Below, piece by piece: positions 1-64,000 of a DNA stretch of 64,000 nucleotides. The stretch lies in the NCBI RefSeq assembly GCF_900090285.1, contig NZ_LT607754.1, positions 5,916,001 through 5,980,000 of the forward strand, in the 5' to 3' direction. The position numbers and the translations under genes are program-made. This DNA is from Micromonospora inositola (GTDB taxonomy: Bacteria; Actinomycetota; Actinomycetes; Mycobacteriales; Micromonosporaceae). Positions within the stretch are counted from its first letter, which is position 1. Every line of letters starts with the position of its first letter. The notes beneath the pieces were generated by a model that did not search any database, was not told the DNA's origin, and saw only the letters and a list, made by a program, of their open reading frames with translations.

Positions 1-32
1 TGGTCGCCCACCCGTACGAGCCCGTCGACTGA
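1..32 (+). CDS. C-terminal end of an unidentified protein (partial)
   Basis: The third forward frame reads VAHPYEPVD and then TGA at 30-32, immediately before a strong hairpin. That placement is what one expects of the last codons of a plus-strand gene entering from the left. Nine codons are too few to identify it, and the other two forward frames do not stop here. The call rests only on the adjacent terminator. Confidence 0.35.
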   Translation, partial: VAHPYEPVD

Positions 33-65
33 GCCCGCGCCCGCCCTGTTGGGGCGAGCGCGGGC
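33..65. terminator. Bidirectional intrinsic terminator
   Basis: An 8-bp perfect stem (33-40 with 58-65), one mismatch, then a further 5 bp (42-46 with 52-56) close a 5-nt loop. It lies between a plus-strand stop at 32 and the minus-strand stop at 72, so it probably serves both converging genes. Confidence 0.7.
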
Positions 66-71
66 ACCGGC

Positions 72-698
72 TCAAGCCGGGTCGCGGCCGGCGAGCAGGT
101 CCTCGAAGCTGGTGGTGAGGGCGAACGGGTCGGCGGGACCGACCGCGGCCGGACGGCGGTCGACCTGGTCGGCGAGTTCGCCGGCGGCGCGCCGGATCCG
201 GGCGCGCAGCGCCCCGTCGGCTCCCTCGCCGGCCCAGTCCTCGGGGGCGGCGAAGACCGCCGTCGGCACGACCTGCGCGCGCAGGTAGGCGAACATCGGC
301 CGGACCGCGTGTTCCAGGGCGAGCGAGTGCCGGGCGGTGCCGCCGGTGGCGCCGATCAGCACCGGCCGGTCGGCCAGCGCCTCCTTGTCCACCACGTCGA
401 AGAAGGACTTGAACAGCCCGTTGTAGGAGGCGTTGAAGATCGGCGTGACGGCGATCAGCCCGTCCGCGCCGGCCATCGCGTCCAGCACGTGCCGCAGTGC
501 CGGCGAGGGAAAGCCGGTGAGCAGGTGGTTCACCACGTCGTGGGCGTGTTCGCGCAGCTCGATCGGGTGGAGCTCAACGTTGGCGCCGCGCCGGTCCAGC
601 TCGTCGCGGGTGGCCGCGGCGAGCTGGTCGGCGAGCAGCCGGGTCGAGGAGGGCCGGCCGAGGCCGGCCGAGACCACGGCCAGGGTGCGCCGGGTCAT
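72..698 (-). CDS. NADPH-dependent FMN reductase, CE1759-type
   Basis: A 208-residue flavodoxin-like reductase that should supply reduced flavin to the adjacent luciferase-like oxidoreductase. The N-terminal phosphate-binding loop is visible around residues 10-20 (SAGLGRPSSTR), followed by the ITPIFNASYNG segment and a GATGG loop typical of NADPH-dependent FMN reductases. The start ATG overlaps the stop of the upstream oxidoreductase by 4 nt, so the two are translationally coupled. The CE1758/CE1759 pairing is known from actinobacteria. The physiological substrate is unknown. Confidence 0.85.
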   Translation of the reverse strand: MTRRTLAVVSAGLGRPSSTRLLADQLAAATRDELDRRGANVELHPIELREHAHDVVNHLLTGFPSPALRHVLDAMAGADGLIAVTPIFNASYNGLFKSFFDVVDKEALADRPVLIGATGGTARHSLALEHAVRPMFAYLRAQVVPTAVFAAPEDWAGEGADGALRARIRRAAGELADQVDRRPAAVGPADPFALTTSFEDLLAGRDPA

Positions 699-1804
699 CG
701 GCCGTTCTCCGCGCCGGTCAGGTCCGCCACCGCGTCGCGGGCCGCGACCAGCGAGGCGTGGGTGGGCGCCTCGGGTACGTGGGCGGGACGCAGCGCGTCG
801 AACTCCTTGCGGAGCACCGGAACGACCTCCTCGCCGAGCAGGTCGAGCTGTTCGAGCACGGTCTTCAGCGGCAGCCCGGCGTGGTCCATCAGGAAGAGCT
901 GGCGCTGGTAGTCGCCGACGTACTCGCGGAAGCCGAGCGTACGGTCGATGACCTGCTGCGGGCTGCCGACGGTGAGCGGGGTCTGGGCGGTGAACTCCTC
1001 CAGCGACGGCCCGTGCCCGTAGACCGGGGCGTTGTCGAAGTACGGCCGGAACTCACGGACCGCGTCCTGGGAGTTGCGCCGCATGAACACCTGCCCGCCG
1101 AGCCCGACGATGGCCTGCTCCGGGGTGCCGTGGCCGTAGTGGGCGAACCGCTGGCGGTAGAGGCCGACCATCCGCTGGGTGTGCTCCCTGGGCCAGAAGA
1201 TGTGGTTGGCGAAGAAGCCGTCACCGTAGTAGGCGGCCTGCTCGGCGATCTCCGGGCTGCGGATGGAGCCGTGCCAGACGAACGGCGGCACGCCGTCGAG
1301 CGGGCGGGGCGTCGAGGTGAACGACTGCAGCGGGGTGCGGAACTTGCCCTGCCAGTCGACCACGTCCTCGCGCCAGAGCCGGCGCAGCAGGTCGTAGTTC
1401 TCGATGGCGAGGGGGATGCCGGTGCGGATGTCCTGGCCGAACCACGGGTAGACCGGTCCGGTGTTGCCGCGCCCCATCATGAGGTCGACCCGGCCGTCGG
1501 CCAGGTGCTGGAGCATCGCGTAGTCCTCGGCGATCTTCACCGGGTCGTTGGTGGTGATCAGCGTGGTCGAGGTGGAGAGCAGCAGCCGCTCGGTGCGGGC
1601 GGCGATGTGGCCGAGCATGGTGGTCGGCGACGAGGGCACGAACGGCGGGTTGTGGTGCTCGCCGGTGGCGAAGACGTCGAGCCCGACCTCCTCGGCCTTG
1701 AGGGCGATGGCCACCATGGCCTTGATCCGCTCATGCTCGGACGGCAGCCGTCCCGTGGTCGGGTCGACCGTGACGTCGCCGACGGTGAAGACTCCGAACT
1801 GCAT
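695..1804 (-). CDS. LLM class flavin-dependent oxidoreductase, CE1758-type
   Basis: A 369-residue luciferase-like monooxygenase (TIM-barrel LLM superfamily). The N-terminus MQFGVFTVGDV and the ATGEHHNPPF motif near residue 50 are typical of the family. An ATG at 1804 was chosen because a GAGGAG ribosome site precedes it; a longer in-frame extension upstream lacks one. It is the first gene of a two-gene operon with the FMN reductase. The substrate cannot be inferred from sequence. Cofactor is probably FMN because its partner is an FMN reductase. Confidence 0.85.
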   Translation of the reverse strand: MQFGVFTVGDVTVDPTTGRLPSEHERIKAMVAIALKAEEVGLDVFATGEHHNPPFVPSSPTTMLGHIAARTERLLLSTSTTLITTNDPVKIAEDYAMLQHLADGRVDLMMGRGNTGPVYPWFGQDIRTGIPLAIENYDLLRRLWREDVVDWQGKFRTPLQSFTSTPRPLDGVPPFVWHGSIRSPEIAEQAAYYGDGFFANHIFWPREHTQRMVGLYRQRFAHYGHGTPEQAIVGLGGQVFMRRNSQDAVREFRPYFDNAPVYGHGPSLEEFTAQTPLTVGSPQQVIDRTLGFREYVGDYQRQLFLMDHAGLPLKTVLEQLDLLGEEVVPVLRKEFDALRPAHVPEAPTHASLVAARDAVADLTGAENGR

Positions 1805-1984
1805 GACCAGCTCCTCGCGTGCCGCCGGACCACCGTGGCCCGGATCACCCCGCACAACATATTTGACGTAGCAACTATTCCGTGGCGGGCCTGCCCGCGG
1901 GTGGCCCACCTCACGCCCGGAACGGGCCGGAAACGCCGGCCGTACCTGACGGGGGATGTCAGCCTCGGCGCGGAGGATAAGTGC

Positions 1985-2386
1985 ATGAACGGACGCGCGG
2001 AGGGCACCTTCACCCCCGACAGCTGGGACCAGGAAGCGTACGACGAGGCCGACGGGGCGGTGCTGGCCGAGGCCCGGATCACCAAGACCTTCACCGGCGA
2101 CCTCACCGGCGCCAGCACCACCCGGATCCTGATGTGCCGGGCGCAGGTGGAGACCTCCGCGGCGTACGCGGGGTTCGAGCGGTTCACCGGCACCCTGGCC
2201 GGCCGGAAGGGTAGTTTCGTGCTGCACCACAGCGCGTCCGCGCACGCCGACGCGGGATCGGCGCTGTCCTGGACCGTCGTGCCCGACTCGGGCACCGACG
2301 AGCTGCGGGAGCTACGCGGCGGCGGGCAGATCATCGCCGGCGCGGACGGCGGCCACCGCTACGTGCTGGAGTACGAGCTGCCCTGA
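1985..2386 (+). CDS. DUF3224 domain-containing protein
   Basis: A 133-residue soluble protein. The order AEGTFTPDSWD, then KTFTGDLTG, then FVLHHSA and a C-terminal GQIIAGADGGHRYVLEYELP matches the actinobacterial DUF3224 beta-barrel family, whose role is unknown. The ATG at 1985 follows a GGAGG ribosome site about 9 nt upstream. It is transcribed divergently from the LLM oxidoreductase across a 180-bp intergenic region that probably holds both promoters. Confidence 0.8.
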   Translation: MNGRAEGTFTPDSWDQEAYDEADGAVLAEARITKTFTGDLTGASTTRILMCRAQVETSAAYAGFERFTGTLAGRKGSFVLHHSASAHADAGSALSWTVVPDSGTDELRELRGGGQIIAGADGGHRYVLEYELP

Positions 2387-2450
2387 GGCCGCGCCGCCCC
2401 GGCCGGGCGGCGGGCCCCAGGTGGGCGACGGGCCCGGGTGGGCGACGGCG

Positions 2451-2725
2451 TCAGCCGCCGGCCACCGAGGGGAGCACCTGCACCTCGGCGCCGTCGCCGA
2501 CCGGGGTGTCCAGGCCGCCGACGTGCCGGCAGTCCTCGCCGTCGACGTAGACGTTGACGTACCGGCGCAGCTCGCCCCGCTCGTCGCGGATCCGGCGGGC
2601 GAGCCGGGGCCACGCCCCAGCCAGCTCGTCGAGGACCCCCGCAGGGTGCCGGTGGCCGCCACGGTGAGCCGGCTCGCGCCGCCGGCCTCGCCGCGCAGCG
2701 GGCCGGGCAGCAGCACGGTCACCAC
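2451..2725 (-). pseudogene. Frameshifted MoaD/ThiS-like ubiquitin-fold protein
   Basis: The product of the GTG at 2725 begins MVTVLLPGPLRGEAGG and runs to about residue 29. The rest of a MoaD/ThiS-like protein (VLDELAGAWPRLARRIRDER to the C-terminal VLPSVAGG) lies in another frame. The frames would rejoin if one base were added to the run of five C at 2636-2640. The diagnostic C-terminal Gly-Gly is intact. The start immediately follows the stop of a truncated BNR-repeat remnant, its usual partner. Either a real inactivation or a homopolymer error; decay of the neighbour favours the former. Confidence 0.6.
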
Positions 2726-2945
2726 TCAGACCTCCGCGGCGCGGACGCAGAGCACGTCGGGCAGGTGGGCGGCGACCAGGGACCAGGAGTTCCCCTCGTC
2801 CCGGCTGGCGTAGACCTCGCCGGAGCGGGTGCCGAAGTAGACGCCGGCCGGGTCGGCGTCGTCCCCGCACATCGCGTCGCGCAGCACGGACGGGTGGAAC
2901 GGCCTCTCGGGCAGCCCGACGGTCAGCGGCTCCCAGAATTCCGCC
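2726..2945 (-). pseudogene. C-terminal remnant of a BNR/WD40-like repeat protein
   Basis: About 72 codons in one frame encode a segment typical of the C-terminus of actinobacterial exo-sialidase-like (BNR-repeat) proteins: PAGVYFGTRSGEVYASRDEG and then SWSLVAAHLPDVLCVRAAEV. Such proteins are normally several hundred residues long. Here everything upstream is gone and the glycosylase gene ends 17 bp away. It directly precedes the frameshifted MoaD-like gene. I read the two as a decayed gene pair. Confidence 0.5.
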
Positions 2946-2961
2946 CGGCCACGCCGGGGGC

Positions 2962-3588
2962 TCAGCGTCGTACCCGGGGCACGTGCCGCCGGTAGGCGCT
3001 CACCGTCGGATCGCCGGAGGTCCAGAACCGCCACGGCACGTCGTGCGCCCCGGTGACGCCGACCCGCGGGCCGGCCTCGATCGCCGCCTCGGCCACCGGC
3101 CCGACGGGCGGTCGCAGCCGCAACGGGCCGTCGCCGAGCAGGTCCAGGCCGTAGGCGGAGCGGTCGATGCCGAGCGCCGCGCAGAGCCGGGCGGGCCCGC
3201 GGGCGAGGTCCACGTCCCGGCGCACGGCGGGGCGCCGGGCCCGGGCGGCGTCGAGGCCGTCGACCACCTCGCCGGCCCGCAGCAGCACCGCCGAGGCCTC
3301 CCCGTCCGGACCGGTCACCACGTTCACGCACCAGTGCATGCCGTAGGTGAAGTAGACGTAGGCATGGCCGGCCGGCCCGAACATCACCGCGTTGCGCGGG
3401 GTGCGCCCCCGGTAGGCGTGCGAGGCCGCGTCCCCGGCCGTGCCGGCGTACGCCTCGACCTCGGTGATCCGGACGGTGACCCCGCCCGCGGCGAGCCGGC
3501 AGCCGAGCAGTCCGCGCGCGGCCGGCACCACCGGGCCGGCGAGCAGGTCGGCCAGCCCGGCGGCGGTGACGGGGTCAGCGGTGGTCAT
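2962..3588 (-). CDS. DNA-3-methyladenine glycosylase (AAG/MPG family)
   Basis: A 208-residue monofunctional base-excision glycosylase that removes alkylated purines. Family marks are visible: ITEVEAYAG (about residues 43-51) with the catalytic Glu, then ASHAYRGRTPRN, MFGPAGHAYVYFTYGMHWC and the C-terminal GPRVGVTGA. Length fits the family. The ATG at 3588 was preferred over an in-frame upstream codon because alignment with the family begins shortly after it. It lies next to pseudogene remnants and may have arrived with the deletion that truncated them. Confidence 0.9.
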   Translation of the reverse strand: MTTADPVTAAGLADLLAGPVVPAARGLLGCRLAAGGVTVRITEVEAYAGTAGDAASHAYRGRTPRNAVMFGPAGHAYVYFTYGMHWCVNVVTGPDGEASAVLLRAGEVVDGLDAARARRPAVRRDVDLARGPARLCAALGIDRSAYGLDLLGDGPLRLRPPVGPVAEAAIEAGPRVGVTGAHDVPWRFWTSGDPTVSAYRRHVPRVRR

Positions 3589-3633
3589 GGCGTCGACCCT
3601 AACCGGCGTCACGGAGATGAGCACGACTTGCTT

Positions 3634-3673
3634 TCAACAACCTGTTGACAAAGAGGCATTCAAGCGGTTCTGA
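3634..3673 (+). promoter_or_regulatory. Promoter with overlapping palindromic operator
   Basis: A perfect 6-bp inverted repeat TCAACA-ACC-TGTTGA (3634-3648) overlaps a consensus -35 hexamer TTGACA (3645-3650). A weak -10 (TTCTGA, 3668-3673) lies 17 bp downstream, which would put the transcript start close to the ATG at 3682. A repressor bound to the palindrome would block RNA polymerase. Whether it is autoregulated by the downstream helix-turn-helix-like protein is inference. Confidence 0.45.
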
Positions 3674-4107
3674 TGGAACACATGGTCACGCTGGACAACG
3701 ACCCGTTCACCGCTCCGGATGCTGCCCAGGCCCGCGCGCACCGCAACTACGCGGCGCTGCTGCGGATCGCCGAGCGGCACGCCGGCACGGACGCCCGCCG
3801 CCGTCGGTACGCCCACCCGGACGTGCCGGACGCCTACGAGGCGGCGACGTTGGTGATGGCCCTCGCCGGCGGGGCCGAGCTGGAGCCCGGCGAGGAGCCG
3901 GTCGACCAGGCCGACCTGACGGCCGCGCTGACCCTGATCCCGCACGTCCGCGCCGAGGTCGACGCCCTGGAGGCGGGGCTGTTGCAGGTGGCCCGCGGCC
4001 GCGGCCTGACCTGGCAGGCGATCGCCTTCGGGCTCGGGCTGGGCAGCGCCCAGGCGGCCCGCCAGCGCTACGAGCGGCTGACCGTCCGGACCGGCACCGG
4101 CGACTGA
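3673..4107 (+). CDS. Helix-turn-helix-like protein of unknown function
   Basis: A 144-residue soluble protein. The N-terminal part is helical and charged. The C-terminal segment (about residues 109-136, GLTWQAIAFGLGLGSAQAAR then QRYERL) resembles a sigma-region-4 or resolvase-like helix-turn-helix, so DNA binding is plausible. Two starts are possible: ATG at 3673, or ATG at 3682, which would fit a leaderless transcript from the promoter just upstream. I do not recognise a named family. The operator-like palindrome upstream hints at autoregulation. Confidence 0.65.
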   Translation: MEHMVTLDNDPFTAPDAAQARAHRNYAALLRIAERHAGTDARRRRYAHPDVPDAYEAATLVMALAGGAELEPGEEPVDQADLTAALTLIPHVRAEVDALEAGLLQVARGRGLTWQAIAFGLGLGSAQAARQRYERLTVRTGTGD

Positions 4108-4166
4108 GCGGCGGCGTCGCAGGCATGCGCGAGACTGAGCCCGCAACCGGGCGACGGGAGGACGCG

Positions 4167-4520
4167 ATGACGCGCGAGAAGATGCTGGCGTACTGCCTGG
4201 CCAAGCCGGGCGCCTGGCTGGACCAGCCGTGGGAGGGCGACGAGGTGGTGAAGGTGGGGAGCCGGATCTTCGCGTTCCTCGGCTCCCCGGACGGCGAGGC
4301 GCGGGTGGGGGTGAAGTGCGGCCCCAACCGGGACGTCGCCGACGAGTGGCTGCACCGCTTCCCAGACGACGCGAAGGCGTCGCCGTACATCGGGCGGTCC
4401 GGCTGGAACACGCTGCGCCTGGACGGCGGGATCGGCGACGAGGAGCTGACCGACGCCGTCGACGGGTCGTACGACGTGGTGGTGGCGAAGCTGCCGAAGC
4501 GGGAGCGCCCGACGGGCTGA
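4167..4520 (+). CDS. MmcQ/YjbR family protein
   Basis: A 117-residue small alpha/beta protein of the CyaY-like MmcQ/YjbR fold. Marks: the N-terminal YCLAKPGAWLDQPWEGD, the VKVGSRIFAFLG strand pair, VGVKCGP and the C-terminal GWNTLRLDGGIGDEEL. The family is widespread and sometimes called DNA-binding, but its function is poorly established. The ATG at 4167 follows a GGGAGG ribosome site. It is the last plus-strand gene before the terminator shared with argH. Confidence 0.85.
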   Translation: MTREKMLAYCLAKPGAWLDQPWEGDEVVKVGSRIFAFLGSPDGEARVGVKCGPNRDVADEWLHRFPDDAKASPYIGRSGWNTLRLDGGIGDEELTDAVDGSYDVVVAKLPKRERPTG

Positions 4521-4554
4521 GGATCGGCGCGGGTGGGGCCACCCGCGCCGATCC
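4521..4554. terminator. Bidirectional intrinsic terminator between MmcQ/YjbR and argH
   Basis: A perfect 16-bp inverted repeat (4521-4536 with 4539-4554) sits directly between the stop at 4520 and the argH stop at 4562, two convergent genes. Confidence 0.8.
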
Positions 4555-4561
4555 GACGACC

Positions 4562-6025
4562 TCAGCGGGGGACGACCCGCTCGGCGGCCCACTCCCGCCA
4601 GCCGACCAGCTTGTCGGCGGCGGCGGCGAGCTGGTCAGCGACCGGGCCGGGGCCGGTCGAACCGGGCGTGATGCGCGCGGCGAGGGCGGAGCGGACCGAC
4701 AGCACGTCGCGCACCGACGGGTCGAGGTGCTCGCTCACCGTCGCCAGGTCGGCGTCGGAGACCTCGTCCAGGGCGCAGTCCCGGGCCACGCAGAGCGCCA
4801 CCAGCTTGCCGGTGATCTCGTGCGCGTCGCGGAACGGCACGCCCTTGCGAACCAGCCAGTCGGCCACCTCCGTGGCCAGGGAGAAGCCGACCGGCGCGGC
4901 GGCCACGAGGCGGTCGACCCGGACCGTCATCGTGGAGATCATCCCGGCGAGGGCCGGGAGCAGCAGCTCCAGCGTGTCGACCGCGTCGAAGGCCGGCTCC
5001 TTGTCCTCCTGCATGTCGCGGTCGTACGTCATCGGCAGGCCCTTGAGCATGGTCAGCACGCTCATCAACCCGCCGACCAGGCGGCCGGACTTGCCCCGGG
5101 CCAGCTCGGCGATGTCCGCGTTCTTCTTCTGCGGCATGATCGACGAGCCGGTGGCGAAGGCGTCGTCCAGCTCGACCCAGCCGAACTCGTGCGACGTCCA
5201 GAGCACCACCTCCTCGCCGAGGCGGGACAGGTGCACGCCGATCATCGCGGTGACGAAGAGGAACTCGGCGACGAAGTCCCGGTCGGCGACCGCGTCCATG
5301 GAGTTGGCGAAGGACGTGCGGAAGCCCAGCTCCTTGGAGACGGCCACCGGGTCCAGCGGCAGGCCGGAGCCGGCGAGGGCGCCCGCGCCGAGCGGACTGA
5401 TCGCCGCCCGGTGGTCCCAGTCGCGCAGCCGCTCCAGGTCGCGCAGCAGCGGCTGCACGTGGGCGAGCAGCCAGTGCCCGAAGGTGACCGGCTGGGCGTG
5501 CTGCAGGTGCGTCATGCCGGGCGCGGCGGTGTCCACGTGCCGCCCGGCCTGCTCCACGAGGGCCTCGGCCAGCTCCACCAGGCGGGCAGCCACGCCGCGG
5601 GCGTGGTCACGCAGGTAGAGCCGCAGGTCGGTGGCGACCTGGTCGTTGCGTGACCGCCCGGCACGCAGCTTGCCGCCGAGGCTGCCGAGCCGCTCCAGCA
5701 GGCCACGTTCCAGGGCGGTGTGCACGTCCTCGTCGTCGACGGTCGGGCGGAACTGCCCGGAGGCGCAGGCCGCCTCCAGGTCGTCCAGCGCGGCCAGGAT
5801 CCGGCCCAGCTCGTCGGGGTCGAGCAGGCCGGCGCCGGCGAGGACCCGGGCGTGCGCCCGCGAGCCGGCGATGTCGTACGGGGCGAGGCGCCAGTCGAAC
5901 TGGACGCTCACCGACAGCCGCGCGAGGGCCTCGGCGGGGCCGCCGGCGAAGCGGCCGCCCCACAGGCTCGTCCGGTTGGTGGCGGCGCTGTTCTCGGTCA
6001 GGCTCTTGTCGTCCACCCCGCCCAT
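4562..6025 (-). CDS. argH: Argininosuccinate lyase
   Basis: Last enzyme of arginine synthesis: splits argininosuccinate into arginine and fumarate. The 487-residue protein has the N-terminal LWGGRFAG, RSRNDQVATD, the TAAPGMTHLQHAQPVTFGHW loop and the superfamily signature GSSIMPQKKN with the catalytic serine loop. The ATG at 6025 (MGGVDDKSLTEN) lies 14 bp after argG. It is the terminal gene of the arg operon. Family-typical length and intact motifs leave little doubt. Confidence 0.97.
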   Translation of the reverse strand: MGGVDDKSLTENSAATNRTSLWGGRFAGGPAEALARLSVSVQFDWRLAPYDIAGSRAHARVLAGAGLLDPDELGRILAALDDLEAACASGQFRPTVDDEDVHTALERGLLERLGSLGGKLRAGRSRNDQVATDLRLYLRDHARGVAARLVELAEALVEQAGRHVDTAAPGMTHLQHAQPVTFGHWLLAHVQPLLRDLERLRDWDHRAAISPLGAGALAGSGLPLDPVAVSKELGFRTSFANSMDAVADRDFVAEFLFVTAMIGVHLSRLGEEVVLWTSHEFGWVELDDAFATGSSIMPQKKNADIAELARGKSGRLVGGLMSVLTMLKGLPMTYDRDMQEDKEPAFDAVDTLELLLPALAGMISTMTVRVDRLVAAAPVGFSLATEVADWLVRKGVPFRDAHEITGKLVALCVARDCALDEVSDADLATVSEHLDPSVRDVLSVRSALAARITPGSTGPGPVADQLAAAADKLVGWREWAAERVVPR

Positions 6026-6039
6026 TGTGGTGCCCACGG

Positions 6040-7241
6040 TCAGGAGCCACCCAACCGGGCGTCCCGCGCGGCGGCCATCTTGCTCGGCAGGCCCCAGAGC
6101 TGCACGAAGCCCTTCGCCAGGGACTGGTCGAAGGTGTCGCCGGTGTCGTAGGTGGCCATGCCGAAGTCGTACAGGCTGGCCTCGGAGCGCCGGCCGGTGA
6201 CGGTGGCCCGGCCGCCGTGCAGGGTGAGCCGCACCTCGCCGGAGACGTGCTGCTGGGCGTCGGCGATGAACGCGTCGAGGGAGTTCTTCAGCGGCGAGAA
6301 CCAGAGGCCGTCGTAGACCAGCTCGCCCCAGCGCTGGTCGACGCCACGCTTGAACCGGGCCAGGTCCCGCTCGACGGTGACCGCCTCCAGCTCCTGGTGG
6401 GCGGTGATCAGCGCGATCGCGCCGGGGGCCTCGTACACCTCGCGGCTCTTGATGCCGACGAGGCGGTCCTCGACCATGTCGAGCCGGCCGATGCCCTGGG
6501 CGCCGGCGCGCCGGTTCAGCTCCAGGATCGCCTGGTACGGGGTGACGGTCTCGCCGTCGATCGCCACCGGGTTGCCGGCGTCGAAGGTGATCACGACCTC
6601 GTCGGCGTCCCGCGGCTCGGCCGGGTCGGACGTGTACGAGTACAGGTCCTCGATGGGGCCGTTCCAGATGTCCTCCAGGAAGCCGGTCTCCACCGCGCGG
6701 CCCCACAGGTTCTGGTCGATGGAGTACGGGGACTTGGCCGACACGTCGATCGGCAGCCCCTTCTCCTCGGCGAAGGCGATCGCCTTGTCCCGGGTCCAGG
6801 CGAAGTCCCGGGCCGGGGCCACGATCTTCAGGTCGGGGGCGAGCGCCGCCAGGCCGACCTCGAAGCGGACCTGGTCGTTGCCCTTGCCGGTGCAGCCGTG
6901 CGACACGATGGTGCCGCCGTGCTTGCGGGCCGCGGCGACCAGGTGCTTGACGATCAGCGGCCGGGACAGCGCGGAGACCAGCGGATAGCGGTCCATGTAG
7001 AGGGCGTTGGCCCGGATCGCCGGCAGGCAGTAGTCGGCGGCGAACTCGTCGCGCGCGTCGACCACCTCGGACTCGACGGCGCCGCAGTCCAGGGCGCGCT
7101 GCCGGATGGCGTTCAGGTCCTCGCCGCCCTGCCCGACGTCGACCGCGACCGCGATCACCTCGGCGCCGGTCTGCTCGGCCAGGTAGGGAATGGCGACGGA
7201 GGTGTCGAGACCCCCGGAGTACGCCAGGACGACCCGCTCGG

Positions 7242-7245
<4 letters not shown>
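6040..7245 (-). CDS. argG: Argininosuccinate synthase
   Basis: Condenses citrulline and aspartate with ATP in the cytoplasm. The 401-residue protein opens with [20 protein letters not shown], which contains the SGGLDTS pyrophosphatase loop, and continues with the [14 protein letters not shown] motif. The start ATG overlaps the argR stop (ATGA), so argR-argG are coupled. Placement of argG after argR is the usual actinobacterial arginine-operon order. Confidence 0.97.
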
Positions 7246-10795
<3,550 letters not shown>

Positions 10796-10799
<4 letters not shown>

Positions 10800-11968
10800 G
10801 TGGAGTACGCCGAGTTCTCGTGCACGTACGCGTGCGACAGGTCGTTGGTCCAGATCGTCGCCGCCGCGTCGCCGGCGTGCAGGTCGATCCGGATCGTGAC
10901 GTCCCGCCCGGTCAGGTCCACCTTGGACCGGTCCTCGGCGGCGGCGCCCGAGCGGCACACCCAGACGCCGTTGACCGCGACGTCCACGCCGTCCGGCTCG
11001 AACGCGGCCGAGGTGGTGCCGACGGCCGCGAGGATCCGGCCCCAGTTCGGGTCGTTGCCGAAGAGCGCGGTCTTGACCAGGTTGTTCCGGGCCACCGAGC
11101 GGCCGACCTCGACCGCGTCGTCCTCGCTCGCCGCGCCGACCACGTCGATGGCGATCTGCTTGGTGGCGCCCTCGGCATCGGCGATGAGCTGCTGGGCCAG
11201 GTCGTGGCAGGCGGCGGTGACCGCGGCGGTCAGCTCTGCCTCGGTCGGCTCGATGCCCGACGCGCCGCTGGCCAGCAGCAGGACCGTGTCGTTGGTGGAC
11301 ATGCAGCCGTCGGAGTCGATCCGGTCGAAGGTGACCCGGGTGGCGGCGCGCAGCGCGGCGTCCAGGGTCTCCGGCCCGGCCACCGCGTCGGTGGTGAGGA
11401 CGCAGAGCATGGTGGCCATGGCCGGGGCGAGCATCCCCGCGCCCTTGGCCATGCCGCCGACGGTCCAGCCGCTGCCCTTGGCGACGGTGGTCTTCGGCCG
11501 GGTGTCGGTGGTCATGATCGCCTCGGCCGCCGCCGCGCCGCCGTCACGGGCGAGCCCGCGGATGGCGGTGCGCACCCCGGGGAGGAGCTTCTGCATCGGC
11601 AGCCGCTCGCCGATCAGGCCGGTGGAGCAGACCGCCACCTCGCCGGCGCCGAGCATCAGCCGGGGGCTGCTGGCGGTGAGCGCGGCGGCGGTGTGCTCGG
11701 CGGTGGCGTGGGTGTCCTGGAAGCCGGCCGGGCCGGTGCAGGCGTTCGCGCCGCCGGAGTTCAGCACCACGGCGCGGACCACGCCGCCCCGGACCACCTG
11801 CTGGCTCCACAGCACCGGCGCGGCCTTGACCCGGTTGGCGGTGAAGACGCCGGCGACCCCGGCGTCGGGGCCGTCGTTGACGACGAGGGCGATGTCGGCG
11901 CCGCCGCTGCTCTTGAGCCCGGCGGCGACCCCGGCGGCCCGGAAGCCCCGGGGGGTGGTCACTGTCAT
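10796..11968 (-). CDS. argJ: Glutamate N-acetyltransferase / amino-acid acetyltransferase
   Basis: Transfers the acetyl group from N-acetylornithine back to glutamate, and may also use acetyl-CoA. The 390-residue precursor contains the self-cleavage site at Ala-Thr within [17 protein letters not shown], after which the Thr becomes the catalytic N-terminus of the beta chain. GLIGERLPM and KGAGML are also family motifs. Presence of argJ means the cycle recycles acetyl groups. It is coupled to argC and argB by 4-nt overlaps. Confidence 0.96.
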
Positions 11969-12966
11969 GGCGCTACTCCGAAGACTGAGAGGCCGGCGGT
12001 CTCGGGGAGGCCGAACATGAGGTTGGCGTTCTGCAGGGCCTGGCCGGCGGCGCCCTTGCCCAGGTTGTCGATGGCGCTGACCACGATCACCCGGCCGGAG
12101 TCCACGTCGACGGTGGCCTGCAGGTGGCAGGAGTTGGAGCCGGCCGTGGCCGCGGTGCGCGGCCAGGCGCTCTCGGGCAGCACGTGCACGAAGGGGGTGT
12201 CCGCGTACGCCGCGGTGAGCACCGCGCGCGGGTCGGTGTCGCCGGTGGGCACGGCGGTGACGGTGGCGAGGATGCCGCGCGGCATGGGGGCGAGCACCGG
12301 GGTGAAGGTGAGGCTGGTCGCGCCGGTGGCCTGCTTGATCTCCGGGACGTGCTGGTGGGCGCCGACCTTGTAGGGCGACAGGTCGCCCATCACCTCACTG
12401 CCGAGCAGGTGGGCCTTGGCGGCCCGGCCGGCGCCGGAGGTGCCGGAGGCGGCGACCACGACCACGTCGGCGGGCGACACCGCGCCAGCCGCGATCAGCG
12501 GGGCCAGGGCGAGCGTGGTGGCCACCGCGTAGCAGCCGGTGTTGGCCACCCGGGTCGCGGCGGCGATCGCGGACCGCTGGTCGGGCAGCTCGGGCAGGCC
12601 GTAGGTCCAGGCGCCGGCGTGGGCGCCGCCGTAGTAGCGGGTCCAGCCGGCGGCGTCGCGCAGCCGGTGGTCGGCGCCGAGGTCGACCACCTTGACCGTC
12701 TCGGGCAGGGCGGCGGCCAGGGCGGCCGACTCGCCGTGCGGCAGGGCCAGGAAGACCAGGTCCGCGTCGGCCAGGGCGGTCGGGTCGGTCGCCCCGAGCA
12801 CCAGGTCGAGGCCCGCGAGGTGCGGGTGTACGGCGGTGGCGGGCTGGCCGGCCTGGCTGTGCGCGGTGGCCGCGACCAGGTCGAACTCCGGGTGCCCGGC
12901 GACCAGGCGCAGCACTTCGCCGCCGGCGTACCCGCTGGCCCCGGCGACCGCAACCCGGATACCCAT
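11965..12966 (-). CDS. argC: N-acetyl-gamma-glutamyl-phosphate reductase
   Basis: NADPH-dependent reduction of acetylglutamyl phosphate. The 333-residue protein has the GASGYAGGEVLRL Rossmann loop at residues 9-21, the GCYAVATTLAL catalytic-cysteine segment and the C-terminal DNLGKGAAGQALQN motif. The ATG at 12966 is preceded by a near-ideal GGAGGTGAG ribosome site, which rules out an in-frame start 24 nt upstream. It is the first gene of argCJBDFRGH. Confidence 0.97.
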   Translation of the reverse strand: MGIRVAVAGASGYAGGEVLRLVAGHPEFDLVAATAHSQAGQPATAVHPHLAGLDLVLGATDPTALADADLVFLALPHGESAALAAALPETVKVVDLGADHRLRDAAGWTRYYGGAHAGAWTYGLPELPDQRSAIAAATRVANTGCYAVATTLALAPLIAAGAVSPADVVVVAASGTSGAGRAAKAHLLGSEVMGDLSPYKVGAHQHVPEIKQATGATSLTFTPVLAPMPRGILATVTAVPTGDTDPRAVLTAAYADTPFVHVLPESAWPRTAATAGSNSCHLQATVDVDSGRVIVVSAIDNLGKGAAGQALQNANLMFGLPETAGLSVFGVAP

Positions 12967-12976
12967 ACTCACCTCC

Positions 12977-13046
12977 GCATGACTATGCAACGTAGGCTAG
13001 CAGGGCCGAGATCCCGGTGCAAGTTCATGCCGTCCGCTGCATGAAA
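12977..13046 (-). promoter_or_regulatory. arg operon promoter and candidate ArgR boxes
   Basis: On the minus strand a -35 TTGCAC (13017-13022) and a -10 TAGCCT (12994-12999) are spaced 17 bp, so the transcript starts about 20 bp before argC. The palindrome GCAT-N4-ATGC (12977-12988), read on the minus strand as TTGCATAGTCATGC, covers the start region. A second inverted repeat TTCATGC-N8-GCATGAA (13024-13045) lies just upstream of the -35. Both resemble actinobacterial ARG half-sites. ArgR binding is inferred from position and composition. Confidence 0.6.
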
Positions 13047-13216
13047 ATAGAGAGACCGCCGACGCTCGCAGTCGGCCAGCGCCGGCGGCTCGCGGAACGC
13101 CCGCAGAAGCACGTGGAGCGACCTAAACTGACAAAAGGTTCAGGAAGGGCGCCACCTGGGCATCCTGCGGGCGGTCCGAGGCACCCCTGACCCACGTTGT
13201 CGAGCCTGGGAGCGCT

Positions 13217-14422
13217 ATGTCGTCTCCGCCCACCGCGAACCGGAGCGCATCCGACCCGGGATCCTTGATCAAGGTGGTGGCGTCGAGTCTGATCGGCACC
13301 ACGATCGAGTGGTACGACTTCTTCCTCTACGGCTCGGCCGCCGCGCTGCTGTTCAACAAGCTGTTCTTCCCCGGTTTCGACCCGCTGGTCGGCACCCTGC
13401 TCGCCTTCGCCACCTACGCCGTCGGATTCGCGGCACGCCCGCTCGGCGGGCTGGTGTTCGGCCACTTCGGCGACAAGGTCGGACGCAAGAAGATGCTCGT
13501 GCTCAGCCTCCTGATCATGGGAACCGGGACCTTTGCGATCGGCCTCCTGCCCACCTACTCGGCGGTGGGCATCACGGCGCCGATACTGCTCGTGATCTTC
13601 CGCCTGTTGCAAGGGTTCGCCGTCGGCGGAGAGTGGGGCGGCGCGATCCTCATCGTCGCCGAACACGGCGGTGCCAAGCGGCGTGGCTTCTGGTCGAGCT
13701 GGCCGCAGGCGGGAGTGCCCGCCGGCAACCTGCTGGCGGTGGGCGTGCTCTTCCTCTTCGCCGCCACCCTGGACGACGCGGCGTTCGAGGCCTGGGGTTG
13801 GCGCGTGCCGTTCCTGCTGAGCGCCGTGCTCGTCCTCGCGGAGAACGTCTCGTACTACCTCTTCACCGTCTTCGTGCTGACGTACGTGACCAGAGAGGTG
13901 GGATTGACACGAGACACCGCGCTGAACGCCGTCCTCATCGCGTCGGCCGTCCAACTCGTCGCGATCCCGCTGCTGGGCGCGCTGTCCGACCGTATCGGCC
14001 GGCGGCCGCTCTATCTGGCCGGCGCGATCGGCGTCGGCCTCTGGGGGTTCGCGTTCTTCGCGCTGATCGACACCAGGTCGTTCGTCGCGATCGCCCTCGC
14101 CGTCACCGCCGGCCTTGTCCTGCACGCCATGATGTACGGGCCCCAGGCCGCCTACTTCGCCGAGCTGTTCGGGACCACCGTGCGCTACAGCGGTGCCTCG
14201 ATCGGTTACCAGCTCGCGTCCGTCTTCGCGGGCAGCCTGGCCCCGATCATCGCCGTCGCGCTCCTCGCCCGTTACGGCTCGTCGACGCCGATCTCGATCT
14301 ACCTTGCCGGCTCGGCGGTCATCACGATCATCGCGGTCCTGCTGTCTCGCGAGACCAGACAGCGCGAACTGTCCGCAGACGTCGGCGTCGACCGCGACGG
14401 TGTGCGCGGCACCGGAACCTGA
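13217..14422 (+). CDS. MHS-family MFS transporter, apparently lacking the central loop
   Basis: A metabolite:H+ symporter of the ShiA/ProP-like branch. GTTIEWYDFFLYG (residues 27-39), the GHFGDKVGRKK loop and GALSDRIGRRP are typical. It has 401 residues, whereas relatives are usually about 430-450. The sequence passes straight from the end of TM6 (PFLLSAVLVL) to AENVSYYLFTVFVL of TM7 near residue 208, without the usual cytoplasmic loop of some 40 residues. The frame is intact. The substrate is unknown. A GGGAG site precedes the ATG. It is isolated between argC and pheT, both on the other strand. Confidence 0.85.
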   Translation: MSSPPTANRSASDPGSLIKVVASSLIGTTIEWYDFFLYGSAAALLFNKLFFPGFDPLVGTLLAFATYAVGFAARPLGGLVFGHFGDKVGRKKMLVLSLLIMGTGTFAIGLLPTYSAVGITAPILLVIFRLLQGFAVGGEWGGAILIVAEHGGAKRRGFWSSWPQAGVPAGNLLAVGVLFLFAATLDDAAFEAWGWRVPFLLSAVLVLAENVSYYLFTVFVLTYVTREVGLTRDTALNAVLIASAVQLVAIPLLGALSDRIGRRPLYLAGAIGVGLWGFAFFALIDTRSFVAIALAVTAGLVLHAMMYGPQAAYFAELFGTTVRYSGASIGYQLASVFAGSLAPIIAVALLARYGSSTPISIYLAGSAVITIIAVLLSRETRQRELSADVGVDRDGVRGTGT

Positions 14423-14423
14423 T

Positions 14424-14458
14424 GGGAGGGCCTGCGCAGGTAGTGCGCAGACCCTCCC
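14424..14458. terminator. Bidirectional intrinsic terminator between MHS transporter and pheT
   Basis: Two stacked stems, 14424-14430 with 14452-14458 and 14432-14438 with 14444-14450, separated by a single mismatch, close a 5-nt loop. The hairpin lies between convergent stops at 14422 and 14466. Confidence 0.8.
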
Positions 14459-14465
14459 CGACCGG

Positions 14466-17045
14466 TCAGGCGCCGCGGAGGACCGCGCCGAACCGGGAGG
14501 CTGCCTCGGCAACCGCCGCGTCGCGGGCGGCCACCGCCTCCTCGACGGTGAGCGTCCGGTCCGGGGCCCGGAACGTCAGCTTGTACGCCAGCGACTTGCG
14601 GCCGGCGCCGAGCTGTTCGGAGGCGTACACGTCGAAGAGCCGGACGTCCTCCAGGAGCTCGCCGGCCCCCTCGGTGAGCGCGCGCTGCACCTCGGCGGCC
14701 GGGACCGACTCGTCCACCACCAGCGCCACGTCGATCAGCGCGGGCGGGAAGGTGGAGATCGCCGGCCCGGTGACCAACGGCGCGGCGGGCAGCGCGTCCA
14801 GGTCCAGCTCCATGGCACTGGTCCGGCGCGGCAGCTCCAGCGCGGCCACCACCGCCGGGTGCAGCTCGCCCGCGTGCCCGACCACCGTGCCGTCGACCAG
14901 CAGCTCGGCACAGCGGCCGGGGTGCCAGGGGGCGTACTCGGCGGCCCGGACGGTGATCCGGTCGGCCGGGATGTCGGCGGCGGCGAGCACGGCGCGGCCG
15001 GCCTCCACCGCGTCCGCCCAGCCGGCCGCGCGACCGGCGCCCCACCAGCCGGCCGGCTCGAGGTCGCCGGCGAGCACCACGGCGACGTGCCGCGGCTGGT
15101 CCGGCACCACCGCGTCGGCGGCGGCGAACTCGGCGTCGGTCGGCCGACGGTCCACGCCCATGGCGGGCGGGGTGCCGGCGCCCGGACGCGGGTGGAACAC
15201 CGCGCCGATCTCGTAGAGTGCGACGTCCCGCATGCCGCGACCCACGTTCCGCTTGAGGATGCCGAGCAGCGGACCGAGCAGCGTGGTGCGCAGCAGCGGC
15301 TCCTCCTCCGACAGCGGGTTCGCCACCCGGACCGCCTGCCGACGGGGATCGTCGGCGGGCAGGCCGAGCAGGTCGGGCAGCTCGGCGGAGACGAACGGGT
15401 GGGCCAGCACCTCGACGTACCCGCGCTCGGCGAGCGACCGGGCCACCGCCCGGCGCCGCCGCTGCTGCCAACTCAGCCCGCGGCCGGCGGGCGCGGTCGG
15501 CAGCACCGACGGCACCCGGTCGTACCCGTCGAGACGGACCACCTCCTCGACCAGGTCGGCCGGGTCGGTGAGGTCGGGCCGCCAGGTCGGCGGGGTCACA
15601 GTGAGCACGTCGCCGTTCCCCGCGGCCACCCCGACTTCGCCCGGGTCCTCGGCCAGCCGGTCGGTGGCCCGGACGACCGTGCAGCCGACCTGCTCCAGCA
15701 GGGCAACCACCCGCTCCGGGGAGTACGCCACCCCGACCCGCCGGGACGGCAGGTCCGCCGGGATGGTCACCGGACGCATCGGCCGGACGTGGTTGATGTC
15801 GAGGATCTCCTCGCCGACCATGCCGCCGCCGTGCTCAGTGAGCAGCCGTACCGCCCGCTCCAGGGCGACCAGCGCCATGGCCGGGTCGACGCCCCGCTCC
15901 CAGCGCTTCGCCGCCTCGCTGAACAGCTTGTGCCGGCGGGCGGTCCGGCCGACCATCGCCGGGTCCCAGTGCGCGGCCTCGAAGAGCACATTGGTCGTGG
16001 AGGCGATCACCTCGCTGGTCTCGCCGCCCATCACCGCGGCGAGCGAGATCGGGACGCCGGCGCCCTCGCCCGCGAGGGGGCTGGGCAGCCCAGCGTCGCA
16101 GATCACCATGTCCTCGGGGGCGAGGGTGCGGCTGACGCCGTCGAGCGTGGTCAGCTTCTCCCCCGGCTCGGCGCGGCGGACCACCAGCGGACCGGTGATC
16201 CGGTCGGCGTCGAACGCGTGCATCGGCTGGCCGAGTTCGACCATCAGGTAGTTGGTGATGTCGACCGGCAGCGAGATGCTGCGGATGCCGGCGACGGTGA
16301 GCCGCTGGGACATCCAGCCCGGCGTGTCCGCGGTCGGGTCGATCCCGCGGACCATCCGGGCGGCGAACCGGTCGCAGCCAACCGGGTCCCGCACCTCGAC
16401 CGGGTACGCCGGACGCTCGCTGGCACCGGGCGCGGGGGCGAGGGCCGGGTCGCGGAACGGCACGCCGAGAGCGTGCGATAGCTCCCGGGCGATGCCGCGC
16501 ACGCTCAGCGCGTACCCGCGGTCCGGGGTGATCTCCATCTCGACCACGGTGTCGTCGAGGCCGACCACCGGGCGGGCGTCGTCGCCGGGCTTGGCCGGGG
16601 TGTCCTCGGGCAGCACGATGATGCCCGAGTGGTCGTCGCCCAGGCCCAACTCCTTGGCCGAGCAGATCATGCCGTTGGAGTTGCGCCCGTACGTCTTGCG
16701 CGCGCCGATGACGAAGTTCCCGGGCAGCACGCCGCCGGGGAGGATCACCACCACCTTGTCGCCCGGGGCGAAGTTCGTCGCCCCGCAGACGATCTCCTGC
16801 GGCTCGCCGGTGCCGTTGGCGTCACCGACGTCGACCAGGCAGAACCGGATCGGCTTCTTGAAGCCGGTCAGCTCCTCGATCTCGCGTACCTCACCGACCA
16901 CCAGCGGCCCGGTGACCGTCTCCCGCAGGTCGACGATGGACTCGACCTCGATGCCGAGGTCGACCAGCGCCTGCTCCAGGTCGCCGGTGGGCAGGTCGGC
17001 GGGGAGGTCGACGTACTCCCGCAGCCAACTGACAGAAACTCGCAT
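14466..17045 (-). CDS. pheT: Phenylalanine--tRNA ligase beta subunit
   Basis: The 859-residue beta subunit of the (alpha-beta)2 synthetase. Domains read in order: N-terminal MRVSVSWLREYVDLP, an OB-fold tRNA-binding region (about 40-160, with FCLVDVG and EIVCGATNF), the B5 domain, the B3/B4 editing domain, a catalytic-like core, and the C-terminal anticodon-binding FDX-ACB domain ending LTFRAPDRTLTVEEA. It follows pheS by 39 bp in the same operon. Confidence 0.97.
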   Translation of the reverse strand: MRVSVSWLREYVDLPADLPTGDLEQALVDLGIEVESIVDLRETVTGPLVVGEVREIEELTGFKKPIRFCLVDVGDANGTGEPQEIVCGATNFAPGDKVVVILPGGVLPGNFVIGARKTYGRNSNGMICSAKELGLGDDHSGIIVLPEDTPAKPGDDARPVVGLDDTVVEMEITPDRGYALSVRGIARELSHALGVPFRDPALAPAPGASERPAYPVEVRDPVGCDRFAARMVRGIDPTADTPGWMSQRLTVAGIRSISLPVDITNYLMVELGQPMHAFDADRITGPLVVRRAEPGEKLTTLDGVSRTLAPEDMVICDAGLPSPLAGEGAGVPISLAAVMGGETSEVIASTTNVLFEAAHWDPAMVGRTARRHKLFSEAAKRWERGVDPAMALVALERAVRLLTEHGGGMVGEEILDINHVRPMRPVTIPADLPSRRVGVAYSPERVVALLEQVGCTVVRATDRLAEDPGEVGVAAGNGDVLTVTPPTWRPDLTDPADLVEEVVRLDGYDRVPSVLPTAPAGRGLSWQQRRRRAVARSLAERGYVEVLAHPFVSAELPDLLGLPADDPRRQAVRVANPLSEEEPLLRTTLLGPLLGILKRNVGRGMRDVALYEIGAVFHPRPGAGTPPAMGVDRRPTDAEFAAADAVVPDQPRHVAVVLAGDLEPAGWWGAGRAAGWADAVEAGRAVLAAADIPADRITVRAAEYAPWHPGRCAELLVDGTVVGHAGELHPAVVAALELPRRTSAMELDLDALPAAPLVTGPAISTFPPALIDVALVVDESVPAAEVQRALTEGAGELLEDVRLFDVYASEQLGAGRKSLAYKLTFRAPDRTLTVEEAVAARDAAVAEAASRFGAVLRGA

Positions 17046-17084
17046 GACTCAGACCACCGTCTCCGTTGTCCGTACCCGCATCGC

Positions 17085-18209
<1,125 letters not shown>

Positions 18210-18242
18210 CTAGGCGAGTCTACGGACGCGCGGCTGTGCCGC

Positions 18243-18307
18243 AGCCCGCCGGTGGGAGTTACGCAGGAGGAAGGGTCAGGCCCGCCGCCCGCCGACACCG
18301 GCGGGCT
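18243..18307 (-). promoter_or_regulatory. pheS leader with mutually exclusive hairpins
   Basis: In the minus-strand transcript, segment A (18296-18307) can pair over 8 bp with adjacent segment B (18287-18294), or over 12 perfect bp with distal segment C (18243-18254). The two pairings exclude each other, the layout of a transcription or translation attenuator. I found no Phe-rich leader peptide and no T-box signature, so the signal sensed is unknown. Confidence 0.4.
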
Positions 18308-18381
18308 GGCTAAACGAACGCCGTGGCGCGTTCACCATGCGGACGACTCCCCTGCTGTGTTGCCGCGCGACCGGGTGACGG

Positions 18382-19221
18382 TCAGCGCAGCGCTCTGGCT
18401 GAAGCGTACAGGCAGACGGCGGCGGCCGCAGCCAGGTTCAGGCTCTCGGCGCGCCCGTGCAGCGGCACCCGGACCCGGGCGTCGGCGGCGGCGGTCAGCT
18501 CCTCGGGCAGCCCGTGCGCCTCGGAGCCGAACAGCCAGGCGGTGGGGGCGGCGAGCCGCCCGTAGTCGATGAGGTCGTCCAGGTCGCTGTCGCCGTACCC
18601 GGTGGTGGCGAAAATCGAGAGCCCGGCGGTGCGTAGCGCTTCGACCGCCGCGAGCGGGTCGGGGGCGCGGACCACGTCGACGTGGAAGAGGCTGCCGGCC
18701 GAGGACCGCACACACTTGCCGTTGTACGGGTCGACGGCGTCGCCGGCGAAGACCACCGCCCCGGCGCCGGCCGCGTCGGCGGTGCGGAGCACGGTGCCAG
18801 CGTTGCCCGGGTCGCGGATCTCGGCAAGCACCGCGACCAGGCGCGGGCTCCGGGACAGGGCGGTGTCCAGGGGGACATCGAGGTGCCGGCAGACGGCGAC
18901 CAGGCCCTGCGGGGCGACGGTCTCGGCGAGCGCGGCCAGCCCCTCCTCGGTCACCTCGGAGACCGGCACGTCGGCGCGGGCGGCCTGGGCCGCCAGGTCG
19001 GCGTACCGGTCGAGGGCAGCCGGCGTACCGAACAGCTCGGTGACCGTCCCGGCGCGGGCCAGGGCCTCGCGGACCGCCTGCGGGCCCTCGGCCAGGAACC
19101 GGCCGGTGGCCTCGCGGTCCCGGCGGCGCTGGAGCCGGCGGGCGGCGACCACCCTGGGGGTACGCGGGGTGAACGGGCCGGAGACAGCGTCGAGGCGCCT
19201 CCCGCGCGATGGTGACTGCAT
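18382..19221 (-). CDS. TrmH/SpoU-family RNA 2'-O-methyltransferase
   Basis: A 279-residue SPOUT methyltransferase that probably methylates 23S rRNA or tRNA ribose. The N-terminal substrate-binding domain includes FLAEGPQAVREAL. The three SPOUT motifs are visible: EIRDPGNAGTVLRTADAAG, WLFGSEAHGLP and the C-terminal PLHGRAESLNLAAAAAV, which form the trefoil knot. The gene lies between rplT and pheS in a ribosome/translation operon, the usual actinobacterial position. The exact target nucleotide cannot be told from sequence. Confidence 0.9.
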   Translation of the reverse strand: MQSPSRGRRLDAVSGPFTPRTPRVVAARRLQRRRDREATGRFLAEGPQAVREALARAGTVTELFGTPAALDRYADLAAQAARADVPVSEVTEEGLAALAETVAPQGLVAVCRHLDVPLDTALSRSPRLVAVLAEIRDPGNAGTVLRTADAAGAGAVVFAGDAVDPYNGKCVRSSAGSLFHVDVVRAPDPLAAVEALRTAGLSIFATTGYGDSDLDDLIDYGRLAAPTAWLFGSEAHGLPEELTAAADARVRVPLHGRAESLNLAAAAAVCLYASARALR

Positions 19222-19250
19222 GGGAGACGCCTCGATCTGCTGCGGGTGGA

Positions 19251-19643
19251 TCAGGCGGCCTGGGCCGCGGCGCCACCGGTGCCCTCGGCCGCCACGGCGG
19301 CGCGGGCCAGCTCGACGATCGCGGCGAACGCCGCGGCGTCGTTGACGGCCAGGTCGGCCAGGATCTTGCGGTCGACCTCGATGCCGGCCAGGCGCAGGCC
19401 CTGGATCAGCCGGTTGTAGGTCATGCCGTTGGCCCGGGCGCCAGCGTTGATCCGCTGGATCCAGAGCTGCCGGAAGTCGCCCTTGCGGTCACGACGGTCC
19501 CGGTAGGCGTACTGCATCGAGTGCAGCACCTGCTCCTTGGCCTTGCGGTACAGGCGGGAGCGCTGACCGCGGTAACCGCTCGCGGTCTCCAGCAGGGTAC
19601 GACGCTTCTTCTGGGCGTTCACAGCCCGCTTGACGCGTGCCAT
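19251..19643 (-). CDS. rplT: 50S ribosomal protein L20
   Basis: A 130-residue ribosomal protein binding 23S rRNA early in assembly. The basic N-terminus [19 protein letters not shown], then [17 protein letters not shown] and the [12 protein letters not shown] segment are canonical. An Ala-rich tail after about residue 118 is an actinobacterial extension. L20 represses its own operon in some bacteria, and the infC leader here is structured, but no L20 site was identified. Confidence 0.98.
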
Positions 19644-19675
19644 CTCAACTCCTTCTTCGGCTCAGGTGGCGCGCG

Positions 19676-19870
19676 TCAGCGGCCGAGCAGCTTCTTGATG
19701 CGCTTGACGTCGGCCTTGGCCAGCTCGACCGTGCCGGTCAGCCGCCGGGTGTGGGTGGAGGACTTCTTCTCCAGCTTGTGGCGGAGGCCGGCCTGCTGGG
19801 CAACGATCTTGCCCCTGCCGGTCACCTTGACCCGCTTGCCCGTACCCGTGTGGCTCTTCATCTTCGGCAT
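19676..19870 (-). CDS. rpmI: 50S ribosomal protein L35
   Basis: A 64-residue basic protein. MPKMKSHTGTGKRVKVTGRG at the N-terminus and the C-terminal KRIKKLLG are invariant family features. It sits between infC and rplT, the conserved order across bacteria. Confidence 0.98.
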   Translation of the reverse strand: MPKMKSHTGTGKRVKVTGRGKIVAQQAGLRHKLEKKSSTHTRRLTGTVELAKADVKRIKKLLGR

Positions 19871-19889
19871 GTGGAACGTCTTCTCCCTG

Positions 19890-20558
19890 TTACTGGCCGC
19901 TGGTGTCAGCGGTCGGGCCGGTCTCGCCGGCTGCTGCGGTCTCGCCGGCCTCCGGGGTCTCGCCGGCCTCTGGAGCACCGGCCTCCTCCGCGGCCCGTTC
20001 CCGAGGTCCACCGCGGGACGCCGTGGCGGCGACCGCGGAGGCCTTCACGGCCCGGTGCGGGGCGAGAACCATGATCATGTTTCGACCGTCCTGCTTCGGA
20101 GCGGCCTCGACGTATCCCAGGTCCGTGATCTCCGACTCGAGCCGGCGCAGGAGCCGGTAACCCAGCTCCGGGCGGCTCTGCTCGCGACCGCGGAACATGA
20201 TCGTCACCTTGACCTTGTCGCCGGCCTTGAGGAACCGCACCACGTGACCCTTCTTGGTCTCGTAGTCGTGCGGGTCGATCTTCGGCCGGAGCTTCATCTC
20301 CTTGATGACGGTCTGCTGCTGGTTACGCCGCGCTTCGCGCGCCTTCAGTGCGCTCTCGTACTTGAACTTGCCGAAGTCCATGAGCTTGCACACCGGCGGG
20401 CGCGCCATCGGCGCAACCTCGACCAGGTCCAGGTCGACGTCCGCGGCCAGCTGCAGGGCGCGCTCCAGCGGGACGATGCCCACCTGCTCACCCTCAGGGC
20501 CGACCAGTCGGACCTCACGTGCCCGGATCTGTTCGTTCACGCGTGGTTCGACGCTGAT
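19890..20558 (-). CDS. infC: Translation initiation factor IF-3, predicted ATC start
   Basis: IF-3 binds the 30S subunit and checks start-codon choice. The N-terminal domain ([18 protein letters not shown], then [15 protein letters not shown]) and the C-terminal domain ([33 protein letters not shown], shown here in outline) are complete. A disordered Glu/Ala/Gly-rich tail follows from about residue 180. A GTG at 20540 has no ribosome site. Six codons upstream, in frame, an ATC at 20558 lies 4 nt after GAGGAGG (20563-20569). IF-3 genes typically use such rare starts for autoregulation, so I place the start at 20558. Confidence 0.93.
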
Positions 20559-20832
20559 GGGGCCTCCTCGAGTCGAGTCTCCTGCGGTGCCGACTCCGCG
20601 GGCTCCCGGACGGGAGCCGACCCGGAAAGCAGAAGGCCCCGGCGCATGCCAGGGCCCGCTCGACCGGTCGGCACGATCACAGGATCGCGCATCCGGGACC
20701 GGGATGTCCCCGGAACCGGTGACCGGACCCGGCCACCGTCAGGGGCAACTCGGGTGGGAGCAGGCGCTCCGCTTCACGACCGCCCGCACGTCGGAACGGG
20801 GGCAGTCTGGTCGACTTGGCAAGACTACACCC
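20559..20832 (-). promoter_or_regulatory. infC operon leader
   Basis: The interval 20559-20896 holds no gene. A -10-like TAGTCT on the minus strand near 20823-20828 would give a leader of about 260 nt. It is densely structured: a GGCTCCC/GGGAGCC hairpin (20601-20618), a terminator-like hairpin (20635-20656) and further short stems upstream. The layout suggests premature termination control of infC-rpmI-rplT. No -35 hexamer is convincing, so the start site is uncertain. Confidence 0.45.
20626..20656 (-). terminator. Candidate attenuator terminator in the infC leader
   Basis: On the minus strand GGCCC-t-GGC-atgc-GCC-g-GGGCC (20635-20656) forms a stem with one wobble. It is followed by UUCUGCUUU (20626-20634), the only U-rich stretch in the leader. 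It lies about 70 nt before the infC start, so if functional it would be conditional. Confidence 0.5.
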
Positions 20833-20896
20833 TCGCCCCAGCCATCCCCAACTCGCCCCGCCCGTCCGCTTGCGCCCCGGCCTGCGGATTTCCGGC

Positions 20897-21367
20897 TCAG
20901 CGGGCGGCGGGGTCGCCGGCGAGGGCGGTCAGGTGCGCCTGGTGGAGACGGCGCAGGGCGCGCACGCCCTCGACCGCCAGCTCCTTGTCGGCCGCCTGCA
21001 GGGCGACCATCGGCAGCAGGTCGTCGTCGTGCAGCTCCAGGCTGGCCCACGGGGCGCCCCGGTCGAAGCGGACCCCGCGGACGACCTCCCAGGGCAGCTC
21101 GTACGAGCCGATCACGTTGCGGACCCGGACGCCCCTGGCGTCGGCCACCACCCGGGGCCGGGTGAAGAGCAGGATGCCGAGCGCGCCGAAGACGCCCAGC
21201 CCGATCATGGCCAGTTGGTCGCCGCGCTGGAAGGTGCCGTAGCCGTCACCGGTCCGGCCGGTCAGCGAGGTCGCCACCAGGCTGAAGACCACCAGAAGGG
21301 TCGCCGCCGAGGCCCAGCAGACCAGCCGGATCCGCCGCGGCCGCAGGGTCACCAGGGAATCGCTCAC
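20897..21367 (-). CDS. PH-domain membrane protein (CFP-6-like)
   Basis: A 156-residue protein with two membrane segments (about residues 13-35 and 53-72) and then a small bacterial PH-like domain (VVADARGVRVRNVIG, then YELPWEVVRGVRFDRG). This layout matches the actinobacterial low-molecular-weight antigen/CFP-6 family, of unknown function. The GTG at 21367 overlaps the stop of the DMT transporter (GTGA). The DMT-PH pair lies downstream of hisG. Confidence 0.75.
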   Translation of the reverse strand: MSDSLVTLRPRRIRLVCWASAATLLVVFSLVATSLTGRTGDGYGTFQRGDQLAMIGLGVFGALGILLFTRPRVVADARGVRVRNVIGSYELPWEVVRGVRFDRGAPWASLELHDDDLLPMVALQAADKELAVEGVRALRRLHQAHLTALAGDPAAR

Positions 21368-22335
21368 CCCACCAGTCTGCCATCCGGCTCCGGGCTCCGG
21401 TCCGGTGCCACGCGGACCGGGGCGCGTCGCCGGCCACCGGCCACCACGACCGCGACCACGGTGAGCGCCGCGCCGGCCAGCACCGGCAGCCGCGCGCCGG
21501 CGCCCCCGGGCAGCAGGACGTCCAGCAGCAGCGCGCCGCCGAGCTGCCCGGCGACCAGCGCCAGGCCGGTCCGCAGCACGCCGACCGCGCGTACCCCGAC
21601 CAGCAGGGAGAGCACGATGCCGACGCCGAGCAGGCCGCCCCCGTACAACCACCACTGCCCCGGCCAGCTGGGGCGGGCGGCGAACGCGCCGACCAGCGCC
21701 GCGACCGCCAGGATCACCGGGGTGCCGACGGCGAAGTTGACCGCGATCCCGGCGGCCGTGGTGCTGGCGGCGGAGACCCGGCCGTTCAGCGCCGACTGGA
21801 GGGCGACCGCCAGGCCGCCCGCCACCGCGAGCAGCACCAGCCCGACCGCCAGGTCGCCGACCGGCCGGCCGAGCTGGGCCAGGGTCACCGCGCCGACGCC
21901 GAGCAGCGCCCCGGCCACCCGGGGCACGGTGAACGGCAGGCGCCCCGCCGGAGCCAGGCCGGACCGGTCCACGGCCAGCCCGCCGACGCTGCCGCCGGCG
22001 ACCTGGGCGATGGTGAAGACCGCCACCCCGAGCACCGGGACGACGTACGTGCCGATCACCACGATCGCCGCGCCCCCGAACCCGCCCAGGTACGACCACC
22101 AGGGCAGCCCGGACCGGCGCAACGCGGCCAGCCCGGCGCGCATCGACGGGACGGCGAGCAGCCCCACCGCGACGAGCAGGCTGCCGCCGAGGTTGTTGAC
22201 CACCGCGCCGAGCACCGGGTTGCCGGCGCGCTCGCCCAGCTCGGCGTTGACCACGCCCTGGGCCGCCGAGGCCGCCCCGCCCAGCACCACCAGGGCGAGG
22301 GCGGCCGACGAAGGGAGCGGCCTCACAGCCGACAC
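21364..22335 (-). CDS. DMT-superfamily transporter (DUF606/YdcZ-like)
   Basis: A 323-residue integral membrane protein with about ten hydrophobic segments in two similar halves. Each half opens with a comparable motif (AAQGVVNAELGERAGNPVLG and AVALQSALNGRVSAASTTAAG), typical of DUF606 proteins. The role is probably small-molecule export; the substrate is unknown. A GTG at 22335 starts 13 nt inside hisG, with no clear ribosome site, which suggests translational coupling. The C-terminal tail is Arg/Pro-rich. Confidence 0.8.
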   Translation of the reverse strand: MSAVRPLPSSAALALVVLGGAASAAQGVVNAELGERAGNPVLGAVVNNLGGSLLVAVGLLAVPSMRAGLAALRRSGLPWWSYLGGFGGAAIVVIGTYVVPVLGVAVFTIAQVAGGSVGGLAVDRSGLAPAGRLPFTVPRVAGALLGVGAVTLAQLGRPVGDLAVGLVLLAVAGGLAVALQSALNGRVSAASTTAAGIAVNFAVGTPVILAVAALVGAFAARPSWPGQWWLYGGGLLGVGIVLSLLVGVRAVGVLRTGLALVAGQLGGALLLDVLLPGGAGARLPVLAGAALTVVAVVVAGGRRRAPVRVAPDRSPEPDGRLVG

Positions 22336-23168
22336 GCGTGGATGTTGGTGACCAGGATCGCCCGGGCGCCCAGTTCGTAGAGCTCGTCCATGATCCGGTG
22401 CACGTCGTCGCGCTGCACCATCGCCTGCACGGCGACCCAGCCCTCCCGGTGCAGCGGGGAGACGGTCGGCGACTCGATCCCGGGGGTCAGCGAGCTGGCC
22501 CGGTCGAGCAGACCGGCCGGCACGTCGTAGGCGAGCATCACGTAGCGCCGGGCGACCAGCACGCCGTGCAGCCGGCGGAGCAGCTGCTCGGCCTGGGCGC
22601 AGCCGGGCGCGCCGACACGCCGGACCAGCACCGCCGAGGAGACGAGCAGCGGCTCGCCGATGATCTGCAGCCCGGCCTGGCGCAGGGTGGCGCCGGTGGA
22701 GACCACGTCGGCCACCACGTCGGCCACGCCGAGGCGGACGGCGTTCTCCACCGCGCCGTCGAGCCGGATGACGTCCGCGGTCAGCCCGTTGTCGTCGAGG
22801 TAGCGGCGGACCACCCCCGGGTACGCCGTGGCGATCCGGTGCCCGCCCAGCTCCTTCGGCGAGTCGATGGTGTCCGGGCCGGCGGCGAAGCGGAAGGTCG
22901 CGCCGCCGAAGGCGAGGTCGACGACCTCCTCGGCCGGGGCGCCGGAGTCGACCAGCAGGTCCCGACCGGTGATGCCGAGGTCCAGGTCGCCGGAGCCGAC
23001 GTAGGTGGCGATGTCCCGGGGACGCAGGTAGAGGAATTCGACGTCGTTGGCCTCGTCCCGGCAGACCAGGTCCTTGGGGTCGCGGCGCTGCCGGTAACCG
23101 GCCTCGCGCAGCATCCCGGCGGCCGGCTCGGCCAGGGTGCCCTTGTTGGGAACGGCGACACGCAGCAT
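22323..23168 (-). CDS. hisG: ATP phosphoribosyltransferase, long form
   Basis: First step of histidine synthesis: joins ATP and PRPP. The 281-residue protein starts MLRVAVPNKGTLAEPAAGML, has LGITGRDLLVDSG and the PRPP-site VVADVVSTGATLRQAGL. The C-terminal domain from about residue 205 marks the long, histidine-inhibited form that needs no HisZ. The ATG at 23168 is preceded by GGAG at 8-11 nt. It follows hisE by 45 bp. Confidence 0.96.
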   Translation of the reverse strand: MLRVAVPNKGTLAEPAAGMLREAGYRQRRDPKDLVCRDEANDVEFLYLRPRDIATYVGSGDLDLGITGRDLLVDSGAPAEEVVDLAFGGATFRFAAGPDTIDSPKELGGHRIATAYPGVVRRYLDDNGLTADVIRLDGAVENAVRLGVADVVADVVSTGATLRQAGLQIIGEPLLVSSAVLVRRVGAPGCAQAEQLLRRLHGVLVARRYVMLAYDVPAGLLDRASSLTPGIESPTVSPLHREGWVAVQAMVQRDDVHRIMDELYELGARAILVTNIHACRL

Positions 23169-23213
23169 GACGGAGTGCTCCTTCGATCGGGATTGATCAA
23201 CGGGTGGGGGCAC

Positions 23214-23477
23214 TCACAGATGTCGGTACACGTCCTTGAGCTCGAGACCGGTGGCGAGCATCAGCACCTGGGCCTGGTAGAGCAGCTGCGAGATCTCCTC
23301 GGCGGCCCGCTCCGGGCCCTCGTGCTCGGCGGCCATCCACGACTCGGCCGCCTCCTCGACGACCTTCTTGCCGATGAAGTGCACCCCCTGCTCCAGCGCG
23401 GCGACCGTGCCGGAGCCCGGGGTGCCGGCAGCGGCCTTGGCATGCAGCTCGGCGAACAACTCCTCGAACGTCTTCAC
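23214..23477 (-). CDS. hisE: Phosphoribosyl-ATP diphosphatase
   Basis: Second histidine step: hydrolyses PR-ATP to PR-AMP. The 87-residue helical MazG-like protein contains [18 protein letters not shown] and the downstream [14 protein letters not shown], with the Glu residues that bind Mg2+. The start is GTG at 23477. hisE-hisG form a pair, while the remaining his genes are elsewhere; this separate hisEG unit is common in actinobacteria. Confidence 0.95.
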
Positions 23478-23573
23478 GGGATGCGATTCTTCCAGTCACC
23501 CGGACCGGCGACGCGCTCCGGGTCCGGGCGCGCCACCTTCCCCACGGCCCATCGGCACCCCGCGGCAGACGGC

Positions 23574-23628
23574 GATCATGAAGTTGTTGCCTCGACACGC
23601 CGCTGACACCGGCAACAACTTCATGGTC
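23574..23628. repeat. Dispersed palindromic repeat, copy 1
   Basis: A perfect 15-bp inverted repeat (23577-23591 with 23611-23625) encloses a 19-nt loop. It lies between hisE and ribH. Read in inverted orientation, a second copy at 50773-50831 matches it at 28 of 29 positions over the left arm and loop, including GTTGTTGCCTCGACACGCCG. Confidence 0.8.
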
Positions 23629-23662
23629 ACCGCCTCGGGCGCGGGGCAGGGGGCGGGGCGGG

Positions 23663-24160
23663 TCAGCCGGCGAAGCCGACGCGGTGGCCGTTGGTGGCCA
23701 GGTTGCGGATGGCCAGGGCGGCGTCCAGCGCGGCCACGGTGGCCGCCCAGCCCTTGTCCTCCGCCGAGCCGGGCAGCCCGGCCCGGTCCCGGGCCTGCTC
23801 GATCGTCTCCACCGTGAGCACCCCGTGCGCGACCGGCTTGCCCTCGTCCAGGGCCACCCGGGTCAGCCCGTCGGTGACCGAACGGCAGACGTAGTCGAAG
23901 TGCGCCGTCGCGCCACGGACCACCACGCCGAGGGCGACCACCACGTCGTACCGGCGGGCCATCGCCTGGGCCACCACGGGCAGTTCCACCGAGCCGGCGA
24001 CCCGGGCCACCACCGCCCGGGCGCCGCACGCCTGCGCGGCGGCGACCGCCCGGTCGACCATGTGGTCGGTCAGGTCGCCGTGCCAGCGCGCGGCGACCAC
24101 GCCGACGGTCAGCCCGGCGGCGTCCACCGTCGTCACGCCCGGTTCGCCGAAACCCGCCAT
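23663..24160 (-). CDS. ribH: 6,7-dimethyl-8-ribityllumazine synthase
   Basis: Penultimate riboflavin step: condenses the pyrimidine intermediate with dihydroxybutanone phosphate. The 165-residue protein contains VVAARWH near residue 21, VAGSVELPVVAQAMAR, GVVVRGATAHFDYVC with the catalytic His, and GVLTVETIEQARDRAG. The ATG at 24160 lies 2 nt past the ribBA stop. It is the last gene of the FMN-controlled rib operon. Confidence 0.96.
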   Translation of the reverse strand: MAGFGEPGVTTVDAAGLTVGVVAARWHGDLTDHMVDRAVAAAQACGARAVVARVAGSVELPVVAQAMARRYDVVVALGVVVRGATAHFDYVCRSVTDGLTRVALDEGKPVAHGVLTVETIEQARDRAGLPGSAEDKGWAATVAALDAALAIRNLATNGHRVGFAG

Positions 24161-24162
24161 GT

Positions 24163-25428
24163 CTACGCTCCGATCTCGTCGCCGTCGACCGGGCGGCCCA
24201 TCGGCGCCTCGGTAACCTCGTCCAGCTCGTCCAGCAGGTGCCCCATCCGGTCCCGCTTGGTCCGCAGGTACCGCACGTTCTCCGGGTTCGACCGGATCGG
24301 CAGGCCCTCGCGGCCGCTCACCGTGAGGCCGTAGCCCTCCAGGCCGGCCCGCTTGGCCGGGTTGTTGGTGAGCAGCCGCATCGAGCGGACGCCGAGGTCG
24401 TAGAGGATCTGCGCGCCGGTGCCGTAGTCCCGGGCGTCGGCGGGCAACCCCAGGTCGAGGTTCGCGTCCACGGTGTCCCGGCCCTGGTCCTGGAGCTGGT
24501 ACGCCTGGAGCTTGTGCAGCAGGCCGATCCCGCGCCCCTCGTGCCCGCGTACGTAGAGGACCACCCCGCGCCCCTCCTGCGCCACCCGGGCCAGCGCGGC
24601 CTGCAGCTGAGGGCCGCAGTCGCAGCGCAGCGAGCCGAAGACGTCCCCGGTGAGGCACTCGGAGTGCACCCGGACCAGCACATCCTGCCCGTCGCCGAGG
24701 TCGCCCATCACCAGCGCGACGTGCTCGGCGGAGTCGTAGTCGCTGCGGTAGCCGAGCGCCCGGAACACCCCGTACGGGGTGGGCATCCGCGCGTCCGCGA
24801 CCTGCTCGACCTGCTTCTCGGTCCGCCGCCGGTACGCGATCAGGTCGGCGATGGTGATCAGGGTCAGCCCGTGCTCGGCGCAGAACTTCTCCAGGTCCGG
24901 CAGGCGCATCATGGTGCCGTCGTCGTTGACCAGCTCGCAGAGCACGCCGGCGGGGCGCAGTCCGGCCAGCCGGGTCAGGTCGACGGCCGCCTCGGTGTGC
25001 CCCGGCCGACGCAGCACGCCGCCCTCGCGGGCGCGCAGCGGCACCACGTGCCCGGGGCGGGCCAGGTCGGTGGGGTCGGTGGCGGCGTCGGCGAGCAGCC
25101 GGATGGTGTGCGACCGGTCGGCCGCGGAGATGCCGGTGCTGACCCCCTCCCGGGCGTCCACGGTCACCGTGTACGCGGTCCCCCGCCGGTCCTGGTTGGT
25201 GTGGTGCATCGGCGGCAGGTCCAGCCGGTCGCACTCGCTCTCGGTCAGCGGCACGCAGATGTAGCCCGAGGTGTAGCGGACCATGAACGCGACCAGTTCG
25301 GGCGTGGCCAGCTCGGCCGCGAAGATCAGGTCGCCCTCGTTCTCCCGGTCCTCGTCGTCGACCACGACGACGGGCCGGCCGGCGGCGATGTCCGCCACCG
25401 CCTGCTCGATGCTGCCAAAGGCGCTCAT
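24163..25428 (-). CDS. ribBA: Bifunctional DHBP synthase / GTP cyclohydrolase II
   Basis: A 421-residue fusion giving both riboflavin precursors. Residues 1 to about 205 are Rib[15 protein letters not shown] binds metal and ribulose phosphate, and RPGHVVPL is conserved. From about 210 to the end is RibA, with the zinc cluster [20 protein letters not shown] and the [14 protein letters not shown] motif. The start ATG overlaps the stop of a short junction ORF rather than pnuC directly. Confidence 0.97.
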
Positions 25429-25508
25429 GCCGGCACTCCGCTTCGCTCCGTGCCGTCATGAGGCACCAAGGGACTGGACCTGATGATTCGCTCGCTGCGC
25501 TCGCTCAT
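25425..25508 (-). CDS. 27-codon junction mini-ORF between pnuC and ribBA
   Basis: An ATG at 25508 overlaps the pnuC stop (ATGA) and a TGA at 25425 overlaps the ribBA start (ATGA). The 84-nt frame encodes a 27-residue peptide beginning [14 protein letters not shown] and ending TERSGVPA. The sequence is rich in GAGCG repeats, and its GGAGCGAAGCGGAGTG segment resembles part of the element at 55379-55441 and provides the ribosome site for ribBA. It could be a translated linker, a coupling device or a repeat insert. Expression is unproven. Confidence 0.5.
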
Positions 25509-26200
25509 GCCACTGCCTCCGAATAGGTGGGCGGGATCGAGGTGGGCGCCGGCGGGGTGTCCCGCGAGGCGCGCCACCAGGCGGCCATGCCCCAGACGCA
25601 GAACGCGCCGTAGACCAGGTACATGGCGGCGGACGGGTAGAAGCCTCCGCGCAGCAGCAGCGGCACGCCGACCGCGTCGACGGCGATCCAGATCAGCCAG
25701 AACTCGACCCAGCCGCGCGCCATGCCGTACGTGGCGAGCAGGCTGCCGACCAGGATCCAGGCGTCCGGCAGCGGACCCCACGAGCCGAGCGCGGCCAGCA
25801 CCGGGTACCCGCCCGCGGTGCCGACCGCCGCCGCGGCGAGCAGGCCGAGGCGTTCCCGGCCGGTGGCCCAGCGGGGCGTCACCGCGGGCTGCTCCCCCGT
25901 GCCGGAGTGGCGGTTGCGCGTCCAGCGCCACCAGCCGTAGACGCTGACCGCGAAGAAGAAGACCTGCCGGCCGGCCTGGCCGTAGAGATCGTGCGCCTGC
26001 GGGGTGGCGAAGACACCGCCGAGGAAGACGGTGAAGAGCAGCGCGTTGCCGATCATGCCGACCGGCCAGGCCCAGACCAGCCGGCGCAGCCCGAGCAGCG
26101 CCGAGGCCAGCCCGAAGACGTTGCCGACGATCTCCCGGACCAGCACCCCCGAGCCGGCGACGTGCACCTGGGCGTCGAGCAGCCAACCCAGCGGGCCCAT
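25505..26200 (-). CDS. ribM: PnuC/RibM-type riboflavin transporter
   Basis: A 231-residue membrane protein with about seven segments. Family marks are EIVGNVFGLASALLGLRR, WPVGMIGNAL, FFFAVSVYGWWRW and the C-terminal WLIWIAVDAVGVPLLL. PnuC relatives usually carry nicotinamide riboside. However, members inside FMN-riboswitch rib operons of actinobacteria are RibM riboflavin transporters, and this one lies between ribE and ribBA. The substrate is therefore inferred from context. The ATG overlaps the ribE stop by 1 nt. Confidence 0.85.
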   Translation of the reverse strand: MGPLGWLLDAQVHVAGSGVLVREIVGNVFGLASALLGLRRLVWAWPVGMIGNALLFTVFLGGVFATPQAHDLYGQAGRQVFFFAVSVYGWWRWTRNRHSGTGEQPAVTPRWATGRERLGLLAAAAVGTAGGYPVLAALGSWGPLPDAWILVGSLLATYGMARGWVEFWLIWIAVDAVGVPLLLRGGFYPSAAMYLVYGAFCVWGMAAWWRASRDTPPAPTSIPPTYSEAVA

Positions 26201-26811
26201 CAGCGCCCACCCCCCGGCAGCCGGTCGCCGAGCAGCCGCTCGACGTACTTCGCCAGCACGTCCACCTCGAGGTTGACCGGGTCGCCGACGCCCTTGGCGC
26301 CGAGCGTGGTCAGCTTGAGGGTGGTCGGGATCAGCCCGACGGCGAACCAGTCGTCGCCGACCTCGGCGACGGTCAGCGAGACGCCGTCGATGGTGATCGA
26401 GCCCTTCTCCACCACGTACCGGGACAGCGCGGCGGGGAGCCGGAAGCGGACCGTCTCCCACTGCGCGGCCGGCTCGCGGGAGATCAGCTCGCCGACCCCG
26501 TCGACGTGGCCCTGGACCAGGTGACCGCCGAGCCGGCTGCCGAGCGCGGCCGCCCGCTCCAGGTTGACCGGGTCGCCCGCACGGAGCGCGCCGAGCGCGG
26601 AGCGGCGCAGGGTCTCTCCCATCACGTCGGCGGTGAAGACGCCGGCGTCGACGTCGACCACGGTCAGACAGACCCCGTTGACCGCGATGGAGTCGCCGTG
26701 GCGGGCGTCCGAGGTGACCAGCGGGCCGCGGATGGCGACCAGCGCGGAGTCACCCCCGGTCTCCGTGGTCCGGACGACCTCGCCCAGCTCCTCGACGATG
26801 CCGGTGAACAT
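26200..26811 (-). CDS. ribE: Riboflavin synthase alpha chain
   Basis: Dismutates two lumazines to riboflavin. The 203-residue protein has two similar beta-barrel halves, each with its own motif: MFTGIVEELG and VNGVCLTVVD in the first, GHLVQGHVDGVGE and TIDGVSLTVAEVGDDWF in the second. The start lies one base after the ribD stop. Length and internal duplication fit the trimeric family. Confidence 0.96.
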   Translation of the reverse strand: MFTGIVEELGEVVRTTETGGDSALVAIRGPLVTSDARHGDSIAVNGVCLTVVDVDAGVFTADVMGETLRRSALGALRAGDPVNLERAAALGSRLGGHLVQGHVDGVGELISREPAAQWETVRFRLPAALSRYVVEKGSITIDGVSLTVAEVGDDWFAVGLIPTTLKLTTLGAKGVGDPVNLEVDVLAKYVERLLGDRLPGGGR

Positions 26812-26812
26812 G

Positions 26813-27874
26813 TCAGGCCTCCCTCTTCCGGGGCAGCGCGGTGATCCGCAGGTCGGGACCGACCTGCGTAACGTCGGTGAGTTCCAGATCGATGGCGTCG
26901 GCGATGCTGCCCACACCCGCGTCGAGCAGCGCGGTGGGGCCGGCGCCCAGCAGCTTCGGCGCGACGTACCCGACCACCTTGTCGACCAGCCTGGCGGCCA
27001 GGAACGCGCCGGCCAGCCGGGGGCCGCCCTCCAGCAGGGCCGCCCGCACGCCGCGGTGGTGCAGCTCGGCCAGGAGCGCCGGCAGGTCGACCCGGCCGTC
27101 CAGGCCCGCCCCGACCTCCGCGGCGGTGGCGATCCAGGTCCGCGCGGCGCCGTCGCGCACGCGGGCCGCTCCGGGCGTACGCCCCGAACTGTCCACCACC
27201 ACGCGCAGCGGCTGCCGGATCGCGAGGGTGCCGTCGCGCAGGTTGCGGGCGGTGAGCCGGGGGTCGTCGGCGAGCACGGTGCCGACCCCGGCGATCACCG
27301 CGTCCACGGTGCCGCGCAGCGCGTGCACGTCCATCCGGGCCGCCTCGGAGGTGATCCACATGCTGGTGCCGACGGCTGCGGCGGAGCGCCCGTCGAGCGT
27401 GGCGGCGTACTTCCAGATGACGTACGGCCAGCCGCGGCGCATCGAGGTCAGCCAGGCGACATTTCCGGCCTCGGCCTCCTGCGCGCGTACCCCGGAATCG
27501 ACCTGGACTCCGGCGGCGCGCAGGGTGGCGGCGCCGCCGGAGGCGACCGGGTTGGGGTCTCCGACGGCCACCACCACCCGGGCCACGCCGGCCCGGATCA
27601 GCGCGTGACTGCAGGGGCCGGTGCGGCCGGTGTGGTCGCAGGGTTCCAGGGTGACCACGGCGGTGCCGCCGCGGGCCCGTCGGCCGGCCTGGGCGAGCGC
27701 GACGATCTCGGCGTGCGGACCTCCGGCGTACGCGTGGAAGCCCTCGCCGACGACCTCGCCGTCCGGGTCGAGGAGCACGCAGCCGACGACCGGGTTGGGG
27801 CTGGTGGTGCCGAGCCCACGGGCGGCCAGCGCGATCGCGCGACGCATCGCCTCGTCGATGGAGACGCTCGCCAT
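26813..27874 (-). CDS. ribD: Bifunctional riboflavin deaminase/reductase
   Basis: A 353-residue fusion. The N-terminal deaminase (to about residue 145) has the zinc motif in GGPHAEIVAL and LEPCDHTGRTGPC. The C-terminal reductase (from about 150) shows WKYAATLDGRSAA and the LLEGGPRLAGAFL dinucleotide segment. The ATG at 27874 was chosen because homology starts a few residues later. The open frame runs on upstream through the riboswitch, which I consider accidental. First gene of the rib operon. Confidence 0.95.
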   Translation of the reverse strand: MASVSIDEAMRRAIALAARGLGTTSPNPVVGCVLLDPDGEVVGEGFHAYAGGPHAEIVALAQAGRRARGGTAVVTLEPCDHTGRTGPCSHALIRAGVARVVVAVGDPNPVASGGAATLRAAGVQVDSGVRAQEAEAGNVAWLTSMRRGWPYVIWKYAATLDGRSAAAVGTSMWITSEAARMDVHALRGTVDAVIAGVGTVLADDPRLTARNLRDGTLAIRQPLRVVVDSSGRTPGAARVRDGAARTWIATAAEVGAGLDGRVDLPALLAELHHRGVRAALLEGGPRLAGAFLAARLVDKVVGYVAPKLLGAGPTALLDAGVGSIADAIDLELTDVTQVGPDLRITALPRKREA

Positions 27875-28050
27875 CGCCTGTCCCTGCCCTCTCACTCGCC
27901 GGTCGCGCGCGGGCGAGGGCGGGAGGTGTCGGCACGGCGTGCCGCAGGCAGGCGGCGGCGGAGATCCGGGGACGGCACGGCCGACCCCGGGGAGCCCACG
28001 CGGCGCTGAGGGTGCCAGCGGCCGGCAGGGGGCCTCCCCGTCCCGCGCGC

Positions 28051-28211
28051 TGTCTCCCATCCGGACTGTCGGGGGGCGGACGGACCGCTCCCCACCGTCG
28101 GCCCCGGATTCTCACCAGGTCCACCGTCCGGCCGAAGCCGTCCGGGTCGCGGGCTTACCACGGTCGGACCGTGGATCACCGCCGGTTCGGAATTTCACCG
28201 AGCCCCGCCAG
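28051..28211 (-). promoter_or_regulatory. FMN riboswitch (RFN element)
   Basis: The minus-strand RNA contains the hallmark 5' segment GGTGAAATTCC followed by ACCGGCGGT, several internal paired arms, GAGAATCC and the 3' closing segment AGTCCGGATGGGAGA. These are the conserved FMN aptamer core. It lies 176 nt before ribD. The spacer between is GC-rich and can form more than one hairpin, so the expression platform (termination or ribosome-site masking) cannot be decided by eye. Confidence 0.95.
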
Positions 28212-28220
28212 CGCGTGGTG

Positions 28221-28226
28221 GGTATA
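28221..28226 (-). promoter_or_regulatory. Candidate -10 of the rib operon promoter
   Basis: TATACC on the minus strand lies about 10 bp upstream of the aptamer, so transcription would begin at its 5' edge. No good -35 is seen 17 bp upstream. Confidence 0.45.
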
Positions 28227-28297
28227 CCGGAAGTCTTACACGCCGGACCACCCCCGTCGCCACCGAGGCGAGGTAGCTCACAGATGTCCGGTTACGG

Positions 28298-29254
28298 TCA
28301 GGTGACCCCGCGCCGCCGGTCGACCGCCACGTACGACCCGGGCTGGCTCTTCGCCACCGTCTTCATCTCCGAGGCCACCGCGATCGCCTCCAGCGGGTCG
28401 GTGAAGCGTTTGCCGGAGTCGGAGAGGGAGACGCCGATGGAGAGGGTGACCAGCGCGGCCCGCCGGATGTTGCCCCGCCGGTCCTTCAGCTCGACGAAGC
28501 CGCGCTCCCGGTCGGTGGGGTCGTAGAGGGCGTCCGCGGCCTTCTCGAAGTCGACCACCGCCCGGCTGGTCAGCGGCCGGACCTGACCCGGCGTGCAGAC
28601 GATGACGAAGTCGTCGCCGCCGACGTGGCCGAGGAAGGCCGGTGGCAGCCCGATCGAGACCACCGCCCGGTGCAGGCTGCGGGCCAGGGCGGAGATGAAC
28701 TCGTCGCCGCGGACGAAGCCGTACCGGTCGTTGACGCTCTTGAACCGGTCGATGTCGATGTACCCGACGGCGTAGTCGACGCCGTTGCGGACCCGGTCGC
28801 TGATCTCCCGCCGGATCCGGCTGTTGCCGGGCAGCCCGGTCAGCGGCGAGACCTCCCGGAACTCCTTGTTGCGGCGCAGGGTGGAGCTGACCCGGGCCAC
28901 CAGCTCGGCGGTGTCAAAGGGCTTGACCAGGTAGTCGTCGGCGCCGGCGCTGAGGCCGTGCACCTTGTCCACGGTCATCCCCTTGGCGGTCAGCATGATC
29001 ACCGGCAGGGCGGCGGTCATCGGGTCGGCGCGCAGCCGGCGGGTCAGCTCCAGACCGTCGATGCGCGGCATCATCAGGTCGACCACGGCCAGGTCCGGCC
29101 GTTGCCGCTCGATCACCTCGAGCGCCTCCTGGCCGTCGCCGGCGTGGACCACCTCGAAGCCGTGCAGCCGCAGGTTGAACTCGACGAAGCGTGCGATGTC
29201 CTCGTCGTCGTCGACGACCAGGATGACGTCGGGTCGCTCGCCGGCCGGGTCCAC
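28298..29254 (-). CDS. Response regulator with degenerate GGDEF domain
   Basis: A 318-residue REC-GGDEF protein. The receiver has acidic Asp15-Asp16, the phospho-acceptor Asp59 in VVDLMMPR, Thr89 and Lys111 in VKPFDT. The GGDEF domain (about 135-315) has SPLTGLPGN and DIDRFKSVNDRYG, but the signature reads GGDDF at 212-216 instead of GGDEF/GGEEF, and no RxxD inhibitory site precedes it. Cyclase activity is therefore uncertain. Start is a GTG one base beyond the rpe stop. No sensor kinase is adjacent. Confidence 0.85.
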   Translation of the reverse strand: MDPAGERPDVILVVDDDEDIARFVEFNLRLHGFEVVHAGDGQEALEVIERQRPDLAVVDLMMPRIDGLELTRRLRADPMTAALPVIMLTAKGMTVDKVHGLSAGADDYLVKPFDTAELVARVSSTLRRNKEFREVSPLTGLPGNSRIRREISDRVRNGVDYAVGYIDIDRFKSVNDRYGFVRGDEFISALARSLHRAVVSIGLPPAFLGHVGGDDFVIVCTPGQVRPLTSRAVVDFEKAADALYDPTDRERGFVELKDRRGNIRRAALVTLSIGVSLSDSGKRFTDPLEAIAVASEMKTVAKSQPGSYVAVDRRRGVT

Positions 29255-29255
29255 C

Positions 29256-29936
29256 TCAGGCCCCGCCGGCCGCGCGTTCCGCCAGGGCCCGCAGCCGGCG
29301 TACCGCCTCGGCCGGATCGTCGGCGCCGTAGACGGCGGTGCCGGCGACGAAGGCGTCCGCGCCGGCGGCCGCCGCCTGCTCGATGGTGTCGGCGCCGATC
29401 CCGCCGTCGACCTCGATGCGCAGCTCGAGATGGCCGCTGTCGACGTGCCGGCGGGCGGCCCGCACCTTGTCGAGGAGCTGCGGGATGAACCGCTGGCCGC
29501 CGAACCCGGCCTTGATCGTCATGATCAGCAGGGTGTCGAAGCTTGGCAGCAGGTCGAGGTACGGCTCGATCGGGGTGTCCCGGTCGATCGCCAGCCCCGC
29601 CTTCGCTCCGGCCGAACGCAGGTCCTTCGCCAGGGCCACCGGGTCGTCACACGCCTCGGCGTGGAAGGTGACGTTGTACGCCCCGGCGTCGGCGTACCCG
29701 GGCGCCCAGCGGCGCGGGTCGGTGATCATGAGGTGCACGTCGAAGGGGAGCTCGGTCGCGGCGCGCAGGCTCTGCACCACCGGCAGCCCGATGGTCAGGT
29801 TCGGCACGAAGTGGTTGTCCATGACGTCCACGTGCAACCAGTCGGCGGCATGCTCCACGGCGCGGACCTCGTCGGCGAGGCGGGCGAAATCGGCGGCCAG
29901 GATGCTCGGCGCGACGATCAGCGGCGGTACGGTCAC
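29256..29936 (-). CDS. rpe: Ribulose-phosphate 3-epimerase
   Basis: Interconverts ribulose-5-P and xylulose-5-P in the pentose phosphate pathway. The 226-residue TIM barrel shows [13 protein letters not shown], the metal-binding [19 protein letters not shown] and the C-terminal [20 protein letters not shown] phosphate loop. It precedes and is nearly fused to the response regulator gene; ribulose-5-P is also the ribBA substrate, which gives a loose link to the rib operon. Confidence 0.96.
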
Positions 29937-30194
29937 CGGGCCAGTGTACGAAGGCGGTCACCCGCCGCTCACAGCACGGCACCCACCCGGACCCGCCGTG
30001 ACCCAGCCGTGACCGGTGGTGCAGAATCGGCCCTCCCGGACCAGAAATCCCGGACGAAAAGCCAGCCGCCACTGGCCGATCGACGGAAACACCGCAACAC
30101 TCCACCGGGGACGGTCACATATGCTGCACGCCCGGTGGCGGGAACGCCGCACGGGCCGCGGCGACCGGCTGCCATCTCCCGGAAGGGGCGGACG

Positions 30195-31082
30195 ATGCGA
30201 CGGTGGGTCGTGGCGCTGGCGCTGGCCGGCACGGCGACGGCGGTCCTGGGCGGCTGCGTCCAGCCGCACCGGGCCGACGGCGACCTGATCGACGACTGGC
30301 CCGCCCTGCCGGCGCCCCGGTTGTTCATGCCCGCCACGGACGCCTGCCTGCCCCGGATCACCGCAGTGGTGCAGGCCGGCACCTACGAGACGGTGGCCTG
30401 CGGGCGCAGCCACCTGGCCGAGGCCGTGCACGTCGGCACCTTCACCGGGCCGGCCGCGGCCGGCGCCCGTCCCGAACCGGGCTCCCCCGCGCTGCGTACC
30501 GCCCGGGCCGAATGCGACCAGCGGGCCCGGGAGGTGATCGGCGGGGACTGGCACTCCGCCCGGCTCACCATGAACATCGCGCTGCCCTCGGTGACCGCCT
30601 GGGTCGCCGGCGCCCGCTGGTACCGGTGCGACCTGGCCGAGACCGACAGCATCGACAACACCCGGCCGGTCAACCGGGTGGGCAGCCTGCGCGGCGCGAT
30701 GGTCGGCGACAACCAGCTGGTCCACCGCTGCTTCGACCCCAAGCTGATCGGCAACAACCTCAACTACATGGCGCCGGTGCTCTGCACCGAGCCGCACCGG
30801 GCCGAGTTCGTCGGCGTCCACCTGGAACGCGACATGAGCTGGGCGGAGTTCACCCGGTCGAGCCAGCAGGTGCACCGGCGCTGCATGGCGCTCATCGCGG
30901 TGTTCGCCAACGTGCCGAACAACAGCGACCTGCCGTACCGGGCCGGCTCGATCTTCTACCCGCCGTCGCAGCGGGAGTGGGAGGAGGGCGACCGGGGGGT
31001 GCGCTGTTTCCTGTGGAGCGACGACCGGAAGCTGACCCGCTCGATGCGCGGCGTCGGCCCGCAGGGACTGCCCGTCATCTAG
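30195..31082 (+). CDS. Septum-formation family lipoprotein, copy 1
   Basis: A 295-residue secreted lipoprotein. The signal peptide ends in the lipobox VLGGC with Cys at about residue 21. The mature part shows two repeats of the actinobacterial septum-formation domain, each with a Cys-containing LP..AC or RCF...L..CTEPHRAEFVG motif and a PNNSDLPYRAG segment. A -10-like TATGCT at 30120-30125 precedes it. It is a paralogue of the gene at 32677. Its TAG stop coincides with the edge of the TnpB element. Role in cell division is only suggested by the family name. Confidence 0.8.
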   Translation: MRRWVVALALAGTATAVLGGCVQPHRADGDLIDDWPALPAPRLFMPATDACLPRITAVVQAGTYETVACGRSHLAEAVHVGTFTGPAAAGARPEPGSPALRTARAECDQRAREVIGGDWHSARLTMNIALPSVTAWVAGARWYRCDLAETDSIDNTRPVNRVGSLRGAMVGDNQLVHRCFDPKLIGNNLNYMAPVLCTEPHRAEFVGVHLERDMSWAEFTRSSQQVHRRCMALIAVFANVPNNSDLPYRAGSIFYPPSQREWEEGDRGVRCFLWSDDRKLTRSMRGVGPQGLPVI

Positions 31083-31108
31083 TGCGGTGTCCACTAACGT
31101 TTACCGGG
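31082..31108 (+). repeat. Left terminal inverted repeat of the TnpB element
   Basis: Begins GTGCGGTGTCCACTAACGTT. It matches the inverted right end at 23 of 27 positions, and looser similarity (TTCGG..GGGTG) continues inward. It contains the TnpB stop codon. Confidence 0.75.
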
Positions 31109-32512
31109 TTTTCGGTGGGTGTCATGGATCCTCGCTTTGGGGGCGAGCGACTCCCCACTGGGTGGTGGGGCGGGCCTCCGCGGGCCAACTGATCCTCGCG
31201 CCGCCCGGGGTGGGCGGCGGGGGTCACGTCGGGACCGGCCGGCACCGGGCAGGTGCCGGCCGGCTCGACGGTGCGTGACCACCTCCGGCAGCACAACCGC
31301 TGCCGGGGTGGTGGATCCGCCGCCCGGAACACGGGTGGCGATGCTGGCAGCCGCAACGAGGTCGCGGTGCCCGGAGAACGCGCAGTGCGGGCAGGACAAC
31401 GTCCGCCCACGAGGTTTCGGCACCCGCCGGTGGCAGGCGGGACAGGTGGAGGACGTGCCCCGCTCATCGACCAGCCGAACACTGATGCCGGCCAGGGTGG
31501 CCTTGTCGGTGAGGACCTGCAGAAGCCGGCCGATCTGCCACTGCCGCAACCGCAGGTTGTGCCGCCGCCCCGCCGGCAGGTCCAACACCCCGCGGGGGTC
31601 GCCGACGTGCAGCACACCGACCCGCTGCCGCACCGCCCACGAGACGACCGCGCGGGCGGCCTCATGCTGGGCCTGACGCACCCGCCGCCGGTGCCGGCCT
31701 TCCACCAGGCGGGCCCGACGGCGGTACTGCCGCCACCGCCGGGATCCCTTCTGGCCCGGCTTCGGCGCCCGACGCGCCACAGCACGACGGCGGGATTTGG
31801 TGTCGGCCAGGTGCATGCGGTGCTCGGCGCGGATCGCCCGCCCCGACACCAACAGCCCCTCCCCGCCGGGGCCGGCCACGGCGTAGGGGTGGATGATCCC
31901 CAGGTCCACCCCCGCCAGCCTGCCGGGGTCCGGTTCCTCGCCGGGCGGGTAGACCGCCACCGGCACCTCAGCGGTCACGTCGAGGAACAGCCGGTCGCCC
32001 TCACACCGCAGGGTGACCGACCGGACCTGCTCGGCCGGGTACGGCACCTCCCGCGCCAAACGGATCCACAACGGCGACGTGCCTCTGGCGGTGGGGATCC
32101 GGACCCGGTGCCCGTCGAGGGTGAACGTGCCGTGATACCAGCGCACCGGCAGCAGCGCACGCCGGCGACGCGGGAACCGGGCCGACAGGTCACCGGCGCT
32201 GCGGCGTTTCGCCGCCGCGAACCACGCATCGGAGAACCGGCGCAACACCGACCGGGCACCCGTGGTGTCCAGTTCGGCGAACGTGCCCGGCCCCGACGCC
32301 GCCAACTCCCGACACAACTCCTGATAACCGGACAGGGGTACGTCCCGGCGGCGGCGCCGCCACGCGTTCACCTCCAACACGCACGCCCACACATCACCGG
32401 CGGAGCGCAGCAGCCCGAAACACCGCCGCCGCTGGCCTGGCGTGAGCCGCAACCCGACGCGTGCGGTGCGATGCACGACCCGCTGTGCGGCGGGATCCCG
32501 ACGACGAGGCAC
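31094..32512 (-). CDS. TnpB-like RuvC protein with altered RuvC-II
   Basis: A 472-residue homologue of OrfB/TnpB RNA-guided nucleases. RuvC-I Asp203 lies in LAGVDLGIIHPY. The zinc ribbon has Cys357/360/374/377, and the RuvC-III Asp384 lies in GHRDLVAA. The RuvC-II strand reads VLHVGDPRGV (301-309), so the usual Glu is Gly304, with Asp305 next to it. A Glu at 284 in the preceding helix could substitute, as reported for rearranged TnpB clades. The Arg/Pro-rich tail after about 400 overlaps where guide-RNA scaffold is usually encoded. GTG start. Confidence 0.8.
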   Translation of the reverse strand: MPRRRDPAAQRVVHRTARVGLRLTPGQRRRCFGLLRSAGDVWACVLEVNAWRRRRRDVPLSGYQELCRELAASGPGTFAELDTTGARSVLRRFSDAWFAAAKRRSAGDLSARFPRRRRALLPVRWYHGTFTLDGHRVRIPTARGTSPLWIRLAREVPYPAEQVRSVTLRCEGDRLFLDVTAEVPVAVYPPGEEPDPGRLAGVDLGIIHPYAVAGPGGEGLLVSGRAIRAEHRMHLADTKSRRRAVARRAPKPGQKGSRRWRQYRRRARLVEGRHRRRVRQAQHEAARAVVSWAVRQRVGVLHVGDPRGVLDLPAGRRHNLRLRQWQIGRLLQVLTDKATLAGISVRLVDERGTSSTCPACHRRVPKPRGRTLSCPHCAFSGHRDLVAAASIATRVPGGGSTTPAAVVLPEVVTHRRAGRHLPGAGRSRRDPRRPPRAARGSVGPRRPAPPPSGESLAPKARIHDTHRKPGKR

Positions 32513-32561
32513 GAACCGAAGCCAACACCACCCCTACGACACTTTCACCCAACCGAACCAT

Positions 32562-32588
32562 CCCGGCCAACGTTTGTGGACACGGCAC
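32562..32588 (-). repeat. Right terminal inverted repeat of the TnpB element
   Basis: Inverted counterpart of 31082-31108; read inward on the minus strand it starts GTGCCGTGTCCACAAACGTT. It ends 14 bp before the -10-like TATGCT of the downstream lipoprotein gene, so any -35 of that gene now lies in the element. Confidence 0.75.
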
Positions 32589-32676
32589 TAGCCCGGGTGC
32601 CGTATGCTGCTGCGCCGTGGCGTACCGGCGGTGCCAGCCGGTCGGCGCGACGATCGGACGACGGGGAGGTCGGCGG

Positions 32677-33567
32677 ATGCGGCGGTGGTGGACGGCGGTC
32701 GTCGTGACCGGGGCGGCGGCGCTGGCGCTCGCCGGTTGCGGCGCGCCCGCCGGGGTGGACCGGAACCTGACCGACGACTGGCAGGCCCTCGCGCCGGCGA
32801 AGGCCTTCCTGCCGGAGAACGGGGCCTGCCACCCCACGGTCCAGGACGTCGGCTACCTCAGCGGCTACAACCCGGTCGAGTGCACCGCCACGCACCGGGC
32901 GGAGACCCTGCACGTCGGCACGCTGACCGGGCCGGACGCCGAGCGGGGCGCTCCACCGAAGGCCGGCTCGACCGGCGTGCGGACGGCCCGCGCCGAGTGC
33001 GACAGGCAGGTCAGCAAGGCGGTCGGCGCCGACTGGCGGTCCGGGCGGCTGCTGGTCTCCGTCATCTTCCCGTCGGCGCTGGCCTGGACGGGCGGCGCCC
33101 GCTGGTTCCGCTGCGACGTCGCCGAGGTGGCCGGCCTCGACGACAGCAGCATCACCCCGCGCGGCGCCTCGTTGCGCAACGCGCTGGCCCCGGGCTCCCC
33201 GCTCGCCTACGGCTGCTTCAACCCGAAGCTCGTCAAGGACGACATCGACCAGATGCGGCCGGTCGCCTGCACCGCCAAGCACCACGCCGAGTTCGTCGGC
33301 GTCTGGCAGGCGCCGGACCTCAGCTACGCCGAGTTCCGGCGCACCTCGCTGCGGGCGCACAAGGCGTGCCGGGGGCTGATCGCCAGGTACGTCAAGGTGC
33401 CGAACAACAGCGACATGCAGTACCGCGCCGGCACGGTCATCTACCACCCCTTCGAGCAGGAGTGGCAGGACGGCAACCACGGCGTGCAGTGCTTCCTCTG
33501 GGTCGACGACCGCACGTTGACCCGGTCGCTGAAGGGCGCCGGGACCAAGGGCCTGCCGATCCAGTGA
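32677..33567 (+). CDS. Septum-formation family lipoprotein, copy 2
   Basis: A 296-residue paralogue of the protein at 30195. The lipobox is LAGC with Cys at residue 21, and the cysteine and PNNSDMQYRAG motifs recur in the same positions. Even the upstream -10-like TATGCTGC is shared, so promoter and gene were probably duplicated together in tandem. A GGGGAGG ribosome site precedes the ATG. The TnpB element separates the copies. Probably cell-envelope localised; specific function unknown. Confidence 0.8.
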   Translation: MRRWWTAVVVTGAAALALAGCGAPAGVDRNLTDDWQALAPAKAFLPENGACHPTVQDVGYLSGYNPVECTATHRAETLHVGTLTGPDAERGAPPKAGSTGVRTARAECDRQVSKAVGADWRSGRLLVSVIFPSALAWTGGARWFRCDVAEVAGLDDSSITPRGASLRNALAPGSPLAYGCFNPKLVKDDIDQMRPVACTAKHHAEFVGVWQAPDLSYAEFRRTSLRAHKACRGLIARYVKVPNNSDMQYRAGTVIYHPFEQEWQDGNHGVQCFLWVDDRTLTRSLKGAGTKGLPIQ

Positions 33568-33571
33568 GCGC

Positions 33572-33589
33572 GGCGGGCGCCGGCCCGCC
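33572..33589. terminator. Hairpin between convergent genes
   Basis: A perfect 7-bp stem (33572-33578 with 33583-33589) with a 4-nt loop follows the lipoprotein stop at 33567 and precedes the convergent peptidase stop at 33607. Confidence 0.55.
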
Positions 33590-33606
33590 CCGCTCCCTGG
33601 TCCCGC

Positions 33607-35355
33607 CTAGCCGGCCCGCAGCGTCACATCGTCGACGACGAAGCTGGTCTGCAACGACGAGTCCTCGACGCCGGTGAACTTCAGCGTCACGGTCTGGCCG
33701 GCGTACCCGGCCAGGTTGAACGTGCGCTGCACGTAGCCGGTGGCGGCGTTCAGGTTCGAGTACATCGCCAGCGTGGTGGTGCCGACCTGGACGGTCAGCC
33801 TGTCGTACGCCGTCGAGGCGGTGGTCTCGGCGGTGTCGATGTGCAGCCAGAAGGCCAGGGTGTAGCCGGCGCAGCCGGCCGGCAGGGTCACCGACTGGGA
33901 CAGCGTGTCGGTGTGGGTGCTGCCGTACCCGTCCAGCCAGGCCTTGTAGGAGCCGGTCCGGGCCGCCTGGCTGGTCGAGCTGGTGATCACGCCCGAGCTG
34001 GCGGTCCACGGCGTGGTGCCCGACTCGAAGCTGCTGTTGCCGATCAGCTGACCGCCGGCGCAGCCGCCGGTGCCGGTCACGGTGAGGCTGTACGTCGCGC
34101 TGTGGCTGACCGAGCCGGTGCCGGTGACCGTGATGGTGAAGGTGCCGGTGGTGGCGGTCGACGAGGCGCTGACCGTCATCGTGGCGGAGCCGCCGGAGGT
34201 CACCGACGACGGGCTGAACGACACCGTGGCCCCGCTCGGCGCGCCGGCGGCCGACAGGCTGACCGTCTGCGCGCTGCCGCTGGTCGTGGCGGTGCTGACG
34301 GTCGCGGTGGTGACGGCGCCCCGGGCCACGCTGCCCGAGGTGGGACTCACCACGACGGAGAAGTCGTTGGTCGGGGTGCCGCTGCCGACCGCGAGCTGCC
34401 AGATCGCGAACGCGACGCCGTCGGCGCTGCGGTTGAGGACGGTCGCGTTGATGTTGCTGGTGGTGTCGCAGGAGCGGTGGTAGCAGCCGTCGTACGCCGC
34501 GCCCGCGGTGCCGCCCCACTTGCTGGCCTGGGCGGAGGTCTTGGTGGCGCTGGCCCCGGCGGCGTAGCCGGAGGTGGGGATGCCGGCGTTGGAGAACGAG
34601 TAGTCGTCGGAGCGGCCCTGCCCCTCGACGTTCTCCTCCGGCTGGAGGCCGAACGAGTCCCAGTAGGCCTTCAGCGGGGCCGCCGTGGTGGAGATGACCC
34701 GGTTGATGAAGTAGCCGCCGTTGGGTGAGCCGACCATGTCGAAGTTGTAGTAGCCCTTGAGGTAGCCCTTCTGGGTGGCGCTGAGCGAGTTGACGTAGAA
34801 CCTCGAGCCCTGCAGGCCCTGCTCCTCGCCGTTCCACCAGGCGAACCGGACCCGCTTGGTCATGGTCTGGTTCTGCTGGGCCAGCACCAGCGCGTTCTCC
34901 AGCAGGGTGGCCGAGCCGGAGCCGTTGTCGTTGATGCCCGGGCCGGCGGAGACGCTGTCCAGGTGGGCGCCGAACATGACCACCTGGTCGGCCGGGCCCT
35001 GCGGCCACTCGGCGATCAGGTTGTCGCCCGGGTAGGTGCAGGTGGTGCAGGTCTGCTCGGTGACGGTGTAGCCGGCGGCCTGGAGCTTGCCCTTCACGTA
35101 GCTGACCGAGGCGGTGTAGCCGGCGGAGCCGGCCCGGCGGGTGCCGCCGTTGTTGGTGGCGATCGTGTTGAGCTGGGTGAGGTGGGCCTGGACGTTGGTC
35201 ACCGAGATGTCCGGCGCGGCGGCGGCCAGGGCGGGGGCGGCCGCGGTCACGGGCGCGGCGGCGGGCGCCGCGCTGGCCGTCGTGGCGGCCGACGTCGCCG
35301 CCATGCCGGCGCAGAGGGCGAGCGCGAGGCCCGCGATCGGGGTACGACGTCTCAT
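33607..35355 (-). CDS. Secreted M28 zinc aminopeptidase with C-terminal accessory domains
   Basis: A 582-residue exported protein. A cleavable signal peptide covers roughly residues 1-30. The M28 domain has all metal ligands of the Streptomyces griseus aminopeptidase type: His in FGAHLDSV, Asp in INDNGSG, the Glu pair in NGEEQG, Asp in YNFDMVG and His in CYHRSCDT. A Ser/Thr-rich Ig-like domain (about 330-425) and a C-terminal jelly-roll (NSSFESG.. to DDVTLRAG) follow, probably for adhesion. It is monocistronic. An AT-rich segment at 35408-35440 with TTGACT (minus strand, 35432-35437) likely holds the promoter. Confidence 0.9.
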
Positions 35356-35461
35356 CGAGACTCCTCGTAGGGGCTCGGCGGGGAGCGAGTCGGGGTGATG
35401 TGATCGGAACAGTTACATGTATCGATTGAATAGTCAACGCGGAGTCACACCGGAACGCGCC

Positions 35462-35490
35462 GACCCGGGGCGCGAGTCGCGCCCCGGGTC
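35462..35490 (-). terminator. Terminator downstream of rsmB
   Basis: A 14-bp perfect inverted repeat (35462-35475 with 35477-35490) lies 38 bp past the rsmB stop and upstream of the peptidase promoter, ending the def-fmt-rsmB transcript. Confidence 0.75.
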
Positions 35491-35527
35491 GGGTGGTGTC
35501 ACGCCGGATCGGCGTCGCGGGTGGAGT

Positions 35528-37174
35528 TCAGCCCCGGCGCAGCACCGCCAGGAACATCGCGTCGGTGCCGTGCCGGTGCGGCCAGAGTTGCACCGTCGGC
35601 CCGTCGCCCAGCCCCGGCATGCCGGCCGGCAGCAGCGGCCGGGCGTCGACGAAGTCGACCGGCAGGCCGCACCGGCGGGCGGCCTCGGTCACCGTCACGT
35701 GCGTCTCCACCGTGTGCGGTGAGCAGGTGACGTAGGCGACCAGACCGCCCGGGCGCACCGCGCGCAGCGCCGCGGTGAGCAGTTCCCGCTGCAACCGGGT
35801 CAGCGGCGGCAGGTCCGAGGGCTGGCGGCGCCAGCGGGACTCCGGTCGCCGACGCAACGAGCCCAGACCGGTGCAGGGGGCGTCGACCAGCACCCGGTCG
35901 AAGTGCCCCTCGGGCAGCTTCGGGTCCGCGCCGACCGTCCGCCCGTCGGTGGCGAGCACGCTAACCGGCAGACCCCGGGTCGCCTGCTCGACCAGCCGGG
36001 CCCGGTGCTCGGCCACCTCCACCGCGGTGACCTGGGCGCCCCGCTGCGCGGCGAGGGCGCCGAGCAGGCCGGCCTTGCCGCCCGGACCGGCGCAGAGGTC
36101 GAGCCAGCGGCCGTCCGGGCCGTCGAGCGGCGCGACCGCCAGGGCGTTCGCCACCAACTGGGAGCCCTCGTCCTGGACGTGCGCCCGGCCCTCGGCCACC
36201 GCCCGCAGCTCGCCCGGGGCGCCGCCGGACAGGTAGACGGCGTACGGCGAGAAGGCGCCCGGGGCGCCGCCCACCTCGTCGGCCAGCTCCACCGGGTCGG
36301 CCAGGCCCGGGCGGGCGCACAGGTGCACCGGTGGTCGTTCGTTGTCCTCGATCAGCAGCCGTTCCGTCTCGCCGAGGTCGCCGCCGAGCGCCTCGGCGAA
36401 GGCTCGGACGATCCACTGCGGGTGGCTGTAGGCCAGCGCGAGGTGCCCGACCGGGTCGGTCTCCGTCGCCGGGGCGAGCTTCGCCACCCAGGCGTCGACG
36501 TCCCGACCGGCGATCTCGCGGAGCACCGCGTTGGCGAAGCCGGTGGCGCCCGGACCAACCGACCGCACCAGGTCGACGGTCGAGGAGACCGCCGCGTGCG
36601 CCGGCACCCGGGTGTGCAGCAGCTGGTACGCCCCGAGCCGCAGCGCGTCGCGTACCGGCGGGTCGATCCGCTGCACGTCCCGCCCGGCGGCGTCGGTGAT
36701 GATCGCGTCGAGGGTGCCGGTCTGGCGCAGCGTGCCGTAGGTCAGTTCGGTGGCGAACGCGGCGTCCCGACCGACCAGCCCCTCCTCCCGCAGCATCGCC
36801 GGCAGCACCAGGTTGGCGTACGCGTCGTCCCGGTGCACCGCCGCGATCGCCTGGTACGCGACCTGGCGCGGCAGGTCGACGGCGGGCCGGACCGGCCGCC
36901 CGCCGGCGCCCCGCCGGTCCGCGCCGAACTGGCCGCCGCGCGGACGGTCCCCGCCCTGGCCCGGTCGCGCACCGCGCGGGTACCGGTCGCCGCGCTCGGC
37001 CCCGAAGGACCGGCCCCGGTCGCCGGAGCGGTCCGCGCGGCCGCCCTCGTCGGAGCGCGGGCCTTCGGCACGGCCGGACCCGCCACGCTCGCCGCCCGAC
37101 GGTCGTCCCGTCGACGGGCCGCGGCGGCCCTCCTCGGAGAAGCGCTCACCCCGGGACTCGGACGGCCCGGTCAC
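35528..37174 (-). CDS. rsmB: RsmB-type 16S rRNA m5C methyltransferase
   Basis: A 548-residue protein. Residues 1 to about 95 are a disordered Arg/Gly/Asp-rich tail. A NusB-like domain follows ([19 protein letters not shown]..), then the NOL1/NOP2 methyltransferase with SAM loop [15 protein letters not shown], the [15 protein letters not shown] segment with one catalytic Cys, and [12 protein letters not shown] with the second. In Escherichia coli the target is C967. The GTG overlaps the fmt stop (GTGA). Confidence 0.93.
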
Positions 37175-38097
37175 GCGAACACCTCCCCGGCGGCTACCCG
37201 GACGCCGCGCGCCCAGTCGCTCGCCGACATGGCCTTCTTGCCGGCCGCCCGCACCTCGCCGAGCTGGACCGGGACGGTGGCCGAGCCGGCCAGCACCCGG
37301 GCCTTCTCCACCAGCAGCTCACCGGGCTTCAGCTCGGGGCCGTTCGCCACCGGGGCGACCGGGCCGAGCTTGATCCGCTCCCCGCGGAAGGTCGTCCACG
37401 GGCCGGGGGCCGGGGTGCAGGCGCGGATCCGCCGGTCGACGGCGAAGGCCGGATCGTTCCAGCGCACCCGGGCGTCCTCGACGGTCAGTTTCGGGGCGAG
37501 GGACACCCCGTCGGCCGGCTGCGGCTCGGCCCGCGCGGTGCCGGCCTCGATCGCGTCGAGGACCGCCACCAGCAGGCCGGCGCCGGAGTGGGCGAGTCGT
37601 TCCAGCAGGTCGCCGGAGGTGTCGGCGGGGCGGATCTCGTCGGTGAGCGTGCCGTACACCGGGCCGGTGTCCAACCCCTGCTCGAGCTGGAAGACGCTGG
37701 CCCCGGTCAGCTCGTCGCCGTGCAGCACGGCGTGCTGCACCGGCGCCGCGCCCCGCCAGGCGGGCAGCAGCGAGAAGTGCAGGTTGATCCAGCCGTGCCG
37801 GGGGATCTCCAACGCGACCGGCGGCACCAGCGCACCGTACGCGACCACCGGCACGCAGTCCGGGGCCAGCTCGCGGAGCCGGTCCAGGAACTCGGGCTCG
37901 CGGGGCCGGGCCGGGGTGAGCACCTCGACGCCGTGCGCGTCGGCCCAGGCGCCGACGGGCGAGCGGACCAGCCCCCGCCCGCGACCGGCCGGCGCGTCGG
38001 GACGGGTGACCACGGCCAGCAGCTCGTGGCCGGACGCGGCGATGGCGGCCAGGGCGGGGACGGCGACGGCCGGGGTGCCGGCGAAGATCAGACGCAC
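37171..38097 (-). CDS. fmt: Methionyl-tRNA formyltransferase
   Basis: Formylates initiator Met-tRNA using 10-formyl-THF. The 308-residue protein begins [16 protein letters not shown] and contains the catalytic [19 protein letters not shown], with Asn, His and the downstream Asp in [10 protein letters not shown]-terminal OB-like domain starts near 205. It is followed by def upstream and rsmB downstream, the conserved def-fmt-rsmB order. Confidence 0.97.
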
Positions 38098-38101
38098 CGG
38101 C

Positions 38102-38659
38102 TCACCTGCCCAGACCGAACGGATTGCTCAGGTGCGGGCTGAGCTTGACCACCGGCGGGGCGGCCTGGTCGTACCACTCGGCCTGGCGGATCGCCTTCAT
38201 GGCCTCCTTGCGCCCGTCGGGATCCAGCCGGTCGACGAAGAGCACCCCGTCGAGGTGGTCGGTCTCGTGCTGCACGCAGCGGGCCATCAGGCCGCTGCCC
38301 ACGATCTGCATCGGGTCACCGAAGGCGCTGAACCCCTTGGCGATCACGTTCTGCCGGCGCTTGGTGTCGAAGTAGAGCCCGGGGATGGACAGGCAGCCCT
38401 CCGGGCCGTCCTGTTCCTCCTCGTCGGGGAACTCCAGCACCGGGTTGACCAGATGGCCGAGCACGTCGTCGACGTCGAAGGTGAACACCCGCAGGCCCAC
38501 CCCGAGCTGCGGCGCGGCCAGTCCGGCGCCGCTCTGCTCGCGCATTGTGTCGGTCAGGTCGGCGACGAGCTTGCGCAGCTCGGCGTCGAAGTCGACCACC
38601 GGATCGGCCGGCGTGCGCAGCACCGGATCCCCGAACAGACGGATGGGCTGAACGGTCAC
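38102..38659 (-). CDS. def: Peptide deformylase
   Basis: Removes the formyl group from nascent peptides, undoing fmt. The 185-residue metalloenzyme has all three motifs: [18 protein letters not shown] with the metal Cys, and QHETDHLDG with two His and the catalytic Glu. A C-terminal extension of about 30 residues is common in actinobacteria. A -10 TAGACT (minus strand, 38702-38707) lies upstream and overlaps the P450 stop codon. Confidence 0.97.
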
Positions 38660-38704
38660 GCGGGGTGGCTCCTTCGACGGCGGGACGAACTCTGCCGTAC
38701 CAGT

Positions 38705-39982
38705 CTACGGAGTGGCCGGAGCCGCCCCGGCCGGCGTACCGCGATCGGTGCGCGGCCCGGTGGCGGCGTCACCCACGGTCACCGGCAGGGTGGCGTAGCC
38801 GCGCAGGGTCAGCCGGACCCGCCGCTCGGGCTCGCCGGCCAGGGCGAGGCCGGACAGCCGGCGCAGCAGCAGCGGGAAGGCGACCTGCGCCTCCAGCCGA
38901 GCCAGTCCCGCGCCGAGGCAGTAGTGCGGCCCGGCGCCGAAGGAGAGCGGGTGGATCTGCGGGCGCCACGGGTCGAACCGCGCCGGCTCCGGGTACCGCC
39001 GGGGGTCCCGGTTCGCGGCACCGAGCATCAGCATCAGCCAGCTGCCGGCGGGCAGGTCGAGGCCCCCGTAGCTCGCCGGGGCGGTGCTCATCCGGGTGGT
39101 GAGCTGGACCGGCGAGTCGTACCGCAGCAGCTCGTCGACGTACCCGGGGGCGAACTCCGGGTGCCCGCCCAGCGTCGCCGCGGCACGGGGGTGCCCGAGC
39201 AGCACCACGAGGCCGTTGCCGAGCAGGTTGGTGGTCGTCTCGAAGCCGGCCACCAGCAGGATCACGAGGTTGGACAGCAGCTCGTCCCCGGACAGTCGCT
39301 CGCCGTCGGAGTCGTGCACCTGCACCAGCGCGGTGGTCAGGTCGTCGGCGGGCGCCCGGCGACGGGCCGCCACCAGCTCGGTGAAGTAGCCGCGCAGCTC
39401 GGCGGCGCCCCGGTCGGCGTCCGCCAGCTCCGCCGGGGTGATCTCCGGCTCCAGCACCCCGGTCAGGTCCGCCGCCCAGCGCCGGAACTGCGGCCGGTCC
39501 GCCGCCGGCACGCCGAGCAGCGCGCAGATCACCCCGACCGGCAGCGGGTACGCGAAGTCGGCCATGAAGTCGACCGGCTCCCCGTCCCGGCCCCGCTCCA
39601 GCATGGCGTCGACCAGTTCGGCGGCCTGGGCGACCACCACGTCCCGCATCGCGGCGATCCGGCGCGGGGTGAAGGCTCCCGCGGCGAGCCGCCGCATCCG
39701 GCTGTGGTCCGGCGGGTTGGTGCGCAGCATCGAGCGGGAGATCGACGCCACGGCCGGGCTCTCCCGCCAGCCGGGCAGGAACTGGTCGCGCAGCTCGTCG
39801 TCCATCACCCCGAACCGCGGGTCGCGGAGGATCTCGTCGACCTCGGCGTAGCCGGTGACCGCGTAGAAGACCGGCCCGGCCTGGACGACCGGACCGTGCG
39901 CCCGCAACCGCTCATAGGTGGGATAGGGGTTCACCCGCCCCTGCGGGGACATCAGCAGCGCCAGGGCGTCGGCAGGATCCAC
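38705..39982 (-). CDS. Cytochrome P450
   Basis: A 425-residue soluble class I bacterial P450. The I-helix oxygen-binding motif is LVAGFETTTN, the K-helix ExxR is DELLRYDSP, and the haem loop is SFGAGPHYCLGAGLARLEAQ with the axial Cys. An acidic or polar N-terminus with no membrane anchor fits the CYP105/107-like type. No ferredoxin or biosynthetic cluster is adjacent, so electron donor and substrate are unknown. A GGGAGG site precedes the GTG start. Confidence 0.92.
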   Translation of the reverse strand: MDPADALALLMSPQGRVNPYPTYERLRAHGPVVQAGPVFYAVTGYAEVDEILRDPRFGVMDDELRDQFLPGWRESPAVASISRSMLRTNPPDHSRMRRLAAGAFTPRRIAAMRDVVVAQAAELVDAMLERGRDGEPVDFMADFAYPLPVGVICALLGVPAADRPQFRRWAADLTGVLEPEITPAELADADRGAAELRGYFTELVAARRRAPADDLTTALVQVHDSDGERLSGDELLSNLVILLVAGFETTTNLLGNGLVVLLGHPRAAATLGGHPEFAPGYVDELLRYDSPVQLTTRMSTAPASYGGLDLPAGSWLMLMLGAANRDPRRYPEPARFDPWRPQIHPLSFGAGPHYCLGAGLARLEAQVAFPLLLRRLSGLALAGEPERRVRLTLRGYATLPVTVGDAATGPRTDRGTPAGAAPATP

Positions 39983-40140
39983 GGTCAGCCTCCCGGGGGA
40001 TCGGCGACCTTCATCATGCGCCCGTTCCCCCGATTCCGGCGATCCCCCGGCGACCAGGGACGGCCGGAGCAGCTCAACCTCGATGCATCAGCCGGGGCTC
40101 GCCGACGGCCCGACGCCCGGTGTCCGCCTGATCCGGCCGG

Positions 40141-41124
40141 TCAGGCGCCGGAGCCCGGCTCCCCGGCCAGCACCGCGTCGCCACCGAGCAGGGCGTGCTC
40201 CGGCAGCGGGAGCTGGATGCCGTGGGCGGCCTCCCAGTCGTGGATCATGCTGGGGCGGACCTGGGCGGTGAAGTAGTCGACCGCGCTCATCCCGCCGACC
40301 ACCGGCTCTTCCACCTCGGCGACCAGCCGGGCCGGGACGAGGGGGAAGCCGCTCTGGATGGCGGCGCTGAGCCGACGATGCCCGTCGACGACGAAGAAGT
40401 ACTCGCCGGTGTAGCCGATCCGCAGCGGTTCGAGGGCCTCGTCGCCGGCCCCGGCCACCTCGCCGAGGAACTCGGAGTCCCAGAGCCCGCGCAGGGTGGC
40501 GATGTCCTCGGTCGGGTAGACCCGGGCCGGGTCGAGCAGCAGCAGCGGGGGCGCTTCGGCCAGCACGTCCGCGCCGAGCCGGCCCTCGTACGCGTCGATG
40601 ATGTGCGCGATCACCTGCTCCGGGTTGGCCCGGGTGGTGTCGCAGATCAGGTCGTAGTTGCGCAGCCGGGCCTTGTCGACGCCGTACCGGACGATGAAGC
40701 GGTTGCGCTCGCTCTCGCTGCGCTCCCGGAGCTTGGCCCTCGCCTCCTCCAGGCAGGTGTAGCTCTCGGCCGGGCCGGACGGGCGGGCCAGCACCCGGCG
40801 GGCCGCCTCGGTCGGCTCGGTGATCATGTGCACCTTGAGCGCGTCGGTGAAGAAGTGCCAGGCCAGCCGGGAGTCCATCACCAGCGACTCGCCGGAGGCG
40901 GCTATGTCCCGCTGGAGCTGGTCGACGTAGCCGTCAACCGCCTGGTCCAGCTCCGCGTGCAGATTGAGCTGGAGCGCGGTCATCTGCCGATCCTGCGCCA
41001 TCTGCCGATAGAGGTCGCCGACGCTGACCCGGCGCAGCCCCAGCCGCTTGGCGACCTCGACGGAGACGGTGCTCTTGCCGCTGCCGAGGTCACCGTTGAA
41101 GACGATCGATTGACGAACGGTCAC
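40141..41124 (-). CDS. Nucleotide-kinase-like P-loop protein fused to a ParB-like domain
   Basis: A 327-residue two-domain protein. Residues 1-185 resemble cytidylate/adenylate kinases: Walker A GDLGSGKST (11-19), VSVGDLYRQMAQD, a DSRLAWHF segment and an Arg-rich lid (133-141). Residues 195-290 hold a ParB/Srx-like fold with LLLDPARVYPTEDI and the VDGHRRLSAAI box (246-256). I know no characterised protein with this combination. The GTG at 41124 has a GGGGTGG site. It could be a kinase acting on a small molecule or a CTP-dependent switch. Confidence 0.75.
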   Translation of the reverse strand: MTVRQSIVFNGDLGSGKSTVSVEVAKRLGLRRVSVGDLYRQMAQDRQMTALQLNLHAELDQAVDGYVDQLQRDIAASGESLVMDSRLAWHFFTDALKVHMITEPTEAARRVLARPSGPAESYTCLEEARAKLRERSESERNRFIVRYGVDKARLRNYDLICDTTRANPEQVIAHIIDAYEGRLGADVLAEAPPLLLLDPARVYPTEDIATLRGLWDSEFLGEVAGAGDEALEPLRIGYTGEYFFVVDGHRRLSAAIQSGFPLVPARLVAEVEEPVVGGMSAVDYFTAQVRPSMIHDWEAAHGIQLPLPEHALLGGDAVLAGEPGSGA

Positions 41125-41230
41125 GACTGGTCCACCCCTGCTCACCGGCTGATTGACATCATCGATTTGGCGTCGGATCGACGCGCTCCCGCCTTCGTCG
41201 CGCCATCCGTGCGCCCGGGCATGACGGGCG

Positions 41231-41239
41231 ATGCTATCA
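41231..41239 (-). promoter_or_regulatory. Extended -10 promoter of the kinase/ParB-like gene
   Basis: The minus strand reads TGATAGCAT, an extended -10 (TGn-TAnnnT). The start would be near 41224, giving a 100-nt leader before the GTG. The rest of 41125-41384 shows no gene. Confidence 0.5.
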
Positions 41240-41384
41240 CTTGCCCCCCAGCGCCCCACCGTACGCGGTGTGCGACGGCGGGGCGCCGGAGCGCGCCGGA
41301 TGGCCCAGGTCGTGCCCGGGATCACGCGCGAACACGGTGGTCGCGCCATCCCGGGAGCGGCGGGGATCGCGGCGGGCCGAGGGA

Positions 41385-43310
41385 TCAGAAGAGGCTCAGC
41401 GGGTCGACCTGGAGCCGGACCGGGTCGGCGGCCTTGCGGGCGGTGCGCTGCCCGGCGGCCGTGTGCAGCGCCTCCGCCAGGGCGGCCGCCCGGGCCCGGG
41501 GCACCCGCACCAGCATCCGCTCACGGCCCTCGTCGGCGGGAACCGGACCGAGCACCTCGGCGTCGTCGGGCAGCCGGGCCCCGGCGAGCAGGTCGGCCAC
41601 CGCCTCGGCCGGGCCGGTGACGCTGGCCATCTTCACCGCCGGCGGAAAGCCCAGCTCCCGCCGCTCGGCCAGCTCCCGGGCGGCGAACCAGGCCGCGTCC
41701 CAGCGCAACAGCGCCTGCACCGGCGCGAGCGCGCCGTCGGCGACCACCACCACCCGGCCCCCGGCCGAGGCCGGGCGGGCCAGGGCCGCGGCGGTCAGCC
41801 AGCGCCGCAGCGCCTCCTCGCCGGCCCGCAGGTCGGCCCGGGTGAGCAGCGCCCACGAGTCGAGCAGCAGCACCGCCCCGTAGCCAGCCTCGGCGACCGG
41901 CTCAGCCCCGGGGGTGGCGATCACCAGGCCGGCCCCGGCGGGCACGGTGGTCAGCACCTCCTCCCGGCCCGAGGTGCGGACCGGCACGCCGGGGAAGGCC
42001 CGGCCCAGCTCCTCGGCGGTGCGCCGGGCGCCGGTCACGGAGGCGCGCAGCCGCCGCCCGCCGCACTCCGGGCAGGCGTACGCGGCGGCGACCCGGCCGC
42101 ACCAGCGACAGGCGGGCGTTCCGGCGGCGGAGGGCAGCGCGAGCGGGCCGGCGCAGTGCGGGCAGCGGGCCGGGGTCCGGCAGTCGGCGCAGGCGACCGA
42201 GGGCAGGTAGCCGCGGCGGGGCACCTGCACCAGCACCGGGGCGTCGGCGCGCAGGGTGTCCCGGGCGGTGGTCCAGGCCAGGCTGGGCAGCCGGGCGGTC
42301 GCCGCGCCGGGGTCGCGGGCCAGTTGCGGGTCGTCGCCGGTCGGCACGATCGCCGGGGTACGCGCCCGCACGGTCGCCCGGTCGGCGACCACCTCCCGGG
42401 CCCAGCTGGTCTCCACCAGCAGCTGCGCCTCGGCGGTCCGGGCGTACCCGCCGACCAGGGCCGCCGCGCCGCCGAGCTGGGCCCTGGTGAGCAGCACCTC
42501 CCGGGCGTGCGGGTACGGCGCCCGGGGCTCGGCGTGCAGGTCGTCGCCGTCGTCCCAGATCGCCACCAGGCCCAGCCGGCCCACCGGGGCGAACATCGCC
42601 GCTCGGGTGCCGATCACCACGGGCGCCTCACCCCTTCGGGCGGCGAGGAAGGCGCGGTAGCGCCGGGCCGGTCCGAGCGCGGCGGAGAGACAGACGTGCC
42701 GGTCGGGCCCGAGCGTGCCGGTCAGCGCGACATCGAGCCGGTCCAGGTCCCGGGCGTCGGCCACCACGACCAGCGCGCCCCGACCGCCGGCCACCGTCGC
42801 GGCGACGGCGTCGGCGTACCGGGCGGCCCAGTCCTCCCCGGGCAGGGCCGACCAGACCGCGCGGGGCGCCCGCCCGCCGGTGAGCGCGCGCAGGAACGCG
42901 GGCCCGGCCGGGTAGTCCCGCCACCCGCGCGGGTCGACCGGGACCGCGTCGGCTCCGGTCGGGGCGGTGTCGGCGGGCGGCGCGGTGCCGCCGAGTTCCT
43001 TCTCGACGCGGGCGTGCCGGGGCGGCACGGCGAGCCGTAGCACGTCGGCGAGGCTGCCGGCGTACCGGTCGGCGACCGCCCGGGCCAGCTGGGCGATCTC
43101 CGGCGCGAGCACCGGCACCGGCGAGACGACCTTCTCCAGGTACGCCAGCCGGGGGTGGTCGGACCGCTCGACCCGCTCCAGCAGCCAGCCGTCGACCAGC
43201 TGGCCGGCGAAGCGCACCTTGACCCGGACGCCGGGGAGCGCCTCGGCGTCCAGTTCGGCCGGGACCAGGTAGTCGAAGGGGCGATCCAGGTGGGCCAGGG
43301 GCACGTCCAC
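41385..43310 (-). CDS. priA: PriA-like primosomal protein without helicase motifs
   Basis: A 641-residue homologue of replication-restart PriA. The N-terminal DNA 3'-end-binding domain (DVPLAHLDRPFDYLVP) and the paired zinc cluster (CADCRTPARCPHC and CRWCGR..CPECGG) are kept. The Walker A site is replaced by ALPGEDWAARYA and the DEAH box by IWDDGDD, so ATP-driven unwinding is unlikely; this is usual in actinobacteria. The first GTG (43310) has no ribosome site, and homology (PVARV) seems to continue upstream without a standard start, so the N-terminus is unsure. Confidence 0.88.
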   Translation of the reverse strand: MDVPLAHLDRPFDYLVPAELDAEALPGVRVKVRFAGQLVDGWLLERVERSDHPRLAYLEKVVSPVPVLAPEIAQLARAVADRYAGSLADVLRLAVPPRHARVEKELGGTAPPADTAPTGADAVPVDPRGWRDYPAGPAFLRALTGGRAPRAVWSALPGEDWAARYADAVAATVAGGRGALVVVADARDLDRLDVALTGTLGPDRHVCLSAALGPARRYRAFLAARRGEAPVVIGTRAAMFAPVGRLGLVAIWDDGDDLHAEPRAPYPHAREVLLTRAQLGGAAALVGGYARTAEAQLLVETSWAREVVADRATVRARTPAIVPTGDDPQLARDPGAATARLPSLAWTTARDTLRADAPVLVQVPRRGYLPSVACADCRTPARCPHCAGPLALPSAAGTPACRWCGRVAAAYACPECGGRRLRASVTGARRTAEELGRAFPGVPVRTSGREEVLTTVPAGAGLVIATPGAEPVAEAGYGAVLLLDSWALLTRADLRAGEEALRRWLTAAALARPASAGGRVVVVADGALAPVQALLRWDAAWFAARELAERRELGFPPAVKMASVTGPAEAVADLLAGARLPDDAEVLGPVPADEGRERMLVRVPRARAAALAEALHTAAGQRTARKAADPVRLQVDPLSLF

Positions 43311-43369
43311 GCAGACACGAGCGACCGGCGACCCCGGTGCGGGTCGCCGGTCGCTGCGCCTGGTGCCGG

Positions 43370-44560
<1,191 letters not shown>

Positions 44561-44610
44561 GGCACTCCTAAGCATGTGAAAACTCTTGAACGGTCGCTCC
44601 GCGGCAGTTT

Positions 44611-44634
44611 AGTCACCGTGCCTCGAGGGTGACT
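44611..44634 (-). promoter_or_regulatory. Inverted repeat overlapping the metK promoter
   Basis: AGTCACC (44611-44617) and GGTGACT (44628-44634) form a perfect 7-bp inverted repeat with a 10-nt spacer. A -10-like TAAACT on the minus strand (44606-44611) abuts it. It may be an operator or an RNA hairpin. No SAM riboswitch core was found. Confidence 0.4.
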
Positions 44635-44659
44635 CAGGCAATGCGGTTGTGACCAGTGT

Positions 44660-45868
44660 TCAGGACTTGTCGGCCAGCCGGGACACCACCAGATCCCAGA
44701 CGTCGTCGGCCAGGTCCTCCTTGGACCGCTCGGGCAGCCGGGCGACCGAGCCGTCCGCACCGATGACGGTCGCCGCGTTGGTCTCGGCGCCGAAGACCTT
44801 GTCCGGGCCGACCTCGTTGATGACGATGAGGTCCGCCCGCTTGCGGGCCAGCTTGGCCCGGCCGTTGGCCTCGGCGTCGCCGGTCTCGGCGGCGAACACC
44901 ACCAGCACCTGTTCCGGTCGACGGCGTCGGCCCAGCTCGGCGGCGATGTCCGGGTTTGTGACCAGCTCGATCGTCGGCGCGCTGCCGTCGTCCGTCTTCT
45001 TGATTTTGCCAGGCGCGTAGGTCGCGGGGCGGAAATCGGCGGGAGCGGCGGCCATCACCACGGCGTGCGCGCCGGCCGCGGCCTCCAGGGTCGCCTTGCG
45101 CAGCTCCTCGGTGGTGCCCACCCGGACCAGGTCGACACCGGCCGGGTCGGCGAGCGAGACGTTGGCCGACACCAGGGTGACCCGGGCTCCGCGGGCCACC
45201 GCCGCGCGGGCGAAGGCGTACCCCTGCTTGCCGGAGGAGCGGTTACCGAGGAACCGGACCGGGTCGAGCGGCTCGCGGGTGCCGCCGGCGGTGACCACCA
45301 CGTGCCGGCCGGCCAGGTCGGCCGGGGCGGTGACCCCCCGGGCGAGGGCGCGGCGGGCGACGGCGAAGATCTCCGCCGGGTCGGGCAGCCGGCCCTTGCC
45401 GGTGTCGGCGCCGGTGAGCCGGCCGACGGCGGGCTCGATCACCCGGACGCCCCGGGACCGCAGGGTCGCGACGTTGGCGACGGTGGCGGGGTGCTCCCAC
45501 ATCTCGGTGTGCATCGCCGGGGCGAGCACCACCGGGCAGCGGGCGGTCAGCAGGGTGTTGGTGAGCAGGTCGTCGGCGAGCCCGTGGGCGGCCTTGGCGA
45601 GCAGGTCGGCCGTGGCCGGCGCGACCACCACCAGGTCGGCGTGCTGGCCGAGCCGGACGTGCGGCACCTCGTGCACGTCGGACCAGACGTCGTCGGCGAC
45701 CGGCCGGCCGGAGAGCGCGGCCCAGGTCGGCGCCCCGATGAAGCGGAGCGCCGACGCGGTCGGCACGACCCGGACGCGATGACCCGACTCGGTGAAGAGC
45801 CGGAGCAGCTCACACGCCTTGTAGGCGGCGATGCCACCGCCGACCCCGAGGACGATCTCGGCGGACAT
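44660..45868 (-). CDS. coaBC: Bifunctional phosphopantothenoylcysteine decarboxylase/synthase
   Basis: Two consecutive coenzyme A steps. The 402-residue protein has an N-terminal flavin CoaC domain (GVGGGIAAYKACELLR, the ASALRFIG segment and the PAMHTEMW substrate loop) and a C-terminal CoaB domain from about 185 (VTAGGTREPLDPVRFLGNRS and KIKK with the catalytic lysine). It follows rpoZ in the usual gmk-rpoZ-coaBC-metK order. Confidence 0.96.
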   Translation of the reverse strand: MSAEIVLGVGGGIAAYKACELLRLFTESGHRVRVVPTASALRFIGAPTWAALSGRPVADDVWSDVHEVPHVRLGQHADLVVVAPATADLLAKAAHGLADDLLTNTLLTARCPVVLAPAMHTEMWEHPATVANVATLRSRGVRVIEPAVGRLTGADTGKGRLPDPAEIFAVARRALARGVTAPADLAGRHVVVTAGGTREPLDPVRFLGNRSSGKQGYAFARAAVARGARVTLVSANVSLADPAGVDLVRVGTTEELRKATLEAAAGAHAVVMAAAPADFRPATYAPGKIKKTDDGSAPTIELVTNPDIAAELGRRRRPEQVLVVFAAETGDAEANGRAKLARKRADLIVINEVGPDKVFGAETNAATVIGADGSVARLPERSKEDLADDVWDLVVSRLADKS

Positions 45869-45882
45869 CGACGCGGGCGGGC

Positions 45883-46146
45883 TTACGGCTGGTCGGTCGG
45901 CTCGGCGGTGAGCAGGCCCGCGTTGATCTCGCGCATGGCGATCGAGAGCGGCTTCTCCTGCGGGGTGGTCTCCACGAGCGGGCCGACGTACTCCAGCAGG
46001 CCCTCACCGAGCTGGCTGTAGTAGGCGTTGACCTGACGCGCGCGCTTTGCGGCGAAGATCACCAGCGCGTACTTCGAGGTCGTCTTCTCGAGGAGCTCGT
46101 CGATCGGCGGGTTGGTGATGCCTTCGGGGTTGGCGATGGATCCCAC
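45883..46146 (-). CDS. rpoZ: RNA polymerase omega subunit
   Basis: An 87-residue subunit that helps assemble RNA polymerase by clamping beta-prime. The conserved [20 protein letters not shown], then [15 protein letters not shown] and the C-terminal PLSIAMREI motif are present. GTG start at 46146 with GAGG upstream. It sits 14 bp before coaBC. Confidence 0.96.
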
Positions 46147-46191
46147 GAATTAACCTCTGCGTCTTAAGCACCGCCCGGAAGCGGTGGTCTC

Positions 46192-46725
46192 TCAACCGCT
46201 CGGGCGCGGTTGGGCCGGAGCCAGGAAAGAAGAACCGAGCAAGCCTACCAGCTCGTCGGCCGCGCGCTCGGCACGGTCGTGCGTCACGGCGTGGGGGAAG
46301 GCCGCCGCCACGGCCGGGTCCGGCCGGTACCCGGGCGGGACGAGGAGCACCAGCTGGGCGTCGGGCGCGACGGCCCGGACGGCGAGGGCGCCGGGCAGGT
46401 CCAGCGGGAGCAGCACCGGCCGGCCGGCGGCCAGCCGGGAGCGGATCCCCGCGCGCGGGACGCCGCGCCGGTACGGCCCGATCCGGCTCCACTCCAGCAG
46501 CTCGTCCCCGGCGATCATCCGCTCGAACTCGGCCGGGGCGAGGAAGAGGCGGTCCACCCCGTCCACCTCGCCCGCGCCGGGCGGCCGGGTGGTGGCCGCC
46601 ACGGGGACCCAGGCGGACGGGAGACGCGCCCGGACCAGCTCGACGACACTCTCCGTGCCGGCCCCGGAGGGTCCGGCCAGGACAGTGAGCCGAGCCGCCG
46701 GGCGCGCCTCGTCATCCGTGCTCAC
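46192..46725 (-). CDS. Guanylate-kinase-like protein with degenerate active site
   Basis: A 177-residue protein in the usual gmk position. The N-terminal half aligns with guanylate kinase (LTVLAGPSGAGTES, ATTRPPGAGEVDGVDRLF, GDELLEWSRIGPYRRGVPR), but the P-loop lysine expected at residue 24 is Thr, the second Arg of the TTRxPRxGE motif is Gly, and the GMP-contacting Tyr is lost. The Arg-rich lid is also missing, making the protein some 20-30 residues short. Kinase activity is doubtful. It may be a divergent enzyme or a pseudoenzyme. The frame is intact. Confidence 0.75.
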   Translation of the reverse strand: MSTDDEARPAARLTVLAGPSGAGTESVVELVRARLPSAWVPVAATTRPPGAGEVDGVDRLFLAPAEFERMIAGDELLEWSRIGPYRRGVPRAGIRSRLAAGRPVLLPLDLPGALAVRAVAPDAQLVLLVPPGYRPDPAVAAAFPHAVTHDRAERAADELVGLLGSSFLAPAQPRPSG

Positions 46726-46750
46726 CGCTTGTTTCTACACGTTGCGGCAT

Positions 46751-47068
46751 TCAGTTGGCGGCGAACTCTCCAAGCAGAGCCTTGCGCTGCTGCTCGCCCA
46801 GGCCACGCAGTCGGCGGCTGTCAGCGATCTTGAGCTTCTCCATGATCTGGGTGGCCCGGATCTTGCCGATGCCCGGCATCGCCTGCAGCACGGCCGAGAC
46901 CTTGAGCTTGCCGACGACGTCGTCGGACTCGGCCTGCTCAAGCACGTTGGCGAGGCTGGTCTTGCCCTGCTTGAGGTCCTCCTTCAGCTTCGCACGGGCC
47001 TTGCGGATCTCCGCGGCCTTCTCCAGCGCGGCAGCGCGCTGCTCGGGGGTCAGTGACGGGAGCGGCAC
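46751..47068 (-). CDS. mihF: Integration host factor, actinobacterial type (mIHF)
   Basis: A 105-residue nucleoid protein. LPSLTPEQRAAALEKAAEIR, KTSLANVLEQAESD and the helix-two-turn-helix segment AMPGIGKIRATQIMEKL match mIHF/sIHF, which bends DNA and is essential in mycobacteria. GTG start at 47068. It has its own promoter (47173-47201) and a leader hairpin AACCAA/TTGGTT at 47140-47159. Confidence 0.95.
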   Translation of the reverse strand: MPLPSLTPEQRAAALEKAAEIRKARAKLKEDLKQGKTSLANVLEQAESDDVVGKLKVSAVLQAMPGIGKIRATQIMEKLKIADSRRLRGLGEQQRKALLGEFAAN

Positions 47069-47172
47069 CAGTTCTCCTCAGGTCCCTATCGCGGCGGGCG
47101 GGGCGCACCGCCGCATCTGTGAAACGTGGTGTCGCTGGCAACCAAAGGGGTCCTTGGTTCCCAGCGCGGGGA

Positions 47173-47201
47173 AAACTAGCGGTCAACGGAGTTTTCGGCA
47201 A
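47173..47201 (-). promoter_or_regulatory. mihF promoter
   Basis: The minus strand has TTGCCG (47196-47201) and TAGTTT (47173-47178) separated by exactly 17 bp. The predicted start near 47165 gives a leader of about 97 nt. Confidence 0.6.
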
Positions 47202-47247
47202 CGTGGGCGCGCGATGATGAACGGATAGTGACGGAGCCGTCAGTCAG

Positions 47248-48084
47248 TCAGGACGTACCCAGCGCCGCCCGGCAGTCGGCCAGGGCCCGGTCCGCCGCGG
47301 CCCGCAGGGCGGCCACGTCCGGCCCCGCGTGCAGGACCTCACGGGAGTACGAGGGCAGCACCGACGGCAGGCTGGAGCCGAAGACGGTGCGCAGATCCGC
47401 GGCCGTGCCGCCCTGGGCGCCGAGCCCCGGCGCGAGCAGCGGACCGTTCACCGTGGAGAGGTCGTGGCCGGTGTCGCCGACCGTCGCGCCGACCACCAGA
47501 CCGAAGCTGCCGAGCGGCTCGGCACCCCTGTTGAGCTGGGAAATCTCGTCGATGACGGTCTGCGCGACGGTCCGCCCGTCGGCCGTGACGGCGCGCTGCA
47601 CCGCCGCGCCCTCCGGGTTGGAGGTGAGCGCCAGGACGAAGACGCCGCCCCCGTGCGCGGCGGCCAGCTCGAACATCGGCGCGAGGGATCCGACCCCGAG
47701 ATAGGGACTGGCCGTGACCGCGTCGACATACAGCGGGCTGGATGGATCGAGGTAGGCCGAGGCGTACGCGCTGACCGTCGAGCCGATGTCGCCGCGCTTG
47801 ACGTCGAGCAGAACGAGCGAGCCGGCATCCCGCAACTGTCGGATAGTTGACTCAAGAATTTCGACACCCCGGGTGCCGAACCGCTCGAAGAAGGCCGACT
47901 GGGGCTTGACCACCGCAATCCGGTCACCGAGCGCCTCGACCACGGTACGGGCGAACCGATCGAGCCCGTCGACGTCGTCGGACAGGCCCCAGCGCGCCAG
48001 CAGACCCGGATGGGGATCGATCCCCACGCAGAGCGGTCCCCGTTCGGCCACGGCCCGGTGCAGGCGGGCGCCGAAGCTCTCCAT
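47248..48084 (-). CDS. pyrF: Orotidine 5'-phosphate decarboxylase, type 2
   Basis: Last step of UMP synthesis. The 278-residue protein has the type 2 (PyrF subfamily) pattern: CVGIDPHPGLL, KPQSAFFERFG, the catalytic LLDVKRGDIGSTVSAYA and the C-terminal LLAPGLGAQGGT. The ATG at 48084 has GAGAGGG upstream. It is separated from pyrD by bioA, whereas pyrD/pyrF neighbours are usual. Confidence 0.96.
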   Translation of the reverse strand: MESFGARLHRAVAERGPLCVGIDPHPGLLARWGLSDDVDGLDRFARTVVEALGDRIAVVKPQSAFFERFGTRGVEILESTIRQLRDAGSLVLLDVKRGDIGSTVSAYASAYLDPSSPLYVDAVTASPYLGVGSLAPMFELAAAHGGGVFVLALTSNPEGAAVQRAVTADGRTVAQTVIDEISQLNRGAEPLGSFGLVVGATVGDTGHDLSTVNGPLLAPGLGAQGGTAADLRTVFGSSLPSVLPSYSREVLHAGPDVAALRAAADRALADCRAALGTS

Positions 48085-48218
48085 CGCGACTCTCCCTCTC
48101 CTTCGCGCGGCGTCCCGCCGCGGTGGTCGTACGGCGGCGGACGCCGCCGCTCCTCGCCTGCCGGCCGCGGCCCGCGGCCGGGCGGCGGATCGGACGTCGG
48201 CCCGCTCGCCGGGCCGCC

Positions 48219-49493
48219 TCAGCCGGACTTGACCGCCGCCTCGACGCCGCTGACGATCCGCGCCACGTCCGCGTCGTCGGTGACGTACGGCGGCATGGTG
48301 TAGACCAGGTCGCGGAACGGGCGCAGCCAGACGCCCTGCGCCACCGCGGCCGCGGTCGCCCGGGTCAGGTCCACCTCGTGGTCGAGCTGGACCACGCCGA
48401 TCGCGCCCAGCACCCGCACGTCCGCCACCCCGGGCGCCTCGCGCAGCGGCTCCAGCCCGGCCCGCAGCCCGTCCTGGATCCTCGCCACCTGCCCGGCCCA
48501 GTCCCCGGCCCGCAGCAGGTCCAGCGAGGCGTTGGCGACCGCGCAGGCGAGCGGGTTGCCCATGAACGTGGGGCCGTGCGCCAGCACCCCGCCCGCCGAG
48601 ATGCCGCGGGCGATCTCGGGCGTGCAGAGCGCGGCGGCCAGGGTCAGGTAGCCGCCGGTGAGGGCCTTGCCGACGCAGAGCACGTCCGGGGTGACGCCGG
48701 CGTGCTCGGCGGCGAACATCGTGCCGGTACGGCCGAAGCCCGTGGCGATCTCGTCGAAGATGAGCAGGATGCCGTGCGCCCGGGTCACCTCGCGCAGCAC
48801 CCGCAGGTAGTGCGGGTGGTGGAAGCGCATCCCGCCGGCGCCCTGGACCACCGGCTCCACGATCACCGCCGCCAGCTCGTCGGCGTGCCGTTCCACCGCG
48901 TCGACCAGGGCCTGCTCGTACGCCGGGTCCGGCGGGGTGTCGAAGCCGCCCGGCGGCACCGGCGCGAAGACCTGCCGGGGCAGCACGTCCCCCCAGAGGT
49001 GGTGCATACCGCCCTCCGGGTCGCACACGCTCATCGGGTGGAAGGTGTCCCCGTGGTAACCGCCCCGCCAGGTGCCCAGCCGGCGGCGTTCCGGCCGGCC
49101 GGTGGCCCGCTGGTACTGCAGGCACATCTTCACCGCCACCTCGACGCTGACCGAGCCGGAGTCGGCGAGGAAGACGTGCTCCAGGCCGTCGGGGGCCAGC
49201 TCGACCAGGGTGCGCGCCAGCCGCACCGCGGGCTCGTGGGTGAGCCCGCCGAACATCACATGGCTCATCCGGCCGAGCTGGTCGGTGACCGCCGCGTCGA
49301 GCACGGGGTGGCGGTAGCCGTGGATCGCCGCCCACCACGACGACATCCCGTCGACGAGCTCCCGGCCGTCGGCCAGCCGCAGCCGTACGCCCTGCGCGCT
49401 CGCCACCACGTGGGGCGGGCTGGCCGGCGGCAGCGCCGCGTACGGGTGCCAGACGTGCCGGCGGTCGGCGGCCAGGATCTCCTCGGGCGTCAC
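48219..49493 (-). CDS. bioA: Adenosylmethionine-8-amino-7-oxononanoate aminotransferase
   Basis: PLP enzyme of biotin synthesis that uses SAM as amino donor. The 424-residue protein has [10 protein letters not shown], the [11 protein letters not shown] substrate segment, [26 protein letters not shown] and [11 protein letters not shown] with the PLP lysine. The GTG at 49493 follows GGAGG by 5 nt. No other bio gene is nearby; it interrupts the pyr genes. Confidence 0.95.
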
Positions 49494-49594
49494 GGGCCCT
49501 CCTTCGTGTCCTCGCGGGGACTGCTGCGCACCCCGATGGCAGGCACGGGCGGACCGGGCCGCACGCCGGTGGGGCCGGACGGTGCTCCCGCGGT

Positions 49595-49679
49595 CCCTTT
49601 GCTCTGCTGCAGCGACGGCAACACCGGGTGTCCGGATACCGGACGGCGGCCGTTGCGCCGGGGGCAGCAGAGCAAAGGG
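49595..49679. repeat. Long nested inverted repeat upstream of bioA
   Basis: A perfect 16-bp inverted repeat (49595-49610 with 49664-49679) encloses two more: GCAAC/GTTGC (49618-49622 with 49652-49656) and GTCCGG-ata-CCGGAC (49630-49644). All three nest co-axially, forming an extended hairpin of 85 nt on either strand. It lies between pyrD and bioA. It is not a simple terminator, since the loop is long and no U tract follows. Confidence 0.75.
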
Positions 49680-49710
49680 GGGTGCCGCGGGGACGTCGTC
49701 CGGCCCTGGT

Positions 49711-50751
49711 TCACCGCTGGCCGGCCGGTACCGCCGCTGTCCCGGCCGCCGCGCGGGCGGCCGCGCGGACCAGAGCGGGGCCACGGTAGATGAATCCGGT
49801 GTAGAGCTGGACGAGGCTCGCTCCGGCGTCGAACATCCGGGTCGCGTCGTCCGGGTCCAGGAGGCCGCCGACCCCGATCACCGGCAGCCGGCCGCCGGTC
49901 TCCCGGTCCACGAAGGCGACCACCTCGCGGGCGCGTCCGGCGAGCGGACGGCCGGAGAGGCCGCCGGTCTCCGCGCCGCGCTCCCGATCGGCCGGGGCGA
50001 GCCCGTCGCGGGCCAGCGTCGTGTTGGTGGCGATCACCCCGGCCGCGCCCCGGTTCAGGCAGACCTCCAGCAGCTCGGCGATGGCCGGCTCGGTGAGGTC
50101 CGGGGCGATCTTCACCAGCACCGGCTTCTCCCCCACCAGCGCCGCGAGCAGCGCGTCCAGGTGGGACTTGTCCTGAAGGGACCGCAGCCCGGGGGTGTTC
50201 GGCGAGGAGACGTTGACGGCGAAGTAGTCGCCGTGCCCAGTCAGCGCCCGGTAGGAGGCCAGGTAGTCCTCGACGGCCTCGTCCAGCGGGGTCACCTTGG
50301 ACTTGCCGAGGGAGATGCCCAGCGGCACCCCGATCGGGCGGGGCAACGCCGCCAGCCGGTCGGCCAGGGCCGCGGCGCCGCCGTTGTTGAACCCCATCCG
50401 GTTCACCACGGCCTCGCTGTCCCGCAGTCGGAACAGCCGGGGCCGGGGGTTGCCCGGCTGGGCGTGCGCGGTGACCGTGCCGACCTCGACGAAGCCGAAG
50501 CCGAGCGCCGGCCAGGCCGGCAGCGCCAGCCCGTTCTTGTCCATCCCCGCCGCCAACCCGACCGGGTTCGGGAACTCCACCCCGAACACCGTCCGCGGCG
50601 CCCGCCGGAAGTAGCGGGCCCGCAGCGCGGCGAGCGCCGCCGGCCGCCGGGACACCGCGGCCAGCCGCCGCAGCGTCCACTCGTGCGCCGCCTCGGCGTC
50701 CCCACCCCCCAGCCGGAACAGCCCCGGCCGCATGACCTTCTCAAAGATCAC
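49711..50751 (-). CDS. pyrD: Dihydroorotate dehydrogenase, quinone type (class 2)
   Basis: A 346-residue membrane-associated FMN enzyme oxidising dihydroorotate with quinones. The N-terminal helical extension ([20 protein letters not shown]) that docks to the membrane, [10 protein letters not shown], the [11 protein letters not shown] loop with the catalytic Ser and the FMN-binding [12 protein letters not shown] are present. It follows carB by about 100 bp, with a dispersed palindrome between. Confidence 0.96.
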
Positions 50752-50772
50752 GCCCGACCTCCCCGGGAGTGA

Positions 50773-50831
50773 TCGATGATGAAGTTGTTGCCCCGCGCCT
50801 CGGCGTGTCGAGGCAACAACCTCATGATCGA
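50773..50831. repeat. Dispersed palindromic repeat, copy 2
   Basis: A 20-bp inverted repeat with 18 matches (50773-50792 with 50812-50831) and a 19-nt loop between pyrD and carB. It is in inverse orientation to copy 1 at 23574-23628 and shares a nearly identical arm plus loop. Confidence 0.8.
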
Positions 50832-50848
50832 CGCGGCGATCCGGGGGG

Positions 50849-54188
<3,340 letters not shown>

Positions 54189-54196
<8 letters not shown>

Positions 54197-55382
54197 TCGT
54201 GCGCCCCTCGCTGTGGGTCCGGCCTTCGCTGTGCTGCTGGTCGAGGCCGCGGCCCTCGATCAGCTCGGCGAAGCGGTCGAAGAGGTAGTCCGCGTCGTGC
54301 GGGCCGGCCGCCGCCTCCGGGTGGTACTGGACGGTGAAGGCGGGCACGTCCTTCGCCCGCAGCCCCTCGACCACGTTGTCATTGAGGCAGACATGGCTCA
54401 CCTGGACGCCCCCGAACTCGGTCTCGATCACCTGGTCGGGGACGACCGCGCCGTGCCCGGCGCCCGGCACCTGGACGGCGAAGCCGTGGTTGTGGCTGGT
54501 CACCTCGACCTTGCCGGTGGCCCGGTCGAGCACCGGCTGGTTGATGCCGCGGTGGCCGTAGCCGAGCTTGTAGGTGCCGAAGCCGAGCGCCCGGCCGAGG
54601 ATCTGACTGCCGAAGCAGATGCCGAAGAGCGGCACCTGCCGGCGCAGCACCTCTCTGGCGAGGGCCACCGGACCGTGGGCGGTGGCCGGGTCGCCCGGGC
54701 CGGGCGAGAAGAAGACCGCGTCCGCGCCGGTGGCGAGCAGGTCGTCGATGCTCGAACCGGCGGGCAGCACGTGGGTGGTGACCCCACGGGCGGCGAGCCG
54801 GCGCGGCACGTTGCGCTTGATGCCCAGGTCCAGCGCGGCGACCGTGAACCGGTGCGCGCCCTGCGCCTGGACCACGTACGGCTTTTCGGTGGTCACCTCG
54901 GCGGAGAGGTCCGCGCCGACCATCTGCGGCGACTGGCGGACCCGGGCCAGCAGGGCGCGCGGGTCGTCGTCGACGCTGGAGATGCCGACCCGCATGGCGC
55001 CCCGCTCGCGCAGGTGCCGGGTCAGCGCCCGGGTGTCCACGCCGCTGATGCCGACCACGCCCTCGGCGGCGAGCCGGTCCTCCAGCCCGCCGGTGGCCCG
55101 CCAGTTGGAGCCGATCCGGGCCGGGTCGCGGACCACGTACCCGGCGACCCAGATCCGGCCGGACTCGTCGTCCTCACCGTTGACGCCCGTGTTGCCGATG
55201 TGCGGGGCGGTCTGCACCACCACCTGGCGGTGGTAGGACGGGTCGGTCAGGGTCTCCTGGTAGCCGGTCATGCCGGTGTTGAAGACCGCCTCGCCGAAGG
55301 TCTCCCCGACGCTGCCGTACGCCTCGCCGTGGAACGTGCGCCCGTCCTCGAGGACGAGGATCGCCGATCGTCTGCGGGTCAC
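54189..55382 (-). CDS. carA: Carbamoyl-phosphate synthase small subunit
   Basis: Glutamine amidotransferase subunit feeding ammonia to CarB. The 397-residue protein has the CPSase small-chain N-domain ([17 protein letters not shown]) and the class I GATase with [19 protein letters not shown] (catalytic Cys) and [13 protein letters not shown] (His, Glu). The last residues form a tandem [12 protein letters not shown] tail not expected in the family. GTG start overlaps the stop of a junction mini-ORF, whose AAAGG serves as ribosome site. Confidence 0.96.
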
Positions 55383-55441
55383 TGTGCCGGCCTTTCGTTC
55401 GCGACTGCGGGACTCCGCTTCGCTGCATTCCTCGCGCTCAC
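55379..55441 (-). CDS. 20-codon junction mini-ORF between pyrC and carA
   Basis: GTG at 55441 overlaps the pyrC stop (GTGA) and TGA at 55379 overlaps the carA start (GTGA). The 63-nt frame encodes a peptide beginning [17 protein letters not shown]. The DNA is a copy of the element found twice at 57649-57760. Its GAACGAAAGG end lies 8 nt before the carA GTG and gives carA its ribosome site. Whether the peptide matters is unknown. Confidence 0.5.
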
Positions 55442-56715
55442 CGAACTGCCTTTCCGTCCAGGACCGTCGGCTCGCCGCGCAGGAAGGTCGCCACGATGCG
55501 ACCCGGCAGCGTCATGCGGGCGTACGGGGTGTTGCGACTGCGACTGGCCAGCTCCGCCGGTTCGATGGTGCGGCGGGTGGCCGGGTCGACCAGGGTCAGG
55601 TTGGCCGGCACGCCGGGGGCGGGGTCGAGGCCGTGCCCGTCCAGGCCGGCGATCCGGGCCGGGGCCCGGGACATCCGCTCGGCGATCAGGTCCCACTGCG
55701 GGCCGAGCACGTCGAGGGCGATGGAGAGCGCCGTCTCCAGGCCGAGCATGCCCGGCCGGGCGTACGCCCACTCGCACTCCTTGTCCTCCACGGCGTGCGG
55801 GGCGTGGTCGGTGGCGACGATGTCGATCACGCCCTCGGCGAGGGCGGCACGGAGCGCGGCGACGTCGGTGGCGGTGCGCAGCGGGGGGTTCACCTTGTAG
55901 ACCGGGTCGTACGTCTCGGCCTTGGAGTCGGTGAGCAGCAGGTGGTGCGGGGTCACCTCGGCGGTGACCTTCACCCCGCGCGTCTTGGCGTGCCGGAGCA
56001 CCTCGACGCTGCCGGCGGTGGAGACGTGGCAGATGTGCAGGCGGCTGCCGACGTGCTCGGCCAGCAGCACGTCCCGGGCGATGATGGCCTCCTCGGCGAC
56101 CGCCGGCCAGCCGGTCAGCCCGAGCCGGGTGGAGACCTCGCCCTCGTGCATCTGCGCGCCCTCGGTGAGCCGGGGCTCCTCGGCGTGCTGGGCGATCACC
56201 CCGTCGAACGCCTTGACGTATTCGAGGGCCCGGCGCATCAGCTTCGGGTCGGCCACGCAGTGCCCGTCGTCGGAGAAGATCCGCACCCGGGCCGCCGAGT
56301 CGGCCATCGCGCCCAGCTCGGCGAGCTGCCCGCCGGCCAGGCCGACGGTGACCGCGCCGATGGGCTGCACGTCGACCAGCCCGGCCTCCCGGCCGAGCCG
56401 CCAGACCTGCTCGACCACGCCGGCGGTGTCGGCGACCGGGGAGGTGTTGGCCATCGCGCAGACCGCGGTGTAGCCGCCGAGCGCCGCGGCGCGGGAGCCG
56501 GACTCGACGGTCTCGGCGTCCTCCCGGCCCGGCTCGCGCAGGTGGGTGTGCAGGTCGACCAGGCCGGGCAGGGCGACCAGCCCGGTGCCGTCGATCACCG
56601 TGGCGTCCGGCGCGGTCAGGCCCGCGCCGGTCTCGGCCACCACGCCGTCGCGGATCAGCAGGTCGGTCGGCGCGGCGCCGACCACGCTCACGCTCTTGAT
56701 CAGGTACGCGGTCAC
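55438..56715 (-). CDS. pyrC: Dihydroorotase
   Basis: Cyclises carbamoyl aspartate. The 425-residue amidohydrolase has the metal-binding [13 protein letters not shown], the [10 protein letters not shown] segment, [15 protein letters not shown] and the catalytic Asp in [14 protein letters not shown]. It is the class I type often found fused or adjacent to pyrB. A GTG start at 56715 overlaps the pyrB stop. The stop TGA is the first triplet of the junction element. Confidence 0.96.
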
Positions 56716-57638
56716 CGGTTGTTCCCTCCGAGCAGCAGGTAGAGGACGGCCATCCGCACGGAGACCCCGTTGGCGACCTGTTCGACGATGGTGGAGCGGG
56801 GCGAGTCGGCGACCTCGGGCGTGATCTCCATGCCCCGGTTCATCGGGCCGGGGTGCATGACGATCGCGTGCTCGGGCAGCCGGCGCATCCGCGGGCCGTC
56901 CAGGCCGTAGCGGCGGGCGTACTCGCGGGCGGAGGGGAAGTAGGAGTCGTTCATCCGCTCGCGCTGCACCCGCAGCATCATCACCACGTCCGCCCCGGGT
57001 AGCACGGCGTCGAGGTCGTAGGAGACGTCGGTGCCGGGAGCGAGCGCCCCCGAGATGTCGACGGGGATCAGGGTCGGCGGGCCGACCAGGGTGACCTTGG
57101 CGCCGAGGGTGGAGAGCAGCAGCACGTTGGAGCGGGCCACCCGGGAGTGCAGCACGTCGCCGACGATCGCGACGTGCAGGCCGGCGAGCCGCCCCAGCCG
57201 GGAGCGCATCGTGTACGCGTCGAGCAACGCCTGCGTCGGGTGCTCGTGGGTGCCGTCGCCGGCGTTGACCACCGACCCGTCCACCCAGTTGGCCAGCCGG
57301 TGCGGGGCCCCGGAGGCGGGGTGCCGGACGACCACCGCGTCGGCGCCCATCGCCTGGAGGGTGAGCGCGGTGTCCTTGAGACTCTCGCCCTTGGCGACGC
57401 TGGAGCCCTTGGCCGAGAAGTTGATCACGTCGGCGCTGAGCCGCTTGGCGGCCGCCTCGAAGGAGATCCGGGTCCGGGTGGAGTCCTCGTAGAAGAGGTT
57501 CACCACGGTCCGGCCGCGCAGCGCGGGAAGCTTCTTCACCTCGCGGCCGGCGACGGTGGCCATCTCGGCGGCGGTGTCCAGGATCCGGGTGGCGGTGGCC
57601 GCGTCCAGGTCGGCCCCGGACAGCAGGTGGCGGATCAT
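56712..57638 (-). CDS. pyrB: Aspartate carbamoyltransferase catalytic subunit
   Basis: Joins carbamoyl phosphate and aspartate. The 308-residue protein shows [13 protein letters not shown] (phosphate loop), [19 protein letters not shown], the [17 protein letters not shown] motif and HPGPMNRG. The ATG at 57638 (MIRHLLSG) is the true start. An in-frame extension through the upstream repeats would add a spurious [22 protein letters not shown] N-terminus. No pyrI is present. Confidence 0.96.
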
Positions 57639-57760
57639 GAGCGGAGCCGCCTTTCGTTCGCGACTGCGGGGCTCCGCTCCGCTGCACTCCTCGCGCTCAC
57701 AGGAGCCAGCCTTTCGTTCGCGACTGCGGGGCTCCGCTCCGCTGCACTCCTCGCGCTCAC
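57635..57760 (-). CDS. 41-codon tandem junction mini-ORF between pyrR and pyrB
   Basis: GTG at 57760 overlaps the pyrR stop (GTGA) and TGA at 57635 overlaps the pyrB start (ATGA). The 126-nt frame reads two 20-codon units, each [21 protein letters not shown] (second unit starts V). AAAGG from the first unit lies 9 nt before the second unit's GTG, so internal starts are possible. An intact frame and both overlaps survive the duplication. Confidence 0.5.
57649..57760 (-). repeat. Tandem junction repeat, two 52-bp copies with 60-bp period
   Basis: 57651-57700 and 57711-57760 are identical over 50 bp. Related single copies are at 55390-55441 and, with a replaced middle, 60803-60855. On the coding (minus) strand each begins TGAGCGCGAGGA and ends GTCGCGAACGAAAGGC. 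Confidence 0.9.
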
Positions 57761-58338
57761 TGCGCACCCCCGAAGAGCTTGACCTCGTCGGCGCCGTCGG
57801 TCTCGGCGAGGGTGACCTTCACGCTCTCGGCGAGCGCGGTCGGGATGTTCTTGCCGACGTAGTCGGCGCGGATCGGCAGCTCGCGGTGCCCGCGGTCGAC
57901 CAGGACGGCGAGCTGCACCGAGGCGGGGCGGCCGACGTCGCTGAGCGCGTCCAGGGCGGCCCGCACGGTGCGGCCGGAGAAGAGCACGTCGTCGACGAGG
58001 ATGACCCGCTTGCCGTCGATCCCGCCCGTCGGCAGCTCGGTCGGGCCGACCGCGCGGGTGGCGTGCCGGCGCAGGTCGTCGCGGTAGAGGGTGATGTCGA
58101 GCACGCCGACCGGTACGGCCACGTCCTCGAAGGTGCTGATCCGGGCGGCGAGCCGCTTCGCGAGGGGCACGCCCCGGGTGGGGATGCCGAGCAGCACGGT
58201 GTCGGCGGCGCCCTGGGTCTTTTCGAGGATCTGGTGGGCGATGCGGTCGACCACCCGCGACACGTCGGCGGCGGCGAGGATCACCTTCACCGAGGGTTGT
58301 CGCGGCGGCGACGACTGGGCAGCCGATGGGTAGGCCAC
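57757..58338 (-). CDS. pyrR: PyrR bifunctional regulator / uracil phosphoribosyltransferase
   Basis: RNA-binding regulator of pyrimidine genes that responds to UMP/PRPP. The 193-residue PRTase fold contains the PRPP loop [18 protein letters not shown] and the [14 protein letters not shown] segment. The GTG at 58338 lies 6 nt after GGAGGT. A PyrR-type RNA hairpin overlaps this ribosome site, so translational autorepression is likely. First gene of pyrR-pyrB-pyrC-carA-carB. Confidence 0.95.
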
Positions 58339-58340
58339 GG

Positions 58341-58385
58341 CGGACCTCCTTCCCCGCCTCACGGGACGGGTCGTTAAAGGACGTC
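58341..58385 (-). promoter_or_regulatory. PyrR-binding RNA element at the pyrR ribosome site
   Basis: The minus-strand RNA has CCCG-TCCCGTGAGG-CGGG (58352-58370), whose loop carries the CCnGnGAGGC consensus bound by PyrR. It is preceded by CCTTTAACGA and followed directly by the GGAGG of pyrR. This arrangement matches translational control described in mycobacteria rather than the Bacillus attenuator. Confidence 0.75.
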
Positions 58386-58392
58386 TGGGTTG

Positions 58393-58421
58393 CCGGTCCG
58401 GCCGCGAACGGCCCGGACCGG
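58393..58421 (-). promoter_or_regulatory. Stable hairpin in the pyrR leader
   Basis: CCGGTCC pairs with GGACCGG and GGCCG with CGGCC around a UUCG tetraloop, with one bulged G; 12 bp in all. It lies just 5' of the PyrR element. No U tract follows, so it is not an obvious terminator and may insulate the element or block decay. Confidence 0.5.
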
Positions 58422-58541
58422 GGCTTCACGCCACGTTACCAGCGGTCACCGGGCCGATCGCCGCCGGTACTGACCGCAGGATCAGGGTGGCGAAATGGGG
58501 ATAACTCCCCCCGTGGTCCCCAACGGTAATGTCACGACCAC

Positions 58542-58570
58542 TTGACCAGGTGTCGCAAGCCCCGTACCGT
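58542..58570 (+). promoter_or_regulatory. bldD promoter
   Basis: TTGACC (58542-58547) and TACCGT (58565-58570) are 17 bp apart, about 54 bp before the ATG. Expected BldD autoregulatory boxes were looked for; only weak partial matches exist. Confidence 0.6.
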
Positions 58571-58623
58571 CACGCTCCGTAGCGATAGCTGGGAGAACCC
58601 CGAGCAGCACTGGGAGTGTCCGA

Positions 58624-59112
58624 ATGCCCTCTGAATACGCCAAGTCGCTGGGCGCCCGCCTGCGCTCCATCCGCCAGCAGCAGGGCCTGTCCCTGCAGGG
58701 TGTGGAGGAGAAGTCGAACGGGCGGTGGAAGGCCGTGGTGGTCGGCTCGTACGAGCGCGGCGACCGGGCCGTCACCGTGTCCCGCCTGGCGGAGCTGGCC
58801 GACTTCTACCGCGTTCCCGTCTCGGAGCTGCTGCCCGACGGCAGCGGGGTGCGCCACGAGCCGACCAGCAAGATCGTCCTGGACCTGGAGCGGCTCTACG
58901 ACGAGGCCTCCGAGGACCTCGCCTACGTCGCCCGGTACGCCCGTGCCATCCAGCAGCAGCGCGGTGACTACAACGGCCGGGTGCTCTCCATCCGCGCCGA
59001 CGACCTGCGCGCTCTCGCCATCGTCTACGACGCCTCGCCGTCGGGCCTGATCGAGCGGCTCACCGAGCACGGTGTGCTGGTCGCCGACCCGCGGGCGTTC
59101 TTCGCGTCCTGA
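58624..59112 (+). CDS. bldD: BldD, c-di-GMP-responsive developmental repressor
   Basis: Master repressor of sporulation genes. The 162-residue protein has an N-terminal XRE helix-turn-helix (YAKSLGARLRSIRQQQGLSL to about residue 70) and a C-terminal domain with the c-di-GMP signature RGD(113-115)-X8-RADD(124-127), the RxD-X8-RxxD motif through which tetrameric c-di-GMP dimerises BldD. It is divergent from pyrR. A REC-GGDEF gene lies at 28298 in the same window. Confidence 0.96.
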   Translation: MPSEYAKSLGARLRSIRQQQGLSLQGVEEKSNGRWKAVVVGSYERGDRAVTVSRLAELADFYRVPVSELLPDGSGVRHEPTSKIVLDLERLYDEASEDLAYVARYARAIQQQRGDYNGRVLSIRADDLRALAIVYDASPSGLIERLTEHGVLVADPRAFFAS

Positions 59113-59128
59113 CCTGCTCTCGTAGGAG

Positions 59129-59160
59129 AAAGGGCCCGTGCCACCCGGCACGGGCCCTTT
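59129..59160. terminator. Bidirectional terminator between bldD and nusB
   Basis: A perfect 14-bp stem (59129-59142 with 59147-59160) with a 4-nt loop, A3 on one side and T3 on the other, separates convergent bldD and nusB. Confidence 0.85.
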
Positions 59161-59186
59161 CGTCGTACGGGTGCGGCGGCCGCCGC

Positions 59187-59621
59187 TCAGCGGGTGGCGT
59201 ACTCGGCGATCCGGCCGAGCATCCCGTTGAGGAAGCGCGGCGAGTCGTCGGTCGACATCTGCCGGGCCAGCTCGACGGCCTCACTGATCGCCACCGCGTC
59301 GTCGATGTCGTCGACGTAGAGCAGCTCGTAGACGGCGATCCGGGCGAGGTTGCGGTCGACCACGGGCATCCGGTCGAGCGTCCAGCCCTCGGCGTAGCTG
59401 GCGATCAGCTCGTCGATCCGGTCGAGGTGCGCGGCGACGCCCTCGACCAGGCTGACCGCGTAGCCCAGGTGCTCCGGGCGGGGCTTCTCGATCCGCTCGA
59501 TGTAGCCGGCGAGCACCTCGACCGGGGGCCGGTCCCGCAGGTCGGCCTCGAAGAGCACGTCCAGCGCCCGCTTGCGCGCCTTGCGGCGCGCCGGCATCTG
59601 CTGCTTGGGACCCTCGGCCAT
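59187..59621 (-). CDS. nusB: Transcription antitermination factor NusB
   Basis: Part of the rRNA antitermination complex with NusE/S10. The 144-residue helical protein contains ARKRALDVLFEADLR, the YAEGWTLDRMPVVDRNLARI segment and the C-terminal DDAVAISEAVELARQMSTDD. It overlaps the efp stop by one base and terminates the shikimate/efp transcript. Confidence 0.96.
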   Translation of the reverse strand: MAEGPKQQMPARRKARKRALDVLFEADLRDRPPVEVLAGYIERIEKPRPEHLGYAVSLVEGVAAHLDRIDELIASYAEGWTLDRMPVVDRNLARIAVYELLYVDDIDDAVAISEAVELARQMSTDDSPRFLNGMLGRIAEYATR

Positions 59622-60178
59622 CAGGCGCGGCCGAGGTAACGGCCGTCGCGGGTGTCGACCTTGATCTTCTCGCCGGTGGTGATGAAGAGCGGCACCGGCA
59701 CGGTCGCGCCGGTCTCGACGGTGGCCGGCTTGTTGCCGCCGGTCGACCGGTCGCCCTGCAGACCCGGCTCGGTGTAGGTGACCTCGAGCACGACGGAGGT
59801 CGGCAGCTCGATGTAGAGCGGGACGCTCTCGTGCGTGGCGACGGTCGCCTCGGCCTCCGGCAGGAGGTAGTTGGCCGCCTCGCCGACGGTGCCGCCGGGG
59901 ACGGTGATCTGGTCGAACGTCTCCAGATCCATGAAGACGTAGTCCTCGCCGTCGGCGTACAGGTACTGCATGGTGCGCTTGTCGACGGTGGCGGTCTCGA
60001 CCTTGGTGCCCGCGTTGAAGGTCTTGTCGACGACCTTGCCGGACAGCACGTTCTTCAGCGTGGTGCGCACGAAGGCACCACCCTTACCGGGCTTGACGTG
60101 CTGGAACTCGACGACGGCCCAGAGTTCCCCGTCGAGGTTGAGTACGAGGCCGTTCTTGAGCTCGTTGGTGGTGGCCAT
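59621..60178 (-). CDS. efp: Elongation factor P
   Basis: Relieves ribosome stalling at polyproline. The 185-residue protein has three beta-barrel domains; the N-terminal loop is [12 protein letters not shown] with the lysine at about residue 32 facing the peptidyl-transferase centre. No EpmABC-type modification genes are seen here. A -10-like TAGACT (minus strand) near 60217-60222 suggests its own promoter between aroQ and efp. Confidence 0.97.
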
Positions 60179-60355
60179 TTCCTGCCTTGATCATCAATTG
60201 GCGGACAGACCTGGAAAGTCTACTAGCTGTGTCGAACCGACAGCGCCGCCGCTGTCCCGCCCGACCCGAGGGTCACCCCGGGTGCCGGCGTCGATCACCC
60301 GCCGGTCCCACGGCGCGCCCAGCCGGGACGCCACGGAAGGTCACCGCGACCGGGT

Positions 60356-60792
60356 TCAGTCGGTGGCCGCCAGCCGGGCGGCGACGTGCCGCAGGGCGAG
60401 GTGGTAGCCGTCCACGCCCAGCCCGCAGATCACCCCGGTGGCCACCGCGGAGACCACCGAGTGGTGCCGGAACTCCTCGCGGGCGTGGATGTTGGAGATG
60501 TGCACCTCCACCAGCGGACCCCGCAGCATCGCGCAGGCGTCCCGCACGGCGATCGAGTAGTGCGACCAGGCGGCGGGATTGAGCACCACGGGCGCGCCCT
60601 CGTCGGCCGCCGCGTGCAGCCACCCGAGCAGCTCGTGCTCGGCGTCGGTCTGCCGGACCACCACGTCCAGGCCCAGCTCCCGGCCGACGTCCACACACAT
60701 GGTGACCAGGTCGGCGTAGCTGGTCACCCCGTAGACCTCGACCTGCCGCGTGCCGAGCCGACCCAGGTTCGGGCCGTTGAGCACGTACACCC

Positions 60793-60796
<4 letters not shown>
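60356..60796 (-). CDS. aroQ: 3-dehydroquinate dehydratase, type II
   Basis: Third shikimate step. The 146-residue dodecameric type II enzyme has [20 protein letters not shown] with the catalytic Tyr, [15 protein letters not shown] and [15 protein letters not shown] with the catalytic His. The GTG at 60796 overlaps the stop of the junction mini-ORF; GAAGGTGG upstream is its ribosome site. About 180 bp separate it from efp, with no further gene. Confidence 0.96.
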
Positions 60797-63717
<2,921 letters not shown>

Positions 63718-63887
63718 AGCGGTCAGTCTGTCACGCCCGGTGGCCGCCGCGACGGCGTGCCCACCGCGTCCCGTCCTGCGGACGCGCCCGTCCGGACGCC
63801 GGCCGGGTGCCCGTCGCCGGGTGGCGACCCGGCCGCCGTGCCGGGCGCGACCGGGACGCCCGACCCGGGCGGCGGGCCGGCCCGGAG

Positions 63888-64000
63888 TCAGCCGGAGTGA
63901 CGGGCCGCCGTCAGCGCGGCGGCCATCGCATCGATCGGCGCGGGGACGCCGGTGAATCGCTCGAACTGGCCGACCGCCTGGGCCAGCAGCAGGTCCAGGC
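63888..64000 (-). CDS. aroE: Shikimate dehydrogenase, C-terminal part
   Basis: The window cuts this minus-strand gene. The visible last 36 codons read [17 protein letters not shown] and end in TAARHSG, matching the C-terminal QA..QF..WTG helix that closes the shikimate site of AroE. Position directly upstream of aroC supports the call. Everything else lies beyond 64000. Confidence 0.8.

Follow-up and report, generated by a model that had tools for sequence, protein, structure and literature searches.

MIRUs are said to lie at DTGA sites, as Supply et al. reportedly found in 1997. According to the review PMC12548453, which cites that study, they appear to be mobile, insert at start codons and carry an internal ORF that is coupled at -4 nt. 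The MIRU units of senX3-regX3, several of which occur together, measure 77 and 53 bp (PMC4213456). Rickettsia palindromic elements and other ORF-bearing MITEs are about 150 bp long, lie inside ORFs and can form in-frame fusions with host proteins (PMC10969869).

We describe here a family of repeats, family 1, which occurs in the window (the whole 64,000-nt stretch of DNA that was analysed) and elsewhere in the genome. Each unit has a core of ~47 nt and a tail of ~12 nt, the unit period is 59-62 nt, and each unit sits where translation of a gene begins, oriented like that gene. As far as the sources above describe them, MIRUs resemble family 1, which is also short, dispersed, tandem in places and mobile-looking, with a position at start codons and a coupled internal ORF. 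On the other hand, the period of family 1, and that of a second family (about 80 nt), differ from the 77 and 53 bp given in PMC4213456, family 1 is found in Micromonosporaceae and MIRU in mycobacteria, and in-frame fusion is a second outcome in family 1. Because unit length and lineage differ, we use the label MIRU-like rather than MIRU, the likeness meant here being one of mode of working. The kind of element already has a precedent in MIRU, and the first-pass annotation, which knew of no description, has to be corrected in view of the start-codon insertion with -4 coupling set out in PMC12548453. Searches of the open-access literature turned up no account of such repeats in Micromonosporaceae, and within that literature they are probably undescribed in this family. 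Like the Rickettsia palindromic elements, family 1 can fuse in frame with host proteins, but it differs in being placed at the start codon and in that most copies are coupled, not fused.

Units in the window and their placement at gene starts

The first-pass annotation had proposed a 63-nt frame bridging pyrC and carA with GTGA overlaps on both sides, and this was confirmed. On the minus strand the pyrC frame is closed by the TGA at 55440-55438 and carA is opened by the GTG at 55382-55380, and the open frame at 55441-55379 shares one GTGA with the pyrC stop and another with the carA start (Table 1). Recurrence at three other junctions had also been claimed, which is correct if the cassette at 25508-25425 is counted, whereas family 1 itself occupies two, pyrR/pyrB and aroB/aroQ, with three further units. 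The sequence GTCGCGAACGAAAGG is present in the window as three exact copies (55391, 57650, 57710) and one copy with two mismatches (60803). With up to three mismatches there were five matches where 2.73 would be expected, a total also attained by 19 of 100 shuffles, so the strength of GTCGCGAACGAAAGG lies in its exact copies and not in the count at up to three mismatches. Of the 810 NTGA sites in the window, just those of the two single-unit junctions (55441 and 60855) both close an upstream coding frame and are followed, at 55-65 nt, by a coding NTGA start. Rfam gave no match up to E=1 within 55000-61500.

Table 1. Position and make-up of the repeat units in the window
Feature	Position	Strand	Description
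Family-1 unit at pyrC/carA	55379..55441	-	5' GTGA (55441-55438), core, tail and carA GTGA (55382-55379); 63-nt ORF
GAAAGG in tail, Shine-Dalgarno-like	55391..55396	-	8 nt before carA GTG; from sequence and tail consensus
Two tandem family-1 units at pyrR/pyrB, start-to-start 60 nt	57635..57760	-	One 126-nt ORF closing on pyrB ATGA
Family-1 unit at aroB/aroQ	60793..60855	-	63-nt ORF, GTGA at both ends
Second-family cassette	25425..25508	-	84-nt ORF, ATGA at both ends

A sequence-only model of the family-1 core (R1, hits accepted at E up to 0.01) yielded 58 hits in the 6.7-Mb genome of the organism itself, corresponding to 43 loci once arrays were merged. In the genus, R1 hits were found in all 37 genomes examined, with at least 14 to 77 in each, and family-wide in at least 60 of 121 genomes and at least 25 of 44 genera; the genus, order and family searches were run with strict filters, with no more than 100 or 50 candidates scored in each genome, and their counts are lower bounds. 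Among the scored candidates, none of 24 genomes from 15 other families of the order had a hit, a set in which mycobacteria may or may not be included. Family 1 is multi-copy, dispersed, tandem in places, and present or absent between species, the longest tandem array having six units. This array (L241, G012:C1:4072789-4074336) has a period of 60 and forms a single 363-nt ORF that closes on the downstream start.

Placement was assessed in the 34 of the 43 own loci that have an intact 5' NTGA, the nine loci lacking it being left out. In every one of these 34, a coding start of the form NTGA lies in the same direction no more than 45 nt from the core, compared with 3/34 on the opposite strand and 10.8% of random window positions (n=6000). 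An upstream coding frame ends at the 5' TGA of the element in 26/34 loci, and the pattern with both upstream stop and downstream start is likewise found at 26/34, versus 1/6000 random positions. The expectation of dispersed copies at codirectional gene junctions was thereby borne out, and that of xTGA at both ends in part, since 26 own loci have it but the upstream gene need not overlap. Judged from translations, the host genes look unrelated (pdxS/pdxT-like, nadB/nadC-like, an ABC transporter, and others).

Unit length, reading frame and orthologous junctions

Units of 63 nt share the tail consensus GGAGGTGGCNCN, which reads TCGCGAAC-GGAGGTGGC-N-C-N followed by the start codon. Since a Shine-Dalgarno-like sequence is present in this consensus it is part of the element, and the 3' end of the element would, as the first-pass annotation held, supply the ribosome site of the downstream gene.

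For the frame analysis, 60 loci of other genomes of the genus were fetched, chosen from the best-scoring hits and including some sites common to several species. Of these, 59 were usable (L235 was excluded since no start passed the test), giving 93 with the 34 own loci, and five loci preceded by another copy were left out (a filter caught three, and L214 and L230 were spotted by eye), leaving 88; a de-duplicated set comprises 68 loci, 64 of them with an NTGA start. The 5' tetranucleotide is GTGA in 87/88 loci, and the called 3' start is GTGA in 62, ATGA in 19, TTGA in one and another sequence in six. Starts were called at whichever in-frame candidate came first, and the non-NTGA starts at own loci 1802774 and 6052371 and at L216 are in-frame calls upstream of a likelier start; such mis-calls leave the mod-3 class unchanged. 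The idea of a required A after fused starts was dropped, the first-candidate habit of the caller explaining some of the non-NTGA starts.

The length of the last unit is a multiple of three in 68 loci, 3n+1 in 19 and 3n+2 in one. When units of length 63 were removed the classes were 23:19:1, with P=6e-7 for so few 3n+2 units if one third were expected, and additional de-duplication gave 18:14:1 (P=2.7e-5). The ORF of the last unit stops exactly on the downstream start in 67/88 loci, is fused in frame with the downstream gene in 18/88, and does neither in 3/88, namely L216, which may be a start mis-call, own locus 2047972, a degenerate copy, and own locus 3368207, where the stop falls 7 nt short. 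The 3n length suggested from the window thus applies to 68 of the 88 units, but not to the 19 units of 3n+1, of which 18 fuse in frame downstream. Within arrays, periods of 59 or 62 give chains of coupled ORFs and a period of 60 gives in-frame read-through. Two arrays with a frame-shifting period of 61 (L206 and L237) do not follow this scheme in a simple way; closure is nevertheless exact in L237, though not in L206.

Orthologous junctions were compared in 20 relatives, with classes read by eye and the pyrR/pyrB frames rechecked. At pyrC/carA, eight relatives are empty, seven have family 1 and five have a cousin or shortened type; unit number at this junction differs between species from one to three. 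The empty forms are a single NTGA overlap in L100, L104, L106 and L110, TAATG in L105, L108 and L114, and TAA-ATG in L103. At pyrR/pyrB eleven relatives are empty, all with a single ATGA overlap, six have family 1 and three a shortened type, and at aroB/aroQ nine have a plain 4-nt overlap, one (L118) two tandem units, and ten other short spacers. The nearest relative, L100, whose carA is 97% identical, is empty at all three junctions. The ABC-transporter junction is empty in L172 and L175, and nadB/nadC is empty in M. sicca (L121). The two best NadC relatives come from M. chaiyaphumensis and M. sicca, which makes the host probably a Micromonospora. A single NTGA overlap at empty sites, as anticipated by the first-pass annotation, was therefore seen in all 11 empty pyrR/pyrB junctions and in four of the eight empty pyrC/carA junctions, and none of the three outcomes it had named as contrary (copies off junctions, random length modulo three, empty sites without a single overlap) was found.

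Among relatives with TAATG before carA, the filled ones (L107, L111) end pyrC with TGA and the empty ones with TAA, and the 5' GTGA therefore comes with the element. Together with the nearly invariant 5' GTGA, found next to a variable 3' start, this contradicts the proposal of a duplicated xTGA overlap: the 5' GTGA is the element's own. A cousin type with the outer arms GTGATYCGAGCGAGG...CAGTCCGGATCG occupies pyrC/carA in L102, L112, L116 and L119, in one to three units, and its change of arms leaves pairing possible.

The second family has a peptide that begins MSERSER... and is distinct from family 1 in sequence, with the same NTGA-to-NTGA geometry. As the peptides of the two families differ, the common feature is the geometry and not the peptide. 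With up to two mismatches, TGAGCGAGCGNAGCGAGCGAA has 13 matches in the genome (L257-L269), compared with three for a reversed control pattern. In eight of the 13 the ORF is exactly 84 nt long and closes in an NTGA overlap; a coding frame follows in seven cases and another unit in the eighth. The remaining matches comprise a 39-nt ORF ending in TTGA, three long ORFs (321, 801 and 834 nt) and a chimera. In this chimera (L267, own 4565470) a second-family start is joined to a family-1 core, and the resulting 96-nt ORF terminates at the GTGA with which another family-1 unit opens. At the junction of own locus 976410, inserts resembling the second family are present in L154 and L140, with near-identical sequence around ATGAG on either side; in L154 this sequence is 18 nt, longer than any clear family-1 duplication.

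A MIRU-like repeat and the alternatives

We consider family 1 to be a small non-autonomous mobile repeat that acts like MIRU, to which it is likened by published description, with a probability of about 0.8. Start-codon insertion with a coupled internal ORF was found (exact closure in 67/88 loci, NTGA starts in 34/34 own loci), as was the combination of multiple, dispersed, partly tandem copies with presence and absence at orthologous sites; the latter also suggests mobility. The sequence shows that the 5' GTGA of the element opens the small ORF and, where genes overlapped, gives the upstream gene its stop, that the tail puts a Shine-Dalgarno-like sequence before the downstream start, and that the small ORF either stops exactly on that start or continues as part of the downstream frame. 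On finishing the upstream gene, ribosomes would then read through the small ORF and begin again at the next start codon, and because translation would be relayed in this way the insertion would be tolerated, with selection removing units whose length (3n+2) shifts the ORF out of frame. We infer the use of this stop/start relay by ribosomes from frame conservation. In all likelihood the repeat is carried as a selfish passenger. Counting against this reading are the three loci that follow neither frame rule, the two arrays of period 61, the nine own loci lacking the 5' NTGA, the short and variable flank duplication, and the finding of no transposase or parent transposon around the three Y1 genes described below.

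A rival account, conceivable though doubtful, is that the repeat spreads with no transposase involved, when Shine-Dalgarno/GTGA stretches in the element and in its target undergo template switching or gene conversion with one another. The ends of the element resemble gene starts, and the chimera of both families also speaks for such exchange. The flanks before the 5' GTGA and before the 3' start share an identical run of at least 3 nt in 14/64 loci versus 3.1 expected from permuted pairs, and of at least 8 nt in 3/64 versus 0.05, position -1 being the strongest and most runs being 1-3 nt, which suggests a short target duplication of variable length; against this route, the variability may also be decay of a fixed duplication. 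A further objection is the occurrence in at least 25 of 44 genera and at numerous unrelated places, which would require the element to move efficiently. A target duplication of 10-14 nt over ribosome site and start, considered from own locus 3816114 versus the empty L172 and L175, was weakened because the tail consensus puts the ribosome site in the element and only 3/64 loci reach 8 nt.

An adaptive coupling cassette, in which the ribosome site, an RNA structure or the number of units would tune or uncouple downstream expression, is an unlikely alternative to the passenger reading. The Shine-Dalgarno-like tail, the variation between one and three units at pyrC/carA, and the location in pyr and aro operons would fit it. 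In contrast, distribution is patchy (empty in 8/20 relatives at pyrC/carA and 11/20 at pyrR/pyrB, filled in 1/20 at aroB/aroQ), host genes look unrelated, and RNA folds of five copies were no better than shuffles.

REP sequences with RAYT transposases, RAYT being a stand-alone Y1 transposase, are short imperfect palindromes in dozens of extragenic copies. Family 1 shares the short imperfect palindrome, here the inner part of the core, and the dozens of copies, but lies at gene starts and has a coding frame. A MITE would have terminal inverted repeats and a target-site duplication of fixed length; what is seen in family 1 is an imperfect inner palindrome and a flank identity above chance but variable in length. 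The genome has three PF01797 matches, among which no stand-alone RAYT was found; no parent transposon was found in the neighbourhoods of these Y1 genes, and IS605 ends as parent were rejected, no element motif being near them. A conserved hairpin was likewise rejected, with z between -1.99 and 0.93 in ten folds, of which only L116 comes near. Descent from a REP-like or IS200/IS605 element whose hairpin is acted on by a Y1 transposase, to which the three Y1 genes, the palindromic core and the different outer arms of the cousin type that could also pair (GATCCG/CGGATC versus CGCGA/TCGCG, by eye) would lend themselves, is still less likely, given that each Y1 gene adjoins a TnpB-looking frame (by eye) as in ordinary IS605, that 0/4 element motifs occur in the loci fetched around them, and that the ten folds have the z values just given.

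The reading of family 1 as a MIRU-like mobile repeat may tentatively be widened to an actinobacterial class of transposase-less start-codon cassettes, in which several unrelated families, among them MIRU, would share a single logic of insertion. The cassette's own GTGA and ribosome site would re-create the stop/start relay at any gene start, and target choice would depend on the start region itself rather than on a sequence-specific transposase. The findings suggest that MIRU-like start-codon insertion reaches beyond mycobacteria. Many natural pairs of empty and filled junctions are on offer for the study of translational coupling, and tandem arrays such as that of L241 could serve strain typing. 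Copies fused in frame are likely annotated as N-terminal extensions, and the near-absence of 3n+2 units is evolutionary evidence for translation of the small ORFs.
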